From the NCBI RefSeq assembly GCF_008274585.1, contig NZ_VTRT01000001.1:496001-560000 (forward strand): a DNA stretch of 64,000 nucleotides. Direction: 5' to 3'. Shown here piece after piece: positions 1 to 64,000 of this stretch. The notes under the pieces are model-generated. The model did not search any database. It was not told the origin of the DNA and saw nothing but the letters and a program-made list of their open reading frames with translations. Numbering within the stretch: the first letter of the stretch is position 1; each line of letters opens with the position of its first letter. This stretch comes from Pedobacter sp. BS3 (GTDB lineage Bacteria; Bacteroidota; Bacteroidia; Sphingobacteriales; Sphingobacteriaceae). A program made the position numbers and the translations under genes.

Positions 1-149
1 GCACAATCCTCAATCGCAACGCCGTTATCGCCGTCAACCAGGATGATCAGCTTACCCGGCGGATGCATTTTAACATCCACCAGAAACAGGTCACTCCTGT
101 CGGCAATTTTTTCCTCAACAAGTTCCGAAACACGTTTTTCGATATCCAT
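1..149 (-). CDS. rimP: Ribosome maturation factor RimP, N-terminal part (cut by window edge)
   Basis: The ATG at 149 (minus strand) opens a frame that runs off the left edge, so only about 49 residues are visible. They begin MDIEKRVSELVEEK and contain FLVDVKMHPPGKL and ILVDGDNGVAIEDC, which match the N-terminal alpha/beta domain of RimP, the 30S assembly factor that binds the pre-30S particle. In most bacteria rimP is followed by nusA and infB; here those genes would lie beyond the edge. A promoter at 210-240 and a terminator-like hairpin at 166-195 precede the gene, so its operon may be controlled by attenuation. The identification rests on a short stretch but on a characteristic one. Confidence 0.85.
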   Translation of the reverse strand, partial: MDIEKRVSELVEEKIADRSDLFLVDVKMHPPGKLIILVDGDNGVAIEDC

Positions 150-165
150 TGCAGAATATTAGTGT

Positions 166-195
166 AAAAAAAAGAGGGGACAAACGCGTCCCCTC
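166..195 (-). terminator. Terminator-like hairpin in the rimP leader (candidate attenuator)
   Basis: On the minus strand GAGGGGAC (195-188) pairs perfectly with GTCCCCTC (181-174) around a 6-nt loop and is followed by eight T (173-166). This is a textbook intrinsic terminator, but it sits between the rimP promoter (210-240) and the rimP ATG (149). It could attenuate rimP transcription, or it could end a transcript coming from the element at 300-425. Confidence 0.7.
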
Positions 196-209
196 CTCTC
201 AGATTGGTG

Positions 210-240
210 CAAATATAGGTAAAATAAATTTGATGTGCAA
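210..240 (-). promoter_or_regulatory. Bacteroidota-type promoter for rimP
   Basis: On the minus strand the -7 box is TATATTTG (217-210), a perfect TAnnTTTG match, and TTG (240-238) lies 20 nt upstream at the -33 position. The expected start of transcription is near 203, giving a leader of about 54 nt that contains the hairpin at 166-195. Confidence 0.7.
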
Positions 241-289
241 AGCCCTGATTTTAAATTGAATAAATTACAGGCATGCATCTGTATTTTTG

Positions 290-425
290 ATTTGAAAAGC
301 AGAGACGGTATCGTTTCCGAAGCGGCAATCCCGTTTTCCGCTCATACGCCTGCAACCTGCCCCGAAACCTCGTGGGGGCCTTAGCCACAGGCCGGTATCC
401 GCTGCAACCGGGTTTAGTTAACTGC
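290..425 (-). ncRNA. GC-rich conserved element, copy B (candidate structured RNA)
   Basis: Read on the minus strand, the 59-nt core (400-342) begins GGATACCGGCC, has a GTGG...CCAC hairpin, then CACGAGG, TCGGGGC and GCAGGCGTATGA. The same blocks in the same order and over the same length occur at 53630-53688 on the plus strand. The base composition is far more GC-rich than the surrounding spacer. Neither copy has an adjacent transposase. It may be a small RNA, or the end of a mobile element; the function is unknown. Confidence 0.4.
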
Positions 426-463
426 AGCCAGTGCTGCTATTATTGCAAGAATCAGAGTACAAG

Positions 464-512
464 CTCGTCCGCGTTTGCAAACGCGGATGCCTGAAAACAG
501 CGATTGTATCGC
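464..512. repeat. REP-like double-hairpin element, copy 1
   Basis: TCGTCCGCGTTTGCAAACGC starts a 49-bp unit of two hairpins: CCGCGTTTG/CAAACGCGG, then GCGAT-TGT-ATCGC (500-512). Close copies lie at 21976-22022 and 31153-31199. All are intergenic. The form resembles REP doublets mobilised by RAYT transposases, but no such transposase is in the window. Confidence 0.65.
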
Positions 513-534
513 TTTAACAAGGCTCAACTATGGC

Positions 535-730
535 ACTAACGCCCTGGCTCGTGTCTTCATAAATGAAGCTTCGTGAAGACACGGAGCTTGGCTTGGGCTT
601 ACTTTAGCTCGACGGGATTTATGATCTCGTCGGCAATTACCCCGGATTTATAATTCTACTAACGCCCTGGCTCGTGTCTTCACGAGCCAGCATAAATGAA
701 GCTTCGTAAAGACACGAAGCTTGGCTTGGG
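535..730. repeat. Two direct copies of a hairpin repeat upstream of the PL6 gene
   Basis: A unit beginning ACTAACGCCCTGGCTCGTGT occurs at 535-598 and again at 658-730, each ending near CTTGGCTTGGG. In the first, GTGTCTTCA pairs with TGAAGACAC around a 14-nt loop. The spacer between them holds CTTTAGCTCGACGGGAT (602-618), whose reverse complement occurs at about 31275-31291, so pieces of this family are dispersed. No coding capacity was seen in 513-823. Confidence 0.6.
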
Positions 731-823
731 TAATCCGAACGAAGCTTCAGCTTCGCCCGATTGGTAATATCATCTGCATCTCCTGTCAAGAGAATTTGCA
801 AAAGTGAAATCTTATTCCGAATA

Positions 824-850
824 TTGGTAAACCAATTATTGGTAAACCAA
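824..850. promoter_or_regulatory. Two tandem palindromes TTGGTAAACCAA, candidate operator
   Basis: TTGGTAAACCAA occurs at 824-835 and again at 839-850, each an inverted repeat TTGGT-AA-ACCAA, 15 bp apart, ending 17 bases before the PL6 lyase ATG. The arrangement suggests a dimeric regulator binding twice. Two TTGGTA half sites also sit just upstream of eda (8448-8461). The regulator itself is not visible. Confidence 0.5.
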
Positions 851-867
851 ATCAATTATAATTCTAA

Positions 868-2109
868 ATGAGAAGTTCCCTTTTACTACTATGCACTTTG
901 CTGTTAAGCAGTTTATCGTTTACCTATTCGCAAACCGCTATTCAAACATCATTTGAAAGCTCAGATGGCTATAATCCAGGAAATATAAATGGACAAAACG
1001 GCTGGAGCGTTACCAGCGGAGATGTCGCCGTTTCTAATGCCGCAGCTAAAACCGGAACACAATCCGTTAAGTTTAGTGCGGGCAATACGGCTTTGTTAGC
1101 AAAATACACCGCTTACAGCGGCACGGTTACCGGCTTGCGGAACGAAGTTTATGCGGATTTGTGGATAAAACCGGTAGCATTCACCACAAAGGGGTTAACT
1201 ATAAACGGCGACGACCTTTTCGGAGGAAGCACCAAACGAATCTTCATGATTGAGTTTACCACTGATAATAAAATCAAAGTGTATAACGGCTCTTCGGGTA
1301 GCAATGCCGGTACATGGACAGCCAACCAATGGATACGCATTTCTGTTAAAGCCGATTTCTCTACAGAGAAATATAACGTTGCATTTGATGGCGTAGTTGC
1401 CGGAACTGACTTCGCCTTCAGGGAAACCTATGCTCCTACCACCAGCGGAAGCCGGGAAGCCGGAGTTAAGGAATTTCACTCGTTGCGGTTTAACCATAGC
1501 AGCGATTCGCAAACAGCGACCTCAGAAGCGTACATAGACGATATTTACGTAGGAACAAATCCCATAGCCGACGTATCTTTCGGAGCTTCATCTACCGCCC
1601 GTACCATAACCGTTACCCAACCCGATTATGGAACTATCAGCTTATCGCCCGCTAAATCCACATACAACCTTGGCGATGAAGTTACCGCGACACTAACATT
1701 ACCATCCGGTTACACCAACCTTGGCTGGACAGGCAGCTTATCCGGAACGGAACTCAGCAAAAATTTCACCGTAACCGGCAATATGACCATTGGCGCTAAT
1801 ACCGGTATTGACAGCAGCAATCCGCCACCAAAATATACTATCACCATAAATCCGCCGGAGAATGCGCAAATCACGCTATCGCCAACATCGGCAGATAATA
1901 CCTACTACAAAGAAACTAAGGTAACCGCTACCATTACGTATGAACCCTGTTACCAGTTCAATGGCTGGACGGGAAACCTCTCGGGAACTGAAATCAGCAA
2001 AACGTTCACGGTAACTTCCGATATGACCATTGGTGCGCAAATTGTCGAAAATACAACACCATCGGTTACCCGGACGGTAACTTCGGTTACCGAGTTAAAA
2101 ATGCGCTGA
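868..2109 (+). CDS. Secreted PL6-type polysaccharide lyase, N-terminal part (frameshifted gene)
   Basis: This frame begins with a signal peptide (MRSSLLLLCTLLLSSLSF, cut after about YSQ). Residues about 24-235 form a beta-rich domain like those of carbohydrate-binding or jelly-roll modules. Two InlB-B-like bacterial repeats follow (GYTNLGWTGSLSG and YQFNGWTGNLSG). It ends in TVTSVTELK and then a premature TGA. In PL6 enzymes this motif runs on into the beta-helix (ELKNALNAxxPGD). Adding one A to the five-A run at 2097-2101 joins it exactly to the frame starting at 2115 (ALNAMNPGDIIEVADGTY). So 868-4100 is one gene broken by a single base, either real or a sequencing error. Confidence 0.8.
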   Translation: MRSSLLLLCTLLLSSLSFTYSQTAIQTSFESSDGYNPGNINGQNGWSVTSGDVAVSNAAAKTGTQSVKFSAGNTALLAKYTAYSGTVTGLRNEVYADLWIKPVAFTTKGLTINGDDLFGGSTKRIFMIEFTTDNKIKVYNGSSGSNAGTWTANQWIRISVKADFSTEKYNVAFDGVVAGTDFAFRETYAPTTSGSREAGVKEFHSLRFNHSSDSQTATSEAYIDDIYVGTNPIADVSFGASSTARTITVTQPDYGTISLSPAKSTYNLGDEVTATLTLPSGYTNLGWTGSLSGTELSKNFTVTGNMTIGANTGIDSSNPPPKYTITINPPENAQITLSPTSADNTYYKETKVTATITYEPCYQFNGWTGNLSGTEISKTFTVTSDMTIGAQIVENTTPSVTRTVTSVTELKMR

Positions 2110-2114
2110 ACGCC

Positions 2115-4100
2115 ATGAATCCCGGCGACATTATAGAAGTTGCTGACGGAACGTATAACCTGAGCAGCGTTAAAATCACCCGTTCAGGATGCCAGAAACG
2201 CCCCATTATCATACGGGCCCAGCACCAGGGACAAGCCATATTTAACGGCAGCACCGCTTTTGTTCTTGAAAGTATACAATATGTAACCCTTCAGGGATTT
2301 TCGTTTCAGAGTGAGAATATCGGTACAGGCATCAAGCTTCAGAACAGCAGCTATACACGTATCACCGGCAACAATTTCGCCATTAAGGAAAATAGCTCAT
2401 GCAACTGGGTATACATTGGCGATACGTTCGGTAGTACTGAACCGCTTAAATCAGGTCATAACCTGATTGACCACAATGTGTTTGACGGAAAAACCCAGCC
2501 CGGAAAATACATTGTACTGGATGGAAACATTAACCAGCAAAGCCAGTATGACACTATTCGCTATAACCTGTTCAAGAATAACGGGCCGAGGGTAGCTAAC
2601 GAAAAAGAGAGCATTCGCATTGGTGTAAGTGCCTTATCAAAAAGCAGCGGTTTTACAGTAGTAGAGTATAATCTTTTCCAGGATTGCGATGGAGACCCGG
2701 AAATTGTTTCCGTAAAATCATGCGACAATATGGTACGTTACAATACCTTTCAGCGGTGTCTCGGAACGGTATGTTTACGGCAGGGCGAACGAAGTGTTGT
2801 TGAAGGAAATTACTTTTTTGGCGAAGGCAAAACCGCCATTTTCACCGATGAAGACAGTGGCTCAAGCAGTACTATAGGCTGTGGCGGTGTACGTGTGTAC
2901 GGTCGCGGGCATAAGGTAATTAACAATTATTTTGAAGGCCTTACCGGCGACAGGTGGGATGCCGCCTGCACCATCACAAACGGCGATGTTACCAACAGCT
3001 CAACCAGCTTATCAGACCATTACCTGCCCGAAGACCTGGTTTTCGCATTTAATACGTTGGTCAACAACAAATCTAATGTTGAAATTGGTTTTGACAACGG
3101 GGGTAAATATTCAAAGTATCCCATTAACTGCCAGATAGCCAATAACATTGTAGTGGCCAATGCCAACCCGATAATTAAATCGTACAGCACATCGGCACTG
3201 GCCGGAGTAAGCTTCTCCAATAACATCATGTATCCTACCGGGACAGCGTCTATCGGCATTTCTGCCACATCATCACAGGTAATAAATACCGACCCCAAAC
3301 TAATACACCCGGCATGCAGCGGCAGTGATTGCGCTTTAACAACTGCGGCACGCATATTTCGGCTAAGCGAAAACAGTCCGGCGATTGACGCTGCCACCGG
3401 CGATTTCAATTTTGTTACGCTGGATAATGAAGCCCAATCCCGGACCGGCCTGAAAGATATCGGCGCCACCGAATATAAACCGGGCACAACCATTACTACA
3501 GGCGCATTAAACGATGAAAATGTTGGCCCCAATGCTGTGGCGTTCACCTACAGCTATAATTCATCGTCAACATTACCTGTAAAACTAACCGGTTTTCAGG
3601 CAATTGCCCAGGGTAATCAGGTTCAGCTTCGCTGGAATACCGCCAGCGAAATTAATGTGAAGCAATACGATGTGCAAGGGCAGATTGCCGATGGTTCATT
3701 TAAAACAATAGTTACGGTAATGGCTTCCGGTTCAAGGCAATATTCGGCACAGCATACCAATCCCCTCGCGGGATGGAATTATTACCGTTTAAAAATTACC
3801 GATAACGATGGCAGCTTCGATTATTCGCCGGTTGCTGCAGCTAAGATATTAACTGCCGGAGCCGTTGTATTTCCAAACCCGGCAGATCAATTTGTTAATA
3901 TTAGCCTGGATAACGTACCGGCTAATGGCACAAGGCTAAACCTGGTCAATTTACAAGGCGTTGTTGTACAGACCATACCGGCGAAAGTCGCCGCCCGGCA
4001 AACACTGACAACAACTGATCTTCCAACCGGGATTTACCAGTTACAGGTTATAGAACCGGGTAGAAAACCGGTGTCATATCCCGTGGTGATTGCGCATTAA
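2115..4100 (+). CDS. PL6 family lyase catalytic beta-helix with type IX secretion C-terminal domain (frameshifted gene)
   Basis: This is the catalytic half of the gene that starts at 868. Residues about 1-460 are a right-handed beta-helix of the chondroitinase B/alginate lyase family PL6, with the family-typical stretches GGVRVYGRGHKVINNYFEGL and KSGHNLIDHNVFDGK. It would cleave uronate polymers, most likely alginate given the neighbouring KDG genes (inference), by beta-elimination. The tail (from about residue 490) has an LPVKLTGFQA linker and a type IX sorting domain (VVFPNPADQFVNISL...LPTGIYQLQV), so export and surface attachment need the PorV/GldJ machinery coded further on. Without the frameshift the ATG at 2115 would be internal; expressed alone, this half has no signal peptide. 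Confidence 0.85.
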   Translation: MNPGDIIEVADGTYNLSSVKITRSGCQKRPIIIRAQHQGQAIFNGSTAFVLESIQYVTLQGFSFQSENIGTGIKLQNSSYTRITGNNFAIKENSSCNWVYIGDTFGSTEPLKSGHNLIDHNVFDGKTQPGKYIVLDGNINQQSQYDTIRYNLFKNNGPRVANEKESIRIGVSALSKSSGFTVVEYNLFQDCDGDPEIVSVKSCDNMVRYNTFQRCLGTVCLRQGERSVVEGNYFFGEGKTAIFTDEDSGSSSTIGCGGVRVYGRGHKVINNYFEGLTGDRWDAACTITNGDVTNSSTSLSDHYLPEDLVFAFNTLVNNKSNVEIGFDNGGKYSKYPINCQIANNIVVANANPIIKSYSTSALAGVSFSNNIMYPTGTASIGISATSSQVINTDPKLIHPACSGSDCALTTAARIFRLSENSPAIDAATGDFNFVTLDNEAQSRTGLKDIGATEYKPGTTITTGALNDENVGPNAVAFTYSYNSSSTLPVKLTGFQAIAQGNQVQLRWNTASEINVKQYDVQGQIADGSFKTIVTVMASGSRQYSAQHTNPLAGWNYYRLKITDNDGSFDYSPVAAAKILTAGAVVFPNPADQFVNISLDNVPANGTRLNLVNLQGVVVQTIPAKVAARQTLTTTDLPTGIYQLQVIEPGRKPVSYPVVIAH

Positions 4101-4120
4101 TTTATAATGTTGATACATAG

Positions 4121-4157
4121 CGCAGACAGCATTTAAAACGCTGTCTGCGTTATTTTA
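4121..4157 (+). terminator. Intrinsic terminator after the PL6 gene
   Basis: CGCAGACAGC (4121-4130) pairs perfectly with GCTGTCTGCG (4140-4149), followed by TTATTTTA. It sits 20 bases after the PL6 stop codon. Confidence 0.8.
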
Positions 4158-4645
4158 CTAATTTAACCCGAGTTCGAGTTATTTATTTGATTATGAGCAT
4201 ATTGCTTCATTCTAACGCACAATTCCAGCCTTTTCCCGAAATCTCGCATAGGCGTCAAGTTAATTTTAGAGTTTTGCTATCAATTTGTTGATTATTAGAT
4301 AGTTATTGGCAAAAAAGTAGCAAGTGAACGCAGTGAGCTCATGAATGCCATTGGAAAACCATAAAACCCCTAATGAATAATCTCTGTTAAACCTGTTTTG
4401 AGCAGGATTATTAATCGAACTCACGTTAATTTAGAACCCAAAACTCACGTTATATTAAATATTAATATTGCTATAACACATAAAACAAACCTTATATTAC
4501 GACATTATCCATACCGAAGACGAGAGAGATGCTGATTAACAGGGTCATTATATTGAAGATGGATTAATATGCTGCTTGAAAGCGGTATTGTTTTTCCGCG
4601 GGCACCCCAACATGACGTATTTATGCCGCTGCCCGGATAGCCCAT
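4158..4645. other. AT-rich spacer without a gene
   Basis: I see no open frame with coding character. The 11-mer AACTCACGTTA occurs twice (4418-4428 and 4442-4452). The stretch near 4234-4256 (cccgaaa...tcgcat...gcgtcaag) resembles the inside of the inverted-repeat element at 31656-31761, so it may be an old repeat fragment. Confidence 0.4.
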
Positions 4646-4685
4646 AAACTTTTAGCCCGCGGTTTAAACTGCGGGCTAAAAGTTT
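4646..4685. terminator. 15-bp hairpin between convergent genes, probable bidirectional terminator
   Basis: AAACTTTTAGCCCGC (4646-4660) pairs without mismatch with GCGGGCTAAAAGTTT (4671-4685) around a 10-nt loop. It lies 59 bases beyond the stop of the leftward gapN-like gene and can act for that operon. Confidence 0.65.
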
Positions 4686-4744
4686 GCCGGAAGTTCAGAT
4701 CTCCCGGCATTTTCAGAATAACGTTGTACTAACCGGAGGTTAGC

Positions 4745-6367
4745 TTAAAAAATATACTTCGTGCTCAGGAAATTAGAAGTGTCATCATTAACAATTTCAT
4801 TAAGCAGGCGTTTATTATTATCGTTCAGCTTGGCTGCAACCAGTGAGCGGATAGAGAACGAACGCAGGGCGTCTACTACAGACAAAGTACCTTCGGCGCT
4901 GTCCTTACGTCCGGTGAACGGAAACACGTCCGGCCCACGCTGACACTGGCAGTTGATATTTACGCGGCTTACCTGGTTCACTAACGGATCGATAAGCGAT
5001 GCAATTACTGAAGCATTGTTGCTGAACACGCTCACCTGCTGACCGTGGGTTGATTCGATCAGGTATTCAATAGGCTCTTCCAGGTCATCAAACGGTACAA
5101 CCGGAATTACCGGGCCAAACTGCTCTTCGCGGTAAAGCTTCATTTTAGCATTAACCGGGTACACAATGGCCGGATATACAAACGATTCAACCGTTGCGCC
5201 GCCGCCCTTATTAATTACCTTGGCTCCGTTGGCTTCGGCATTTTCAATACATTCTTTTAAATAGGCCGGCTTGCCCAATTCAGGAAGCGGTGTTAACGAA
5301 ACGCCTTTTTCCCATGGCATACCGAATTTCAGCTTTTCAACGGCTTCGGTTAAACGGCGTAAAAACTCATGCGCTATGCTGCGATGTACAAAAACAATTT
5401 TAATGGCCGTACAGCGTTGTCCGTTGAACGATAAGGAACCCAGAACCGTTTCCTGAACAGCCAGATCCAGATCGGCATCTTTGGTAATGATAGCAGCGTT
5501 TTTGGCATCAAGGCCCAAAATAGCACGCAGACGGTTTACTTTAGGATGCAGCTTTTTCAGTTCATCGGCAACCTTGCTTGAGCCGATAAGGGTCAATACG
5601 TTGATCTTACCCGACTGCATCAGGGCCGGAACGATATTATTTCCACGTCCGTAAATGGTATTAACAACGCCTTTCGGGAAGCTTGAACGGAAGGCTTCCA
5701 GCATGGGGTAGTGCAATAAAGTACCATGCTTGGGTGGTTTAAACAGCAAGGTATTTCCCATGATCAGCGCCGGGATAAGCGTGGTAAAGGTTTCGTTCAG
5801 CGGATAGTTGAACGGCCCCATACACAGCACCACACCCAAAGGCGAACGGCGAACCTGGGCAACAATGCCCTGCTCAATTTCAAAGCGTGACGATTTACGG
5901 TCAATGTCTTTTAAGGCATCAATAGTAGCGTAAATATATTCTACGGTACGGTCAAACTCTTTCACAGAATCAGCGTATGATTTACCAATCTCCCACATGA
6001 TCAGCTTCACCACGATGTCTTTCTTCTCAATCATTTTATGGGTAAACTGCTCAACACAAGCTATACGATCCTGAACACTCATGGTAGGCCATTGTCCGCG
6101 GCCGTTATCATAAGCAGCAACGGCGGCATCCAGCGCTTCCATTGATTCTTTTTCGGTACAAACCGGGAAGCTTCCAATACGCTTCCGCTTTAATCCATCG
6201 GCAGTTTTTATACAAACAGGGGAAAATACTTCGTTTACATTACCATTCCACGGCTTCATTTCTCCGTTGCACAGGTATTCCCGCTGGTCTATCTCCTCCA
6301 GCAGATACTCTTTCGGTATCTGGCTCTCTTCAACAAAGATTGATTCTAACTGATCTTTGATACTCAT
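4745..6367 (-). CDS. gapN: Aldehyde dehydrogenase, GapN-like (NADP-dependent glyceraldehyde-3-phosphate dehydrogenase)
   Basis: This 540-residue protein is an aldehyde dehydrogenase of the non-phosphorylating GapN group, which oxidises glyceraldehyde 3-phosphate to 3-phosphoglycerate with NADP. Visible motifs are MGPFNYPLNE (Asn187), FKPPKHG (cofactor lysine 210) and the nucleophile Cys319 in FNGQRCTA. Where most family members have ELGGK with the general-base glutamate, this one reads GLDAK (about 285-289), so that residue seems replaced. It is the last gene of the leftward operon eda-MFS-gapN, 26 bases after the transporter. Eda produces pyruvate and glyceraldehyde 3-phosphate, so this enzyme would take the second product. 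Another aldehyde substrate, such as a KDG-derived semialdehyde, cannot be excluded. Confidence 0.75.
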   Translation of the reverse strand: MSIKDQLESIFVEESQIPKEYLLEEIDQREYLCNGEMKPWNGNVNEVFSPVCIKTADGLKRKRIGSFPVCTEKESMEALDAAVAAYDNGRGQWPTMSVQDRIACVEQFTHKMIEKKDIVVKLIMWEIGKSYADSVKEFDRTVEYIYATIDALKDIDRKSSRFEIEQGIVAQVRRSPLGVVLCMGPFNYPLNETFTTLIPALIMGNTLLFKPPKHGTLLHYPMLEAFRSSFPKGVVNTIYGRGNNIVPALMQSGKINVLTLIGSSKVADELKKLHPKVNRLRAILGLDAKNAAIITKDADLDLAVQETVLGSLSFNGQRCTAIKIVFVHRSIAHEFLRRLTEAVEKLKFGMPWEKGVSLTPLPELGKPAYLKECIENAEANGAKVINKGGGATVESFVYPAIVYPVNAKMKLYREEQFGPVIPVVPFDDLEEPIEYLIESTHGQQVSVFSNNASVIASLIDPLVNQVSRVNINCQCQRGPDVFPFTGRKDSAEGTLSVVDALRSFSIRSLVAAKLNDNNKRLLNEIVNDDTSNFLSTKYIF

Positions 6368-6393
6368 CTGATATTTATTTTGATATTATAAGG

Positions 6394-7758
6394 TTATAGC
6401 TTAATAACTTTCATGCGTGGAACCAGCAGCTTCATGACGCTCCAGGCCACCACATAGGCAATGGCACAGATACCGAACATAATGCTGTAACCGGTTTCTA
6501 TATGACCCAGGGCTTTGTAATGGTCGAATAAAAATCCGCCAAGTTTGGTGATCAGCACACCGCCGATACCACCTGCCATACCGCCGATACCGGTCACAGA
6601 GGCAACGGCTTTTTTAGGGAACATATCGGATACCGTGGTAAATATATTGGCAGACCAAGCCTGATGTGCTGATGCCCCGATGCCGATCAATACTACCGGG
6701 AACCAAACACTCAAATGACCTAAAGGCTGTGCTGCAAGTACAATGAGCGGGAAAAGTGCGATGATCAGCATAGCCCGCATCCGGCCATCGTATGGATTGT
6801 ATCCTTTTTTGATGAAATACACCGGGAACCAGCCTCCGCCAATACTGCCAAACATGGTCATGCTGTACAAAACAGCTAACGGTATGGTAATGGCCATGCC
6901 GGTTAGTCCATATTGCGCATTCAGGTAAGCCGGCAGCCAGAATAAAAAGAACCACCAAACGCCGTCTGTTAAGAACTTACCAAAGAAAAACGACCAGGTT
7001 TGCCGGTATTTCAATAGCTTGAACCACGAAACTTTTTCTGCCTCAACGGTAGAGTCTGGTTCAAGTACCGCTTCCACATCACTGTGAATGTATGCTTTTT
7101 CGGCAGCGCCCAGGCGTTTCTGTTTATCCGGTGTTTCGTAAAGCCAGAACCAGAATATCAGCCATAAAAATCCGCAGGCTCCTATAATTTCGAAAGCGGC
7201 GCCCCAACCCCAGTTAGCGGCTATCCACGGAACAGAAATTGGCGCTAAAATTGCTCCAACGTTTGAACCGGAATTGAAGATCCCGGTAGCAAAAGACCGT
7301 TCTTTCTTAGGAAAATATTCGGCAGTGGCTTTAATTGCAGCAGGAAAGTTCCCGGATTCGCCAAAACCAAGCACGGCTCTTGAAATAACAAAGCCTAATA
7401 CAGAAACCGATATGGCAGTGGCCCCAAATAAGGCTGCAACCGGCAGGAACAATTCGCCTACATTTTCTGCATATTTATGCATGATAGCACCCAGCGACCA
7501 GATGATCAATGCTAAAGCATATCCCCATTTAGTTCCTAAACGGTCGATTAACCGGCCGGCAAACAGCATTGAAATAGCATAAACAAACTGGAATACGGCG
7601 GCAATATTGGCATAATCTGTATTTGACCAGCCAAACTCCTTGGATAGCAAAGGCTGCAATAAGCTTAGCACCTGCCGGTCCAGGTAGTTGATGGTTGTGG
7701 CGAAAAATAGCAGGGCACAAATCGTCCACCGGTATTTTCCTATCTTTTCCTGAATCAT
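6394..7758 (-). CDS. MFS transporter, hexuronate/anion:cation symporter (ExuT-like)
   Basis: This 454-residue inner-membrane protein has about twelve hydrophobic segments and belongs to the anion:cation symporter family of the major facilitator superfamily. Typical stretches are TTINYLDRQVLSLLQPLL near the start and GESGNFPAAIKATAEYFP. That sub-family imports hexuronates and related acids such as glucuronate, galacturonate, gluconate or KDG. It lies between eda and the GapN-like gene in one leftward operon, 20 bases downstream of eda. Uptake of an unsaturated or free uronate released by the nearby PL6 lyase is the likely role (inference from context); the exact substrate cannot be read from sequence. 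Confidence 0.85.
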   Translation of the reverse strand: MIQEKIGKYRWTICALLFFATTINYLDRQVLSLLQPLLSKEFGWSNTDYANIAAVFQFVYAISMLFAGRLIDRLGTKWGYALALIIWSLGAIMHKYAENVGELFLPVAALFGATAISVSVLGFVISRAVLGFGESGNFPAAIKATAEYFPKKERSFATGIFNSGSNVGAILAPISVPWIAANWGWGAAFEIIGACGFLWLIFWFWLYETPDKQKRLGAAEKAYIHSDVEAVLEPDSTVEAEKVSWFKLLKYRQTWSFFFGKFLTDGVWWFFLFWLPAYLNAQYGLTGMAITIPLAVLYSMTMFGSIGGGWFPVYFIKKGYNPYDGRMRAMLIIALFPLIVLAAQPLGHLSVWFPVVLIGIGASAHQAWSANIFTTVSDMFPKKAVASVTGIGGMAGGIGGVLITKLGGFLFDHYKALGHIETGYSIMFGICAIAYVVAWSVMKLLVPRMKVIKL

Positions 7759-7778
7759 TTAATAAAGGTTTTTATGGT

Positions 7779-8438
7779 TTATCTGCAAGAATTTACAAGA
7801 GCTATGGCTTGTTTGGTCAGTGCGGCAAGCTCATCATACTTTTTATTTTCCATGATGTCTTTACTCACCAGTTTGCTGCCCATACCTACGGCACAAACAC
7901 CAGCCTTGAACCATCCTTTCAGGTTATTTTCATCAACATCTACACCACCAGTCGGCATAAACAGCAGGTTAGGGAAAATTTCTTTAATAGCCGATAGAAA
8001 CGCCGGGCCAAGGATATTCCCGGGGAATAGCTTCACCAGCTTTGCGCCTAACTTTTCGGCACGTATTACTTCGGTAGGGGTCATACATCCGGGAATCCAT
8101 AACAAATTATGTTTGTCGGCTACTTCGGCAGCATCTTCAACCAGGCCCGGGCTGATGATATAATCGGCGCCGGCGTCGATAAATGCCTGGGCAGATTCTG
8201 CATCTTTAATAGTTCCCACACCCAGGTACATACCTTTAAGCTCGGCATCGCAAACGCGACGCATTTCTTTGAAATTGGCCAGTGCGGCGGCGCCACGGTT
8301 AGTATATTCTATGGTTTTAATACCTGCATTATACAACACTTTAAGCAGCTCGACGCTTACTTGGGTATCTTTATTAAAATACAATGGCAGTATTCCCTGC
8401 TCTGGTATCAGCTTTAAAAGCTCTGCTTTTTTGTCCAT
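7779..8438 (-). CDS. eda: KDPG / 4-hydroxy-2-oxoglutarate aldolase
   Basis: This 219-residue class I aldolase splits 2-keto-3-deoxy-6-phosphogluconate into pyruvate and glyceraldehyde 3-phosphate in the cytoplasm. The Schiff-base lysine is Lys136 in KLVKLFPG, and the catalytic glutamate is Glu44 in TIEYTNRG. The GVGTI, ISPG and PTGGV blocks of the TIM barrel are all present. It is the first gene of a leftward operon with a transporter and a GapN-like dehydrogenase, and it diverges from kdgK across a 221-bp promoter region. It is the only KDPG aldolase seen here, so it may also serve the pectin operon at the other end of the window. Confidence 0.93.
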   Translation of the reverse strand: MDKKAELLKLIPEQGILPLYFNKDTQVSVELLKVLYNAGIKTIEYTNRGAAALANFKEMRRVCDAELKGMYLGVGTIKDAESAQAFIDAGADYIISPGLVEDAAEVADKHNLLWIPGCMTPTEVIRAEKLGAKLVKLFPGNILGPAFLSAIKEIFPNLLFMPTGGVDVDENNLKGWFKAGVCAVGMGSKLVSKDIMENKKYDELAALTKQAIALVNSCR

Positions 8439-8476
8439 GTTAGTAGTTTGGTAATTTGGTATAAATTAGTTTGCTG

Positions 8477-8508
8477 CTAAAGTAGAAAATTTAAAGCTAC
8501 TTAGCCAA
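8477..8508 (-). promoter_or_regulatory. Probable promoter of the eda operon
   Basis: On the minus strand TTG (8508-8506) is followed after 21 nt by TACTTTAG (8484-8477), one mismatch from TAnnTTTG. Between it and the eda ATG lie two direct TTGGTA half sites on the plus strand (8448-8453 and 8456-8461), which may bind the same regulator as the palindromes at 824-850. Confidence 0.5.
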
Positions 8509-8584
8509 GTAATTAGTGTTTCAATCTACGCAATCGTTCCCGGAGATTTTTAGTAAATAATTCGTTAAATGTCACTTTATGAAG

Positions 8585-8592
8585 TAATTTTG
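8585..8592 (+). promoter_or_regulatory. -7 box of the kdgK promoter
   Basis: TAATTTTG is a perfect TAnnTTTG match 67 bases before the kdgK ATG. No clear TTG lies at -33, so the promoter may be activator-dependent. Confidence 0.5.
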
Positions 8593-8659
8593 GTGCAGCT
8601 ATTCAAAATAATTAAACGAGCAATAAACCTCTATTCAATTAATTACAGAACAAAAAATC

Positions 8660-9685
8660 ATGTCTAAAAAAGTTGTAACACTTGGAGAAATAATGATGCG
8701 GTTATCAACTCCGGGTTTTGAAAGATTTGTGCAGGCCGATAGCTTTGATGTTACTTACGGTGGTGGCGAAGCCAATGTTGCCGCTGCAATCTGTAACTAT
8801 GGCCTTAATGGTACATTTGTATCTAAAGTGCCTGATAATGCCTTAGGCCAGGCTGCTATTAACCATTTGCGCCGTTACGGTGTTGATACCCGGTTTGTTG
8901 CCAGAGGTGGTAAGCGCCTGGGCATTTATTTTCTGGAAACCGGCGCTTCTATGCGGGCATCGCAGGTTATTTATGACCGTGCAGACGCTTCTATTGCCGA
9001 TGTTGACGTTTCTGAATTCGATTTTGATAAGATACTGGAAGGGGCAGACTGGTTCCACACTACCGGTATTACTCCCGCTTTAAGCGATAAAGCCGCCGCT
9101 CTTACCGAAGCAGCTTTGAAAGCAGCTAAAGCTAAAGGCATAACCACCAGCATAGACCTGAACTACCGTAAAAAATTGTGGAGCAAAGAAAAAGCCCGCG
9201 AAGTGATGACCCGTCTTTGCCAGTATGTGGATGTTTGTATTGGTAACGAAGAAGATGCCGAAACAACATTAGGCTTTAAAAGCGAAGGTACCGATATCAC
9301 CAAAGGTGAGCTGAACCTTGACGGGTACAAATCGGTATTTAAGCAAATGAAAGATAAGTTTGGATTTAAATACATTGCTTCAACGCTGCGTGAAAGCCAC
9401 AGCGCATCTGATAATGGATGGTCGGCTTTGGTTTATGATGGTAACGAGTTTTATCATACCCGCCAGTACGAAGTACGTATTGTTGACCGTGTAGGCAGCG
9501 GTGATTCATTTGCCAGTGGCTTTATTTATGGCTTGGTAACCGGTATGAAAATGAGCGACGCCGCCGAGTTTGGTGTGGCTGCTTCGGCATTGAAACATAC
9601 TATTCCCGGCGACCTGAACCATGCCACCTTATCGGATGTAAAAGGCCTGGTTGGCGGCGACGGTTCCGGACGTGTACAACGTTAA
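8660..9685 (+). CDS. kdgK: 2-keto-3-deoxygluconate kinase (PfkB family)
   Basis: This 341-residue sugar kinase phosphorylates KDG to KDPG with ATP, the step before Eda. The start VVTLGEIMMRLSTPG and the substrate-binding YGGGEANVAAA are typical of bacterial KdgK. The PfkB signature near the end is VDRVGSGDSFASGF, with the catalytic base Asp282 in GSGD. It diverges from eda and is followed by a terminator at 9717-9749 and then yhcH. A second, distinct KdgK lies at 53890-54909 in the pectin operon. Family and role are clear; specificity for KDG over other 2-keto sugars is inferred from the eda neighbourhood. Confidence 0.9.
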   Translation: MSKKVVTLGEIMMRLSTPGFERFVQADSFDVTYGGGEANVAAAICNYGLNGTFVSKVPDNALGQAAINHLRRYGVDTRFVARGGKRLGIYFLETGASMRASQVIYDRADASIADVDVSEFDFDKILEGADWFHTTGITPALSDKAAALTEAALKAAKAKGITTSIDLNYRKKLWSKEKAREVMTRLCQYVDVCIGNEEDAETTLGFKSEGTDITKGELNLDGYKSVFKQMKDKFGFKYIASTLRESHSASDNGWSALVYDGNEFYHTRQYEVRIVDRVGSGDSFASGFIYGLVTGMKMSDAAEFGVAASALKHTIPGDLNHATLSDVKGLVGGDGSGRVQR

Positions 9686-9716
9686 TTCTAATTTTTATTT
9701 ATTTGTACTAATTGAT

Positions 9717-9749
9717 AATCCGCCCGGTTTTCGCTGTGGCGGATTTTTT
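9717..9749 (+). terminator. Intrinsic terminator after kdgK
   Basis: AATCCGCC (9717-9724) pairs with GGCGGATT (9738-9745), and the T run extends to 9749. It lies between kdgK and the yhcH-like gene, so the latter probably depends on readthrough or on its own promoter. Confidence 0.8.
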
Positions 9750-9768
9750 ACTTTTAACTTAAAACAAC

Positions 9769-10218
9769 ATGATAATTGATTCATTAACTGCTGCCGGGAG
9801 ATATAACAGCGTTCATCCGCTTTTTAAACAGGCATTTGATTATATCCGGTCGCAAAACCTGGAAGAGCTGGAAGTTGGCCGGTACGAAATTGCCGAAGGC
9901 CTGAAAGCCATTGTTTCTGATAAAAATGGCGTTACCGCCGAAGAATCGGGTGCTAAATTTGAGTGCCACAATAACAATATTGATATCCAGTTTTGCATTC
10001 GTGGTAACGAAACCATTGGCTGGAAGCCACGCAGCGCCTGCTCATCGCCCAAAGGCGAATACAATGCCGAAAAGGATGTATTGTTTTATAACGATGCTCC
10101 CGATATGTATTTCCAGCTAACCGGTGGTCAGTTTGCCATTTTCTTTCCTGAGGATGTACATGCACCCATGATCGGCGAAGGAATGATCAAAAAGCTGGTC
10201 ATTAAGGTAAAGATCTGA
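9769..10218 (+). CDS. YhcH/YjgK/YiaL family protein
   Basis: This 149-residue protein belongs to the YhcH/YjgK/YiaL family (formerly DUF386), a double-stranded beta-helix, cupin-like fold often found in operons for sialic acid, hexuronates and other acid sugars. It has the family's MIIDSLTAAGRY start, the DIQFCIRGNETIGW block and FAIFFPEDVHAPMI, which holds likely metal-binding His and acidic residues. The biochemical reaction is not firmly established for the family; sugar anomer or isomer handling has been proposed. Its place directly after kdgK fits an accessory role in uronate or KDG use. A bidirectional terminator follows at 10244-10277. Confidence 0.85.
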   Translation: MIIDSLTAAGRYNSVHPLFKQAFDYIRSQNLEELEVGRYEIAEGLKAIVSDKNGVTAEESGAKFECHNNNIDIQFCIRGNETIGWKPRSACSSPKGEYNAEKDVLFYNDAPDMYFQLTGGQFAIFFPEDVHAPMIGEGMIKKLVIKVKI

Positions 10219-10243
10219 CTTCACGGCAAAGCAGAAATTACAA

Positions 10244-10277
10244 ATAATGCGGGCAGCTGCAAGGCTGCCCGCATTAT
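10244..10277. terminator. Bidirectional terminator between yhcH and the YugP gene
   Basis: AATGCGGGCAGC (10246-10257) pairs with GCTGCCCGCATT (10264-10275), and the stem extends two more A-T pairs each way around the 6-nt loop TGCAAG. It lies between two convergent genes. Confidence 0.75.
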
Positions 10278-10309
10278 GATCAATTATAAACTTCGTAAGT
10301 GAACTATTA

Positions 10310-10999
10310 TTAGTCCCTGCGCCCGCCAAACAGCATCATGGCTAAATAAAGCAGCTGGGCGATAGAACCCAGGGCTGCAACCACGTATGTCATGGCAGCC
10401 CACCATAAGGCATCTTTAGCTTTTACGTTCTCGTCGGAGGTTTGCATAATCCCCTGGTTTGTTCTGAGCCAGGCTAAAGCCCGGTTACTGGCGTCGAATT
10501 CAACAGGCAGCGTTACCACGCTGAATAATGTTACCACGATCATGGCGCCAAAAGCAATGAGCAGCATGGTATAACCCAGGCTTGAAAAAGCCATAATGAG
10601 CCCCAGCATAAATACCCATTGTAACAGGTTAGCCGCAACAGATACTACCGGAACCATGGCCGACCGGAAACGCAACCAGCTATATGCTTTTGCGTGTTGC
10701 ACGGCGTGCCCGCATTCGTGTGCTGCCACAGCGGCGGCCGCAATACTGCGCCCCTGATAAACCTCGGGGCTTAAGTTAACCGTTTTGTTTTCAGGGTTAT
10801 AATGGTCGCCAAGCTGGCCTTCTACAGAAACGATCTGAACATCATAAATGCCGTTATCATGCAGCATTTTAGCAGCTACATCTTTACCGCTTAAGCCTGA
10901 AAGCAACGGGGTTTCCGAGTATTCTTTAAACTTACTTTTAAAGCGCCATTGCACTGCAAAACTGGCAATGGCAATGATTATAAATAAGAACAATCCCAT
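10310..10999 (-). CDS. Zinc metallopeptidase, YugP family
   Basis: This membrane protein of about 229 residues has an N-terminal hydrophobic segment (LFLFIIIAIASFAV), the metalloprotease motif HECGHAVQH in AAAAVAAHECGHAVQ, and further membrane segments in the C-terminal half. It matches the neutral zinc metallopeptidase family typified by Bacillus YugP; substrates are unknown. I place the start at MGLFLF (10999), where family members begin. An ATG 13 codons upstream (11038) is possible but sits almost on top of its GGAAAGG, too close for a usual ribosome site. It is convergent with yhcH and divergent from rmuC, so probably transcribed alone. Confidence 0.85.
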   Translation of the reverse strand: MGLFLFIIIAIASFAVQWRFKSKFKEYSETPLLSGLSGKDVAAKMLHDNGIYDVQIVSVEGQLGDHYNPENKTVNLSPEVYQGRSIAAAAVAAHECGHAVQHAKAYSWLRFRSAMVPVVSVAANLLQWVFMLGLIMAFSSLGYTMLLIAFGAMIVVTLFSVVTLPVEFDASNRALAWLRTNQGIMQTSDENVKAKDALWWAAMTYVVAALGSIAQLLYLAMMLFGGRRD

Positions 11000-11147
11000 A
11001 ATCTTAATTTCTATTTTCTTTGATCTATCAAATAGCATTCCTTTCCAAGTTTTATGACATATTTTCAGGCACTTGCGATTTTAATCTGCCAAAATAATAG
11101 CGCTTAAAGCGGATATTTCTTATTTTCGTTTGATAAAATTTTTAGTA

Positions 11148-12551
11148 ATGGAATTTGTACTTATCGGTATCAGCGTTGTAATACTTATTGTAGTGATTTT
11201 GCTTTTCATCAAGAAGCCTCAACATGCTTCGGGTATTAGTACAGATGAGTTTAACCAGCTTAAGGCCGAAAACGAGCAGCTAAAGATCAGGCTGGCGGCC
11301 GCCGAGCAGCAGATAAAAAGCGGTGAAGCCGAAAAACTATCTGTTACCCAGCTTTTAAAAGAAGAAAAGCTGGAAAGCGAAGGCAAATTAACGGAGCGCA
11401 TCAATCGGCTGGAAGACGAAAAAAACAGCTTGATCGAACAGCTTACCAATGAGAAGAAGCGCATGTCGCAGGCCGAAGAAGCCTTTAAAGCGCAACGTGA
11501 AAAGCTGGCCGAACAAAAGCAATATATTGATGAGTTGCAGCTGCGGTTTAAAACCGAATTTGAAAATATCGCTAATAAAATACTGGACGAAAAATCGCAG
11601 AAGTTTACCGAGGTAAATCGCAGTAACCTGGATATTTTGCTTAATCCTTTAAAAGAGAATATCAAAGCCTTTGAAGAGAAGGTAGAAAAGGTGTATAAGG
11701 CCGAATCTGACGAACGCAACGTGCTGAAAGGCGAAATTTCCAAGCTGATGGAATTGAATAAGCAGATCAGCGAAGAAGCTAATAACCTGACCAAGGCCCT
11801 GAAAGCCGATAGCAAGAAACAGGGTAACTGGGGCGAAATTGTGCTGGATAAAATCCTGGAAGCCTCAGGCTTAATTGAAGGAGAAAGCTACACCAAGCAG
11901 TCCAGCTATACGGATGAATTGGGCAACCGCTTACAACCCGACGTGGTTATCACCTTGCCGGATAATAAGCATGTGATTATCGACTCGAAGGTTTCGCTGC
12001 TGGCTTATGAGCGCATGGTAAACTGCGAAACCGAGGAAGAGCGTTCAGGTCATCTGAAAAATCACCTGTCGTCTATACGTAACCATATTGGCGGGTTGAG
12101 CGCTAAAAATTACCAGGATCTGTACCAGATCAATTCTCCTGATTTTGTGCTGTTGTTTATCCCGATAGAATCGTCGTTTGCCATAGCCATACAAAACGAT
12201 ATTGAGCTGTTCGACTATGCCTGGAACAGGCGCATTGTTATTGTTACGCCATCTACATTGCTGGCAACATTGCGTACCATTGCTTCTATCTGGAAACAGG
12301 AGCAGCAAACCCGCAACGCCATAGAAATTGCTACCAAAGCCGGCGCTTTGTACGATAAATTTGTACTGTTTACCGAAGACCTGAAAAAAATCGGCGACAG
12401 CATTGAACGTTCGCAGAAATCATATTCAGAGGCGATGAACAAGCTGAATACCGGCAGCGGAAACATCATCGGGCGGGTAGAAACCCTGCGTAGGCTGGGT
12501 GCCAAGGCCAGCAAACAACTCGATCAGAAATTAATTAGCGAGGAAGAATAA
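11148..12551 (+). CDS. rmuC: DNA recombination protein RmuC
   Basis: This 467-residue protein begins with one membrane segment (LIGISVVILIVVILLFI), continues as a long coiled coil (about residues 30-200, rich in Glu, Lys and Gln) and ends in the RmuC nuclease-like domain, with the recognisable QGNWGEIVLDKILEASGL, VIIDSKVSL and RIVIVTPSTLLATLRTI. RmuC limits inversions at short inverted repeats in Escherichia coli; its fold is related to restriction endonucleases. The start at MEFVLIG (11148) is preferred over an upstream TTG at 11130, because the membrane segment follows directly. It stands alone, with no close partner in an operon. Confidence 0.92.
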   Translation: MEFVLIGISVVILIVVILLFIKKPQHASGISTDEFNQLKAENEQLKIRLAAAEQQIKSGEAEKLSVTQLLKEEKLESEGKLTERINRLEDEKNSLIEQLTNEKKRMSQAEEAFKAQREKLAEQKQYIDELQLRFKTEFENIANKILDEKSQKFTEVNRSNLDILLNPLKENIKAFEEKVEKVYKAESDERNVLKGEISKLMELNKQISEEANNLTKALKADSKKQGNWGEIVLDKILEASGLIEGESYTKQSSYTDELGNRLQPDVVITLPDNKHVIIDSKVSLLAYERMVNCETEEERSGHLKNHLSSIRNHIGGLSAKNYQDLYQINSPDFVLLFIPIESSFAIAIQNDIELFDYAWNRRIVIVTPSTLLATLRTIASIWKQEQQTRNAIEIATKAGALYDKFVLFTEDLKKIGDSIERSQKSYSEAMNKLNTGSGNIIGRVETLRRLGAKASKQLDQKLISEEE

Positions 12552-12747
12552 CGCTGGCGAACCGAAGCAATAAGTATCCGCTACGCTGAGCAGCTTATCT
12601 AAATTTATAAATGGCTTTTGAAAAATAATAACAGGGTTACAGGCTTTTATTGGCAATTTTATTATCATTTTTGTTTTGTATCATTTTGCGAGCTTTGCAT
12701 AAAACCATCCCTGTTTACCTGACTTTAACGGCACAATATATTATTAC

Positions 12748-13293
12748 ATGAATATCCAGATTGACGACAAAGAGTTTGAACTGATGCTGGAATACGACCA
12801 GATCCTTAAGCGGATCCGCCTGATCGGCATACAGCTTAATGTAGATTACGAGGGTCGCGTTCCGGTTTTTCTGGGTGTGCTGAACGGCGGCTTTATGTTC
12901 ATGGCCGATTTGCTGAAAGAAATTGAGCTGGCATCGGAAGTGACTTTCGTCAGGATATCATCATACGAAGGTGCCAGCAGCACCGGTAACATCAACCAAC
13001 TGCTGGGTTTGCAAATGAGCCTGAAAGATCGCGATGTTATCATTGTAGAAGATATTGTGGAGACAGGCGCATCATTGCATTACCTGCTAAACCTGATCAA
13101 AGCCCAGGAGCCTGCATCGGTAAAAGTTTGCAGCCTGTTGTTCAAACCTCAAACGTTGAAATATAAGTTTGATGAGCTGGAATATATCGGGTTTGAAATA
13201 CTTAACCAATTTGTAGTGGGATATGGACTTGATTATAACGGATTAGGCCGCAATCTCCGGGATATTTACCGGGTAGTAGTAAAAGAAAAATAA
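12748..13293 (+). CDS. hpt: Hypoxanthine phosphoribosyltransferase family enzyme
   Basis: This 181-residue cytoplasmic enzyme belongs to the purine phosphoribosyltransferases, which make IMP or GMP from the base and PRPP in purine salvage. The PRPP-binding loop is VIIVEDIVETGASL (about 94-107), and the early FLGVLNGGFMFMADLL block is typical of Hpt. It is followed 54 bases later by psd with its own -7 box between them, so the two may be transcribed together or separately. Guanine versus hypoxanthine preference cannot be read from the sequence. Confidence 0.9.
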   Translation: MNIQIDDKEFELMLEYDQILKRIRLIGIQLNVDYEGRVPVFLGVLNGGFMFMADLLKEIELASEVTFVRISSYEGASSTGNINQLLGLQMSLKDRDVIIVEDIVETGASLHYLLNLIKAQEPASVKVCSLLFKPQTLKYKFDELEYIGFEILNQFVVGYGLDYNGLGRNLRDIYRVVVKEK

Positions 13294-13312
13294 CTATCCG
13301 GGATAAAAAGCG

Positions 13313-13320
13313 TAATTTTG
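13313..13320 (+). promoter_or_regulatory. -7 box upstream of psd
   Basis: TAATTTTG matches TAnnTTTG perfectly 27 bases before the psd ATG. No TTG is seen at -33, so this is only a likely internal promoter. Confidence 0.45.
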
Positions 13321-13346
13321 CCGTCCTTGATCCGATTAAAGTTATT

Positions 13347-14009
13347 ATGACCATTCATAAAGAAGGATATACCTCGCTGGCACTGTGTGTACTGATCATA
13401 TTTATACTCAATGCTGCCGCACATTACTACTGGCCGGACCATGCGGTTTTGCGCTGGATCTTATACATCATTTCTGCCGCTTTTTTCCTGATCATCCTTC
13501 AGTTCTTCAGAAGTCCTGCACGCATTACAGCTATTAACGAGCAGCATGTTATCTGCCCAGCCGATGGTAAGGTGGTTGTTATTGAGGAAACCGAAGAGCA
13601 GGAATATTTTAAAGATAAGCGCATCCAGATCTCCGTATTTATGTCGCCAATTAATGTGCACGTAAATCGTAATCCGGTAACAGGTGTTGTTAAGTTTTTC
13701 AAATATCATCCCGGCAAATACCTGGTAGCATGGCATCCAAAATCATCAACCGAGAATGAGCGTACTACCGCTGTTGTAGAAACGGCATCGGGTGTACCCG
13801 TTTTATTCAGGCAAATAGCGGGAGCATTGGCCCGGCGCATTGTTTGGTACATCAAAGAAGGCGATCATGTTAAACAGGGCGAACAGTTCGGGTTTATTAA
13901 ATTTGGTTCGAGAGTGGATATTTTTTTACCTTTAGGAACGCAGATCAACGTTAAAATAGGTGATGTTGTGAAAGGCGGAATTACCGTTCTGGCAGATTTA
14001 AAATCTTAA
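13347..14009 (+). CDS. psd: Phosphatidylserine decarboxylase, short form
   Basis: This 220-residue membrane enzyme decarboxylates phosphatidylserine to phosphatidylethanolamine. The N-terminus holds hydrophobic segments (residues about 10-52). The later ICPADGKVVVIEE, ISVFMSPINVHVNRNPVTG and GFIKFGSRVDIFLP blocks are typical of the short, archaeal-type decarboxylases common in Bacteroidota. The self-cleavage site that generates the pyruvoyl group is the Gly-Ser of KFGSR, where classical enzymes have LGST. It follows hpt and precedes a small Cys-rich exported protein by 21 bases. No phosphatidylserine synthase gene is nearby. Confidence 0.9.
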   Translation: MTIHKEGYTSLALCVLIIFILNAAAHYYWPDHAVLRWILYIISAAFFLIILQFFRSPARITAINEQHVICPADGKVVVIEETEEQEYFKDKRIQISVFMSPINVHVNRNPVTGVVKFFKYHPGKYLVAWHPKSSTENERTTAVVETASGVPVLFRQIAGALARRIVWYIKEGDHVKQGEQFGFIKFGSRVDIFLPLGTQINVKIGDVVKGGITVLADLKS

Positions 14010-14030
14010 AAACTATAAATTAAACTCATT

Positions 14031-14210
14031 ATGAAAAAGTTATTTTTTGTTATGGCGCTGGCTGCATCGGTAAGCCTGGCTACAGCACAAACCAAACCCG
14101 CAACTGAGGGCGCTAAAAAAGAATGCTGTAAAAAGGGCGCCAAGTGCTGCAAATCTGAAGCTAAATGCTGCAAAGGAGAAAAACCGGCAGCAGATAAAGC
14201 TACAAAGTAA
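14031..14210 (+). CDS. Small exported cysteine-rich protein (59 aa)
   Basis: This short gene starts MKKLFFVMALAASVSLATAQ, a clear signal peptide with a cut after Ala-Gln or just before it. The mature part is only about 40 residues, very Lys-rich, with three Cys-Cys pairs spaced 7 and then 5 residues apart (ECCKKGAKCCKSEAKCCKGE). That pattern suggests metal binding or disulfide clusters in the periplasm or outside the cell. I do not recognise a named family. It lies 21 bases after psd and is closed by a very strong terminator at 14220-14268, which supports its being a real gene. Confidence 0.75.
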   Translation: MKKLFFVMALAASVSLATAQTKPATEGAKKECCKKGAKCCKSEAKCCKGEKPAADKATK

Positions 14211-14219
14211 AAAATATTA

Positions 14220-14268
14220 AAGCATAAAAAAAGCGGACTGAGTTTTTCAGTCCGCTTTTTTTATGCTT
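14220..14268 (+). terminator. Strong intrinsic terminator after the Cys-rich gene
   Basis: A perfect 22-bp stem (14220-14241 with 14247-14268) with a 5-nt loop contains GCGGACTGA / TCAGTCCGC and runs of seven A and seven T, so it works in either direction. Confidence 0.9.
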
Positions 14269-14323
14269 TAAGAATGTTTTCAAATTTCGTTGGTTCGGGA
14301 GATGTGAACCTGAACAACATCTT

Positions 14324-14396
14324 AATATCTTTCAAAAAAAATGGAAAATATCTTTCATTTTTTTTGAAAGATATTTTCCATTTTTAATGGAAAATG
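14324..14396. promoter_or_regulatory. AT-rich palindrome array upstream of the DUF4143 ATPase
   Basis: ATGGAAAATATCTTTCA (14341-14357) pairs perfectly with TGAAAGATATTTTCCAT (14365-14381), extended by four A-T pairs, around seven T. Partial extra copies flank it: AATATCTTTCA at 14324-14334 and AATGGAAAATG from 14386. So one box occurs about four times in alternating orientation, 31-100 bases before the ATPase gene. It may be an operator or an RNA hairpin. Confidence 0.55.
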
Positions 14397-14426
14397 CTAT
14401 ATTTACAATAGTTAAGATCAATCAAT

Positions 14427-15632
14427 ATGCTGTTAGAAAGCCAGTTGTCAGAAGTTTTAGATTCGCAAAACCAATCGTTTTTAAACAAAAAAACGGGTCT
14501 GATTAGGGAGAAATTAAGCGATCTAACCCCGGTTGACAATTTTGTGCTTATAATAACAGGAGTAAGAAGATGCGGAAAAAGCACACTCTTATATCAATTA
14601 ATGCAAAAGAACTATCACGATGTTTTATTTCTAAGCTTTGAGGATATACGGCTTGCCGGATTTGAAACGGATGACTTTATTCGCCTGTTATCAGAAATAA
14701 AGAAAAGAGAAAAAAGAACCTTATTTTTTGACGAGATACAAATACTAACCCATTGGGAGCTATTTGTGCGGCAATTGCTCGATGAGGAATATAAAATAGT
14801 GATAACAGGCTCAAATGCTACACTATTAAGCAGGGAACTGGGTTCAAAACTTACGGGAAGACATTTATCAACAGAGCTGTTCCCTTTTTCGTACCATGAA
14901 TTTTTGGATTTTAAAAACCTGCCAGACAATAGTGCCTCATTAACTGAATACATGCAAAAGGGCGGCTTTCCGGAATATTTGAAAAGCGACGAGGACGGTA
15001 TGCTCAACCAACTGCTTGATGATATATTAAACAGGGATATAGCTATAAGATATGGGGTAAGAGATGTTACTATGCTTAAAAAATTAGCCGTATATCTCAT
15101 CTCCAACATTGGTAAACCTGTTTCTGGTAACAAGCTTAAGGATATGTTCGGTATTAGATCGACCACTACCATACTAGAATTTTTCAGCTATTTGGAAAAC
15201 AGCTACGTGATACAGTTCTTATCCAAATTTAGCTATGCTATAAAAAACCAGATACGCAATCCCAAAAAGATTTATGCTATTGATCTGGGGCTTTTTTCGC
15301 AAACTTCCATAGTGTTTAGTGATGAAAAAGGCAGAAGACTGGAAAACCTGGTTTACCTGCATTTACGTAAAACAGAGAAAGAAGTATATTACTTTCAGGA
15401 AAAAAAAGAATGTGATTTTGTAGTGGTAAGAAAAGGAAAAGCAGCCCAACTATTGCAGGTATGCTATGAGCTTACTACTGAAAACTTAGAAAGAGAAACC
15501 AGCGGCCTGTTAGCCGCTATGGATTTTTTTAATATGGACGAGGGAAAAATCATCACTTTTAACCAAACCGAGACCTTTAATAAAAACGGCAAGGTCATAT
15601 CGGTTATACCGGCCTGGCAGTTTGTCGGGTAA
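14427..15632 (+). CDS. AAA-family ATPase with DUF4143 domain
   Basis: This 401-residue protein has an N-terminal AAA_14 ATPase domain and a C-terminal DUF4143 domain with a nuclease-like fold. Walker A is GVRRCGKST, Walker B is TLFFDEIQ, and the sensor is ITGSNATLLS. Downstream blocks are TGRHLSTELFPFSYHEFL and, near the end, EKKECDFVVVRKGKA. Such genes are abundant and often multi-copy in Bacteroidota, with no settled function; links to defence or mobile DNA are only suggested. The gene stands alone, preceded by the palindrome array at 14324-14396 and flanked by spacers. Confidence 0.88.
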   Translation: MLLESQLSEVLDSQNQSFLNKKTGLIREKLSDLTPVDNFVLIITGVRRCGKSTLLYQLMQKNYHDVLFLSFEDIRLAGFETDDFIRLLSEIKKREKRTLFFDEIQILTHWELFVRQLLDEEYKIVITGSNATLLSRELGSKLTGRHLSTELFPFSYHEFLDFKNLPDNSASLTEYMQKGGFPEYLKSDEDGMLNQLLDDILNRDIAIRYGVRDVTMLKKLAVYLISNIGKPVSGNKLKDMFGIRSTTTILEFFSYLENSYVIQFLSKFSYAIKNQIRNPKKIYAIDLGLFSQTSIVFSDEKGRRLENLVYLHLRKTEKEVYYFQEKKECDFVVVRKGKAAQLLQVCYELTTENLERETSGLLAAMDFFNMDEGKIITFNQTETFNKNGKVISVIPAWQFVG

Positions 15633-15718
15633 TCTAAATAAGAAGAACTGCCTAATATAGGCATTCGATCCCCCGCTGGTCGACGGAGCTATGAATATCC
15701 ACTAATACCTCTATACTG

Positions 15719-16633
15719 TTACCGCAATGCTATGCTGCCTTTGCCCATAGTATAGCCATCAGCATACATTAAAACGGTGTAGGTGCCTTTTTGAAAAGCA
15801 TTAGGATTAGTCCAGTCAATATTATACACATTACCCTCGTTGGTAAACTCAATCGCCGTTTTATAGGTATATTGTAGATCTTCGCCATCTACATTAAACA
15901 TTCCGCTGTTTGACGGAATGATCAGGTTACCGCTTGGGTCTACAATACGGATAAAAATATCGTGCATACCTTTATCAGCTATCGGGTTGTCGGCAATATT
16001 AAAGGTAATACGCAGCTTTTTAGCGGTGCTTGCACGGGTAACATCCGTTTCCTTACCGCTGCTTTTCACTTTGAGCGGGGTAATAGAAATTGTGCCGATT
16101 TTTAATGCCGCTGCAGCCTTTACTTTAGAGTTAAGCGATTCGTTTTGCTTGGTAAGCTCTGTAGCACGATCTGTAACGCTGTCAACTTTGGTTTGTAAAT
16201 GATCGCGTTCATTGCGTAACGAAGCGTTCTGGCGTTGCAGTTCCTCAATATCAGCCGTGTATTTGGTTACAAAATAGCGCAATTGCTTTACATCTTCCTG
16301 CGCCCTGGCCAATTGCCCTTGTGTAAGCTGATTCTTTTTAAGGGCTTCTCTTAACTGGGCTATTTTCTCGCGGGCTTCTTCCTGCTGCTTTTTCATGTCT
16401 TCAGAAAGCTGCACATTAGTGGTGTTGGCTTTATCCAGCTCGGCCTCAATTTTGTCAATCTCGGTCTCCATTTTGGATTTCTCGTCGCTCAGCGTTACAA
16501 TACGGTCGTTCGCTTTTTTATCTTTAAAGAACAGGTACCCGTTGGTAACTAAAAGAGCCAGGATAACAATGATCAGAAAGTATATCTTATTAGAATCTTT
16601 TTTAGGTGTGTTTTCCGAATTGTTAGTTTCCAT
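15719..16633 (-). CDS. Membrane-anchored coiled-coil protein of unknown function
   Basis: This 304-residue protein has a short cytoplasmic start, one membrane helix (about 17-36, IYFLIIVILALLVTNGYLFF), a long coiled coil (about 40-165, rich in Glu, Lys, Gln and Leu) and a C-terminal beta-rich domain (about 175-304) that includes ITFNIADNPIADKGMHDIFI and ends KGTYTVLMYADGYTMGKGSI. I recognise it only as a conserved hypothetical of Bacteroidota; similarity to SMC-type proteins is limited to the coiled coil. The domain after the coil probably lies in the periplasm. A -7 box is seen at 16730-16737. It is a single-gene unit, divergent from the GHL10 hydrolase. Confidence 0.8.
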   Translation of the reverse strand: METNNSENTPKKDSNKIYFLIIVILALLVTNGYLFFKDKKANDRIVTLSDEKSKMETEIDKIEAELDKANTTNVQLSEDMKKQQEEAREKIAQLREALKKNQLTQGQLARAQEDVKQLRYFVTKYTADIEELQRQNASLRNERDHLQTKVDSVTDRATELTKQNESLNSKVKAAAALKIGTISITPLKVKSSGKETDVTRASTAKKLRITFNIADNPIADKGMHDIFIRIVDPSGNLIIPSNSGMFNVDGEDLQYTYKTAIEFTNEGNVYNIDWTNPNAFQKGTYTVLMYADGYTMGKGSIALR

Positions 16634-16729
16634 GTCAGTTTAGTTTGTTTAGTATTATGTTGATTTAGATTTTGGCGTTAATTACTGTACGGGTGCAACC
16701 ATACCGGTTTGAGCGTTTTATTTAAGGCG

Positions 16730-16737
16730 CAAATGTA
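16730..16737 (-). promoter_or_regulatory. -7 box for the coiled-coil protein gene
   Basis: CAAATGTA on the plus strand reads TACATTTG on the minus strand, a perfect TAnnTTTG, 97 bases before the ATG at 16633. Confidence 0.5.
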
Positions 16738-16923
16738 TAAATTTTGTTTACCCATTAGCTTAATAACTTTACCGATTGAAATTTATTATCAGCCGGCAAA
16801 TATATAATATTGCCCAAAACATCGACCATAACAAGTATAAACCGGTTTTGTTCAAAATAGTTTGAATTTATTTACGTTTCTTTATTAAAGACAATTTAAG
16901 GCCGTATTCATACCGGCGATTAC

Positions 16924-16931
16924 TATCTTTG
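16924..16931 (+). promoter_or_regulatory. -7 box for the GHL10 gene
   Basis: TATCTTTG matches TAnnTTTG perfectly, 30 bases before the ATG at 16961. An AAAGGGAA ribosome-site-like stretch follows. Confidence 0.55.
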
Positions 16932-16960
16932 ACATTTTTCTTTACAAAGGGAACATTTTC

Positions 16961-18496
16961 ATGAGATTACTTTTTCTGTTAACAGGATTACTTACATGCT
17001 TTTCAAATCATATATTATCGCAACCCCAACCATCAGAGCCTCCCAAACATGAATTCAGGGGAGTTTGGATAGCTACCGTGGCCAATATTGACTGGCCTTC
17101 AAAACCCGGCCTTACTACAGAAGCTCAAAAAGAAGAGTTGATACGCATACTGGATACGCACCAGCGTACCGGTATTAATGCGATCATGTTCCAGGTACGG
17201 CCTGCGGCCGATGCTTTTTACAGCAAAAGCGAAGAACCCTGGAGCCGCTACCTCTCCGGAAAGCAGGGCGGCGCTCCTGATCCTTTCTATGATCCGCTTG
17301 AATTTGCCCTAACCGAAGCCCACAAACGTGGCATGGAGCTGCATGCCTGGTTCAATCCGTACCGTGCCACCATGGATATGAACCCGCAAAATACCCGCGA
17401 AGATCACATCACTAAAACCCACCCCGGCTGGTTTTTCAGCTATGGCGGCAAAAAGCTGTTCAATCCCGGTATTCCCGAAGTACGAAGCTACATTGTGCGC
17501 ATCATTATGAATGTAGTGCGCAATTACGATATAGACGGCGTGCATTTTGACGATTACTTCTATCCATATCCCGAAAGCAGGCAGCTTTTACCCGATACCG
17601 ATACTTACCGCTTATACGGGGCTGATTTTGACGACATCGACGACTGGCGCCGGCATAACGTAGATACGCTCATTCACCAGCTTTCGGACAGTATACATGC
17701 CGCGAAACATTACCTTAAATTTGGTATAAGCCCTTTCGGGATTTGGCGTAACAGCAAACGCGACCCCGAAGGTTCTGAAACCAATGGCCTGGAAGCCTAC
17801 AGCGCCTTATATGCCGATGCCCGTAAATGGATCAAAGAAGGCTGGATAGATTACATCAACCCGCAGATCTATTTTCCATTTGGCTACGCTGCTGCACCTT
17901 ATGAAAAGCTGGTGGACTGGTGGAGCAATAACACCTATAACAAGCACCTGTACATTGGCCAGGGCGTGTACCGGGTAACCGAAAACCGCGAAGGCTGGCG
18001 TGATAAGAGCCAGATACCGCGACAAATCCGTTACCTGCGAAATAATCCCCGGGTACAGGGCAGCGTATTTTTCAGCTCGAAATCGTTAACCAGTAACCTG
18101 GCCGGTATCCGCGATTCGCTGCAATATGACCTGTACCGCTATAAAGCATTGCAACCTCCTATGCTTTGGTTAGACAATACGCCGCCCCTGGAACCGATGG
18201 AGCTTACGGCAAAAACCATAGCCAATAATAAGGTTTTGCTGAACTGGAAAACACCTTTGCGTTCCCGCGATGGCGAAACAGCCTACGGTTATGTGATTTA
18301 CCGTTTTAATGAGGGCGAAGAAGTAAACATCGAAAATTCGCGAAACATTCTAACCATATCGTTCGACGGCAAACAAACATCGTATACCGATGATGGCGTA
18401 CGTAAAAATGTGCGTTATACTTACGCCGTTACTGCATTAGACCGTCTTAAAAACGAAAGCGGCCCGTCAAATCTGGTTGTGGTTAAAATAAATTGA
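16961..18496 (+). CDS. Family 10-like glycosyl hydrolase (GHL10/DUF187) with fibronectin III tail
   Basis: This 511-residue exported protein starts with a signal peptide (MRLLFLLTGLLTCFSNHILS, cut near SQPQ). Residues about 28-330 form the GHL10 TIM barrel, with EFRGVWIATVANIDWPSKPG, INAIMFQVRPAADAFY, GMELHAWFNPYRAT and IDGVHFDDYFYP. Residues about 405-510 look like one fibronectin type III domain. GHL10 enzymes are linked to peptidoglycan or glucosaminidase-type activities in a few cases; the substrate here is unknown. The gene has its own -7 box and is followed about 100 bases later by dnaG. Confidence 0.9.
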   Translation: MRLLFLLTGLLTCFSNHILSQPQPSEPPKHEFRGVWIATVANIDWPSKPGLTTEAQKEELIRILDTHQRTGINAIMFQVRPAADAFYSKSEEPWSRYLSGKQGGAPDPFYDPLEFALTEAHKRGMELHAWFNPYRATMDMNPQNTREDHITKTHPGWFFSYGGKKLFNPGIPEVRSYIVRIIMNVVRNYDIDGVHFDDYFYPYPESRQLLPDTDTYRLYGADFDDIDDWRRHNVDTLIHQLSDSIHAAKHYLKFGISPFGIWRNSKRDPEGSETNGLEAYSALYADARKWIKEGWIDYINPQIYFPFGYAAAPYEKLVDWWSNNTYNKHLYIGQGVYRVTENREGWRDKSQIPRQIRYLRNNPRVQGSVFFSSKSLTSNLAGIRDSLQYDLYRYKALQPPMLWLDNTPPLEPMELTAKTIANNKVLLNWKTPLRSRDGETAYGYVIYRFNEGEEVNIENSRNILTISFDGKQTSYTDDGVRKNVRYTYAVTALDRLKNESGPSNLVVVKIN

Positions 18497-18568
18497 AAAT
18501 TAAAAAAGCCTGTAATAATACACAAGGGTGCCTTGATAAAAACTTAACAAAGTCTGAATAACTTCAAG

Positions 18569-18576
18569 TATTTTTG
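18569..18576 (+). promoter_or_regulatory. -7 box of the dnaG promoter
   Basis: TATTTTTG matches TAnnTTTG perfectly, 17 bases before the dnaG ATG. This would leave a leader of only about ten bases. Confidence 0.5.
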
Positions 18577-18592
18577 AGATACATTACCCACG

Positions 18593-20515
18593 ATGATTGC
18601 TAAAGAAACCGTTGACAAGATATTAGAAGCTGCCCGTATTGACGAGGTTGTCGGCGATTTTGTGCACCTTAAAAAGCGGGGCACCAGCCTGATCGGCAAT
18701 TGCCCGTTTCACAACGAGAAAACGCCCTCATTCCACGTATCGGTAAATAAGGGCATTTATAAATGCTTTGGCTGTGGTGCCGGGGGCGATTCCGTGCGCT
18801 TTGTAATGGAGCACGAAAAGTACACGTATCCCGAAGCGCTTAAATACCTGGCCAACAAGTATCATATTGAAATTGAGGAAGTTCAGCAAACGCCGGAGCA
18901 GCTACAAGCTGATACCCGGCGTGAAAGCCTGTTTGTTATCTCCGCCTGGGCCGGCAATTTTTTCCAGCAAACCCTGTGGGAAACCGGGGAAGGTAAAAGC
19001 ATCGGCCTGAGCTATTTCAGGGAACGCGGCTTTCGCGATGATGTGGTAAAAAAATTCCAGTTGGGCTATTCGCCGGATGAGTGGGACGCCATGACTCAAA
19101 AAGCCTTAGCCGAAGGTTTTAATGCAGATTACCTGCAGGAAACCGGGCTTACCCTGAAAAATGATAAAGGCCGGCTATACGACCGCTTTCGCGGGAGGGT
19201 AATGTTCCCCATCCATAACCTTACCGGAAGGCTCATCGGTTTCGGCGGCCGTACCCTAAAAACCGACAAAAATGTCCCGAAATATGTTAACTCGCCCGAG
19301 AGCGACATCTATCATAAATCGAACGTTTTATACGGCATGTTCCAGGCCAAAAAAGCTGTCCGCGATGCCGATAACTGCTACCTGGTAGAAGGTTATGCCG
19401 ACGTGCTGTCTGTACACCAAGCCGGGGTTGAGAACGTGGTAGCTTCATCCGGAACATCGCTTACCACCGAACAAATCCGGCTGATAAGCCGCTTTACCAA
19501 AAACGTAACCATTTTATACGATGGCGATGCCGCCGGTATCAAAGCCTCGTTACGCGGGCTGGATATGATACTGGAAGAAGGGTTGAACGTCAAGGTGGTC
19601 AACTTCCCGGATGGGCACGACCCCGACTCGTACGTACAGCAATTGGGCAGTGCGGCATTTAAAACCTACATCGAGAATAATCAGAAAGATTTTATTCTTT
19701 ATAAAACCACCATCCTGTTAAAGGATGCCGGTAACGACCCTATAAAAAAGGCCGAAATTATCCGCGATGTGGTGGAAAGCATCGCTAAAATACCCGATAG
19801 CATCAAGGCTTCGGTATTTCTCCGCGAATGCAGCAGCCTGATGCAGATTGATGAGCGGGTGCTGATTTCGGAGCTGAACAAAATGCGCATCAGCAAACAG
19901 CGCAAAGAAAACCAGCAACAAACACCGCAGCCGCTGCCTGAACCTGATGTAAACGCACCAATACCTGAACCGGAACAACTGGCTGATACCGACGAATATC
20001 AGGAGCGTGAAATTATACGCCTGCTGTTAAACTACGGGCATTTGCTGGTACATTGGGATGAGATTACGGATACTTACATAGCACCATACATCATATCAAA
20101 CCTTACGGATGTAACCTTTGCCGATCCGGTTTGTAAAAAAATTATAGACCGTTATAACGCTTCGTTCGAAAAAGGCGAGCTGCCTACCGAACAGGATTTT
20201 ATCCAGGATACTGATCCGGAGATTTCCGGATTGGCCGTTTCGATGCTTACTTCGCCTTATTCGCTAAGTCCTAACTGGTATGAAAAACGAAAGATTTACG
20301 TAAAGGAAGAATCAGAAAATATGCGTGCTACGGTATTGGGCGGTATTTTTCACCTTAAAAAACGTAAGGTAGAGCGTATTTTAAAAGATCTACGTAAAGA
20401 GTTGCAACACGAGGCGGACGCGGATAACCAGGCCATACTGATGCAGCGCTACATGCGTATTAAAGAAGTAGAACGGGGCATATCCTCATTTCTCGGTTCG
20501 GTTATTGTGAAATAA
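18593..20515 (+). CDS. dnaG: DNA primase
   Basis: This 640-residue enzyme makes RNA primers at the replication fork. The CHC2 zinc finger is at the start: Cys37, His40, Cys58 and Cys61 in CPFHNEKTPSFH and YKCFGCG. The TOPRIM catalytic core follows, with LVEGYADVLSVHQAG and ILYDGDAAGIKASLRGLDMI carrying the metal-binding acidic residues. The C-terminal part (about 450-640) is the helicase-binding region and diverges from proteobacterial DnaG. It is followed by yraN after two bases, and yraN in turn overlaps the cyclase gene, so these three form an operon. Confidence 0.96.
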   Translation: MIAKETVDKILEAARIDEVVGDFVHLKKRGTSLIGNCPFHNEKTPSFHVSVNKGIYKCFGCGAGGDSVRFVMEHEKYTYPEALKYLANKYHIEIEEVQQTPEQLQADTRRESLFVISAWAGNFFQQTLWETGEGKSIGLSYFRERGFRDDVVKKFQLGYSPDEWDAMTQKALAEGFNADYLQETGLTLKNDKGRLYDRFRGRVMFPIHNLTGRLIGFGGRTLKTDKNVPKYVNSPESDIYHKSNVLYGMFQAKKAVRDADNCYLVEGYADVLSVHQAGVENVVASSGTSLTTEQIRLISRFTKNVTILYDGDAAGIKASLRGLDMILEEGLNVKVVNFPDGHDPDSYVQQLGSAAFKTYIENNQKDFILYKTTILLKDAGNDPIKKAEIIRDVVESIAKIPDSIKASVFLRECSSLMQIDERVLISELNKMRISKQRKENQQQTPQPLPEPDVNAPIPEPEQLADTDEYQEREIIRLLLNYGHLLVHWDEITDTYIAPYIISNLTDVTFADPVCKKIIDRYNASFEKGELPTEQDFIQDTDPEISGLAVSMLTSPYSLSPNWYEKRKIYVKEESENMRATVLGGIFHLKKRKVERILKDLRKELQHEADADNQAILMQRYMRIKEVERGISSFLGSVIVK

Positions 20516-20517
20516 AT

Positions 20518-20880
20518 TTGGCAAAGCACCTCATCACCGGCAAACAAGGCGAGCTGTTGGCAAAACAGTTCATGGAAGCGCAAGGTTACGAAATTTTAGA
20601 GGAAAACTGGGTCACCGGCAAAGCCGAAGTAGACCTTATCGCCTTTAAGGATAATAAAATTGTATTTGTTGAAGTTAAAACCCGTAGTCAAACCAACTTT
20701 GGCGAGCCCGAAGATTTTGTACACCCGGCAAAACAACGTTTATTGCAATTTGCTGCCGAAGAATATATACATTTGATGGATTTTAACAACGAAATCCGCT
20801 TTGACATCATCGCGATTGTATTTAAAGAGAATATTCCCGTTATTAAACATATTGAAGATGCATTTTGGCCCGATATCTAA
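20518..20880 (+). CDS. UPF0102 (YraN) family nuclease-like protein
   Basis: This 120-residue protein is of the YraN/UPF0102 family, which has an endonuclease-like fold with a visible core GKAEVDLIAFKD...IVFVEVKTRS (Glu, Asp, Glu-x-Lys). Its cellular job is unsettled; links to DNA recombination and Holliday-junction processing have been proposed. The only start that fits the family (AKHLITGKQGELLAK) is a TTG at 20518, two bases after the dnaG stop, so translation is probably coupled. Its last 23 bases overlap the next gene. Confidence 0.87.
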   Translation: MAKHLITGKQGELLAKQFMEAQGYEILEENWVTGKAEVDLIAFKDNKIVFVEVKTRSQTNFGEPEDFVHPAKQRLLQFAAEEYIHLMDFNNEIRFDIIAIVFKENIPVIKHIEDAFWPDI

Positions 20881-21949
20881 ATCCGCAGTCCGTTTTTTAA
20901 TCAGTGGCGTAGTACTATGCCTGTTATTTATAAGCGCCTGTAAGCAGAACCGGTCGGCTGTGTCTGTAGTGTTTATCTCGCCCGAAGCCGGCGCCAGCGT
21001 TAAGGCCGGCGACAACGTAACAGCAGATCTACAGTTTACGCCCGAGCAGGAAGTAGATTCTATCGTGTATTACATCGATTCTGCCGTGGTTGCCCATCGC
21101 ACCGATACCGCCAGCCTGACACTTAGCACCAAAGGTATCGCACTGGGCAATCACCTGATATCTGCTAAAATTTATAAAAAAGATAAGGTTGAAGAAGCTG
21201 CTACCAACATCGTGGTAGTATCGTCAAAAACGCCGGAGCAATATACTTACCAGGTTGTTAACACCTTTCCGCACGATACCAGCAGCTATACACAGGGACT
21301 GGAATACCACGACGGTATTTTTTACGAAAGCGCCGGCGGTGTGCCCGATGACGGTATCGGGATCTCAAGTCTTCGTAAAGTACAACCCGAAACCGGTAAG
21401 GTGCTGAAGAAAATTGATATGCCCGAAACTATTTTTGCCGAAGGTATTACCGTGGTAGGCAACCGCATTGTACAGCTTACCTGGCAAAATGGATATGGGA
21501 TCTTCTACAATAAAAACACCTTAGAAAAACTAAGCGAATTTCCGTACCAATCCAGTCGCGAAGGCTGGGGACTGTGTTTCGACGGCAAACAGATCTATAA
21601 ATCTGACGGCAGTAACCGCATTTATATCCTGGATAAGGACTCCTGTAAAGAAATTGGGAATATCGAGGTATTTGACAACAAGGGCGAGGTAACCCAGCTC
21701 AATGAACTGGAATATATTGACGGGAAGATCTACGCCAACGTGTACCAAACTGATAAAATTGTCATTATTAACCCGCAAACCGGCGAGGTGGAAGCCGAAA
21801 TTAACCTTACGGGATTACTGCCCGCGGCCGATCACTTTCCCAATACCGATGTGCTGAACGGCATTGCCTGGGATGCCGCTAAACAACGCCTGTTTGTTAC
21901 CGGCAAGAAATGGAGTAAACTGTTTGAGATCAAGCTGGTAAAGAAGTAA
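20858..21949 (+). CDS. Glutaminyl-peptide cyclotransferase, lipoprotein
   Basis: This protein of about 363 residues is a bacterial/plant-type glutamine cyclotransferase, a five-bladed beta-propeller that converts N-terminal glutamine to pyroglutamate. The start at 20858 gives a lipoprotein signal (FLISGVVLCLLFISAC, lipid Cys28). Residues about 38-130 form an Ig-like domain, and the propeller follows with SYTQGLEYHDGIFYES, AEGITVVGNRIVQLTW, REGWGLCFDGK and NELEYIDGKIYANVY. It likely acts in the periplasm on exported proteins; many Bacteroidota cap secreted proteins this way. A longer upstream frame from 20801 is rejected because the lipobox needs the later start. A REP-like element follows at 21976. 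Confidence 0.9.
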   Translation: MHFGPISKSAVRFLISGVVLCLLFISACKQNRSAVSVVFISPEAGASVKAGDNVTADLQFTPEQEVDSIVYYIDSAVVAHRTDTASLTLSTKGIALGNHLISAKIYKKDKVEEAATNIVVVSSKTPEQYTYQVVNTFPHDTSSYTQGLEYHDGIFYESAGGVPDDGIGISSLRKVQPETGKVLKKIDMPETIFAEGITVVGNRIVQLTWQNGYGIFYNKNTLEKLSEFPYQSSREGWGLCFDGKQIYKSDGSNRIYILDKDSCKEIGNIEVFDNKGEVTQLNELEYIDGKIYANVYQTDKIVIINPQTGEVEAEINLTGLLPAADHFPNTDVLNGIAWDAAKQRLFVTGKKWSKLFEIKLVKK

Positions 21950-21975
21950 AATAGCTTTAACGGGATAAGTAGAGA

Positions 21976-22022
21976 TCGTCCGCGTTTGCAACGCGGATGT
22001 ACGAGTATCGCGATTGTATCGC
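21976..22022. repeat. REP-like double-hairpin element, copy 2
   Basis: CCGCGTTTGCAACGCGG followed by GCGATTGTATCGC (22010-22022) is the same pair of hairpins as at 464-512 and 31153-31199. It lies 26 bases after the cyclotransferase stop codon. Confidence 0.65.
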
Positions 22023-22036
22023 AGGCTAATACTTAA

Positions 22037-22243
22037 CTCTATTTTGACAGGACGAAACCCTGGCTTCGTTCTTATTCTTTTAAGCCACCGGCTGTGACTA
22101 ACTGGAATGTCCCTAAGCCTTTCCACAAATTATTTCTTAAAAATATTCCGGAACGTATAGGACTATCGCAAGCCTTTGTTGTCTTTCAGAAAAGTTTAGA
22201 AAACAATAAGGGTGATACGTTCTCTTTTCAGAAAGAAAAATAA
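22037..22243 (+). pseudogene. Possible C-terminal gene remnant before the sugar operon
   Basis: A 68-codon frame without an ATG ends at TAA 22241-22243, overlapping the next gene in another frame. Its translation reads like a protein tail, including VPKPFHKLFLKNIPERIGL and SQAFVVFQKSLE. I do not recognise the family. It may be the 3' end of a gene whose front was lost at the REP-like repeat just upstream, or chance. Confidence is low. Confidence 0.35.
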
Positions 22244-23021
22244 GGTCGATACCGGGAAAAAGTACGGGTGGTTCGGTCATTACCCTTCCTGGGAACAGGC
22301 GTACAGGGAAACTTCCGGCTATGACGCAGCTATCATCCTTGAAAAAACCCGCTACGCATTATTACAGGTCAAGTCCGGGAATGCGGTATATGAACGGGAT
22401 TCTGTTCTTTTTGATAAGAAACAGTATCCTTTTCCGCTTATTACATTCCTGCTTCACAGCGCCCTGAAGGAGAACAGACCACTGCATATACTGGATTTCG
22501 GCGGCTCATTGGGCAGCACCTACTACCAGGTAAAGGAATTTTTAGGGCCTAACGTTTGTGCAAGCTGGAACGTAGTAGAGCAGGCCCATTACGTAACCTG
22601 CGGAAAAGAATATTTTCAAGACGCAGTGCTGCGTTTTTTTTCATCAGTTGAGGAATGTTTGTCGGAAATTGAAATTGATTTTGTCCTCCTTTCAAGTTCA
22701 GTTCAATACCTGAAAGATCCGCATGAATTTTTACAGAAGCTTGTATCATTTGGGTTTAAGTACCTTCTTTTTGACCGCACCGCATTTGTTAATGAACCTG
22801 CCGACAGGCTCACCATTCAGCATATACCTCCCGAAATTTATGAGGCCAGTTACCCTTCCTGGTTTTTTAATGAAAAACGGTTTCTGAGCCACTTTCATCG
22901 AAAATACGTGATTGGCGGCGAGTTTTCCTCCTATGTGCCGGGCGAATCGGTCATGCGTATAGATGGTCGTTCTGTAGGTTACAGTAAGGGCTTTTATCTG
23001 ATCAATAAACACTATGCTTAA
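22212..23021 (+). CDS. Putative methyltransferase, TIGR04325 family
   Basis: This 269-residue protein matches the TIGR04325 group of putative SAM-dependent methyltransferases found in surface-polysaccharide clusters. The SAM-binding stretch is HILDFGGSLGSTYYQVKEFL (about 92-111), followed by NVVEQAHYVTCGKEYF and FVLLSSSVQYLKDPHEFL. The start is a GTG directly after AATAAGG; an in-frame TAG at 22197 rules out an earlier one. Its end overlaps the glycosyltransferase start by eight bases. It is the first gene of a four-gene operon for a surface sugar; its methyl acceptor is unknown. Confidence 0.8.
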   Translation: MIRSLFRKKNKVDTGKKYGWFGHYPSWEQAYRETSGYDAAIILEKTRYALLQVKSGNAVYERDSVLFDKKQYPFPLITFLLHSALKENRPLHILDFGGSLGSTYYQVKEFLGPNVCASWNVVEQAHYVTCGKEYFQDAVLRFFSSVEECLSEIEIDFVLLSSSVQYLKDPHEFLQKLVSFGFKYLLFDRTAFVNEPADRLTIQHIPPEIYEASYPSWFFNEKRFLSHFHRKYVIGGEFSSYVPGESVMRIDGRSVGYSKGFYLINKHYA

Positions 23022-24015
23022 CTTTTGTACACTTTTCGATTCCAATTACCTCTCAAGAGGTCTGACAATGTACAGGTCGTTGGAGAAATACTGTCATGAT
23101 TACCATCTCTATATTTTTGCCTTCGACAGCAAATGCTATGATATATTATCCAATCTCAATCTTGCTAAAGCGACCGTAATATCCCTGGCCGAATTTGAAG
23201 ATCAGGAACTGCTCGAAGTAAAGAAAAAACGGACGTCACAGGAGTATTGCTGGACATGTACACCATCTACCATACTTTACTGCATAAATAAATTCTCGTT
23301 AGATCACTGTACCTATATCGATGCAGATCTGTTGTTTTTCAGTGATCCTAAGGTTTTGGTTGATGAAATGGGGCCGAAGTCTGTGATGATATCCGAGCAT
23401 CGATATACCCCTGAATACGACCAGACTAAAAAGTGTGGCAAGTATTGTGTGCAGTTCATGACCTTTAAAAATAACCCGGAGGGGATGCATGTTTTAAACT
23501 GGTGGAAAAATGCCTGCATGGAATGGTGTCATGCCCGATTTGAAGATAACAAGTTTGGCGACCAGAAATACCTGGACAACTGGATGGAAATATTTGATTG
23601 CGTGCATGAGCTTAAACATCTTGGCGGCGGGGTAGCTCCGTGGAATGTTCAGCAATATCATTTTGAGAAAAAGAACGGGCGAATGGTCGGCAAAGAATTA
23701 TCAACCAATAAAGAATTCGACCTGGTATTTTACCATTTCCAGGATTTTAGACGGAGCATTAATAATATTTACCAGATAGCCAGCTGGTATCATTTCAGCA
23801 AGGATATTATCCGCTCAATCTATGAGCCATATATCAGGACGCTTTCAGCTACAGAGCGGGAAATTATCAAGGTTTCGGGCTGGAAGCCTGTAAAAGTTGA
23901 GACAGAAATAAGCTGGCTATGGAAGTCTGTCAGGAAGACCTTCCTGGTCTTTTTCAAAGGACATTATAAAAATCACTATCACCTTAGTTATTTCTACAGA
24001 GTATGGCTAAACTGA
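23014..24015 (+). CDS. Glycosyltransferase (GT-A fold, GT8-like)
   Basis: This 333-residue cytoplasmic protein looks like a GT-A nucleotide-sugar transferase. The start MLNFCTLFDSNYLSRGLTMY is typical of GT8-like enzymes, and the metal-binding DxD is Asp103-Ala-Asp105 in CTYIDADLLFFSDP. FGDQKYLDNWMEIF and AVAPWN-like GGGVAPWNVQQYHF match acceptor-side motifs of the group. There is no membrane segment. It overlaps both neighbours (by 8 and 13 bases), so the four genes are co-transcribed. The donor sugar may be the amino-dideoxy sugar made by the next two genes (inference). Confidence 0.8.
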   Translation: MLNFCTLFDSNYLSRGLTMYRSLEKYCHDYHLYIFAFDSKCYDILSNLNLAKATVISLAEFEDQELLEVKKKRTSQEYCWTCTPSTILYCINKFSLDHCTYIDADLLFFSDPKVLVDEMGPKSVMISEHRYTPEYDQTKKCGKYCVQFMTFKNNPEGMHVLNWWKNACMEWCHARFEDNKFGDQKYLDNWMEIFDCVHELKHLGGGVAPWNVQQYHFEKKNGRMVGKELSTNKEFDLVFYHFQDFRRSINNIYQIASWYHFSKDIIRSIYEPYIRTLSATEREIIKVSGWKPVKVETEISWLWKSVRKTFLVFFKGHYKNHYHLSYFYRVWLN

Positions 24016-24395
24016 TTAACCTGAAAACCTTCACTGATAAGCGGGGGAATTTAACAGTCATTGAAAAGATTATCCCTTTTGATGTGAAACGGATTTTTTA
24101 CATCTACGGAGTGGATGATTCGATACGCGGAGGCCACAGGCATCACAAAACGGTACAGGCTGCCATTTGCATCCAGGGTCAGTGTGTGATCGGCAATAAC
24201 GATGGTACGCATAAAGAAGAATTTATCCTTGATTCGCCGGAGAAGTGCCTGCTCATTGAGCCTGCCGACTGGCATCTGATGCACAGCTTCAGTGAAAACG
24301 CAATTTTAATGGTGCTGGCGTCGGAATTTTTCGATCCGGAAGATTACATTTATGACCCCTATCCCGATAGAATACGAGAATTTGCATTTGCTTAA
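24003..24395 (+). CDS. FdtA/QdtA-type dTDP-sugar 3,4-ketoisomerase
   Basis: This 130-residue cupin resembles FdtA and QdtA, which move the keto group of dTDP-4-keto-6-deoxyglucose from C4 to C3, the step before 3-amination. The start [20 protein letters not shown], the [20 protein letters not shown] block with likely catalytic His45 and His47/48, and [20 protein letters not shown] are family features. Whether it yields the gluco (QdtA) or galacto (FdtA) epimer cannot be read. It overlaps the aminotransferase gene by 44 bases. Confidence 0.85.
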
Positions 24396-25446
24396 TGCTC
24401 CTTTTTTCGATGAGTATAAGCAATGCTTTGCAAAATCGCTCGACACCGGGTGGTTCATACTCGGCAACCAGGTAAAATCATTTGAGGAAGAATTTGCCGC
24501 GTACTGCGGGATAAATCATTGTGCCGGGGTGGCATCAGGCCTGGATGCCTTAATACTTGCATTGAAGGTTTTCAACTTTCCCACTGGAAGCGAAGTTATT
24601 GTACCTTCGAATACATACATCGCCTCTATATTGGCTATCTATCATAGCGGATTAGTTCCTGTGCTGGCAGAACCTGATATCCACACTTACAATATCGATC
24701 CGGCAAAAATTGAGGAATGTATTACTCTCAAAACAAAAGCCATCCTGGTGGTACACCTGTATGGCAAAGCCTGCAATATGGAGGCAATACTAACAATTGC
24801 CGACAGGTATGACCTAAAGGTTGTTGAAGATTGCGCTCAATCGCATGGGGCTATGTTTAAGGGAAAGAAAACAGGAACATTTGGCGACTTTGGGGCTTTC
24901 AGCTTTTACCCGACAAAGAATCTCGGGGCGTTAGGTGACGGGGGCGCTCTTACCGGCAATAATTCTTCGCTGATGGCAATGGTTCGGGCGCTTCGCAATT
25001 ACGGTTCAACGGAAAAATATATCAATGAATATATCGGCATCAATTCAAGATTAGATGAAATTCAGGCAGGTTTTCTTTCCATAAAGCTCAAAAAGCTTGA
25101 CCTCATAAACCATCATAAAAGGAAGCTGGCAGCGCTTTACCAGGAGCACCTGAAAGATGATTACATCAAACCGGTTGTGCACTCCGATTATTTCGATGTT
25201 TACCATATTTACGCTATCAGGCATCCCCGCAGGCAGGAAATAAGGGAATATCTTTCAAAGAACGGCGTTATAACCGAAATTCATTATCCTGTGCCGCCTC
25301 ATCACCAGAAGGCCCTGAAAGATCATCTGAAGGGGCATTTCCCGATATCGGAGGAAATACACCGCACTACTCTGAGCCTTCCTGTTTCATTTTGCCATAC
25401 GGAAAGCCAGATTGAGCGGGTTATAGAACTATTAAATGCGTTTTAA
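24352..25446 (+). CDS. DegT/DnrJ/EryC1 family sugar aminotransferase (FdtB/QdtB-like)
   Basis: This 364-residue PLP enzyme would transaminate the 3-keto sugar made by the preceding isomerase to a dTDP-3-amino-3,6-dideoxyhexose. PLP-binding Lys189 is in [40 protein letters not shown] and [10 protein letters not shown] are the other family blocks. The start overlaps the previous gene by 44 bases. An N-acetyltransferase (FdtC/QdtC) that would finish the pathway, and the dTDP-glucose genes rmlA and rmlB, are not in the window. Confidence 0.88.
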
Positions 25447-25457
25447 CCAAATAAGAG

Positions 25458-25516
25458 TAGCTTTGTATATAGGACTTTATTCGCTTTTGTTGTCATATTA
25501 TTAAATTAAAATATGA
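25458..25516 (+). promoter_or_regulatory. Promoter and inverted repeat before the CHRD/ECF operon
   Basis: TAGCTTTG (25458-25465) is a perfect -7 box. Downstream, TCATATT (25493-25499) and AATATGA (25510-25516) form an inverted repeat with a 10-nt spacer in the leader, a possible operator. Confidence 0.5.
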
Positions 25517-25559
25517 TATAAAGCAGATAAACATTCATTTCGCAGAAAAAGTAAAGAAA

Positions 25560-26030
25560 TTGAAGAACGCAAGAGGCTTATATCTGGTTATTTTGTTGGT
25601 TGCCATAATAATGACGTCTTGTTTAAAGGAAGAATTATCTACCCGCGATGCCAGGTTAAAAGCGCCAGTGAGGTCATATTCCGTTACGGCAAGGATAGAT
25701 AATAAGGAAGCTAATAATGATTCGGAGGCAAAGGGTATGCTAAAGGGCGCCTATGATGAAAGTACAATGGTTTTTACTTACACCCTGAGTTTCGAGGGAG
25801 TAACCCCCCGGGCTATTTTGTTTAAACGAGGGGCAAGAGGATCGGCCGGAACCTTACTCTGGAAAGTTCCGGAAAACGATGGAGGAAAATACAAATCGCC
25901 GGTAAAAGGGAGCACGGTTCTATCGGCTTTGCAGGAAAGAGACTTGTTAAAAGGAGCCTGGTTTATTACCATCGACTCTGAATCACGATCACCCGAAATC
26001 AGGGGTATCATTACCCTCAAGCAAAAATAA
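25560..26030 (+). CDS. CHRD-domain lipoprotein
   Basis: This 156-residue lipoprotein starts with TTG and has the signal LVILLVAIIMTSC (lipid Cys21). Residues about 38-155 look like a CHRD domain, with the typical core YSVTARIDNKEANNDSEAKG...FTYTLSFEGVTPRAILFKRG and a final ...ITLKQ strand. CHRD domains occur in secreted bacterial proteins and in chordin; their role in bacteria is unknown. It is the first gene before an ECF sigma factor, FecR and a TonB receptor, and it may be part of that unit. The gap to the sigma factor is only 26 bases. Confidence 0.75.
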   Translation: MKNARGLYLVILLVAIIMTSCLKEELSTRDARLKAPVRSYSVTARIDNKEANNDSEAKGMLKGAYDESTMVFTYTLSFEGVTPRAILFKRGARGSAGTLLWKVPENDGGKYKSPVKGSTVLSALQERDLLKGAWFITIDSESRSPEIRGIITLKQK

Positions 26031-26056
26031 AAAAGGTTGTTTTATCTTATCAGAGC

Positions 26057-26665
26057 ATGACTGACAAACATAATCAACCTGAAAAAGACAGGGATATTAT
26101 AGAAGCTATCAGGCTGAGAGATAGAAAGGTATTTGAAACGCTTTATAAAACATATTATACAGGACTTTATACGTTATCATACCGTTACGTGGGACAGCAT
26201 GAAATAGCTGAAGAAATGGTAAATGATGTGTTCATTTCCATCTGGCACAAGGCTGATCACATACAGATCGAATCATCCATGAAAAATTATCTCATACGTT
26301 CTGTCATCAATACCTCCTTAAATTACATAAAGAAGGAAAAGGGCAGTACTAAAAAGCAAGAGAAGTACGGTCTGGATAATTCTGAAACAGAAGAGTTAAC
26401 AGACAGCAGATATGAAGAACAGGAGAACCTGCTGTTACGGTTAGAGAAAGCCCTGGAGCTTTTACCGCCACAATGCAAAAAAGTAATGATGATGAGCCGC
26501 TTTGAAAAAATGAAACAGCAGGAGATAGCCGACAGCCTAAACATTTCAATCAAAACAGTAAAAAATCATTTAACGTATGGATTTGCCAGACTTCGCCAGG
26601 TTTTGGCTGTTGGAACGGCGCTTTTAATAATCATAATTTCAGCAGCAATAGCTGTTTTAAAATAG
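26057..26665 (+). CDS. ECF-type RNA polymerase sigma factor
   Basis: This 202-residue sigma factor has region 2 (about 28-95, VFETLYKTYYTGLYTLSYRY and VNDVFISIWHKADHI) and region 4 (about 130-180, LPPQCKKVMMMSRFEKMKQQ and IKTVKNHLTYGFARLRQ). It belongs to the Bacteroidota ECF group paired with FecR-type anti-sigma factors. It carries an unusual hydrophobic tail, VGTALLIIIISAAIAVL, which may tether it to the inner membrane. FecR follows after six bases. It likely turns on the receptor operon when the TonB receptor senses its ligand. Confidence 0.92.
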   Translation: MTDKHNQPEKDRDIIEAIRLRDRKVFETLYKTYYTGLYTLSYRYVGQHEIAEEMVNDVFISIWHKADHIQIESSMKNYLIRSVINTSLNYIKKEKGSTKKQEKYGLDNSETEELTDSRYEEQENLLLRLEKALELLPPQCKKVMMMSRFEKMKQQEIADSLNISIKTVKNHLTYGFARLRQVLAVGTALLIIIISAAIAVLK

Positions 26666-26671
26666 GAAATA

Positions 26672-27655
26672 ATGGGAGAGTTAAATCATAATGAGGAAGA
26701 GCTTATAACCCGCATCATTGATGACCTGGAAGGCAACCTCAGTCCTGATGAGAAGCTGGAGTTAAAACATTGGCGTGACGCCAGTCCCCGGAATGAAGAA
26801 ACCTGGCAGGAATATGATCGCATCTATAAGGAGATGGATATACTGGCAATACGTCAAAAGGCAAATGCTGACACGGCATGGGCCTCTTTTGAAAAAAGGC
26901 TGCTGCTGGTGCATGAGAGCAAAGTGACAAAGCTGGCCGGTACGACAAAATGGTGGGTCGGTATTGCTGCATCATTACTCTTAGTTTTGGGATATTATTT
27001 TTATAATCAAGGCAACGGCAATATCACCATTTCAACAGCAAGTAATGAGCATAAGGAAATAGTATTACCGGATGGCTCTGTGGCGGCGCTTAACCAGAAT
27101 ACATCTATACAATATAACGGTACCAGCTATAAAAGAGCAAGAGATTTGAACCTTATGTATGGTGAAGCATTTTTTAATGTGAGGCATGATCCGGATCGGC
27201 CTTTTACCATTAATCTGGGGAAAGTAACGGCAATAGATCTGGGAACCAGTTTTAACGTGAGCCGTAACAGTAACGACGTAAACCTGATTGTGCAAACCGG
27301 AAAAGTGGCGTTAAAACACGCTTTAGATAAGCGCCAGCTTATACTGGAACCGGGAATGCAGGGTACTTTTATAGCGGCTGAAAACAAGCTCTCTGATACT
27401 CCCAACGTAAATATTAACTATAAATCGTGGCTGGATAAGAAGCTGGTATTTGTCAATTCGCCATTACCTTACGTTGTAAAGCAGCTCGAAAATACCTATC
27501 ATGCAAAACTCACGCTGAAAGGCGATGCCTTAAAGAACAGAAGGCTCACGGCACATTTACATTATCAAACCATCGACAGCGCCCTGGTTATTGTCTCGGC
27601 ATCTTTAGGCTGCAATTTTAAAAAAGTTAGCGGGCGTTATATACTAATGGAATAA
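26672..27655 (+). CDS. FecR family anti-sigma factor
   Basis: This 327-residue protein has a cytoplasmic N-terminal part (about 1-90) that would hold the sigma factor, one membrane helix (about 94-110, WWVGIAASLLLVLGYYF) and a periplasmic FecR domain (KEIVLPDGSVAALNQNTSI, LMYGEAFFNVRHDPDRPF, AIDLGTSFNVS) ending in a DUF4974-type domain (from about residue 255). It would relay the signal from the receptor's N-terminal STN domain across the inner membrane to the ECF factor coded just before. Confidence 0.93.
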   Translation: MGELNHNEEELITRIIDDLEGNLSPDEKLELKHWRDASPRNEETWQEYDRIYKEMDILAIRQKANADTAWASFEKRLLLVHESKVTKLAGTTKWWVGIAASLLLVLGYYFYNQGNGNITISTASNEHKEIVLPDGSVAALNQNTSIQYNGTSYKRARDLNLMYGEAFFNVRHDPDRPFTINLGKVTAIDLGTSFNVSRNSNDVNLIVQTGKVALKHALDKRQLILEPGMQGTFIAAENKLSDTPNVNINYKSWLDKKLVFVNSPLPYVVKQLENTYHAKLTLKGDALKNRRLTAHLHYQTIDSALVIVSASLGCNFKKVSGRYILME

Positions 27656-27747
27656 ATGAGGGAACAAATGCGCCCGGAGGTATTGCGTTATTGAATAATA
27701 AACAATAATATCGCTTTTTGATAAACGCTCCGGCAGCATTGAAAGGC

Positions 27748-30288
27748 ATGTTCAGGATACTCTTACTGTTTTCTTTCCTGTTAATTATCCAGCAGTTCCG
27801 TCCCGTACATGCCCAGGAACCTCCTGTCCTGTCGCAGCCCCTTACTATTCGCTTTCAGAACGATTCTTTAAGCAGGGTCATGCTCAGGTTACAGTCAAGG
27901 ACTAAAGTCCCTTTTGCTTTTGATCCCGCTATCTTTATGGGATTGAAGCCTGTTAACCAGGTCTTCGTGGCCGTTCCCCTGGAAGACATCCTGAAAAATG
28001 TACTTTTTGGCACCGGTCTGGGTTATGAGATTTATGGTAACCAGGTTGTCATCAAGAAAAAGATCAACGCCGTTACCATTGATGGGCATTTAAGAGATAA
28101 AAGCTCGGGCGAAGAGCTGATAGGAGCAAATATTTTTGTCCCGCAGCTCAACACCGGGGTGATAACCAACCAATATGGATTTTACTCACTTACATTACCC
28201 GAAGGCGATTATGTGATTCATATTTCGCACATTGGATACCAGACAGAAACCAGAACGGTTCACCTGGATAAAGCACAGACGCTTGAGATCGGGTTAACGC
28301 AAAAAACCAATGACCTGAAAGAGATTGCCATTGATACAAAATCCCTCCTGCATCCGTTGGGGCCGAATTATGAAACCAATCTTCTGCCCGATAATATTAA
28401 AGAGCTGCCCTACTATGCAGGCGAGGAAGATGTGATCAAAGCGTTGCAGATGCAGCACGGTATTAAGGCTATGACCGAGGGAAGCTCAGGCTTATTTATC
28501 CGCGGAGGCAACATGGATCAGAACCTGATCATGCTGGACGAAGCAATGATCTATAACCCTTCTCATTTATTCGGGCTGGTATCTATATTTAACCCTGATG
28601 CGATGAAGAACGTGCAGGTTTACCGCGACTATATGCCCGCGGCTTTTGGCGGACGGCTGTCGTCTGTAATAGATAACCGGATGGCCGAAGGAAATAATAA
28701 GGAATTTCATGTAAAGGGAGGGGTGAGCCTCCTATCCGCCCGCCTTGCAGTAGAAGGGCCAACTGTAAAAGAAAAGGGTTCATTTTTGGTTAGCTTCCGC
28801 AGAAGCCTGCTCGACCTGTTTGATTACAGGTTCCGGCTTGCCAATCATCAGTCTACTTACTACGATTTTAACTTTAAGACCAATTACCAGGTAAATAATC
28901 GTAATCGCATACTGTATTCCTTCTATTTTGGCGATGATTATTTAAATTCCAAAAATTCGTACTCCAATAAATGGGGAAATTTGGCCTCTACCCTACGCTG
29001 GAACCATATTTTCAGCTCACGCCTTTTTTTGAATGTTTCTGCCATTTATAGTAATTACATTAATTTACTGGATGTAAATGCCGATACGCTTTCAGAAAAA
29101 TATCAGTGGAAAACTGGAGTTAAAGACATCGGGCTGAAAGGCGATTTCTCCTATTATCAAAGTAGGTTCAACAACATCAAATTTGGCCTCGCCGGAACCT
29201 GGCACCGTTTTATTCCCGGCGAAGCAACCAATGCCTTTCCCGGCGAATTTAATATTTCAAGAGACCAATCATTTGACTATGCGGCTTATATCAGCCAGCA
29301 ATTAACCATAAGAAATGTGCTGGAACTGAATTATGGGATAAGGGCAACACTTTTCAGGACAACAGAAGACCTGGATGATGTTTTTGACGGACAGGGTAAT
29401 AAACTAAATGCCAAGGATATCAGTCAGTATGTCGGGTTAGAGCCCCGCATAAACGTTGCCTGGCTATTTCCACAGGGACGGGCACATCTTACCTATAATC
29501 ACAACAGGCAATTTATACAGCTGATACAGAGTACGGAACTTGCTTTTTCATCGCTCGAAACCTGGCTGCCTTCATCCTCGTTATTAAAGCCTCAGCGGTC
29601 AGATCACTGGTCTGCCGGCTTTGAATACCGGCCGGCAGAAGGGTATAGCGGTTCTGTAGATTTCTATTACAAAAGAATGTACAACCAGCAGGAACTGGGT
29701 GAGCACGTACAGATTATTCAGAATCCTTCGGTAAGGCAGGCTTTGCTGAAAGGCGTGTCCGACGCTTATGGCATGGAGTTTAATTTTAAAAAGAATCTTG
29801 GACGCTTTACAGGCGATCTTTCCTATGTTTATTCAAGGGCGTTCCGTAAGATAATGCAAATTAACGAGGGAAAGCGTTTTGCAGCTAATTTCGATATTCC
29901 ACATGAGGTAAAGCTCCAGGTAGAATATAAAGCTACCGATAGGATTGCGCTCGGCTCTTTTTACACCTATGCTACCGGAAGACCCTTAACGCTGCCTGTA
30001 GGATATTATTGGCACGATAATGTGCAGGTTCCCATTTTCGAAGGAAGAAATACATCGCGATATCCTGATTTTTACAGGCTTGATCTGTCGGCACGATATT
30101 TTACCGGTTCTCCTGACAAATCGAAAAAAACATTCAGCAGCGTTGTTTCGGTTGGCGTATATAATGTGTTCAATCGTAAAAACCCGCTGTTTTATCGTCT
30201 CCGGCAGATGAACAGCACAGCAGATATCCCGCAGATAGAATATGCTTCGGGTATTTTACCCTGGATCTCCTATAACTTCAGAATATGA
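27748..30288 (+). CDS. TonB-dependent receptor with STN signalling domain
   Basis: This outer-membrane protein of about 846 residues starts with a signal peptide (MFRILLLFSFLLIIQQFRPV, cut after HAQ). The order is: STN domain (about 30-100, LTIRFQNDSLSRVMLRLQSR), a carboxypeptidase-regulatory-like domain (about 105-190, IDGHLRDKSSGEELIGANIF), a plug (GSSGLFIRGGNMDQNLIMLD) and a beta-barrel ending ILPWISYNFRI. The STN domain fits signalling to FecR and the ECF factor upstream. I chose the ATG at 27748, where the signal peptide begins; a TTG at 27718 is possible. It is not a SusC-type receptor; its substrate is unknown. It overlaps the DUF4249 gene by four bases. Confidence 0.88.
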   Translation: MFRILLLFSFLLIIQQFRPVHAQEPPVLSQPLTIRFQNDSLSRVMLRLQSRTKVPFAFDPAIFMGLKPVNQVFVAVPLEDILKNVLFGTGLGYEIYGNQVVIKKKINAVTIDGHLRDKSSGEELIGANIFVPQLNTGVITNQYGFYSLTLPEGDYVIHISHIGYQTETRTVHLDKAQTLEIGLTQKTNDLKEIAIDTKSLLHPLGPNYETNLLPDNIKELPYYAGEEDVIKALQMQHGIKAMTEGSSGLFIRGGNMDQNLIMLDEAMIYNPSHLFGLVSIFNPDAMKNVQVYRDYMPAAFGGRLSSVIDNRMAEGNNKEFHVKGGVSLLSARLAVEGPTVKEKGSFLVSFRRSLLDLFDYRFRLANHQSTYYDFNFKTNYQVNNRNRILYSFYFGDDYLNSKNSYSNKWGNLASTLRWNHIFSSRLFLNVSAIYSNYINLLDVNADTLSEKYQWKTGVKDIGLKGDFSYYQSRFNNIKFGLAGTWHRFIPGEATNAFPGEFNISRDQSFDYAAYISQQLTIRNVLELNYGIRATLFRTTEDLDDVFDGQGNKLNAKDISQYVGLEPRINVAWLFPQGRAHLTYNHNRQFIQLIQSTELAFSSLETWLPSSSLLKPQRSDHWSAGFEYRPAEGYSGSVDFYYKRMYNQQELGEHVQIIQNPSVRQALLKGVSDAYGMEFNFKKNLGRFTGDLSYVYSRAFRKIMQINEGKRFAANFDIPHEVKLQVEYKATDRIALGSFYTYATGRPLTLPVGYYWHDNVQVPIFEGRNTSRYPDFYRLDLSARYFTGSPDKSKKTFSSVVSVGVYNVFNRKNPLFYRLRQMNSTADIPQIEYASGILPWISYNFRI

Positions 30289-31127
30289 TGAACACTACCA
30301 GGAACATTGTGCTGCTGTTAGTATCCATGCTATTGGTAAATTGCGGGAAAGATAATCCTGAGCTTCCTTTTATGAAGTCCGAAACTATTTATGACCTGGC
30401 CGTAGAGGGAGGGATTAATACGTACCAACGGACACAATATATCCGGCTGACTAAACCGGCGCTTCACCCTGATTCTTTACCAAAACCAGTGAGCAATGCT
30501 GATGTAAAGGTAAATGACGGGAAGAATAATATCGCTTTTCACGAAACTGCAACTCGGGGAGTGTATTCAGCAGTAGTTAATAATAATACCAATTATAATA
30601 AGGTATATACCTTAACAATACGTTACAACAACCGGGAATACCTGGCAACCGATACTCTACGCCAGGTGATCAATATCAATGACGACTATCTTCCCCTGTC
30701 GGCTATTAAAATGGCTTCAGGTAATGTGTCGGGGATCATTCCGAAACACACTTTCGGATACCTGTATTCATCAAAATGGCTTATAGCCTACAGGGGCATT
30801 CCTGCCTGGAATCCTGCAAAGTTTGACGAGGCGAACTACTACTCATATACGCATTCTTTGGGATCGCCAAACTCTCTTTACCCGCTTACCAACCAAAGCA
30901 GGAAGTTTGAATTGAAAGCCGACGAATTTATCACGATTTATAAATTCTCCATGACGGAGCGTTATGCCCGTTATTTGTATGCCCTTTTCCAGGAAACAGA
31001 ATGGAAAGGTATTTTTTCGGGCGTACCGGCCAAGATCAATGGAAATATTTCTGGCAATGCACAGGGATATTTTTATGTTACCGATGTTGATGTGAGAAGA
31101 TACAGGACAAGCGAACTGATACGATAA
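30285..31127 (+). CDS. DUF4249 family outer-membrane lipoprotein
   Basis: This 280-residue lipoprotein has the signal NIVLLLVSMLLVNC (lipid Cys20) and the DUF4249 pattern: LAVEGGINTYQRTQYIRLTK with a Pro-rich SNADVKVNDG stretch, then a C-terminal block ending near the strand VTDVDVRRYRTSELI. DUF4249 proteins are commonly coded right after TonB receptors of this kind and may be their surface partner, as SusD is for SusC (inference). The gene overlaps the receptor by the ATGA junction. A REP-like element follows 25 bases after its stop. Confidence 0.85.
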   Translation: MMNTTRNIVLLLVSMLLVNCGKDNPELPFMKSETIYDLAVEGGINTYQRTQYIRLTKPALHPDSLPKPVSNADVKVNDGKNNIAFHETATRGVYSAVVNNNTNYNKVYTLTIRYNNREYLATDTLRQVININDDYLPLSAIKMASGNVSGIIPKHTFGYLYSSKWLIAYRGIPAWNPAKFDEANYYSYTHSLGSPNSLYPLTNQSRKFELKADEFITIYKFSMTERYARYLYALFQETEWKGIFSGVPAKINGNISGNAQGYFYVTDVDVRRYRTSELIR

Positions 31128-31152
31128 TAAAGTATCTGATCCTTTAATGAGA

Positions 31153-31199
31153 TCGTCAGCGTTTGTAATGCGGATGTACGAGTATTGCGATTGTATCGC
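31153..31199. repeat. REP-like double-hairpin element, copy 3
   Basis: The sequence keeps the layout of copies 1 and 2 (GCGATTGTATCGC at 31187-31199), but the first hairpin has decayed (CAGCGTTTGTAATGCGG). It lies just after the DUF4249 gene. Confidence 0.6.
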
Positions 31200-31304
31200 A
31201 GGCCAATATCATACTTGCTTAAGTTTAAGTATCGATAACTGTGCGACTTGGCTGATTAACCAGATTATAAATCCCGTCGAGCTAAAGATTATGGACTGTT
31301 GGAT

Positions 31305-31533
31305 TTATGATTCGGTTGATAAGCGCCGGCGGTAATAGCTGTATGAGCCTGCCCAGAGTAAAAATGGAAGAAGCATGAACGCAATTTGCGGCATCCATCC
31401 ATCGGTGGCTATTTGTGAATAAGTTGCTCCTACTAAATCGAAGAAAAATCCGGCGCACGCCCATTCCTTTACACGTGGATAACCCGGTAATTACACCTAA
31501 AAACTTTAAGAATTCCAATAAATATGGTGAAAT
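31305..31533 (-). pseudogene. DoxX-like membrane protein, truncated and frameshifted
   Basis: On the minus strand, about 31533-31478 translates as ISPYLLEFLKFLGVI and, after a frame change near 31480, PGYPRVKEWACAGFFFDL and then FMLLPFLLWAGSYSYYRRRL, ending at TAA (31307-31305). The two parts line up as the C-terminal two thirds of a DoxX-like protein (typically GVI-LLLPG-PR-KEWAYAGFFFDL). A few codons and the frame are lost at the join, and the front of the gene is missing where a hairpin repeat begins (about 31534-31560). Confidence 0.6.
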
Positions 31534-31655
31534 CGCCCGATTGAGCGAAGCTCCGGCTTCGTTCTGTAACTTTAAAGCCTGTAGCTTTATCAGGTAAATA
31601 AGGAAGTTATCTAAAAAGCCAGAATGAGCTCAACTCTATAAGGCTCCGGTTTACA

Positions 31656-31761
31656 AAAAAGAGGGTGTCTAAAAAGCCTACTTCTTCGTCACCCTGAACT
31701 CGATTCATCCCGAAACTTCGCATTCGCGTCAAGATAAGGGCTTTTTAGACACCCTCTTTTT
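31656..31761. repeat. Inverted-repeat (MITE-like) element with 23-bp ends
   Basis: AAAAAGAGGGTGTCTAAAAA continuing to GCC (31656-31678) is the exact reverse complement of 31739-31761. The 60-bp middle contains TCACCCTGAACTCGATTCAT and has no coding frame. A partial copy of the end (TCTAAAAAGCC) lies at 31609-31619. The ends look like transposon terminal repeats, so it may be a non-autonomous element; it could also act as a terminator for gldJ. Confidence 0.6.
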
Positions 31762-31798
31762 GAATAGTCAATTTGAGCACAACAGTGCTGAAACTAAT

Positions 31799-33475
31799 TT
31801 ATCGAATCTTTTTAGGTGCTTTTGATGGTGGCTGCGTAAAGTGAGGTTTTCCCTTAGAGGAAATTTCTGCTGCACCCACCATGCTCATGGCACATCTGAA
31901 ACCAACTTCGGCACTGCTTTCATCCTGCTGCATAAAACGGCGGGTAGCAGGGTTAAGCCAGTAAGCCCGGTCATTCCATGAACCGCCCTTATATACTTTT
32001 GAACGGTCGTTAACCAGAGTTGTTGTACCATATAAAGCCTGGTTTACGGTATCTAATTCACCTCTGAAGTCGGGATTATACGGTTTACCAGCAATGGCTG
32101 AACCAGGAGCAGTGCCGGCATTTGCTGCATTTGCTGTTGCCGCGGTATCAGCCAATTCTTCCCACTTCTGTTTTCTGCCTGATTTTGCAGGGTCTTTTAT
32201 CGGGCGACCGTATTTATCTTTGGCATAAATGCCCTTGTCTTTATCAGCTAAACGCTTGTTTACATAAACGTTTCCGCGGAACGGGCTGAAATCTTCAAAA
32301 TCTTCAAAGCTTAGCTTACGATAAGTGTCAGCCACCCATTCGTTTACATTGCCGGCCATGTTATACAGTCCGAAATCGTTAGGCATATAGCTCTTTACCG
32401 GGGCTGTAATGTCGGCTTTATCATTCAAATAACCGCCAACGCCCATGTTATCACCGGCTCCGCGTTTAAAGTTGGCCATAATTAATCCCTGGGTTTTCTT
32501 TTTAGATGAACGTACACCTAATCCATTCCAGGGGTAGATCTTGTAATCAGATATGTTTTCGTATTCTGTATTGCCGATCAGTCCTAAAGCGGCATATTCC
32601 CACTCTGCCTCAGAAGGTAAACGGTATGGTTGTTTTAAAACACCATCTTCAAAACGTACGGGACGGGTTGGCGCTTTGCCTTTAGTTGCCGTTGCTGCCG
32701 GATTTAAATCTTTAGGCATTTTTTTACCATCGATACCTTCACCACGATACTGACCATTTAAATAAATATCGGTGTTGAACGGTTTGATACTGTCATTTTG
32801 TGCCGAGACAGCACTGTTGGCGTTTCCTGTGCCGCCATTTTGTGCCGGGGCAGCAGCCGCACCGTTTGATTTTCCTTTGCCTGTTGCCAGGCTTTTATAA
32901 TCCAATAGGGCTCCACGTTCACGCAAAATCTGCTCGTTCACACGGTCTGTGCGCCATTCGCAATAAGCGTTTGCCTGTTCCCAGGTTACACCAACTACCG
33001 GGTAATCCTGAAAAGCCGGGTGCCTGAGGTAATTGGTTACATAAGGATCGTTGTATGATAACGGCCTGCGCCAAACCAGTGTATCGGGCAATGCATTGTA
33101 ATAATATTCCCTGTCATCGGGAAAATTACGCCGTATCCAGTACAAATATTCCAGCCAGTCAACATTGGCCACTTCAGTTTCGTCCATGTAGAACGACGGA
33201 ACGGTCACCCTTCTTCTGGATGCATCATATTCATAGGCAAGATCCTGTGCAAGGCTTCCGCCCATCACAAAGGAACCGCCCTCAATGGCTACCAGGCCGG
33301 GGCCGGGGCCGGGCTTAACCTTTGGAGCCACCTGAAACCCGCCATTATATTTGTCATTATATTTCCAGCCGGTCTTTGAGGAAGCTGAGCTTCCTTTTTT
33401 CTTGCTTGAACACGACGAACCAACAATGCTCAGGATAACCAGGCATGATACGTACAAAGCAGCTACTCTCTTCAT
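31799..33475 (-). CDS. gldJ: Gliding motility / type IX secretion lipoprotein GldJ
   Basis: This protein of about 558 residues is a lipoprotein (MKRVAALYVSCLVILSIVGS before lipid Cys22) with a formylglycine-generating-enzyme-like fold, as in GldJ and GldK. Visible blocks are LVAIEGGSFVMGG, VTVPSFYMDETEVANVDWLE, GVTWEQANAYCEWRTDRVN, RLPSEAEWEYAALGL, AGNVNEWVADTYRKL and VYKGGSWNDRAYWL...VGFRCAMSM. GldJ is needed for type IX secretion and, in gliding species, motility. The start is placed at 33475, where the lipoprotein signal begins, not at the ATG 15 codons upstream. It diverges from porV; porU, which often lies between them, is absent. Confidence 0.92.
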   Translation of the reverse strand: MKRVAALYVSCLVILSIVGSSCSSKKKGSSASSKTGWKYNDKYNGGFQVAPKVKPGPGPGLVAIEGGSFVMGGSLAQDLAYEYDASRRRVTVPSFYMDETEVANVDWLEYLYWIRRNFPDDREYYYNALPDTLVWRRPLSYNDPYVTNYLRHPAFQDYPVVGVTWEQANAYCEWRTDRVNEQILRERGALLDYKSLATGKGKSNGAAAAPAQNGGTGNANSAVSAQNDSIKPFNTDIYLNGQYRGEGIDGKKMPKDLNPAATATKGKAPTRPVRFEDGVLKQPYRLPSEAEWEYAALGLIGNTEYENISDYKIYPWNGLGVRSSKKKTQGLIMANFKRGAGDNMGVGGYLNDKADITAPVKSYMPNDFGLYNMAGNVNEWVADTYRKLSFEDFEDFSPFRGNVYVNKRLADKDKGIYAKDKYGRPIKDPAKSGRKQKWEELADTAATANAANAGTAPGSAIAGKPYNPDFRGELDTVNQALYGTTTLVNDRSKVYKGGSWNDRAYWLNPATRRFMQQDESSAEVGFRCAMSMVGAAEISSKGKPHFTQPPSKAPKKIR

Positions 33476-33701
33476 TGTATAACAATACGTAATAAATCTC
33501 GCTAAGATACTAATTTTCATAAAAACTATAGAAAAGTAAAAATATCTGCTGTTATACGGTTTTAATCATTCTTTCGTTATGGATATTTTATTACATACCT
33601 GTTTTTTTAATATTTTCGTTTTTATACAGTTTAATGTAACTTTCGGCGGGAAACAGTTTTGAGATACTTGGAAGAGTGTTTCTTGCCAGAAAATTTAGAT
33701 T

Positions 33702-34865
33702 ATGAACCATAAAAAATTAGCGCTTTTTATTGTGCCATTCTTAGCGGGATGCCAAATAGTATACGCCCAGGTTAATGGCGGGGGAGAAACAACAACCGAT
33801 GGCCGGGTCGGGTCGGGTATTATTCAAACAGGCGTTCCGTTTCTGCTCATTGCCCCTGACGCCCGTTCGGGAGCGATGGGCGATGTTGGTGTAGCGCTTT
33901 CGCCGGATGCAAATGCTGTGCATTGGAATCCTTCAAAGCTGGCATTTGTTGAAAATGCTACCGGAATTTCGGTTTCGTATACACCCTGGCTGCAAAAGCT
34001 TGTTCCGGATATCGATTTAGCATACGTATCGGCTTATCATCGCATTGACGACCGCAATGTTATTGGCGGATCAATACGCTACTTCTCGCTGGGGCAGATA
34101 CAGTACACTGATGATCAGGGTAACTCTTTGCAAACGTATAGCCCTAATGAATTTTCTGTAGGCGGAACGTATGCCCGCAAATTTGGCGACAGCTTTTCGC
34201 TGGGAACAGGCTTACGGTTCATCTATTCTAACCTGGTAAACGGGCAGTTTAGCTCCGGGCAGGATACTCATCCGGGAACGGCGCTGGCTGCTGATGTTTC
34301 GGGATACTATAAAAAAGAGACCCAGATGATGGGTAAGGATGCCCGCTTTGCTCTGGGAGTAAACATTTCGAACATCGGCAATAAAATCAGTTATACGGAT
34401 GGCGGAACCAAGATTTTCCTGCCTACCAATCTGAAGATCGGCGCAGCTAACACCTTTTTTCTGGATGATTTCAGCGAGCTGACTTTTGCATTGGATTTAA
34501 ATAAGCTATTAGTTCCATCGCCTCAATATAATAGCGATGGCACCCTGGTTGATCAATCGGATATGTCGGTTCCTTCAGCTATTTTCAGCTCATTTGGCGA
34601 TGCCCAGGGAGGCTTTAAAGAAGAAATGCAGGAGATCAGCTATTCATTCGGTGCAGAGTATTGGTATAATAAGCAATTCGCGTTACGTGCCGGTTACTTC
34701 TACGAAAATCCTAATAAAGGCGACCGGCAATATCTTTCGCTCGGAGCCGGTTTGAAATACAACATCTTCATGCTGGATTTTGCTTATCTGGTGGCCAGCC
34801 AGGATAAAAGTCCGTTGGCTAATACGCTGCGGTTTACCTTATCATTTAACTTTGACAAGAAATGA
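33702..34865 (+). CDS. porV: Type IX secretion outer-membrane protein PorV
   Basis: This 387-residue beta-barrel of the FadL-like group begins with a signal peptide (MNHKKLALFIVPFLAGCQIV, cut near AQV). PorV-typical parts are TGVPFLLIAPDARSGAMGDV, LSPDANAVHWNPSKLAFVE and the ending FAYLVASQDKSPLANTLRFTL. PorV carries type IX cargo from the translocon to the attachment complex; the PL6 lyase at 868-4100 has the matching cargo signal. Its last four bases overlap ispF (ATGA), so the two are translated together. Confidence 0.93.
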   Translation: MNHKKLALFIVPFLAGCQIVYAQVNGGGETTTDGRVGSGIIQTGVPFLLIAPDARSGAMGDVGVALSPDANAVHWNPSKLAFVENATGISVSYTPWLQKLVPDIDLAYVSAYHRIDDRNVIGGSIRYFSLGQIQYTDDQGNSLQTYSPNEFSVGGTYARKFGDSFSLGTGLRFIYSNLVNGQFSSGQDTHPGTALAADVSGYYKKETQMMGKDARFALGVNISNIGNKISYTDGGTKIFLPTNLKIGAANTFFLDDFSELTFALDLNKLLVPSPQYNSDGTLVDQSDMSVPSAIFSSFGDAQGGFKEEMQEISYSFGAEYWYNKQFALRAGYFYENPNKGDRQYLSLGAGLKYNIFMLDFAYLVASQDKSPLANTLRFTLSFNFDKK

Positions 34866-35344
34866 AGATCCGCGTAGGGTTTGGTTTCGATGTTCACCAG
34901 CTTAAAGCCAACCATCCTTTTATCATGGGAGGCGTCCGGCTGGAGCATCATAGCGGAGCGTATGGACATTCGGATGCGGATGTATTGGTACACGCTATCT
35001 GCGATGCCTTGTTGGGTGCCGCCAACCTGCGGGATATCGGGTATCATTTTTCAAATACGGATGATCGGTGGAAGGGAGTAAGCAGTCTTGTTTTACTCAA
35101 GGAGTGTGTGAAGCTGCTTCGCGAAAAGGGCTGGGCGGTAGGTAATATTGACGCGATGATCTGCCTGGAAGCTCCTAAGGTAAACCCTCATGTTGAACAG
35201 ATGAAAAAAAATATTGCCAACGCGATAGGTATTGATACAGACGATATATCCATTAAAGCCACCACGAACGAAAGTATGGGATTTATTGGCAGACAGGAAG
35301 GTGTAGTTGCCTATGCGGTTTGCCTGATAGAGAGTAAAAAGTGA
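34862..35344 (+). CDS. ispF: 2-C-methyl-D-erythritol 2,4-cyclodiphosphate synthase
   Basis: This 160-residue enzyme of the MEP isoprenoid pathway converts CDP-methylerythritol 2-phosphate to the cyclic diphosphate. The metal ligands are Asp10 and His12 (GFGFDVHQL) and His44 (HSDADVLVHAICDALLGA). The FSNTDDRWKG and KATTNESMGFIGRQEGV blocks are as expected. It overlaps porV by four bases and is probably in its operon. The length is normal for the family. Confidence 0.96.
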   Translation: MKIRVGFGFDVHQLKANHPFIMGGVRLEHHSGAYGHSDADVLVHAICDALLGAANLRDIGYHFSNTDDRWKGVSSLVLLKECVKLLREKGWAVGNIDAMICLEAPKVNPHVEQMKKNIANAIGIDTDDISIKATTNESMGFIGRQEGVVAYAVCLIESKK

Positions 35345-35351
35345 GCCTTTG

Positions 35352-35420
35352 ACAGGGGATAGTGGACAATTGAGAATGGACAATGGACAGAGGAGAGTTG
35401 AGAGTGGACAATGGAGATTG
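35352..35420. repeat. Low-complexity direct repeats (GGACAATGGA-type)
   Basis: Short units such as GGACAATTGAGAATGGACAA and then GACAGAGGAGAG and TGGACAATGGAGATTGAGA follow one another after ispF. A GC-rich hairpin GCCCCG/CGGGGC follows at 35444-35460. No coding frame is seen. Confidence 0.5.
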
Positions 35421-35496
35421 AGAAGGGTTAATAATTATAGATTGCCCCGGGTAGCGGGGCCGGTACGCTGCGGGCCTGGCTAAACTTCAACCAATA

Positions 35497-35667
35497 CTAT
35501 TTTTGCTTCACGGTATCGCCGGGTTTGATCTCTGAAAAATCAACGCCACATTTACCGCAGCCGCTGCTACAGCCTTTTTTTGAATGCAAATTGCGGTAAA
35601 CAGACCTGCCGATGTAAGCGGCCGCAAGCAGAAATACCAGAGCTACAAGAATTCCCTGAAAAGTCAT
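35497..35667 (-). CDS. FeoB-associated Cys-rich membrane protein (56 aa)
   Basis: This short gene on the minus strand codes for one membrane helix (GILVALVFLLAAAYIGRSVY) followed by a short Cys-rich stretch GCSSGCGKCG and a charged tail. That layout is the FeoB-associated Cys-rich membrane protein family, often coded next to ferrous iron transporters. No feoA or feoB lies in the window, so here the gene stands alone between ispF and typA. The cysteines (three in eight residues) probably bind iron. Confidence 0.8.
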   Translation of the reverse strand: MTFQGILVALVFLLAAAYIGRSVYRNLHSKKGCSSGCGKCGVDFSEIKPGDTVKQK

Positions 35668-35795
35668 ATACAAAAATAACGTATTACAGCAAAAGCAATG
35701 TCAGGTTTGTTTAAAATAATTAACAGGCAGGCCGTTCCGTTAGTTCCGGTAAAATGAAAAGTGGTGCCCGGCATAAAAGTCTGGTAAAATAAGCG

Positions 35796-35803
35796 TACCT
35801 TTG
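35796..35803 (+). promoter_or_regulatory. -7 box of the typA promoter
   Basis: TACCTTTG matches TAnnTTTG perfectly, 26 bases before the typA ATG. Confidence 0.5.
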
Positions 35804-35828
35804 CGCAAAATTTTAAAAAGGCATTTGC

Positions 35829-37634
35829 ATGCAGAAAATCCGGAATATTGCCATTATAGCACACGTTGACCACGGTAAAACTACACTGGTTGATAAAATA
35901 TTACATACCTGCTCTCTGTTTCGCGAGAACGAGCAAAAAGGCGAGCTGATTCTTGACAACAACGATTTAGAGCGTGAGCGGGGCATTACCATCGTTTCTA
36001 AAAACGTATCGGTAAAATATAAAGATGTAAAGATCAACATTATTGATACACCCGGGCACGCCGATTTTGGTGGCGAGGTAGAACGGGTATTGAAAATGGC
36101 CGATGGCGTTTTACTGTTATGCGATGCTTTTGAAGGCGCTATGCCGCAAACCCGTTTTGTAACGCAAAAAGCGCTCTCACTGGGATTAAAGCCAATTGTA
36201 GTAGTTAATAAAGTCGACAAAGAAAATTGCCGTCCCGAAGAAGTTTACGAGCAGATATTTGAGCTGTTCTTCAACCTGGAAGCTACCGAAGAGCAGCTGG
36301 ATTTCCCGGTAATATACGGATCATCCAAACAAGGCTGGATGAGCTATGATTACAAACAGCCTACGCAGGATATTCTTCCCTTGTTGGATACTATCTTAGA
36401 AAAAATACCCGCAGCACCTATTAATGAGGGAACATTGCAAATGCAGATCACATCCCTGGATTATTCTTCATTCGTGGGACGTATCGCCATTGGCCGGGTA
36501 CATCGCGGCAGCATAAAAGAAAACCAGCCGGTATCGCTGATCAAGCGTGATGGTAAGATCCTGAAATCTCGGGTAAAAGAACTGTATACCTTCGAAGGAT
36601 TAGGTAAAGTAAAAGTTGCCGAGGTAAAATCGGGCGATATATGTGCCGTAGTGGGCATTGAAGGTTTTGAAATTGGCGATACTATTGCCGATTTTGACGC
36701 ACCGGAGCAATTACCGGTAATTAAGATCGACGAACCGACCATGAACATGCTGTTCACCATCAACAACTCGCCGTTTTTTGGTAAAGAAGGCAAGTTTGTA
36801 ACCTCGCAGCGTATTAAAGAGCGCTTGTATAAAGAGATGGAAAAGAACCTGGCTTTAAAGGTTGTTGAAACCGAATCGCCGGATGCTTTCCTGGTGTACG
36901 GACGAGGTATTCTGCACTTATCGGTGTTAATTGAAACGATGCGTCGCGAAGGCTACGAGATACAGGTTGGGCAGCCACAGGTAATCATTAAGGAGATCGA
37001 CGGCGTAAAATGTGAGCCTGTTGAAACGCTGATAGTTGATGTTCCGGGAGATGTTTCGGGTAAAGTAATTGAGCTGGTTACGCAACGCAAAGGTGAGCTG
37101 CTGGTAATGGAACCTAAAGGCGATTTACAGCATCTTGAGTTTGAAATCCCGTCGCGGGGAATCATTGGTCTGCGTAATAACGTGCTAACGGCAACAGCCG
37201 GTGAGGCGATTATGGCGCATCGCTTTAAAGCATACGAGCCCTGGAAGGGCACCATTCCGGGTCGTCTGAACGGTGTTTTGGTATCGATGGAAAAGGGACA
37301 GACAACGGCATATTCTATTGATAAGCTCCAGGATCGCGGACGTTTCTTTGTAGATCCGGGTGTGGATGTGTACGAAGGCCAGATCGTGGGCGAACATATC
37401 CGTGACAACGATTTAGTGGTTAACATAGTTAAAGGCAAGCAGCTGACCAACATGCGGGCTTCGGGAAGTGATGATAACGTACGTATTGCTCCGGCCATTA
37501 AGTTTTCGCTGGAAGAAGCTATGGAATACATTCAGTCCGACGAATACATCGAAGTAACGCCGGTAAGCATGCGCCTCCGGAAAATTTACCTGACAGAAAA
37601 CGAGCGCAAGATAAACGCGAAAAAGTTTCAGTAA
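35829..37634 (+). CDS. typA: Translational GTPase TypA/BipA
   Basis: This 601-residue ribosome-binding GTPase is linked to 50S assembly and stress or cold growth. The P loop is AHVDHGKTT (11-19), switch II is DTPGHADFGGEVERVL, and the base-recognition motif is NKVD. The EF-G-like domains and the BipA C-terminal domain follow (VEPKGDLQHLEFEIPSRGII-like MEPKGDLQHLEFEIPSRGII, SGSDDNVRIAPAIKFSLEEA). The length is normal. It has its own -7 box and a clear terminator at 37685-37718. Confidence 0.96.
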   Translation: MQKIRNIAIIAHVDHGKTTLVDKILHTCSLFRENEQKGELILDNNDLERERGITIVSKNVSVKYKDVKINIIDTPGHADFGGEVERVLKMADGVLLLCDAFEGAMPQTRFVTQKALSLGLKPIVVVNKVDKENCRPEEVYEQIFELFFNLEATEEQLDFPVIYGSSKQGWMSYDYKQPTQDILPLLDTILEKIPAAPINEGTLQMQITSLDYSSFVGRIAIGRVHRGSIKENQPVSLIKRDGKILKSRVKELYTFEGLGKVKVAEVKSGDICAVVGIEGFEIGDTIADFDAPEQLPVIKIDEPTMNMLFTINNSPFFGKEGKFVTSQRIKERLYKEMEKNLALKVVETESPDAFLVYGRGILHLSVLIETMRREGYEIQVGQPQVIIKEIDGVKCEPVETLIVDVPGDVSGKVIELVTQRKGELLVMEPKGDLQHLEFEIPSRGIIGLRNNVLTATAGEAIMAHRFKAYEPWKGTIPGRLNGVLVSMEKGQTTAYSIDKLQDRGRFFVDPGVDVYEGQIVGEHIRDNDLVVNIVKGKQLTNMRASGSDDNVRIAPAIKFSLEEAMEYIQSDEYIEVTPVSMRLRKIYLTENERKINAKKFQ

Positions 37635-37684
37635 TGGTTAATGAAGCCTGCTAAGGGTTTTATAGCTAATAAATGCACTCTTAG

Positions 37685-37718
37685 ATTCAGACAGCTTTGC
37701 AAAGCTGTCTGAATTTTT
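37685..37718 (+). terminator. Intrinsic terminator after typA
   Basis: TTCAGACAGCTTTG (37686-37699) is followed directly by its reverse complement CAAAGCTGTCTGAA (37700-37713) and five T. Confidence 0.85.
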
Positions 37719-37827
37719 AATTATACAAATATCAGGATAACTTTATTTTGCCCGAGCCGCGACTGGATCTGTGCGATTAATTCCCTGTTAATTTGCATAT
37801 TCAAATATGCACAAAACGTTAATTCAG

Positions 37828-40800
37828 TTAAGAACTTACGCTATGTAAAGTTAGTGATTTCAGGATAATGAGGGCTTCTTCTACGTTCTGAACATGCTCA
37901 AACGCTATACGGAGTGTGTTTTTTACTTCCTTCAGATTGCAGCGGTGCGGGTTTTGCTGCACGAATTGTAAAACACGGTCAAACTGCGGACTTTCAAAAT
38001 AGGGCGATTGCTGGTTGGAAACAAAATATCCCTTCAGCAAATGCTTCTTAAATGAGATCTTCTCAAAGCCGATCTCTTTACCCAGCCACTGCAGGCGCAT
38101 GGTGTTCAGCAATTCTTTAACCGGCTGTGGCATCGGGCCAAATCGGTCGGTAAGCTGTTTGGCAAATAGCTCCAGCTCGGTTTCATTTTCCAGTTTAGAG
38201 AGTTCGGTGTACAGGTTATAGCGCTCGGTGATATTGGTTACGTAGCTGTCGGGGATGAGTGCCTCCAGGTCGGTATCAATCTGGGTAAAGCTAACGGCAG
38301 GTCGCGGTTTTTCATCAGCGAACAAGCCTTTAAACTCATCGTCTTTAAGCTCCTGTATCGCCTCATCCAGTATTTTATGGTACATTTCAAAGCCAATTTC
38401 GGCAATAAAGCCGCTTTGCTCGGCGCCAAGCAGGTTACCGCTTCCGCGGATGTCTAAATCACGCATGGCCACATTAAACCCGCTTCCCAGGTCAGAAAAT
38501 TCTTCGATGGCGCTGAGACGTTTGCGTGATTCGGGCGTAAGTGTGGACAACGGCGGACTTAGTAAATAACAAAACGCTTTTTTATTGGAGCGTCCTACGC
38601 GGCCACGCATCTGGTGCAGGTCGCTCAGCCCGAATATATGTGCATGATTAATGATAATGGTATTGGCATTGGGAATATCAAGGCCGGCCTCAATAATGGT
38701 GGTGGCTACCAGCACATCTTTATCGCCGTTGATAAACTGGAGCATTACATCTTCCAGGGCATCGCCTTCCAATTGCCCGTGAGCCAAACCGATACGGGCT
38801 TTGGGCACCAGCTTATGGATCAACCCGGCCAGTTGGGGAAGATCCTGCACCCGGTTATGGATAAAAAATACCTGGCCGCCGCGATCCAATTCAAACTCAA
38901 TGGCATCCTTGATCAGCTTCTCATTAAACACATGCAACTCGGTTACTACCGGCTGCCGGTTGGGTGGTGGAGTAGAAATAATGGAAAGATCGCGGGCGCC
39001 CATTAACGAGAAATGCAGCGTTCGGGGGATAGGCGTCGCGGTAAGTGTCAGCGTATCTACATTGGCACGCAGTTGCTTAAGCTTTTCTTTTACGCCCACG
39101 CCAAATTTCTGCTCCTCGTCAATGATCAATAAGCCAAGATCCTTAAACTTTACATCCTTACTCACCAGGCGATGTGTGCCGATGATGATATCCACTTTTC
39201 CTTCACGTAGCTTTTCGAGTGTTTCTTTGATCTGTTTGGTAGATTTAAAGCGATTGATGTAATCAATAGTACATGGAAAATCCGCCAAACGCGAAGTAAA
39301 GGTTTTATAATGCTGCAGGGCCAGGATGGTGGTTGGAACCAGCACGGCAACCTGCTTGCTATCGGTTACGGCCTTAAATGCGGCACGTACAGCTACTTCC
39401 GTTTTGCCAAAGCCCACATCGCCGCAAATCAGCCGGTCCATGGGGTGTGGCGATTCCATATCCCGCTTTACGTCGGCGGTAGATTTCACCTGGTCGGGCG
39501 TATCTTCGTAAATGAACGAAGCCTCCAGCTCATTTTGCAGGTACGTATCCGGGCTGAACGCGTTGCCGTTTTGTGCTTTGCGCAGAGCGTAGAGCTTGAT
39601 CAGATCGCGGGCAATATCCTTAACTTTTTTTTTAGTAGTTTTTTTCAGCTTTTCCCAGGTGTCGGTACCCAGCTTGTTCATTCGTGGCACAGCGCCTTCC
39701 TTACCTGAATATTTGGATATTCGGTTCAGCGAATTGATGTTTACATACAGCAAATCATTATCGGCATATACCAGGCGTATCATTTCCTGGATCTTGCCGT
39801 TTACTTCTACTTTTTCAAGACCGGCATATTTACCAATACCGTGGTCGATATGAGTAATAAAATCGCCCGGCTTAAGCTCACGTAATTCCTTTAGTGTGAT
39901 GGCTTGTGAACGGGCGTATCCCTTTTTGAGCTTATATTTGTAATAGCGGTCAAATATCTGGTGGTCGGTGTAAGCGGCAATTTTCAGCTCGTGATCAACA
40001 AAACCTTCGCGTAGCGATACATTAACCGGTGTAAATTTTACGGTGCGGTCAATATCCTCAAAAATGCTGTACAGCCGTTCTATCTGTTTAGGCGAATCGG
40101 TAAAAATGAAGTTGGCAATTTTCTGATCCTCGTTTTGCCTGATGTTGTGGATAAGCAGGTTGAAATCTTTGTTAAAAGATGGCTGCGGCTTGATATCAAA
40201 GGTTACGGTTGCCGTGGGCGTATAGAAAAACTGTTTTCCAAATTCTACCAGGGCGAAATCATGCAGTTGGTCGGCTATCAGCTTTTCGTCGCTGAAGCTG
40301 AATTTCGGATCTATCCATTCCGGGTTCTGCTGCTTATCGCTAGCCGAAAGGGCTTTCCACAACTGGCCGGCCTTTTTGTATCCTTCTTTAATAATATCCA
40401 GCGTAAACTGAACGTCTTTCAACCAGATTACCGAGTTAGCTTCAATATATTCCAGGAACGAAATGTTCTGCGTGGTAACCAGCTTGGATTGTACATTAGG
40501 AACAATGGTAACGCTCTTTACGGTTTCCACCGAAAGCTGGTCCTCAATATCGAACGTGCGGATGCTCTCGATAACATCACCAAAAAACTCGATACGGTAT
40601 GGCAGGTTATGCGAGAAAGAAAAGATATCTACAATGCCGCCCCGGATGGAAAACTGGCCTGGCTCGTACACAAAATCCACCCGCTCAAAATCGTATTCAA
40701 TCAGGAACTCGTTGATAAAATCAATGTCCAGCTTATGGTTGGTGGTAATTTCAAGCGTGTTTTTTTCCAGCTCATCCCGGTTTATCACCTTTTCGGCCAG

Positions 40801-41181
40801 GGCTTCGGGATAAGTTACAATCAGCCTGCCGAATTCTGCCGTATGGTTAAGCTCGTTCAGTACCTCGGCACGTTGCAGCACATGGTTGCTGTCGGTTTGA
40901 GTAAAGTCAAAGGGCTTGCGATACGAAGACGGAAATAACAGCACTTCCTTATCCAGCAGGTTTTCCAGGTCGCTTTGAAAATAAGCCGCTTCCTCCCTGT
41001 CGGGCAATACAAAAACAAGATGCTGGTGCTGTAAAAAATACAAGGCCAGGGCAACTATAGCATCGCTGGAACCAATAAGTCCTTTAAGATGTACCCGGCT
41101 GTTGCGGCTGTTCAGCGCTTTGGCAAGTAAGGTAACCCGCTCATCCTCTTTATACGTGTTTAAAATATCCCTGGCGTTCAC
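37828..41181 (-). CDS. mfd: Transcription-repair coupling factor
   Basis: This protein of about 1117 residues is the Mfd ATPase that removes stalled RNA polymerase and recruits UvrA. In order: UvrB-like N-terminal domains (YEPGQFSIRGGIVDIFSF), the RNA-polymerase-interacting domain (LKPGDFITHIDHGIGKYAGL), the RecG-like translocase (CGDVGFGKTEVAVRAAF, LIIDEEQKFGVGVKEKL, TLTLTATPIPRTLHFSLMG, QMRGRVGRS) and the TRCF C-terminal domain. Related proteins begin MNxRDLL, so the GTG at 41181 (NARDILNTYKED) fits better than a TTG at 41187. A -7 box at 41198-41205 would leave a leader of only about ten bases. Confidence 0.95.
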   Translation of the reverse strand: MNARDILNTYKEDERVTLLAKALNSRNSRVHLKGLIGSSDAIVALALYFLQHQHLVFVLPDREEAAYFQSDLENLLDKEVLLFPSSYRKPFDFTQTDSNHVLQRAEVLNELNHTAEFGRLIVTYPEALAEKVINRDELEKNTLEITTNHKLDIDFINEFLIEYDFERVDFVYEPGQFSIRGGIVDIFSFSHNLPYRIEFFGDVIESIRTFDIEDQLSVETVKSVTIVPNVQSKLVTTQNISFLEYIEANSVIWLKDVQFTLDIIKEGYKKAGQLWKALSASDKQQNPEWIDPKFSFSDEKLIADQLHDFALVEFGKQFFYTPTATVTFDIKPQPSFNKDFNLLIHNIRQNEDQKIANFIFTDSPKQIERLYSIFEDIDRTVKFTPVNVSLREGFVDHELKIAAYTDHQIFDRYYKYKLKKGYARSQAITLKELRELKPGDFITHIDHGIGKYAGLEKVEVNGKIQEMIRLVYADNDLLYVNINSLNRISKYSGKEGAVPRMNKLGTDTWEKLKKTTKKKVKDIARDLIKLYALRKAQNGNAFSPDTYLQNELEASFIYEDTPDQVKSTADVKRDMESPHPMDRLICGDVGFGKTEVAVRAAFKAVTDSKQVAVLVPTTILALQHYKTFTSRLADFPCTIDYINRFKSTKQIKETLEKLREGKVDIIIGTHRLVSKDVKFKDLGLLIIDEEQKFGVGVKEKLKQLRANVDTLTLTATPIPRTLHFSLMGARDLSIISTPPPNRQPVVTELHVFNEKLIKDAIEFELDRGGQVFFIHNRVQDLPQLAGLIHKLVPKARIGLAHGQLEGDALEDVMLQFINGDKDVLVATTIIEAGLDIPNANTIIINHAHIFGLSDLHQMRGRVGRSNKKAFCYLLSPPLSTLTPESRKRLSAIEEFSDLGSGFNVAMRDLDIRGSGNLLGAEQSGFIAEIGFEMYHKILDEAIQELKDDEFKGLFADEKPRPAVSFTQIDTDLEALIPDSYVTNITERYNLYTELSKLENETELELFAKQLTDRFGPMPQPVKELLNTMRLQWLGKEIGFEKISFKKHLLKGYFVSNQQSPYFESPQFDRVLQFVQQNPHRCNLKEVKNTLRIAFEHVQNVEEALIILKSLTLHSVSS

Positions 41182-41197
41182 AATCAAATTTTCGGTG

Positions 41198-41205
41198 CAA
41201 ATATA
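41198..41205 (-). promoter_or_regulatory. -7 box of the mfd promoter
   Basis: CAAATATA reads TATATTTG on the minus strand, a perfect TAnnTTTG. Transcription should begin near 41191, only a few bases before the likely GTG start of mfd. Confidence 0.5.
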
Positions 41206-41321
41206 CGGTTAATTAAAAAGTGAAAAGTTAAAACTCCAAAGCCCGGATGTATTTCGAATGGTTGTGCCGTTGCTTTTGTAAATGGGTACCCACACTTACA
41301 GCGGATTAAATGGGTAGGTTC

Positions 41322-41670
41322 TTACAAATCGAAGTCGTTTTGGGACACAATGATATGATCTATTTTGCTTTTAAGCATTGATAAATCCGTTTGAATAATT
41401 TGCCAAATAATATCGGCATCTAATCCAAAGTATTCGTGTACAATATAATTCCGAAAACCTTTTATTTCACGCCAGGGTATTTCAGGATAATCTTCTTTAA
41501 GAGAATCCGGTAACTTGGATACTGCTTATCGTAAAGTTATGGAGTACAGCATGTTTAACTACTATGCCCGTATCAAACTTCATAAAATCCAGTCCTTCGG
41601 TAAACAATAATATATTGTCAATCGAATCCCGGATATCAATTAGCCAAAGCCGTATGTTACGTTGGCTCAT
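41322..41670 (-). pseudogene. HepT-like (DUF86) toxin gene broken by a small deletion
   Basis: The frame opens MSQRNIRLWLIDIRDSIDNI and runs to HAVLHNFTI, then stops early. In another frame the rest of the protein continues: AVSKLPDSLKEDYPEIPWRE and KGFRNYIVHEYFGLDADII, ending at TAA (41324-41322). Intact relatives read NFxIIGEAxxxLP here, so about eight bases around the IGE codons are missing. The catalytic RX4HXY motif (RNYIVHEY) is preserved in sequence but out of frame, so the toxin should be dead. It overlaps mntA by four bases (ATGA), as in MntA/HepT pairs. Confidence 0.75.
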
Positions 41671-41960
41671 ATATGAATTAAACAGCTTTCAACATAGGGC
41701 AGATAATGCGGTTTGATACCTTTTCGGGATATGACATCTACTTTAGTTTGAAATTCATCTTCCAGTTCATTAGCCAATTTAAAGAAACCCATGCCTATTG
41801 TTCCATTAAAGCTAACCAGAATATCAATATCACTCGCTTCTGTGTGTTCGTTACGGCTTACGGAACCGAATAATGCCAACTCACTAATGGGATAGCGTTT
41901 TTGTAGTGATGGCTTTAATTGTTTAAGCCGTTTAATAATGTCTTCCCTGGAGTATTTCAT
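41667..41960 (-). CDS. MntA-type nucleotidyltransferase antitoxin
   Basis: This 97-residue minimal nucleotidyltransferase has the GSx10DxD motif (Gly32-Ser33, Asp44, Asp46 in FGSVSRNEHTEASDIDILV). MntA antitoxins inactivate HepT by adding AMP to the tyrosine of the HEPN motif. Its partner gene, overlapping at the ATGA junction, is frameshifted, so this antitoxin seems to be orphaned. A second, intact pair lies at 48411-49041. Confidence 0.82.
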   Translation of the reverse strand: MKYSREDIIKRLKQLKPSLQKRYPISELALFGSVSRNEHTEASDIDILVSFNGTIGMGFFKLANELEDEFQTKVDVISRKGIKPHYLPYVESCLIHI

Positions 41961-42152
41961 AATGAGTTCGTATAGGTATTTTCACTATGCGTCCAACATC
42001 AAAGGTAGTTAATTTTCAATAAATTAAACACATAGTAGATTGAACGTCAGTAAATACAACTTGCGTAAGATGGAAACCCTTTGAATAAATTATTCGTATA
42101 ACAGGAACAATTTAATATCCCGGATGTTAAATAAATATTAAAAAAATAAAGT

Positions 42153-42563
42153 ATGAGAAACGCAATTTTATACGGATTGGTAATTGGGGTAGCCAGCGGA
42201 ATATGGTTGCTTATTATGCACTTTGCCGGAGTTTTCAACTACAGCAGGGAATATGGCGAAATTCACTGGATGGAATACGCTTCGTTATTAATTCCTCTTG
42301 CCGGTTTGTATTTTGGCGTGCAGAATTTCAGAGATAATGAAAACGACGGGACAATGGAGTTTTTTGAAGGGTTATTCGAGGGGTTTAAAATCCTGGTAGT
42401 GGGAGCGGTGATAACTGCCTTTTTTTTAGTGATGTATTTCAATTATGTAGCTCCCGATTTAAAAACCGACTATATCTGGCGTATGGGCGCCGGCGGAGTG
42501 GTTGGAATACTGTTTGATTTAATGGTGGCCTTGCTGCTGATGAATAAGCAAAAGCGATTGTAA
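42153..42563 (+). CDS. DUF4199 family membrane protein
   Basis: This 136-residue protein has four hydrophobic segments (start AILYGLVIGVASGIWLLIMH, then SLLIPLAGLYFGVQNFRDNE, KILVVGAVITAFFLVMYFNY and GVVGILFDLMVALLLM). The RDNENDGTMEF stretch after the second helix is typical of the DUF4199 family of Bacteroidota. No function is known. It is a single gene ahead of another small membrane protein that has its own promoter. Confidence 0.8.
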   Translation: MRNAILYGLVIGVASGIWLLIMHFAGVFNYSREYGEIHWMEYASLLIPLAGLYFGVQNFRDNENDGTMEFFEGLFEGFKILVVGAVITAFFLVMYFNYVAPDLKTDYIWRMGAGGVVGILFDLMVALLLMNKQKRL

Positions 42564-42633
42564 TGCTAATCAAAACAGAATTAAAAATCAAAAAGGCTTA
42601 GCGCTTTGCCTGCACTTTTGGAGCTTTTAATTT

Positions 42634-42663
42634 TTGACTTGGACGGCAGTCTCCGTACCTTTG
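42634..42663 (+). promoter_or_regulatory. Complete promoter for the 42681 gene
   Basis: TTG (42634-42636) is followed after 19 nt by TACCTTTG (42656-42663), matching both boxes of the Bacteroidota promoter. The ATG is 18 bases downstream. Confidence 0.7.
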
Positions 42664-42680
42664 GGCTAAAGTAACCCGGT

Positions 42681-43112
42681 ATGCCCTCAGAAATAACAGT
42701 TCTTATTATCGCGTTTATTATTAACACGCTTATTTACCTGTTTTTTTGTATAGACCTTAGAAAAGCACTGGCACAGGTAGATCCGGTTAACCGCAGTTTG
42801 AACGGCAACCTGATATGGCTGCTGTTGGTGCCGGTTGTAAACATCGTTCTGAACTTTTTCGTGGTAAATGGTATGGCAAAATCCTTAAAGCTGGAATTGC
42901 TTTCGCGGGATTATGACGTGGACGAAAACCCCGGCTTCTGGCCCGGAATGGTATACGCTATGATGTCTATACTGATTTATATGCCTATGCCCATGACGTT
43001 GCTGTTCCTCCTGTCGTTCACCGGGCTTATTTTCTTTATCCGGTACTGGATGAAAATTAACTGGTATCGCAAAGTGCTTGAAAACAATCTCAGCGACCAA
43101 CAGGTGGTTTAA
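42681..43112 (+). CDS. Small integral membrane protein of unknown function
   Basis: This 143-residue protein has about four membrane helices: VLIIAFIINTLIYLFFCIDL, LIWLLLVPVVNIVLNFFVV, and a pair in YAMMSILIYMPMPMTLLFLL and SFTGLIFFIRYWMKINWY. The short loops contain conserved-looking VDPVNRSLNGN and ELLSRDYDVDENPGFWPG. I do not recognise a named family with confidence; the pattern is like that of DUF4328-type proteins. It has its own complete promoter and precedes the Nif3-like gene. Confidence 0.7.
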   Translation: MPSEITVLIIAFIINTLIYLFFCIDLRKALAQVDPVNRSLNGNLIWLLLVPVVNIVLNFFVVNGMAKSLKLELLSRDYDVDENPGFWPGMVYAMMSILIYMPMPMTLLFLLSFTGLIFFIRYWMKINWYRKVLENNLSDQQVV

Positions 43113-43173
43113 ACCGTATTGATGACAGACAGCTTAACTTTTTACTTTTAACCTTTTACTCTTAACTTCACAC

Positions 43174-44271
43174 ATGGTACTCTCGGATATAACCCGCTTT
43201 CTTGAAACCCAGGCGCCCCTGGCCTACCAGGAAGATTACGATAATTCCGGTTTAATTGTAGGACGTCCGGATGCGGAAGTTGGCAGCGCTCTTATTTCTT
43301 TAGATTGTACGGAGGCCGTAATAGACGAAGCCATCCGCAAAGGCTGTAATCTGGTGATCTCACATCATCCCATTGTGTTTAAGGGATTAAAGAAGTTTAC
43401 GGGCAAAACGTATGTAGAGCGAGTGGTGATGAAGGCCATTAAGCATGATGTGGCCATTTATGCCATTCACACCAATCTTGATCACGTACATACCGGTGTT
43501 AATGCCCGTATCTGCGAAGTTTTGGGAATAAAAAACTATTCCATATTATCGCCGAAAGGCAACTTGCTAAAAAAACTGGTTACTTTTTGTCCGTTAAGCC
43601 ATGCCGACAAGGTGCGCAATGCCCTGTTTGCCGCGGGAGCCGGTAATATTGGTAATTACTCGGAATGTAGCTTTAATGCCGATGGCTTCGGCACCTTTAA
43701 AGCTGGTGGTAATACCCGGCCTTTTACAGGAAATATCGGTGAACAGCATCATGAACCCGAGATTCGTATAGAAACGATTTTCCTGGCAGAGAAAGAGCGC
43801 CCGATCGTGCTGGCGCTGTTAGAAGCGCATCCTTACGAAGAAGTGGCTTATGATATTTATTCCCTGGCTAATACCTGGCAGCAGGTTGGCGCCGGTATGG
43901 TGGGTTGGCTGGATGCAGAGACCGATGAAATAGATTTTCTGCGTATGATAAAACAAAAACTTCGCGGAAGCGTGATCCGGCATACGGCCTTGCGAAATAA
44001 AAAAGTGAAAAAAGTAGCCGTTTGCGGTGGGTCCGGCAGTTTTTTATTGCCACAGGCCATTGCGGCAGGTGCCGATGTATTCATCACGGCCGATTATAAA
44101 TACCACGAGTTTTTTGATGCTGATGGAAAAATTGTAATAGCCGATGTGGGACATTTTGAAAGTGAGCAGTTTACGCAACAATTGTTATTGGAAATTATTC
44201 AAAAAAAATTTCCTAACTTTGCACTCCATTTAACAGAAGAAAATACAAACCCCATACAATACTTATATTAA
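43174..44271 (+). CDS. Nif3-like dinuclear metal-centre protein
   Basis: This 365-residue protein belongs to the Nif3/YbgI (GTP cyclohydrolase 1 type 2-like) family, which forms hexameric rings with two metal ions per subunit. The metal-binding stretches are NLVISHHPIVFKGLKKF, IYAIHTNLDHVHTGVN and, near the end, IVIADVGHFESEQFTQQ. Between them (about 135-240) lies the PII/CutA-like insert found in the longer members. The biochemical role is not settled. Its stop codon overlaps the next gene's ATG by one base (TAATG), so the two are coupled. Confidence 0.92.
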   Translation: MVLSDITRFLETQAPLAYQEDYDNSGLIVGRPDAEVGSALISLDCTEAVIDEAIRKGCNLVISHHPIVFKGLKKFTGKTYVERVVMKAIKHDVAIYAIHTNLDHVHTGVNARICEVLGIKNYSILSPKGNLLKKLVTFCPLSHADKVRNALFAAGAGNIGNYSECSFNADGFGTFKAGGNTRPFTGNIGEQHHEPEIRIETIFLAEKERPIVLALLEAHPYEEVAYDIYSLANTWQQVGAGMVGWLDAETDEIDFLRMIKQKLRGSVIRHTALRNKKVKKVAVCGGSGSFLLPQAIAAGADVFITADYKYHEFFDADGKIVIADVGHFESEQFTQQLLLEIIQKKFPNFALHLTEENTNPIQYLY

Positions 44272-45014
44272 TGGAACAAACTGTAGAGCAGAAATTAAAA
44301 GCATTATACGAGCTACAAACAATCCATACTCAAATAGATAAGATACGCCGGGTACGTGGCGAGCTGCCTATGGAAGTTGCAGACCTGGAGGATGATGTTG
44401 CCGGCCTTGAAACCCGTATTCAGAAAATCAAAAATGAACTGGATGACCTGGAAGATGCCATTGTAACGCGTAAAAATACCATCAGGGATGCGCAGGCTGC
44501 TATTAAGCGGTACGAAGCGCAGCTTAACGAAGTAAAGAACAACCGCGAGTATGATGCCATCACCAAAGAGATAGAGATCCAGGGTCTGGATATCCAGGTA
44601 TCTGAGAAAAAAATCAAGGAACATAGCTTTGAGATCACCAATAAGACGGAAGTTTACGAAAAGGCCCTGGCCAACCTCGAAGAGCGTAAAAAAGATCTGG
44701 ATCTGAAAAAAACTGAGCTTGAAACCATTACTGCCGAAACGCAGAAAGAGGAAGAAGACCTGGTAGAGAAAGCTGAAAAAGCCGAGGAGCATATTGAAGA
44801 TCGCTTGCTTACCGCCTATAAGCGCCTGCGTAAAAATGCTAAAAACGGCCTGGCGGTAGTAACCATTCAGCGTGACTCCTGCTCCGGTTGCTTTAACCAG
44901 ATCCCTCCACAGCGCCAGATGGATATTAAGCAGCACAAAAAAATTATTGTTTGCGAGCACTGCGGCCGTATTTTAATTGACGAGGCTTTGGCACACGAAG
45001 TAGTTCCCGCATAA
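44271..45014 (+). CDS. Coiled-coil protein with C4 zinc ribbon
   Basis: This 247-residue protein is a long helical hairpin (about 5-185) followed by a zinc ribbon with Cys204, Cys207, Cys228 and Cys231 (DSCSGCFNQIPPQ and IIVCEHCGRILIDE). It is the bacterial C4-type zinc ribbon family (like Chlamydia CT398) and is often coded right after the Nif3-like gene, as here. The function is unknown; links to sigma-54 or to secretion are proposed in Chlamydia. A strong terminator follows at 45037-45066. Confidence 0.9.
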   Translation: MEQTVEQKLKALYELQTIHTQIDKIRRVRGELPMEVADLEDDVAGLETRIQKIKNELDDLEDAIVTRKNTIRDAQAAIKRYEAQLNEVKNNREYDAITKEIEIQGLDIQVSEKKIKEHSFEITNKTEVYEKALANLEERKKDLDLKKTELETITAETQKEEEDLVEKAEKAEEHIEDRLLTAYKRLRKNAKNGLAVVTIQRDSCSGCFNQIPPQRQMDIKQHKKIIVCEHCGRILIDEALAHEVVPA

Positions 45015-45036
45015 ACACAATTGTTTTAAAGTATAT

Positions 45037-45066
45037 AAAGCGACCGGATTAACCGGTCGCTTTTTT
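45037..45066 (+). terminator. Intrinsic terminator after the zinc-ribbon gene
   Basis: AAAGCGACCGG (45037-45047) pairs with CCGGTCGCTTT (45053-45063) around a 5-nt loop, and the T run continues to 45066. Confidence 0.88.
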
Positions 45067-45141
45067 GTTTCATACACTATCAGCGAAGATATAGCTTTAA
45101 CAATGTGTGTGTCATAAAAACTCATACAGAATTTCATGCGG

Positions 45142-45172
45142 TTGGATTTACAAGTTTACTGCCTTATATTTG
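45142..45172 (+). promoter_or_regulatory. Complete promoter for pdhB
   Basis: TTG (45142-45144), 20 nt, then TATATTTG (45165-45172): both Bacteroidota boxes at the right spacing, 27 bases before the pdhB ATG. Confidence 0.7.
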
Positions 45173-45198
45173 CGTTCCGAAATTTGATATAACATATA

Positions 45199-46182
45199 AT
45201 GAGAGAAATTCAGTTCAGAGAAGCCCTTCGCGAAGCGTTGAGCGAAGAAATGCGCAAAGACGAAGCGATATTTTTAATGGGCGAAGAAGTAGCCGAATAC
45301 AATGGCGCTTACAAAGTAAGCCAGGGTATGCTGGATGAATTTGGAGCCAAAAGGGTTATTGATACGCCTATTGCTGAGCTGGGATTTGCCGGCATTGCAA
45401 CCGGGGCTGCCATGAACGGTTTAAAACCCATTGTTGAGTTCATGACGTTTAATTTCTCGTTGGTAGCCATAGACCAGATCATTAACGGCGCTGCTAAAAT
45501 ACGCTCTATGAGCGGCGGGCAGTTTTCTGTTCCTATTGTATTTCGCGGCCCAACCGGGAACGCCGGACAGTTAGGAGCGCAGCACTCTCAGAATTTTGAA
45601 AATTGGTATGCCAACACACCCGGTCTGAAGGTTGTAGTTCCCGCTACGCCATACGATGCTAAAGGATTGTTAAAGCAATCTATCCTCGACCCTGATCCGG
45701 TAATTTTCATGGAATCAGAGCTGATGTATGGCGATAAGGGACCTGTACCCGAAGAAGAATATTACCTGGAGCTGGGTAAAGCCAACATCGTTAAGGAAGG
45801 CAGTGATGTGACCCTTGTTACGTTTGGTAAAATGCTGACCCGGGTGGTTAATCCGGCGGTAGAAGAGCTTACCAAAGAGGGTATCAATGCCGAGGTTATT
45901 GACCTGCGTACTGTAAGACCTATTGATTACGATACCATTATCAATTCGGTTAAGAAAACCAACCGGCTGGTTATTGTAGAAGAAGCCTGGCCGTTAGGCT
46001 CTATTGCTACCGAAATTTCTTTCAAAGTACAAAAAGATGCCTTTGACTACCTGGATGCACCTGTTATCCGTGTGGTATCGGCCGATACGCCGTTACCTTA
46101 TGCACCAACCCTGATCAAAGAAGCGTTGCCTAATTCCGAACGCGTAATAGCTGCGGTAAAAAGCGTATTGTATTTGAAATAA
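45199..46182 (+). CDS. pdhB: Pyruvate dehydrogenase E1 component, beta subunit
   Basis: This 327-residue protein is the beta chain of a thiamine-diphosphate-dependent 2-oxoacid dehydrogenase E1. The start REIQFREALREALSEEMRKD, LMGEEVAEYNGAYKVSQGML, DTPIAELGFAGIATGAAMNG and VEFMTFNFSLVAIDQI are typical for PdhB. It converts pyruvate toward acetyl-CoA together with E1 alpha, E2 and E3. None of these partner genes lies next to it; it is a single-gene unit with its own promoter and terminator, which is common in Bacteroidota. Confidence 0.93.
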   Translation: MREIQFREALREALSEEMRKDEAIFLMGEEVAEYNGAYKVSQGMLDEFGAKRVIDTPIAELGFAGIATGAAMNGLKPIVEFMTFNFSLVAIDQIINGAAKIRSMSGGQFSVPIVFRGPTGNAGQLGAQHSQNFENWYANTPGLKVVVPATPYDAKGLLKQSILDPDPVIFMESELMYGDKGPVPEEEYYLELGKANIVKEGSDVTLVTFGKMLTRVVNPAVEELTKEGINAEVIDLRTVRPIDYDTIINSVKKTNRLVIVEEAWPLGSIATEISFKVQKDAFDYLDAPVIRVVSADTPLPYAPTLIKEALPNSERVIAAVKSVLYLK

Positions 46183-46212
46183 CAGGTATTCAACATATCC
46201 TATTTATAATAA

Positions 46213-46242
46213 CAAAGCCCGGTTTATTCAAACCGGGCTTTG
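46213..46242. terminator. Bidirectional terminator between pdhB and the Lrp gene
   Basis: CAAAGCCCGGTTT (46213-46225) pairs perfectly with AAACCGGGCTTTG (46230-46242) around ATTC. It separates two convergent genes. Confidence 0.85.
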
Positions 46243-46261
46243 CTGTAAAAAAATCTTTTAT

Positions 46262-46747
46262 TTAAACATCCAGGTTATCCAGGCATATCTGGCGTTTGAT
46301 GCTTTCCTCCAGCGAGATAAACGTTTCGGTACGTTGTATGCCCTCTACGGCCTGTATCGAATCATTCAGCACGTGGCGCAGGTGATTAGTATCGCGGCAG
46401 ATGATTTTAGCAAACATACTGTAAGCACCGGTACAATAATGCAGCTCTACAATTTCGTTCACCTTTTTAAGCTGCTCTACCGCGTCTTTATATATAGAAC
46501 CCTTCTCCAGGAATATACCCAAAAAGGCGCATACATCGTAACCGATCTTTTGTGCATCGATAATCAGGTTTGAGCCTTTGATAATGCCCATATCCTGCAT
46601 TTTCTTCATCCTCACGTGTATGGTACCGCCCGAAACGATCAAGCGTTTGGCAATTTCAGTATAGGCAATGGTAGCATCCTCTAAAAGGAATGAAAGAATC
46701 TGCAAGTCCAGATTGTCAATTCCTAAATTTTGCAGCCGTTTTTCCAT
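46262..46747 (-). CDS. Lrp/AsnC family transcriptional regulator
   Basis: This 161-residue DNA-binding protein has an N-terminal helix-turn-helix (about 8-60, LDLQILSFLLEDATIAYTEI and GGTIHVRMKKMQDMGII) and a C-terminal RAM ligand-sensing domain (about 70-150, IGYDVCAFLGIFLEKGS, IVELHYCTGAYSMFAKIICR). Such proteins sense amino acids and act as feast/famine regulators. The gene is convergent with pdhB. Its target genes cannot be read from the sequence; a self-regulatory site was not found. Confidence 0.93.
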   Translation of the reverse strand: MEKRLQNLGIDNLDLQILSFLLEDATIAYTEIAKRLIVSGGTIHVRMKKMQDMGIIKGSNLIIDAQKIGYDVCAFLGIFLEKGSIYKDAVEQLKKVNEIVELHYCTGAYSMFAKIICRDTNHLRHVLNDSIQAVEGIQRTETFISLEESIKRQICLDNLDV

Positions 46748-46824
46748 GTATTTTTTAAATGCTTCTAATCGAAAGGCTAAGTAAATAAAAAATTAATAAA
46801 AATTAAAATATTTCATTAAAATAT

Positions 46825-46856
46825 TTGCAACGAATTAGATTTTTGCCGTACATTTG
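46825..46856 (+). promoter_or_regulatory. Promoter for the tRNA-like gene
   Basis: TTG (46825-46827), 21 nt, then TACATTTG (46849-46856) gives a complete Bacteroidota promoter. Transcription should start near 46863, about 44 bases before the tRNA-like fold. Confidence 0.6.
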
Positions 46857-46906
46857 TATCAAGCAAACGCTGAAACGGTAATCGCTAAAGCAACTGCTTC
46901 GATCTT

Positions 46907-47016
46907 TGTAGGGTGGTGGAACTGGCAGACACACCTCCTTGTCTCGGTGGCGGAGAATCTGGGAAATTCAGCAATGAACTAACCACTCCTTGAAGGTTCG
47001 ACTCCTTCCCCTACAG
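46907..47016 (+). tRNA. Class-II tRNA-like gene with GUC anticodon and very long variable arm
   Basis: Acceptor TGTAGGG (46907-46913) pairs perfectly with CCCTACA (47009-47015); the next base G47016 would be the discriminator, and no CCA is encoded. T8, A14 and G18-G19 are present in the D arm (GTG..CAC, 46916-46932), which resembles that of tRNA-Leu. The anticodon arm (46934-46950) has one T-T mismatch and the loop TTGTCTC, giving anticodon GTC. The T arm is GAAGG-TTCGACT-CCTTC. The variable region is 41 nt (46951-46991), against 10-23 in normal class-II tRNAs, and folds: GGAG/CTCC, TGG/CCA, then TTCA-GCAA-TGAA. It could be an active unusual tRNA, a specialised tRNA-like RNA, or a pseudogene. 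Confidence 0.6.
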
Positions 47017-47054
47017 CACCTTTCGTTTAATTTAGGTTTATAATTGGTTAGTTT

Positions 47055-47084
47055 GAGACGTTGCCCATCAACGTCTCTTTTTTT
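47055..47084 (+). terminator. Intrinsic terminator after the tRNA-like gene
   Basis: GAGACGTTG (47055-47063) pairs with CAACGTCTC (47069-47077), followed by seven T. It closes a transcript of about 220 bases from the promoter at 46825-46856. Confidence 0.88.
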
Positions 47085-47267
47085 GTTTATAGGCCAACTA
47101 TTTAGACCAAAAGTTGAAACGGTCTACAGTCAAAGCTATAACTTTCTACCCTCTCAGATGGGCTTTAAACAAATATTTTGATCAAGCGATTCACTTTTTG
47201 ATTCACTTTTTTTCTGAGCATCAATCACTACTTATATTATGCTGCTGAGCCTCTTAAACCTACTAAG

Positions 47268-47573
47268 ATGAAAGCAATTTCAGATTATGCATTGAATCCT
47301 ACATGCAAGACACCTAACATTGTCGGAAAGAGACTAACTGATAAATGGTTTGTCTACTTCTACTATTATGTTGATAGTAAAAGGTACTTATACCGCGAGT
47401 CCAGAGAGCTTAACATCAATGGGCAGTCCCTGGCCGAAAAGCGTAAGAAAGCAAATGATATCTATGATTACCTAGATTCTATGCTGAAAACCCATAGGTA
47501 TGATCATCAAACTAAATCCTTTCAATATGTCATAACAGAAGGCTCATTGATGGCAGACTTAATCGATCAATAA
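47268..47573 (+). CDS. N-terminal fragment of a site-specific integrase (truncated)
   Basis: This 101-residue frame looks like the N-terminal arm-binding part of a Bacteroidota tyrosine recombinase: LTDKWFVYFYYYVDSKRYLY followed by an ERR-like AEKRKKANDIYDYLDSMLK block. It then stops, with no core-binding or catalytic domain (no Arg, His or Tyr motifs), and none was found downstream. It lies just after a tRNA-like gene, the usual place for such integrases. I read it as the remnant of an integrated element. Confidence 0.5.
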   Translation: MKAISDYALNPTCKTPNIVGKRLTDKWFVYFYYYVDSKRYLYRESRELNINGQSLAEKRKKANDIYDYLDSMLKTHRYDHQTKSFQYVITEGSLMADLIDQ

Positions 47574-47816
47574 CTTCTTAGCACATAAAAAGGTAAGGTA
47601 GCGGATAAGACTTCAGCGTGCAGTTTGCCAGTGGGTTTGACTATTTCTTGCAGCTATTAGTACCTAATAGATAATAAGGTATTGCCATTGTTCATAACAT
47701 ATCATTTTACAGCATTAACCTGACAAAACAAGGCTTTTTGCAATGTTTCACGTCAAAACTATAGTTTTTGCAATGGAAGGGTTGGGCGTATGTTGATGAA
47801 CTTTATTGCATTAAAG

Positions 47817-48065
47817 TTAGGCTATCAGCCTTTGGAACTTTATCACCGCGAAGGAGAAAGCAGAAGAATCTAAATCCAGGCTATGAAAGCTGCTGACAAT
47901 GGTAACTTCAATGATAGCGTTCTGACTTGGATAGCAATATTTATCCTGGGTGTTGTAGAATGATCTGATTGCGACATAAACTAAGATGTCTTTGTACTGT
48001 AACCCTTGTTCAGCTAAATTGCCAAAACTGGGTTTTAAAATATAGGTTCTCCTGCACATGGTCAT
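47817..48065 (-). pseudogene. Helix-turn-helix protein fragment, decayed
   Basis: The first 55 residues (MCRRTYILKPSFGNLAEQGL then YKDILVYVAIRSFYN and YCYPSQNAIIEVT) resemble the N-terminal winged helix-turn-helix of plasmid- or island-borne replication or regulatory proteins of Bacteroidota. The rest (VSSFHSLDLDSSAFSFAVIK) no longer looks like the expected recognition helix and stops early. I therefore call it a remnant. The start could also be the ATG two codons upstream of MCRR. Confidence 0.4.
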
Positions 48066-48300
48066 TAACGATGTTGTGGTATATCTTATTAGGAAAAGAA
48101 ATCTGGAATAATGATGGTATACTGAAACGTTACTACCTGACTGATTTTATATAAAGATACGCATTTTTGACCGGTTTCATAGGGGAATAGTAGATTACTT
48201 AGAGGGGTGTATTAAATCTATAACTGACTTACATAGCTGGTATTACTTACAACGGATATGGATTAAAGTTCAGATGGAAATGATTGTAGTATGAAGATAA

Positions 48301-48379
48301 TACCTAATAGAATACAGATAATTTTGGTTTCCAACTGTTAAGAACAGCTTTTTCCTGTATCGTTGTTTTCTATTAGGTA
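48301..48379. repeat. 12-bp inverted repeat TACCTAATAGAA in the island
   Basis: TACCTAATAGAA (48301-48312) and its exact reverse complement TTCTATTAGGTA (48368-48379) flank 55 bp just downstream of the hepT stop. A third, direct copy of 11 bases is at 47661-47671. They could be recombination or end sites of the decayed element. Confidence 0.45.
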
Positions 48380-48410
48380 TAAAGACTTATTGAAAATAGT
48401 TAAGCTACTC

Positions 48411-48749
48411 TTACTCTTCCAACAAAGCTTCTATCTCTGCTTTCAACACAGGGATATACCTTATAATAATACTCCATACCACATCATCAGATAAGGAATC
48501 ATAGCCGTGAATGATGCGGTTTCTGGCATCCACTATCTTACGAGAATTGCTGACCTCCACAGGAGTTGTATGTTTCAATATCCTGTTTATTGCCTCACCA
48601 ATAATTTCAATGTTGCGCTCAACAGCCCGCTTGGTACGTAAATCGTTCTGATAGTGGGCAATCTGTTTAGGGCAGTCTGCAAAGAAGCTTTCTATCTCCA
48701 CAATGGCATTCAGGATATCATAAAGCCAGGCTTTAACCTCATTGTCCAT
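48411..48749 (-). CDS. hepT: HepT-like (HEPN, DUF86) ribonuclease toxin
   Basis: This 112-residue all-helical HEPN protein is the likely toxin of an MntA/HepT module. The catalytic RX4HXY motif is intact: Arg76, His81 and Tyr83 in ARNRIIHGYD. HepT cuts RNA, and MntA silences it by AMPylating that tyrosine. The NIEIIGEAINRIL stretch is typical. I chose the ATG at 48749 (MDNEVKAW) over a TTG two codons upstream; it overlaps the mntA end by 11 bases. It lies in an AT-rich island downstream of a tRNA-like gene. Confidence 0.88.
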   Translation of the reverse strand: MDNEVKAWLYDILNAIVEIESFFADCPKQIAHYQNDLRTKRAVERNIEIIGEAINRILKHTTPVEVSNSRKIVDARNRIIHGYDSLSDDVVWSIIIRYIPVLKAEIEALLEE

Positions 48750-49041
48750 ACACAAGTTGCTTTTGCTGGTTTACAGCTTGTTTGAAGTAAGGGTTTTTAA
48801 TGGCTTTCTCTTCCAGCAGGTCAACAGGGCGTTGAAACATATCTTCTAATGAGAACTTGAAATCAAAGTAGTTATCCGCATAATCTTCTACCGCAACATT
48901 CGAGAAGTCAACAATCAGGTCTATATCGCTTTGATTGTTGTAGTTGTTGGTAAGCACAGAGCCAAAAGCATACAGGCTTTTAACCTTGTATTGCTTACAA
49001 AGTTTCTCAATATCTGCTATATAGCGCCTGAACCTGTCCAT
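48739..49041 (-). CDS. mntA: MntA-type nucleotidyltransferase antitoxin
   Basis: This 100-residue protein (from MDRFRRYIADIEKL, ATG at 49041) has the minimal nucleotidyltransferase motif: Gly27-Ser28 and Asp39, Asp41 in FGSVLTNNYNNQSDIDLIV. It would add AMP to Tyr83 of the HepT toxin coded right after it and so neutralise it. An upstream frame extends to 49104 but starts without support. It is the intact counterpart of the broken module at 41322-41960; the two antitoxins are clearly different proteins. Confidence 0.87.
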   Translation of the reverse strand: MDRFRRYIADIEKLCKQYKVKSLYAFGSVLTNNYNNQSDIDLIVDFSNVAVEDYADNYFDFKFSLEDMFQRPVDLLEEKAIKNPYFKQAVNQQKQLVYGQ

Positions 49042-49359
49042 TAACGTATAATTACATTCAAATTTATAAAATCTTTGCAAGATATCCGTATGCAAGCCAT
49101 ACAACCTATGCTACACCGCCCTTAAAACACCCCCTCCTCAAATTCATAAAAAAGCTGCTTATAATATATAGTAGTACTGCCCAACCCATTCTATTAGTAA
49201 ATAAAACTTTAACGTGAACTACAGTAACTAAGCTGCTTATCCACCTGTAAAAACGTTGTATGTGCTGTCCGGGAGCAGGAATGGCCGATATCAACCCCTC
49301 TCCGGATGTCGATGAAAAGTAAATAGTTATACAGCATTTATTCACTAAAAGTAATTACC

Positions 49360-49779
49360 ATGAAAGAAATAGCATTCGTACAGTATTCATTACGCATTCG
49401 TCAGCCATCCAACCCATTTAAGCGGAGAAAGTTATGGCTGAGAGCAGAACGTGCGGTTAAACACATCAAAGTACACAACGGCTGTGTGGAATTGCTCTAC
49501 CGGCAGCTAACAGATAAGGCCAAAGCGCTATACCGTACCTTACCCGAAGCTGAACGTGTTGTTGAGGACAGGGATTGCCGCTATGATACTACAGACCTGT
49601 TCGATGTACACTACTTCATGACACCCAGTTCCTACTGTTACCTGCATTGTGATATGTTGCTGCATTACAGTATTGAATATGCGTTTGGTGATTGTCCGTT
49701 TGAGGAACAGTTGAGGCCTATTTTTAGTATAGGACACCATCGGGTAGTAGAAAGATATATCGTTATTACACAGATTTAA
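49360..49779 (+). CDS. Hypothetical protein (139 aa)
   Basis: This 139-residue protein starts with an ATG (KEIAFVQYSLRIRQPSNPF) and has no signal peptide or membrane segment. It is rich in Arg, Tyr and Cys, for example HYFMTPSSYCYLHCDMLLHY. I recognise no domain. It lies at the end of the accessory island between the MntA/HepT pair and the tRNA-Met cluster; the length and even composition favour a real gene, but this is uncertain. Confidence 0.5.
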   Translation: MKEIAFVQYSLRIRQPSNPFKRRKLWLRAERAVKHIKVHNGCVELLYRQLTDKAKALYRTLPEAERVVEDRDCRYDTTDLFDVHYFMTPSSYCYLHCDMLLHYSIEYAFGDCPFEEQLRPIFSIGHHRVVERYIVITQI

Positions 49780-49864
49780 ATAATAAAAGTCATAACATAC
49801 ACCAACGGAGAAGAGCTTTGCTTGAGGCTATTTCACATACAGATAATCTGTTAAACATACTCAA

Positions 49865-49902
49865 AAATAAAAAACCGCCTCATAATTGACTTATGAGACG
49901 GC
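49865..49902 (-). terminator. Terminator after the left tRNA-derived copy
   Basis: On the minus strand GCCGTCTCATAA (49902-49891) pairs with TTATGAGGCGG (49885-49875, one G-U pair) and is followed by TTTTTTATTTTTGA. It lies just downstream of the degenerate tRNA at 49914-49992. Confidence 0.8.
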
Positions 49903-49913
49903 TTCTTCTATTA

Positions 49914-49992
49914 AGTAGCGGGGAGCAGGATCGAACTGCCGTCCGCCCTTTGGCGGATATGAATCCTGCGCTCTAACCATCTGGGCTACCGT
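49914..49992 (-). pseudogene. Degenerate tRNA-Met copy with hairpin insertion
   Basis: The minus strand keeps the D arm (TAGCCCAGATGGTTAGAGCG), the CAT anticodon region, the T arm and the 3' acceptor CCCCGCT of tRNA-Met, but the 5' acceptor reads AACGG instead of GGCGGGG. A 16-bp palindrome TCCGCCAAAGGGCGGA replaces the 3' side of the anticodon stem. It cannot fold as a normal tRNA. It is followed by a terminator. Confidence 0.7.
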
Positions 49993-50006
49993 TAATGGTG
50001 ATGCAT

Positions 50007-50255
50007 CTATTGCATTAGCAATTGCCTTCTTATAAAGTCTCGTCCTGTAGCCGATTTCAGCTGCTTTTCTCTCTTTATGGCTTCGGTTTTAGTCGCAAAT
50101 ATTTCAGTATAGATAATTTCCCAGGGTCTAAACTTTACGGTATATCCCTTAGTTGCCAACTGGTTGTGTGAAAGCAGTCGATTGTTTAAATCTGAGGTAT
50201 AACCGATGTATATTTTATTGAACTGTTTAGAATGTAAAACATAAACGGTAAACAT
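50007..50255 (-). CDS. GIY-YIG nuclease family protein (82 aa)
   Basis: This small protein has the GIY-YIG core as VYVLHSKQFNKIYIGYTSDL, the downstream Arg (NNRLLSHN) and the conserved Glu (KTEAIKREKQLKS) expected for the catalytic site. Single-domain GIY-YIG proteins are common in Bacteroidota and often sit near tRNA or rRNA genes. Here it lies between two tRNA-derived copies; its ATG (50255) falls right after the terminator of tRNA-Met. Whether it acts on DNA in repair, or as a selfish homing-type nuclease, is not known. Confidence 0.85.
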   Translation of the reverse strand: MFTVYVLHSKQFNKIYIGYTSDLNNRLLSHNQLATKGYTVKFRPWEIIYTEIFATKTEAIKREKQLKSATGRDFIRRQLLMQ

Positions 50256-50260
50256 ACTCA

Positions 50261-50291
50261 AAAAATAAAAAAGCCCAACAAAAGTTGGACT
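50261..50291 (-). terminator. Terminator after tRNA-Met
   Basis: On the minus strand AGTCCAAC (50291-50284) pairs with GTTGGGCT (50279-50272) and is followed by TTTTTATTTTTT. It separates tRNA-Met from the GIY-YIG gene. Confidence 0.75.
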
Positions 50292-50301
50292 TTCTATTAA
50301 G

Positions 50302-50375
50302 TAGCGGGGAGCAGGATCGAACTGCCGACCTTAGGGTTATGAATCCTACGCTCTAACCATCTGAGCTACCCCGCC
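50302..50375 (-). tRNA. tRNA-Met (CAT)
   Basis: A 74-nt tRNA on the minus strand: acceptor GGCGGGG with CCCCGCT (one G-U pair), D arm TAGCTCAGATGGTTAGAGC, anticodon loop TTCATAA (anticodon CAT), and T arm GGCAG-TTCGATC-CTGCT. No CCA is encoded. The layout is that of the elongator-type Met tRNA; a tRNA-Ile that reads AUA with a modified C34 cannot be excluded from the sequence. It is the only intact copy in an array of five. Confidence 0.93.
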
Positions 50376-50376
50376 A

Positions 50377-50736
50377 GGTAATATTTCAAATTATCAAGGA
50401 TTATTATTCCTCGTTAAACATACAGCGGATTCGAACTGCCGTCCGCCCTTTGGCGGATATGAATCCTACGCTCTAACCATCTGAGCTACCCCGCCAGGTA
50501 ATATTTCAAATTATCAAGGATTATTATTCCTCGTTAAACATACAGCGGATTCGAACTGCCGTCCGCCCTTTGGCGGATATGAATCCTACGCTCTAACCAT
50601 CTGAGCTACCCCGCCAGGTAATATTTCAAATTATCAAGGATTATTATTCCTCGTTAAACATACAGCGGATTCGAACTGCCGTCCGCCCTTTGGCGGATAT
50701 GAATCCTACGCTCTAACCATCTGAGCTACCCCGCCA
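50377..50736 (-). repeat. Three identical 120-bp tandem units, each a tRNA-Met-derived pseudogene
   Basis: Units at 50377-50496, 50497-50616 and 50617-50736 are identical. On the minus strand each starts GGCGGGGTAGCTCAGATGGT (5' half of tRNA-Met) and keeps the CAT anticodon region. Then comes the palindrome TCCGCCAAAGGGCGGA, a T-arm-like GGCAGTTCGAATCC and an unrelated tail with the hairpin AGGAATAATAATCCT. The 3' acceptor strand is missing, so no unit can form a tRNA. They lie between the promoter (50761-50791) and the intact tRNA-Met, so they should be transcribed as its leader. Confidence 0.9.
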
Positions 50737-50760
50737 TTATGATTGTCAATTTTAGCGATG

Positions 50761-50791
50761 CAAAGATAGGGTTCTGTTATTATTAAAACAA
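50761..50791 (-). promoter_or_regulatory. Promoter of the tRNA-Met array
   Basis: On the minus strand TTG (50791-50789), 20 nt, then TATCTTTG (50768-50761): a complete Bacteroidota promoter. Transcription should start near 50754, before all tRNA-derived units. Confidence 0.7.
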
Positions 50792-50812
50792 ACCTCATTG
50801 TGTAAAACTGCA

Positions 50813-51547
50813 TTAAATATATAACTGCTGGCAAATGGTACAAAAAAAGCTGCGCCGATGTGTTCTGCCTAAGTACGCTTTATGAAAGGGAACATGATCC
50901 CGCGGACAAATGGTTTTAGTGTGTGCCAGCCAGTGTTTACGAAGGGTAAACTCCTTTTTCCAGTACAGAAATTCAAAACTGTACGTCACGGCTTCGGTTA
51001 CAAGTTCCTGTAGTTTTTCTTCGGGTAATTTGCCTGTTTTACTTTCGGGATGTACCCGGATACGAAACAATACTTCATTTTTGATGATGTTGCCAACCCC
51101 GGCAAAAATATCCTGGTTTAACAGGGCATCGCATACCAGCATATCCGGTTTCTTCCGGAGCTTTTGCAAAGCTTTTTGCGCATCCCACTGTTCATTCATC
51201 ACATCAGCAGACCAATCGTAAACTTCATCCAGCGGACGCTCAATAAGCTGTACGGAACAGGCGTAAAAATTTAATTCGCCATGTTGAAATTGCAGGCTTA
51301 GCCGGGCAGGTGTCTCCTTGTGCTCGTTGATGCGGTATGAGCCAAAAAGCATAAAATGGATGCGTACGGTAAAATCAGGGAAACAGATCAGAAAATGCTT
51401 TCCCCAGCTTTTAAAATCAGTAACGGTTTGGTTTTCAATACGGGCCGGATCCAGTTTTTGTGTGTTTCCACCAGCGTATATTACTTTTTCGCCTTTAAAG
51501 GGCTGAACAGCTTCTTTTAATATTACAATAGAGGGTCCTTCGGGCAT
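50813..51547 (-). CDS. Fpg/Nei family DNA glycosylase
   Basis: This 244-residue base-excision repair enzyme starts with the catalytic PEGPSIVILKEAV (Pro and Glu as residues 2 and 3). Helix-two-turn-helix elements follow (LLNQDIFAGVGNIIKNEVLF), and the end is zinc-finger-like (CPRDHVPFHKAYLGRTHRRS followed by FFCTICQ). The spacing and the SIVILKE start are closer to endonuclease VIII (Nei) than to Fpg. Both remove oxidised bases. It stands alone, convergent with nothing and next to the tRNA array promoter. Confidence 0.88.
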   Translation of the reverse strand: MPEGPSIVILKEAVQPFKGEKVIYAGGNTQKLDPARIENQTVTDFKSWGKHFLICFPDFTVRIHFMLFGSYRINEHKETPARLSLQFQHGELNFYACSVQLIERPLDEVYDWSADVMNEQWDAQKALQKLRKKPDMLVCDALLNQDIFAGVGNIIKNEVLFRIRVHPESKTGKLPEEKLQELVTEAVTYSFEFLYWKKEFTLRKHWLAHTKTICPRDHVPFHKAYLGRTHRRSFFCTICQQLYI

Positions 51548-51755
51548 AGCACTATTTTCGGTTAGCAGAGATATGAGGGAATAACAGCCGAATGTAATTA
51601 AAGTTGTAAGTGAGATAACGGAGCAAAAGCTATTGGAGGCTCTGCAACATTCCTGTCTTCAGATATAAAGAAAACCGGTGCTTTGGTTTCTGAACCGGTT
51701 CCTGCCCAGCTCATCGAAGATAATTTTTACTTTTGAGTTTTTACTTGACCAACAG

Positions 51756-53360
51756 ATGCGAAAAATCACCTTTCTCTTTTTCCTGCTTTGCAGTACCAGT
51801 CTTTTTGCACAGAAAATTTCCATTATTCCTGAACCGGTAGAAGCTAATTTGAAAGCCGGTCAGAACGATTTTATTATCAATGCTCAAACCAAGCTGGTTT
51901 TAGCCGGGAATGAAGCCGTCAATTCGGCAGCTTTCTTTTTACAGTATCTCGAAGAATATTATCATCTGAAAATTGATATAACCCGCAACAGTGCAGATCT
52001 AAGAAACACTATTGTTTTTAAAAAAGATACGGCCGATACAGTTAAGGGTGGATATACGTTTGATTCGGATGAGCATACGATCCACATAACGGGGAATGAT
52101 GATGCCGGTATTTTCTACGGCATGCAAACACTGATACAGTTGCTGCCAACCGATAGCGCCGCTGCACTTACGATACCCGCGGCGCATATCAGGGATTACC
52201 CGCGGTTTGCTTACCGCGGATTGCACCTGGATGTCAGCCGGCACATGTTTCCGGTAAGCTTTATCAAGAAATATATCGATTATATCGCCCTCCATAAAAT
52301 GAATTATTTCCACTGGCACTTAACCGATGATTCGGGTTGGCGTATCGAGATAAAGAAATACCCGCAATTAACACAGATTGGGGCCTGGCGTAAAGGAACG
52401 CTTATTGGCCAGTATCCCGGCAAGGGAAATGATGGCATACGCTATGGCGGATATTATACCCAGAACGAGATCAGGGAGGTGATACAATATGCAGCTAAAC
52501 GCTATATCACCATTATTCCCGAAATTGATATGCCGGGACATTGTATGGCTGTGCTGGCAACATTTCCTGAGCTGAGTACAACGCCTGATGAGCCGAAGGA
52601 AGTGGCGACAACCTGGGGCATATTCAATAAGTTTAACAATGTGCTGGTTCCGTCCGAAAAAACATTCCGTTTCCTGGAAGATGTACTTTCTGAAGTGATG
52701 GATCTATTCCCGTCAGAATATGTTCACATTGGCGGCGACGAATGTGCTAAAAAGTGGTGGCAGCAATCAAAGGCTACGCAGGATTTTATCCGAAAGCATC
52801 ATTTAAAGGATGAAGAAGGCCTGCAAAGTTATTTTGTAAACCGGGTTGAGAAGTTTGTTAATGCGCATGGTAAAAAAATTATCGGTTGGGATGAGATTTT
52901 GCAGGGCGGTTTGGCGCCTAACGCAACGGTAATGAGCTGGCAGGGAATAAAAGGTGGTATTGCCGCGGCTAAACAGCATCATCAGGTAATCATGTCGCCC
53001 AGTAAATATTGCTATTTTGATCACCCGCAATCCCTGCACGAAGATTCGCTGACGGTTACTACCGCCAAATACTTGCCGTTGGATTCGGTATATGCTTATG
53101 AGCCTGTTCCGGCGCAACTCAGCGCCGAAGAAGGCCGTTATATCTGGGGAGCGCAGGCCAACGTGTGGACAGAGTACATGGCTAATCCATCTAAAGTGGA
53201 GTATATGATCTTTCCGCGTTTAAGCGCTTTCAGTGAGGTAGTCTGGAGTCCGAAAGAAAAACGAAACCGGGCTGCATTGCAAGATAAGCTGCTGGTGCAG
53301 TTCAGGCGTTATAATTTATGGAAAAGCAGTTACAGTACCGAAATATTGAAGAAATATTGA
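51756..53360 (+). CDS. Beta-N-acetylhexosaminidase, GH20
   Basis: This protein of about 534 residues has a signal peptide (MRKITFLFFLLCSTSLFAQ) and an N-terminal GH20b domain (about 25-140). The GH20 barrel follows: FAYRGLHLDVSRHMFPVSFI, HWHLTDDSGWRIEIKKYPQL, EIDMPGHCMAVLATFPEL and the catalytic Asp328-Glu329 in HIGGDECAKKWW. It removes terminal GlcNAc or GalNAc from glycans, probably in the periplasm or at the surface. The start at 51756 begins the signal peptide; the frame extends upstream to 51678 without support. It is a single gene. Confidence 0.94.
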   Translation: MRKITFLFFLLCSTSLFAQKISIIPEPVEANLKAGQNDFIINAQTKLVLAGNEAVNSAAFFLQYLEEYYHLKIDITRNSADLRNTIVFKKDTADTVKGGYTFDSDEHTIHITGNDDAGIFYGMQTLIQLLPTDSAAALTIPAAHIRDYPRFAYRGLHLDVSRHMFPVSFIKKYIDYIALHKMNYFHWHLTDDSGWRIEIKKYPQLTQIGAWRKGTLIGQYPGKGNDGIRYGGYYTQNEIREVIQYAAKRYITIIPEIDMPGHCMAVLATFPELSTTPDEPKEVATTWGIFNKFNNVLVPSEKTFRFLEDVLSEVMDLFPSEYVHIGGDECAKKWWQQSKATQDFIRKHHLKDEEGLQSYFVNRVEKFVNAHGKKIIGWDEILQGGLAPNATVMSWQGIKGGIAAAKQHHQVIMSPSKYCYFDHPQSLHEDSLTVTTAKYLPLDSVYAYEPVPAQLSAEEGRYIWGAQANVWTEYMANPSKVEYMIFPRLSAFSEVVWSPKEKRNRAALQDKLLVQFRRYNLWKSSYSTEILKKY

Positions 53361-53594
53361 GGTCGCTGTCAGATATAAAGCCTCAGGACAGGAAACCAGA
53401 TGTAGTAGAATTGGAAGCTTCTGATATATAGTTAGTATAAAATTATATCAATATTAAATATTAAAATTAGGCAGGGCGATAGTTCAGGTCGACCAAGCCA
53501 AGTTTGTTTTCTTTTTGAAAGCCATCGAAAACACAATTATTAATTTGGTATAATGAACTTTTGGAGAGAGATTTCAATGAGTTAAAAGCGGTAT
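53361..53594. other. AT-rich spacer without a gene
   Basis: No coding frame is seen. The stretch before the element at 53595-53760 contains a TATAAT-like sequence (about 53550), but no TAnnTTTG box. Confidence 0.4.
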
Positions 53595-53760
53595 ATGGCA
53601 GTGCAAGTATTGATAGCCCCGATGGGAATGGATACCGGCCTTGTGGGGAATGCCCACGAGGTATCGGGGCGGGTTTGCAGGCGTATGAATGGACAGCGGG
53701 AGGAAAACCTGATAGCAGCAGGAACCGTTCCGCTTCAAATCTTAATCCTGCTGTTTAAAA
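53595..53760 (+). ncRNA. GC-rich conserved element, copy A (candidate structured RNA)
   Basis: The 59-nt core (53630-53688) shares its blocks and exact length with copy B (342-400, minus). GCCCCG (53616-53621) pairs with CGGGGC (53665-53670), ATACC (53632-53636) with GGTAT (53660-53664), and GTGGG/CCCAC (53643-53657) caps the structure. A further hairpin CAGCAGG/CCTGCTG lies at 53716-53753. A 70-codon frame crosses it, but the insertions and deletions between copies shift the frame inside the core, so RNA is more likely than protein. Confidence 0.4.
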
Positions 53761-53833
53761 ATCAAAACCCATGTTGTGGAAAGGGTGCGTTCGTTAATAA
53801 TTTGTGAAAAAACTTACAAAAAAGAGATAGGGT

Positions 53834-53862
53834 TTGCCTGGCCGTTTTATAAAACCGGCAAA
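53834..53862 (-). terminator. Probable terminator of the pectin/galacturonate operon
   Basis: On the minus strand TTTGCCGGTTTTATAAAACG and on to GCC forms a hairpin with one bulged G, followed further down by CTCTTTTTTG. It lies about 30 bases after the kdgK stop. Confidence 0.5.
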
Positions 53863-53889
53863 GCACCTTAAAAGTTGTCAACGTTAGTA

Positions 53890-54909
53890 TTATTCCTTGC
53901 CTTTTTTCAGCTTCGATACCGTCAGTACATCCTGACCGGTAGCATCGCCTTGCTCCTGCAGCTTTCCGAAGGCGGCGGCAGTAGCATAATCTAAGATGTC
54001 CTGCGGCTGATGTTGGTTATAGAAACCGTATATCAGACCGGCCATGAAACAATCGCCGCTGCCCGAACGGTCAACAACGCCGGTAGTGGTAAATTCGGGG
54101 GAGTTAAATTGCTGTCCGTTGGTATATAAGGTGGTGTAATACAGTAAGTCTTTACCGGGACTGTCAAACCGGAAAGTATTGGCAACGGCTTTACACTTGG
54201 GAAACCGTTTCATCAGTTCAAGCGAGGTTGCCTTAGCATGGTCCAGGTAAGCCTGTTTGGTGCCTTTGCTATGAATATCTTCATCAATGGCTGTACCTAA
54301 CAAGCTGTTTGCCGACCAGATGTTGCCCATTACTACATCGCAATGCTCAACCAGTTTCGGCATAATTTCTACGGGCTGTTTGCCGTATTTCCACAGGCGT
54401 GAACGATAGTTCAGGTCAACCGAGATGGTGATATTTCGCTTGGACGCGAATTCCAGAGCCTCGAGGCAAACATCGGCTACCTGCTCATTTAGCGCCGGAC
54501 TTATGGCTGTAAAATGGAACCAGGAAACATCGCGGAATATTTTATCCCAGTTGATCATGCCGCGTTTTAATTCGGAGAACGAAGAATGTTCACGGTCGTA
54601 AATGACGCTGCCTTTCAGGTCGGCGCCGCGTTCCAGGTAATAAACGCCGATGCGGTTACCGGACAGCAATACGGAGGAGGTATAAATGCCTTTATATTCC
54701 AGGTAATCAATAACGTGCCGCGACATGAAATTATCGGGCAACGCGGTACAATATTTTACCGGAATGTTCCATTCGGCCAGTGCAGTTGCGGCATTGGCTT
54801 CCGCACCACCGATATACAACAGGAAAGGGTTTTTCCCTCCGGCATCGTCAGCAGGAGCGGGAGAAACCCTCAATAATAATTCGCCGAAACAGAGAACTTT
54901 GGTTTTCAC
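53890..54909 (-). CDS. kdgK: 2-keto-3-deoxygluconate kinase (PfkB family), second copy
   Basis: This 339-residue kinase has the PfkB signature VVDRSGSGDCFMAGL, with catalytic Asp286 in GSGD, and a KdgK-like front (CFGELLLRVSPAP, YIGGAEANAATALAEW). It phosphorylates KDG produced by altronate dehydratase. It is clearly different in sequence from the kdgK at 8660-9685. It is the last gene of the leftward galacturonate operon and overlaps uxaC by four bases (ATGA). No eda follows, so KDPG cleavage would rely on eda at 7779-8438 or on a gene outside the window. Confidence 0.9.
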   Translation of the reverse strand: MKTKVLCFGELLLRVSPAPADDAGGKNPFLLYIGGAEANAATALAEWNIPVKYCTALPDNFMSRHVIDYLEYKGIYTSSVLLSGNRIGVYYLERGADLKGSVIYDREHSSFSELKRGMINWDKIFRDVSWFHFTAISPALNEQVADVCLEALEFASKRNITISVDLNYRSRLWKYGKQPVEIMPKLVEHCDVVMGNIWSANSLLGTAIDEDIHSKGTKQAYLDHAKATSLELMKRFPKCKAVANTFRFDSPGKDLLYYTTLYTNGQQFNSPEFTTTGVVDRSGSGDCFMAGLIYGFYNQHQPQDILDYATAAAFGKLQEQGDATGQDVLTVSKLKKGKE

Positions 54910-56306
54910 CAGCCAAAATAATTTTTGGCGTTAAAATAGCAAATATCCTGAATAATCTTTCCAATCCATTCCAAATCGCCGGGCAATTCGCCATTTTCAA
55001 CGTCTTCGCCGAACAGGTTACACACGATACGCCTGAAATATTCATGCCGCGGGAACGACAGGAAGCTCCTCGAATCGGTTAGCATACCGACCATACGACT
55101 TATCAAGCCCATATTTGAAAGGGTGTTAAGCTGTTTAATCATGCCATCTTTCTGGTCTAAAAACCACCATGCCGAACCAAACTGAACTTTACCGGCAACA
55201 GAACCGTCGTTAAAGTTACCAATCATGGTTGCAATCAGTTCATTATCGGCAGGATTGAGGTTGTAGATAATGGTTTTAGCCAGCTGGTTATTGGTGTCCA
55301 GCCGGTTTAAAAACTTCGACAGCATGCGTGCCTGGCTGAAATCGCCGATAGAATCCCAGCCGGTATCAGGTCCAAGCTGGCTTAACATGCGGGTATTGTT
55401 GTTCCGCAAAGCGCCTAAATGATATTGTTGTACCCAGCCTTTCTCGTGGTCCCAAATGGCAAAATACACCAGCATTGCTGATTTGAATTTCAGGTTTTCC
55501 TGGTGCGAGATAGCCTGATTTGCCCTGATTTTGCCAAAAATTGCTACTATTTCTTCTTCGGTATAATCTTCGGCATAGATTTGCTCCAAGCCATGGTCGG
55601 ACACCGAGCAGCCATTTTGTGCAAAGTAATCGTGACGTTTTTTAAGGGCATCGAGGTATTGTTGTAAGCTGCTGATGGATGTATTGCTTACTTCCTCCAG
55701 CTTATTGATGTATGTGTTCAAAGCCGATATATCGTCCGAATTCATCGCTTTATCAGGACGAAAAGCGGGTAAAGCCTTGATTTCAAAACCGCTGCCTGCT
55801 ATCTGCTGATGGTATTCCAGGTTATCTACCGGGTCATCGGTGGTACAAAGCACCTGAATATTCATTTTGCGTAACAATCCACGTACTGAATATTCGGAAG
55901 TTTGCAGCTTCGCCGAACAGTTATCATAAACGCTGTGGGCGGTTTTTCCGGAAAGCAACTCGTTGACATTAAAATACCGCTGAAGTTCCAGGTGTGTCCA
56001 GTGGTACAGCGGATTACGCATGGTGTAGGGAACAGTTTCGGCCCATTTCTCAAATTTTTCAAAATCCGACGCGTTGCCGGTGATGTATTTCTCGTTCACC
56101 CCATTGGCACGCATCGCCCGCCATTTGTAGTGGTCGCCATATAGCCAGGCCTGGGTAATGTTTTCGAAATTGATATCGTTTGCAATCTGTTCCGGTATTA
56201 GGTGATTGTGGTAATCTATAATCGGCATCGCTTTAGCAAAATCATGGTAAAGCCGCTGTGCCGTTTTGGTTTGCAGTAAAAAATCCTCGTCTAAAAAAGT
56301 TTTCAT
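54906..56306 (-). CDS. uxaC: Glucuronate/galacturonate isomerase
   Basis: This 466-residue TIM-barrel amidohydrolase-type enzyme isomerises galacturonate to tagaturonate (and glucuronate to fructuronate). Metal-binding His33 and His35 are in PIIDYHNHLIPEQIA; VLCTTDDPVDNLEYHQ and SRSFLSFPRHEYFRRIVCNL are typical UxaC stretches. The length is normal. It follows uxaA after a 170-bp gap that contains an 18-bp inverted repeat, and it overlaps kdgK by four bases. Confidence 0.95.
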   Translation of the reverse strand: MKTFLDEDFLLQTKTAQRLYHDFAKAMPIIDYHNHLIPEQIANDINFENITQAWLYGDHYKWRAMRANGVNEKYITGNASDFEKFEKWAETVPYTMRNPLYHWTHLELQRYFNVNELLSGKTAHSVYDNCSAKLQTSEYSVRGLLRKMNIQVLCTTDDPVDNLEYHQQIAGSGFEIKALPAFRPDKAMNSDDISALNTYINKLEEVSNTSISSLQQYLDALKKRHDYFAQNGCSVSDHGLEQIYAEDYTEEEIVAIFGKIRANQAISHQENLKFKSAMLVYFAIWDHEKGWVQQYHLGALRNNNTRMLSQLGPDTGWDSIGDFSQARMLSKFLNRLDTNNQLAKTIIYNLNPADNELIATMIGNFNDGSVAGKVQFGSAWWFLDQKDGMIKQLNTLSNMGLISRMVGMLTDSRSFLSFPRHEYFRRIVCNLFGEDVENGELPGDLEWIGKIIQDICYFNAKNYFGW

Positions 56307-56329
56307 TAGTCAGTTATCTATTGTTGCGG

Positions 56330-56399
56330 GTTACGAGTTGTGTGTTACCTGTTTTGACCCCGGGATAGGACTCGTAACTGATAACACACAACTCGTAAC
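56330..56399. repeat. 18-bp perfect inverted repeat between uxaA and uxaC
   Basis: GTTACGAGTTGTGTGTTA (56330-56347) and TAACACACAACTCGTAAC (56382-56399) are exact reverse complements around 34 bp; ACTCGTAACT occurs again inside. As RNA it would form a strong hairpin inside the operon. No T run follows, so it may be a processing or stability signal rather than a terminator, or a mobile repeat. Confidence 0.6.
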
Positions 56400-56476
56400 T
56401 TAATTTATTGTGTTGTCTCTATGTTCTTGCTTCTCTCCATTGCCTTCAACCTTCCGCCTCTTTACCCTCTACCTTT

Positions 56477-58132
56477 CTACAGGCTTACTCCCCGTTTCCA
56501 CGGGATAAAGTCGTCCTGCCCGTGCCGTACGGCAGCAACTTCAATTTCGCCGCTGGCTACTTTTACTACGTAATCCAGTATCCGTTCGCCGGCCTGCTCA
56601 ATGGTTTCCTGTCCCTCGATAATAGTTCCGGTATTGATGTCGATGATGTCTCTCATCCGGTTAAACAGCGCTGTGTTGCTGGCTATTTTTACAACCGGCG
56701 TTACCGGGTTTCCGGTTGGTGTTCCCAGTCCGGTAGTGAACAGCACAATGGTTGCACCCGAACCTACTTCGGCAGTGGTTGATTCCACATCGTTGCCCGG
56801 CGTACACAGCAGGTTAAGACCGGGCTTGGTTACCTTTTCAGGATAATCGAGCACTTCTACCACCGGCGATGTTCCCGCTTTTTTTGCGGCTCCGGCCGAT
56901 TTAATAGCATCGGTTATCAAACCATCTTTAATATTTCCCGGCGACGGATTCATATCGAATCCCGACCCGGCCGCTTCGGCACGCTGGCTGTATGTTTTCA
57001 TTAACCCGGAAAAACGTTCGGCATCGTTCAGGTTAATGCAACGGTCGCTCAGGTTTTGCTCCACGCCGCAAAGTTCGGGAAATTCGGCCAATATTACCGA
57101 ACCGCCCAGGGCCACCAACATATCCGAGGTATAGCCAATGGCCGGGTTGGCGGAAATGCCTGAAAAGCCATCAGACCCGCCACATTCCAGGCCGATACAG
57201 ATTTTACTTAACGGAGCCGGTTTGCGCACATTCTGATTAGCTTGTATCAGTCCCGCGAATGTTTGCTTAATGGCCTGCGAAAGCATATCGGCTTCGGTGC
57301 CAACTTTTTGCTGTTCCAGGATATACAGGGGCTTGTCAAAGCTCGGCGACCGCTTTTGTATTTCTTCCAGTAAAATGGGTACTTGCGCATTCTGACAGCC
57401 TAAACTTAATACGGTAGCTCCAGCTACGTTGGGATGCGTAATGTACCCGGCCAGCAATCCGCATAAGGTTTGCGAATCCTGCCGTGTGCCGCCGCAACCG
57501 CCGGTATGATTCAGGAATTTTATACCGTCTACGTTGGGGAACAGACGTTCCTGCGGCGAACGGTTATCCTTATCCTGCTGTAAATCGGCATTAAGTATTT
57601 CTTCTACCTGCCTGCCTGAACGGTACAGGTTAATCAGTTCGCGGGCTTGTGCAGAATAGACCTTATTCCGGCCGTAACCTAAAGGTTCAACCAGCGCTTC
57701 CTGCAATACTTCGAGGTTGCGGTTTTCGCAAAATACCATCGGGATAACCAGCCAGTAATTGGCTGTACCTACGCTGCCATCGCTGCGGTGATAACCGTTA
57801 AAGGTACGGTTCTGCCAGGCAGATACATCGGGTTTATGCCAGTCGGTATGACGCTGACCGGTTGTAAATCCGCTGGCGGCATGTTTTACATTGGCCGTGG
57901 TTAATACACCGCCTTTCGGGATAAAATGCTGCGCTTTGCCAACCAGCACACCGTACATAATGATATCGCTGCCCGGCTCCAGGTCGTGCTGTGCAAATTT
58001 ATGCTTGGCCCGCACGGCATCTGCCAGCACAAATTCTTCATCGTTATGGGTTACGGTTTCCCCGGCCTGCAAGTCGGTAAGGGCCACAATCACATTATCT
58101 GCCGGGTGAACTTTTACTGTTTTTTTGCTCAT
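56477..58132 (-). CDS. uxaA: Altronate dehydratase
   Basis: This 551-residue enzyme dehydrates altronate to KDG. The N-terminal SAF domain (about 1-95; VKVHPADNVIVALTDLQAGE) is followed by the dehydratase domain with NHTGGCGGTRQDSQTLCGLL, GLECGGSDGFSGISANPAIG and VLFTTGLGTPTGNPVTPVVK. The Cys and Gly motifs likely hold iron. It overlaps uxaB by four bases (ATGA) and is in the same leftward operon. Confidence 0.95.
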   Translation of the reverse strand: MSKKTVKVHPADNVIVALTDLQAGETVTHNDEEFVLADAVRAKHKFAQHDLEPGSDIIMYGVLVGKAQHFIPKGGVLTTANVKHAASGFTTGQRHTDWHKPDVSAWQNRTFNGYHRSDGSVGTANYWLVIPMVFCENRNLEVLQEALVEPLGYGRNKVYSAQARELINLYRSGRQVEEILNADLQQDKDNRSPQERLFPNVDGIKFLNHTGGCGGTRQDSQTLCGLLAGYITHPNVAGATVLSLGCQNAQVPILLEEIQKRSPSFDKPLYILEQQKVGTEADMLSQAIKQTFAGLIQANQNVRKPAPLSKICIGLECGGSDGFSGISANPAIGYTSDMLVALGGSVILAEFPELCGVEQNLSDRCINLNDAERFSGLMKTYSQRAEAAGSGFDMNPSPGNIKDGLITDAIKSAGAAKKAGTSPVVEVLDYPEKVTKPGLNLLCTPGNDVESTTAEVGSGATIVLFTTGLGTPTGNPVTPVVKIASNTALFNRMRDIIDINTGTIIEGQETIEQAGERILDYVVKVASGEIEVAAVRHGQDDFIPWKRGVSL

Positions 58133-59646
58133 GATTGAACGATACTGTTTTTGAGATGTTGTAGAACGGGTAAAACGCCATTCCTGCTGATGCTTCTGAG
58201 CCGGGCTGCTACGGCCTGCTCAAAACCCGATAGCTGTGTCAGGTCTTCGCCCCACAACTGTTTGTTGGCAAGCACGGCAGATACCAGCTCGTTATCCGGA
58301 TGTTTTTGCCATTGTTCATAGAAATAACCGGCGTAATCATCAGTTATGAGATAAGATAAGCCGTTAACAGAACCATAATATTTACCATGCTCGTGGCGCA
58401 CTGGTTTTAAGAACAACAGGTATGCCGCAAAACCGGTCGCAATATGTTCCGGTACTGCTGAGCTCAGCTTATAATGATTTAACAAAACCGGGACTACCCG
58501 CATGCGCATTTTCATGGAATACTGCACGGTAATGGCCAGCCAGGCATGTTTTATTTCCTGGTTGCGGAAACGGTCGAGCACTTTTACGGAAAAGTCCCGG
58601 GCTTCTTCGGGCGATACGGCGTAAGGTATGGCCGGCGCTATCTCGTCAAGCATCAGGTGCGAAATAAACTGTTCCATATCCTCGTTATCCATCGCATTTT
58701 TCACGGTCTCAAATCCTGCAAGGAAAGCTAAACCGCAGCTCAGGGTATGCGTTCCGTTCAATAAGCGTAATTTCAATTCCCTGTAAATTTCAATATCGGG
58801 AGCAATAATCACACCCGCGTCGGCCTGTGCAAACGACAGTTTTTCTTTCACATGCTCATCGCCTTCAATGGCCCAGAGACGGTAAACTTCGGCCACAGCA
58901 ATCAGGTTATCGGTATAACCGGCCTGTGCAAAAAACTCCCCGGCTGTTTCTTTATCCGGTTTACCGGGAACAATGCGGTCTACCAGCGAATCGCAAAACG
59001 TATTGCTGGCTTGCAGCCAACTGATAAAATCTTCTTCCAGTCTATTGAACCGGGCAAGCCGGACGACAATGTTACGTAATTTTTTACCGTTATCCGGAAT
59101 CAATTCTGTTGGAACGATAATAAGCCCGGCATTTTTATCGCCGTTAAAGGCTTTAAAGCGATGGTATAATACTGCGGTGAGCTTACCTGGGAAGGAATCG
59201 GGTACGCCTTGTGTAATATCTTCTTCCACGTATTGGATGCCAACCTCGGTGGTATTGGAAATCACAATTTCCAAATCCTTTGATGCGGCGATAGCCAGGA
59301 TATCGTCCCATTGTTTGGTGGCGGTTATCACCCTGCTGATGGCCGAGCAGATAATATCTTCCTCAATTTTCTGACCGTTCTCAATTCCCCGGATGCACAG
59401 CGTGTACAGATTATCCTGGTTATCAAAATCGTCTGTAGAACCGTGATTGGTAGATTTCACCACCGCAATGCGCCCGTTAAAAATCCCCTGGCGATTGGCT
59501 TTGTCTATGAAATAAGCGGGCAGTCCGCGTAGAAGTACGCCGGTCCCGAACTGAAGTACTTTTTCGGGCAGGTGGAATAACGCCTCATCCGGTACGTTCA
59601 CACCGGCGTTATCAATGTGTTTCAGGTTATCTTTAGAGAGAATCAT
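58129..59646 (-). CDS. uxaB: Tagaturonate reductase
   Basis: This protein of about 505 residues belongs to the mannitol dehydrogenase/UxaB family and reduces tagaturonate to altronate with NADH. The Rossmann start is VLQFGTGVLLRGLPAYFIDK; IVISNTTEVGIQYVEED, PTELIPDNGKKLRNIVVRLA and the C-terminal LNGTHTLSCGLAFLAGFETV (catalytic Lys region nearby) follow. The start is placed at MILSKDNLKHID (59646); nine codons upstream are unsupported. A 113-bp gap to the PL10 gene holds a TACTTTTG box on the minus strand, a possible internal promoter. Confidence 0.93.
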   Translation of the reverse strand: MILSKDNLKHIDNAGVNVPDEALFHLPEKVLQFGTGVLLRGLPAYFIDKANRQGIFNGRIAVVKSTNHGSTDDFDNQDNLYTLCIRGIENGQKIEEDIICSAISRVITATKQWDDILAIAASKDLEIVISNTTEVGIQYVEEDITQGVPDSFPGKLTAVLYHRFKAFNGDKNAGLIIVPTELIPDNGKKLRNIVVRLARFNRLEEDFISWLQASNTFCDSLVDRIVPGKPDKETAGEFFAQAGYTDNLIAVAEVYRLWAIEGDEHVKEKLSFAQADAGVIIAPDIEIYRELKLRLLNGTHTLSCGLAFLAGFETVKNAMDNEDMEQFISHLMLDEIAPAIPYAVSPEEARDFSVKVLDRFRNQEIKHAWLAITVQYSMKMRMRVVPVLLNHYKLSSAVPEHIATGFAAYLLFLKPVRHEHGKYYGSVNGLSYLITDDYAGYFYEQWQKHPDNELVSAVLANKQLWGEDLTQLSGFEQAVAARLRSISRNGVLPVLQHLKNSIVQS

Positions 59647-59759
59647 ACGGTCAAGTAAAAAGTAAAAATTCAAAAGTAAAAACCGGTAATGCGTTTGAAA
59701 TCAGAAGTATAAAGATGAATTTTCGGGTCAGTTTATAGTTAACTTAACAATAGTTTCAT

Positions 59760-60806
59760 TTATTTCGCATTGGTGGCCAGCCATTTCGGATAATCTTTAT
59801 CGAATAGCTTTTGTGGCCAGGTGCCGTACCAGGCATATCCGGCCCGACGCTCGTTTTCTATTTCGGCGAGTGTTTCCTTAGGCTTGCTATCACGACCGAC
59901 AAACTGTGGCTTGTTGGTATCAATATCATAAAATCGTGCCCAGGTAACGGAATTCGGGTCGGCAACTACAATGCCGTCTTTGCCTGTTGGCTGACTGGCA
60001 TCTTTAATGATTTCAAATTTATATCCCGGTATTTTGGATTTTTCAAACCAGGCCATAGCGCTTTCTATAGATTTCTTTATTTCCGGTGACGGATTTTTTT
60101 GCCGCATTAAAAATTGCACAATTCCAACTGATTCGCCGCTGGCTATGGAAGGTAATTCAAAAGCTCGTGCTTTGGCCGGTTTCAGGGAGTCTTTATCGTA
60201 TTGGGCACACCAGGCGGTTAACTTTCCATTAACAGCAATTTGCGTTTTTAATATGCAGTCAATGCCTTTGGCTACCGCGGCTTTGGCTTTGGGGACAAAT
60301 GCCGGATTGACCACATCATAATCGTGCTTTTTATCTACAATATCCTGTAGGATATTGAGCACATTAATCATGGCATTATCGTTATAGGTTATTTCCGAAC
60401 GGTATAAATGTTTATCGGGATAGAACTGCGGCCAGCCGCCATTATCATACTGGGCATTTAAAATGTAATTGATGCCTTTTTCGGCAGCAGCAAGGTAATT
60501 TTTGTTGCCGGTTTTCTTATAAGCTGTTACCAGGTAATTAATTTCACGACTGGTGGCCTTGTTGTCGAAAGTGGCATCTTCATGTAGTGAGTCGGCTTTG
60601 ATGGCTTGCTTTTCATCCGCGGTAAGCGGCTTGTTATAATCAACTTTAATATTGTTCACCGCTTTAGGCCATCCACCTACGCTACGCTGATAAACCAGCA
60701 TGTTCTCGGCTATGGGGTCTGTGGTTTGGGCATAGCTGAATTGGGCTGCCATCAGGCAGATTAACAGGACTACGGGTTTAAAAAATGTACTGCACATATT
60801 ATTCAT
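59760..60806 (-). CDS. pelA: Pectate lyase, PL10
   Basis: This 348-residue secreted enzyme cleaves polygalacturonate by beta-elimination. It has a signal peptide (STFFKPVVLLICLMAAQFSY, cut near AQT), and the PL10 alpha-toroid follows: MLVYQRSVGGWPKAVNNIKV, DNKATSREINYLVTAYKKTG, AQYDNGGWPQFYPD, NDNAMINVLNILQDI and LTAWCAQYDKD. It overlaps the stop of the GH105 gene by one base (TAATG), so translation is coupled. It would act on pectin in the periplasm or outside the cell. Confidence 0.93.
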   Translation of the reverse strand: MNNMCSTFFKPVVLLICLMAAQFSYAQTTDPIAENMLVYQRSVGGWPKAVNNIKVDYNKPLTADEKQAIKADSLHEDATFDNKATSREINYLVTAYKKTGNKNYLAAAEKGINYILNAQYDNGGWPQFYPDKHLYRSEITYNDNAMINVLNILQDIVDKKHDYDVVNPAFVPKAKAAVAKGIDCILKTQIAVNGKLTAWCAQYDKDSLKPAKARAFELPSIASGESVGIVQFLMRQKNPSPEIKKSIESAMAWFEKSKIPGYKFEIIKDASQPTGKDGIVVADPNSVTWARFYDIDTNKPQFVGRDSKPKETLAEIENERRAGYAWYGTWPQKLFDKDYPKWLATNAK

Positions 60807-62734
60807 TACTTTTTTGTTGGTATTTGCCCGATAAGCCAGTTAACCAGGTCTGTTGCGGCAGCAAAATTCTGGTATTGTGCGGGCAGCTTGCGTCCGTCTA
60901 AATACTCGTTATAAAACCAGGGGTCGCCTACGGCAAAAACGGTTCCTTTGCCATATTTTGCAGTTGCTATAATTACATCGCTACCATCGGTTAAACGGGC
61001 AGTTGCAGGCTGTTTAATGTTAAGGGTCGAGATTTCTTTGATGTATATTTTTTTAGCGGTTTTGAAAATGGCATTACCTGCCGGGATGGAAATGGCTCCC
61101 TGCTCAAAATTCCGACCTTCTACTTTATTGCGGCTATCTTCATTGAAATGGATACCGAACAGTTCGGGTAACTGGTTGAAGTTTTTAAACTCACAGTTGC
61201 CTGCATCATTCATGAACAATACCAATACACCGCCAGCCTTTACCCACTGACTGATTTGTTGAGCGTATGCCGGTGTCATATAATTTGGCTTTTCGGTTTC
61301 CTTTTCAGTATCAGGGTCAACAATGATATAAATGTCGCTTCCTTTCAGGTTTGTTGCGGTGGGCGCTTCATGAAGCGTAGCCAGCTTTAAGCCACGGTTT
61401 TGGAAAATGCTTCCAAATAATGAGAACCCGTTGTTATCGTCCTCATTCCAGATATAATGAAACGGAACTTTTTCGCCGGAAGGGCCTTTGGTATATTCGT
61501 TATTGAAAAAGTTATCCAGCAAAACGGTTTTTCCCTTGCCGGTTTTCGGGATGGCGGCCAGCTCCATTTCGTTAGCGGCCAGCAGGAATGCACCTACGCC
61601 CTTAGGGTCGTTGGTAATTACCTTTTCGCTGATATAATATTCGTAGCTGCCGTCCCGGTAAGGTTTACCGCCTAAACCCGACACACTCACCGTTCCGTTC
61701 AGGTTTACCCGGTTTTGCCCGGCAGAAACAATGAACTCCTTTTTCAGACCCTCATACCCTTTTTTTGCAGCCGCGAGATACGTTTGCGGCAAATAACCCA
61801 TTCGCAGGCCCTTGGCAAAACCATACACAAACATGCTGGATGCCGAAGCTTCCAGGTAATTGCCTTTTGCCGTTTGTTTGTCTAAAATATCATACCACAC
61901 GCCAGATTTGGCATCCTGGTATTTTAAGGCGGCTGCCGCCGTACGGTTCAGGATAGCTAATAATTCAGCCCTTTTCGGGTGATTTGCCGGGAAATAATCC
62001 AGCACATCTACCAGCGCCATGATATACCAGCCCATAGCCCGTGCCCAGAAATTAGGCGAAGCTCCGGTTGTTTTATTGGCCCACTGCTGCGCCTTTGATT
62101 CATCCCAGCCGTGGTATAACAAACCCGTTTTTGCATCGCGGGCATGCTTTTCCATGTAAATAAACTGGTTGGCAATGTCGTTAAAAGCATCGGGCTTATT
62201 CATCAGGGCAGCATATTCCGTGTAAAAAGGTTCGCCCATGTACAGGCCGTCCAGCCACATCTGGTAGGGATAAATTTTCTTATGCCAGAAACCGCCTTCG
62301 TTGGTTCGGGGCTGCTTTTGCAGCTGTTCCCACAACTGATTGGCGGCTTTGAGATATTTTTGTTTGCCGGTAACCTTGTAAAGCAGCAACAAAGTGCGTC
62401 CGTTCTTTACATTGTCAATGTTAAAAGCCGTGGGCTTGTAAGTAGCGATATTTCCGTCGTTATCTACAAAATAATCCATGCTTTTCTGGATGTAGTTGAA
62501 ATAACGTCCGTCGCCGGTTTTTCGCCATAAGGCGGCGATACCTTCTAAGACCACACCCTGGTCGTACGTCCATTTTTCAGGTTTTGGAGCCACCCCGGCA
62601 GTATCTTTCCACAAAGTTTCCATCGCGGTAGCTGCCATTTGCTCTGATAATGGGAGTGTTTGTGTGCTGCCCTGGCTGCATGCTGAGCCTATCAGCACGA
62701 ACAGTAAGCCTATATATTGAACGGTCTTATTCAT
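60806..62734 (-). CDS. GH105 unsaturated rhamnogalacturonyl hydrolase with C-terminal DUF4350-like domain
   Basis: This 642-residue lipoprotein (signal IGLLFVLIGSAC, lipid Cys19) has a GH105 (YteR/RhiN-like) alpha/alpha barrel (about 28-380): EKWTYDQGVVLEGIAALWRK, YPYQMWLDGLYMGEPFYTEY, FWARAMGWYIMALVDVLDYF and GVWYDILDKQ. It removes the unsaturated uronate left by lyases such as PL10. The last 230 residues, with LKGSDIYIIVDPDTEKE and GTVFAVGDPWFYNEYL, look like a DUF4350/ThuA-type (glutamine-amidotransferase fold) domain of unknown role. It overlaps both neighbours by one base, within the pectin operon. Confidence 0.9.
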   Translation of the reverse strand: MNKTVQYIGLLFVLIGSACSQGSTQTLPLSEQMAATAMETLWKDTAGVAPKPEKWTYDQGVVLEGIAALWRKTGDGRYFNYIQKSMDYFVDNDGNIATYKPTAFNIDNVKNGRTLLLLYKVTGKQKYLKAANQLWEQLQKQPRTNEGGFWHKKIYPYQMWLDGLYMGEPFYTEYAALMNKPDAFNDIANQFIYMEKHARDAKTGLLYHGWDESKAQQWANKTTGASPNFWARAMGWYIMALVDVLDYFPANHPKRAELLAILNRTAAAALKYQDAKSGVWYDILDKQTAKGNYLEASASSMFVYGFAKGLRMGYLPQTYLAAAKKGYEGLKKEFIVSAGQNRVNLNGTVSVSGLGGKPYRDGSYEYYISEKVITNDPKGVGAFLLAANEMELAAIPKTGKGKTVLLDNFFNNEYTKGPSGEKVPFHYIWNEDDNNGFSLFGSIFQNRGLKLATLHEAPTATNLKGSDIYIIVDPDTEKETEKPNYMTPAYAQQISQWVKAGGVLVLFMNDAGNCEFKNFNQLPELFGIHFNEDSRNKVEGRNFEQGAISIPAGNAIFKTAKKIYIKEISTLNIKQPATARLTDGSDVIIATAKYGKGTVFAVGDPWFYNEYLDGRKLPAQYQNFAAATDLVNWLIGQIPTKK

Positions 62735-64000
62735 TATTTGCTGATTTTTATGGCTGAAGTTTTAGCACCTTCGGCGATGTTATACACTTTGGCCGCACCT
62801 GAAACATCGGTACTGTTCACTTTTATTCCTGCCGATTTTTCGCCCGTAACAGTAAACAGCAGTGCGGTTTTTTCAGGATACGTTAACTGGCTGAACGTGA
62901 TATTGCTGCTGTTTTGAAGTGTTATCACCGGGTTGACATCGCCTGAAGCGATATGTACGTTTTTAAAACTGATGCCGTTGGCTTCAATACATTCAATACC
63001 TTTTTTAGCCTGGATGGTCATGTTCTCAAAAGCGATATTTTTAATGTTCATTTCGGGCAGGCCGCGTACAAATACGGCTTTTGATGCACCGTTACAGGCA
63101 ATATCGCGGATATAGAAATTGCGGAACTGCGGCGTGGCTTCGGTAACGGGATAAGTAATTGTTTTCGGGGCTTCGCGTTTTTCGCCGGCCAGCGGAACAG
63201 GGTCTACCGCGGCGTAATACATATCAAACAGGATGGCTTCGCCGGCAATTTCACTCATATTGATACGGTTAATATAAATATCTTCCACTACACCACCGCG
63301 ACCGCGGGTTGTTTTAAAGCGAAGACCGATATCGGTTCCGATAAATGAACAATCATACACGTGGATATTGCGTGCCCCACCAGACATTTCACTGCCGATA
63401 ACAAATCCGCCGTGAGCGTGATAAACCACGTTGTTGCGTACAATCACATTCTCGGTAGGCATGCCGCGTTTGCGTCCGGCCTCGTCGCGACCTGATTTGA
63501 TGCAGATGCCATCATCGCCTACATCAAACGTGCTGTTTTCTATCAGCACATTTTTGCACGATTCCACATCCACGCCGTCGCCGTTTTGAGCGTACCAGGG
63601 ATTTTTGGCGTAAATGTTACGCAGCGTTAAATCTTCGCACATTAACGGATGCAGGCACCAGGCCGGCGAGTTCTGAAAAGTAACGCCCTCCAGAAGTACT
63701 TTTTTACAGTTGGTCAGCACCAGCAGGTTGGGCCGAAGAAAATCTTTGATTTCCGCATAATCGGCCAGTGTTTTCCCAGGCGCAATAACACCAGCATTTT
63801 TTGTTTTCGAACCTTTAAATGCACTTTCTGACGGATACCAGGTCTTTTTATCTTCGCTTACCATACCGCCCGAAGCCACCAGTCTTTTCCATTGCGATTC
63901 TGTAAGCTTATCTTTTTTCACCATACGCCAGGCATCGCCGCCGCCGTCAATAATACCGCTGCCGGTAATGGCAATGTTTTCCAGGTTAGCTCCCGAAATA
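62734..64000 (-). CDS. Polygalacturonase, GH28 (cut by window edge)
   Basis: The frame is open to the right edge; about 422 residues are visible, beginning inside the beta-helix (GANLENIAITGSGIIDGGG). The GH28 active-site motifs are all present: NGDGVDVESC, VGDDGICIKSG, HGGFVIGSEMSGG and LRFKTTRG (in place of RIK). It hydrolyses galacturonan from pectin. It is the first visible gene of the leftward operon; its start, any upstream transporter (SusC/SusD) and the regulator lie outside the window. Confidence 0.93.
   Translation of the reverse strand, partial: ISGANLENIAITGSGIIDGGGDAWRMVKKDKLTESQWKRLVASGGMVSEDKKTWYPSESAFKGSKTKNAGVIAPGKTLADYAEIKDFLRPNLLVLTNCKKVLLEGVTFQNSPAWCLHPLMCEDLTLRNIYAKNPWYAQNGDGVDVESCKNVLIENSTFDVGDDGICIKSGRDEAGRKRGMPTENVIVRNNVVYHAHGGFVIGSEMSGGARNIHVYDCSFIGTDIGLRFKTTRGRGGVVEDIYINRINMSEIAGEAILFDMYYAAVDPVPLAGEKREAPKTITYPVTEATPQFRNFYIRDIACNGASKAVFVRGLPEMNIKNIAFENMTIQAKKGIECIEANGISFKNVHIASGDVNPVITLQNSSNITFSQLTYPEKTALLFTVTGEKSAGIKVNSTDVSGAAKVYNIAEGAKTSAIKISK

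Follow-up and report, generated by a model that had tools for sequence, protein, structure and literature searches.

A Conserved Class-II tRNA-like RNA Next to an AsnC-Type Regulator in Pedobacter sp. BS3 and Its Relatives: A Candidate Carrier for Asparagine Synthesis

The tRNA-like gene at positions 46907–47016 of the window, i.e., the whole stretch of 64,000 nucleotides that was analyzed, is a real member of a large conserved RNA family. Members of this family typically lie next to a divergent AsnC-type regulator, and among AsnC-bearing Sphingobacteriaceae genomes their presence is closely associated with that of GatB. This adjacency to asnC and the inheritance together with the amidating enzyme suggest that asparagine is made on a dedicated carrier RNA. 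With slightly better than even confidence, and judging from sequence comparisons, we propose an AsnC-controlled, non-decoding carrier RNA that would be charged with aspartate by AspRS, amidated by GatCAB, and thereby supply asparagine. The wider proposition, that an RNA gene replaces asparagine synthetase as a stable, reusable, non-decoding cofactor for turning Asp into Asn under AsnC feedback in several families of the phylum, has about even chances in our estimate. A literature search of openly accessible papers returned no earlier report of such an RNA.

Structure of the RNA Gene and Its Flanking Elements

A preliminary description of this DNA had recognized a 7-bp acceptor stem, a 5-bp T arm, a Leu-like D stem, the loop TTGTCTC, and G73, as well as a variable arm folding as GGAG/CTCC, TGG/CCA, and a GCAA-capped hairpin. 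These parts were described correctly; the conserved 3′ tail, the tandem arrays, and the link to GatB went unnoticed, as did the divergent AsnC-type regulator. The features of the locus are as follows:

46262–46747, minus strand: AsnC-type transcriptional regulator, divergent from the RNA (NCBIfam AsnC, Pfam Lrp/AsnC domains, conserved adjacency)
46824–46856, plus strand: Bacteroidetes-type promoter TTTG-N21-TAnnTTTG, with boxes TTTG at 46824–46827 and TAnnTTTG at 46849–46856; conserved AAATATTTGCAA upstream
46907–47016, plus strand: tRNA-like RNA with a class-II cloverleaf and G73, predicted Asp acceptor (sequence, homologues and alignments, covariation)
46907–46913, plus strand: 5′ half of the acceptor stem, UGUAGGG, pairing with 47009–47015 (7 bp), with invariant U1, G2, and U3; followed by T8-G9 in the sequence parse
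46916–46932, plus strand: D arm with a 3-bp stem, tRNA-Leu-like (resembling tRNA-Leu(UAA) of the same genome); pairs 10-25 and 11-24 covary
46934–46950, plus strand: anticodon arm CCUCC-UUGUCUC-GGUGG (loop statistics, stem covariation)
46939–46945, plus strand: anticodon loop TTGTCTC of the window copy, with GTC at 46941–46943, U37, and C38
46952–46989, plus strand: structured variable arm (GGAG/CUCC, UGG/CCA, internal loop, GCAA-capped hairpin)
46992–47008, plus strand: T arm, 5 bp, with a TTCGACT loop (alignment)
47016, plus strand: discriminator G73
47034–47051, plus strand: conserved 3′ tail AGGTTTATAATTGGTTAG, present in many homologues
47055–47084, plus strand: intrinsic terminator (47055–47077, then a T run)

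The promoter and terminator had also been noted to flank the RNA, which agrees with our data: 119 of the 183 unique upstream regions carry a promoter of this type, compared to 0.3 in shuffled sequences, and the terminator is as listed. The conserved upstream AAATATTTGCAA is a possible AsnC operator, a candidate put forward from the sequence. The anticodon stem CCTCC/GGTGG of the window RNA contains a U29×U41 mismatch that is kept in the near family; distant relatives have full 5-bp anticodon stems without it. Regarding the individual parts, the D arm is near-identical to that of the genome's own tRNA-Leu(UAA), the genome's tRNA-Asp has G1 and the loop CTGTCAC, and its tRNA-Asn has U1. The RNA body is a chimera, with a D arm like that of tRNA-Leu(UAA), a loop like that of tRNA-Asp, and a first base pair like that of tRNA-Asn.

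A Widespread RNA Family with a Covarying Fold

The search for homologues in Sphingobacteriaceae found the RNA conserved family-wide, with strong BLASTN matches in most of the family (100 relatives). A pattern scan of named genomes matched Pedobacter, Mucilaginibacter, Daejeonella, Arcticibacter, Hufsiella, Pelobium, and others. The RNA often occurs in 2–5 tandem copies, and side-by-side copies are common among the pattern-scan genomes; five copies lie 370–400 bp apart in one genome and five copies 150 bp apart in another. In total, 215 near copies were extracted, of which 149 are distinct, and a distant set comprised 45 sequences. Beyond Sphingobacteriaceae, a covariance model identified true members (68–104 bits, 110–193 nt) in several families of the same class, and also in one family of another class. 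Matches of 50–60 bits and 82–87 nt were recognized as ordinary class-II tRNAs and left out of the counts; as such tRNAs reach at most about 60 bits at 82–87 nt, the RNA family and the tRNAs are separate. None of the tRNA finders or Rfam models used detects the RNA: ARAGORN did not call the window copy, and Rfam, including its tRNA model, gave no match above the gathering score.

Folding of the window RNA as a lone sequence yielded no cloverleaf and a stability no better than that of shuffled sequences (z = −0.61). The case for the fold therefore rests on covariation among relatives, which supports the maintained fold proposed in the preliminary description. Covarying pairs were found in the acceptor stem, variable arm, and T stem of the near set, and acceptor pairs 4, 5, and 7 covary within the family. 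The variable-arm helix GGAG/CUCC shows compensatory changes, being also present as GAAG/CUUC, AGAG/CUCU, and GGGG/CCCC; the size of this arm ranges from 41 to 120 nt across the family. In the distant set, covariation extends to every helix, D and anticodon stems included, with 97.5% of cells paired, two-sided change in 27 of 30 pairs, and 0 of 500 shuffles scoring as high, although these counts are flattered by the alignment of this set to the model and by the three ordinary tRNA rows in it.

A tRNA-Leu pseudogene, or a remnant of a mobile-element integration site, would fit the recombinase-like stub 250 bp downstream and the related longer protein that borders an insertion within the RNA gene of another genome, G012. 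However, hundreds of intact homologues, the covariation, the conserved promoter, and the absence of the RNA from the phages, plasmids, and IMG/VR entries searched all speak against it. The covariation and the intact homologues refute it as the main explanation, so that it retains next to no probability; the element-damaged pseudogene considered earlier is excluded for the window copy by these homologues. The stub (47268–47573) is 101 aa long and 50% identical to the N-terminus of the recombinase-like protein in G012, where an insertion of ~29 kb (C10:326891-356098; L447, L448) splits the RNA gene. The RNA gene thus seems to be used for integration in the way that tRNA genes are.

A second paralogue, a 136–143-nt form, is present in Pedobacter-type genomes (L062, L074, L090, L097, L113, L130, and L139). 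The arm of this paralogue contains GGGTTGACCAC at most of these loci; this motif is also present in the long arms of RNAs from distant families, and the GGGTTGACCAC-bearing arm may be the ancestral one.

Charging Determinants Are Conserved and Decoding Features Are Lost

U1-A72, G2-C71, U3-A70, and G73 are invariant in all 260 sequences (215 near and 45 distant). The anticodon loop reads NN-GUC-N-C, with U35, C36, and C38 in 260/260 and G34 in 257/260 sequences. Because the near set was retrieved with a pattern that included GUC and C38, only the distant set, collected with no loop pattern, tests these positions independently; there, U35, C36, and C38 are invariant and G34 is found in 42 of 45. 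Three distant copies (L242, L261, and L263) carry UUC or CUC (Glu-type) in place of GUC and keep the other invariant bases. The determinants of E. coli AspRS are G73, G2-C71, G10, GUC, and C38 (PMC6523644), and the same set is given for bacterial AspRS (PMC9976931). The window copy has all of them, including G10, a minor determinant that is not kept in distant families. GatCAB amidates Asp-tRNA-Asn owing to U1-A72, and rejects Asp-tRNA-Asp owing to G1-C72 and U20a (PMC9976931).

With ordinary tRNA-Asp, the RNA shares G34, U35, C36, C38, G73, and G2-C71, all invariant or nearly so; ordinary tRNA-Asp has G1-C72 and a class I variable loop, whereas all copies of the RNA have U1-A72 and a long arm. 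A tRNA-Leu has a Leu anticodon and A73, unlike the RNA with its GUC and G73, and the resemblance to tRNA-Leu is confined to the D arm. Decoding tRNAs have U33 and a purine at position 37. The RNA, in contrast, varies at position 33: most copies have U, but 13 of the 45 distant copies have A, C, or G, and 16 of the 215 near copies have C. At position 37, none of the 260 sequences has A; most have U or C, and some of the near copies have G.

The RNA probably does not read codons. A complete cloverleaf, the GUC anticodon, and the U33 of most copies would be compatible with an unusual decoding tRNA that inserts Asp, Leu, or Asn at some codons, but this is highly improbable given the loss of U33 in several lineages, the lack of A37, and the anticodon-stem mismatch of the near family. 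Moreover, the genome encodes an ordinary tRNA-Asp(GUC) and a separate ordinary tRNA-Asn(GUU), and an amidated form of the RNA would mistranslate Asp codons as Asn. There is strong support for the option first favored, a tRNA kept for a purpose other than ordinary Asp or Leu decoding: the family is conserved, the Asp identity bases are kept, the decoding bases are lost, and tRNA-Asp(GUC) is encoded elsewhere in the genome.

Three further ideas were abandoned. The conserved C that follows G73 could have been a processing signal, but it is also present in the ordinary tRNAs shown from the same genome. The motif CACCUCCUU in the anticodon arm, which we take to equal the 16S anti-Shine-Dalgarno sequence, was set aside as a match of this kind, as it is absent in distant members. 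Queuosine modification as the cause of GUC conservation was dropped because U33 is not kept.

The Neighboring AsnC-Type Regulator

The window regulator matches the NCBIfam AsnC model (NF008384) with 174 bits, below the equivalog cut-off of 227, and the Lrp model with 52 bits. The same Lrp/AsnC-family regulator lies beside the RNA in 112 of ~120 near loci and is divergent in 110 of these 112. Among distant loci, an AsnC-type regulator is adjacent in 23 of 35 and divergent in all 23. No other gene, and no transferase gene in particular, recurs next to the RNA across the families of the near and distant loci. E. coli likewise has a divergent pair, asnC and asnA, with asnA under the control of AsnC. 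The present arrangement is similar in that an AsnC-type regulator is divergent from a gene predicted to make asparagine, but an RNA gene stands where E. coli has asparagine synthetase A.

Co-Inheritance with GatB and the Occurrence of Asparagine Synthetases

Among the 53 AsnC-bearing genomes of the family, GatB is found in 33 of 34 with an intact RNA and in 1 of 19 without (Fisher 5e-12, kinship not corrected for). Joint losses of RNA and GatB are spread over three distinct parts of the AsnC tree, some deeper forks of which have modest support: the g5 clade, G021 inside g21, and a clade of g3, g15, g16, g17, and g19. The g5 genomes have no GatB and neither AsnA nor AsnB above cut-off, and a decayed remnant of acceptor plus T arm is found at their asnC locus. 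G021 and the clade of g3, g15, g16, g17, and g19 have AsnB, and g16 genomes AsnA too. There are two exceptions: G026 has the RNA without GatB, and G012 has GatB with the broken RNA described above. Furthermore, GatB is present without the regulator or the RNA in four genera of the family (g8, g10, g23, and g24). Co-occurrence at the class level is uninformative, as GatB is common there without the RNA.

AsnA was found in no RNA-bearing genome of the family, and no match above cut-off to either AsnA or AsnB was obtained in nine of the genomes with the RNA (G004, G018, G025, G028, G033, G045, G049, G057, and G061). The genome of the window contains GatB, and AspRS, LysRS, and AsnRS are its only class-IIb synthetases. 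In addition, two of its genes, with open frames of 607 and 622 aa, are AsnB-like and score above cut-off, so that this genome may be independent of the carrier-RNA route. For RNA-bearing G022, about 1.6 of 2.2 Mb (73% of the genome) were surveyed, revealing GlnRS, AsnRS, a single AspRS, GatA, and GatB, and no close relative of E. coli AsnB within these 73%. GlnRS has been reported in nearly all Bacteroidetes surveyed (PMC3927822). With both GlnRS and AsnRS present, neither tRNA-Gln nor tRNA-Asn is an evident substrate of GatCAB in G022, although a non-discriminating AspRS would change this. Non-discriminating enzymes have His at the position of the RDLG motif that is occupied by Leu in the host AspRS; we treat this as a lead only.

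These distributions also bear on a different use of the RNA, in which the Asp- or Asn-charged form would serve a non-ribosomal transferase that tailors lipids, the cell wall, or proteins, as a donor and not as a source of free asparagine. Conserved charging and lost decoding features would be expected here alike, and the tandem arrays suggest high demand. We nevertheless consider such a donor quite unlikely: the AsnC-type regulator, and no transferase, is the widely shared neighbor, and both the joint loss with GatB and the nine RNA-bearing genomes without asparagine synthetases point to asparagine supply. A non-proteinogenic tRNA-Gly is used for cell-wall bridges in Staphylococcus. It is likewise a charged tRNA set aside from translation, as predicted for the RNA, but differs in amino acid, body, and pathway, and the RNA has no transferase neighbor.

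A Proposed Carrier RNA for Asparagine Synthesis

For the carrier RNA we infer a sequence of charging, amidation, and release. AspRS would charge the RNA with aspartate via G73, G2-C71, GUC, and C38, and GatCAB, reading U1-A72, would amidate the bound Asp to Asn. The Asn-RNA would be kept off the ribosome because its anticodon arm is unsuited to decoding and its variable arm is oversized. Hydrolysis of the ester would then free asparagine, which AsnRS needs, and the AsnC-type regulator would tune transcription of the RNA to asparagine supply, as E. coli AsnC does for asnA. The loss of G10 in distant families, the three copies with UUC or CUC, G026, G012, and the four genera with GatB but no RNA count against this proposal, and AspRS and GatCAB would also have to accommodate a variable arm of 41–120 nt.

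The closest known system is tRNA-dependent Asn synthesis by AspRS and GatCAB on tRNA-Asn, which operates in Deinococcus, Thermus, Bdellovibrio, and Staphylococcus aureus. The likeness lies in the predicted Asp charging and the amidation via U1-A72, and the need for GatCAB is matched by GatB in the genome of the window and by GatA in G022, the one genome searched for it. However, that system uses the cell's usual, decoding tRNA-Asn as carrier and depends on a non-discriminating AspRS, whereas the carrier proposed here is a separate class-II tRNA-like RNA that itself has the Asp anticodon. GatCAB alongside AsnRS and GlnRS has been reported in some genera without Asn synthetase, Bacteroidetes included (PMC4206432). 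Non-standard bodies with long variable arms are also known from allo-tRNAs and selC-like tRNA-Cys, and some allo-tRNAs have GUC (Mukai et al. 2017; PMC7609411). Allo-tRNAs are mostly Ser-type, with acceptor branches of 8/4 or 9/3, and the selC-like RNAs are Cys tRNAs (PMC7609411); the RNA described here differs from allo-tRNA and tRNA-Sec-like forms by its 7/5 branch, in which both stems are paired throughout, and by its Asp identity bases.

If the carrier proposal is true, a tRNA family would be maintained for metabolite production instead of translation, and the noted puzzle of GatCAB's job where AsnRS and GlnRS exist (PMC4206432) would be answered. Metabolic reconstruction would change as well, as RNA-bearing genomes would be mistaken for those of asparagine auxotrophs.

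The 3′ Tail Module and Further Features of the Window

Exact copies of AGGTTTATAATTGGTTAG occur four times in the genome, at 47034–47051 of the window and at C21:677842, C24:231655, and C26:117942 (L347–L349); among the loci viewed, a terminator follows it at L346, L348, and L349. The C26 unit of promoter, tail, and terminator suggests a small-RNA family with one 3′ module. At L303–L305 and L307 (g3 and g15), the asnC locus has lost the tRNA part but kept the promoter, tail motif, and terminator, which makes continued production of an RNA probable. Several groups (Pedobacter-type and array copies) keep the tRNA part without the tail motif. The tail motif is a module separate from the tRNA part.

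These observations relate to a regulatory RNA under AsnC, whose charging state would sense Asp/Asn or whose 3′ tail would pair with mRNAs. The conserved tail and terminator, common to other short loci of the genome, and the persistence of the tail where the tRNA part beside asnC has been lost argue for it. We regard it as unlikely, however, as copies without the tail keep the tRNA part, the invariant bases are charging determinants, and the loss together with GatB would be left unexplained.

Two other features of the window lie in the surroundings of the RNA. Three tandem repeats of ~120 bp (50424–50728) are located beside a tRNA-Met (50301–50375) and give weak, equal matches to tRNA models. 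A HepT/MntA-type toxin–antitoxin pair is encoded near the RNA at 48411–49104 on the minus strand.
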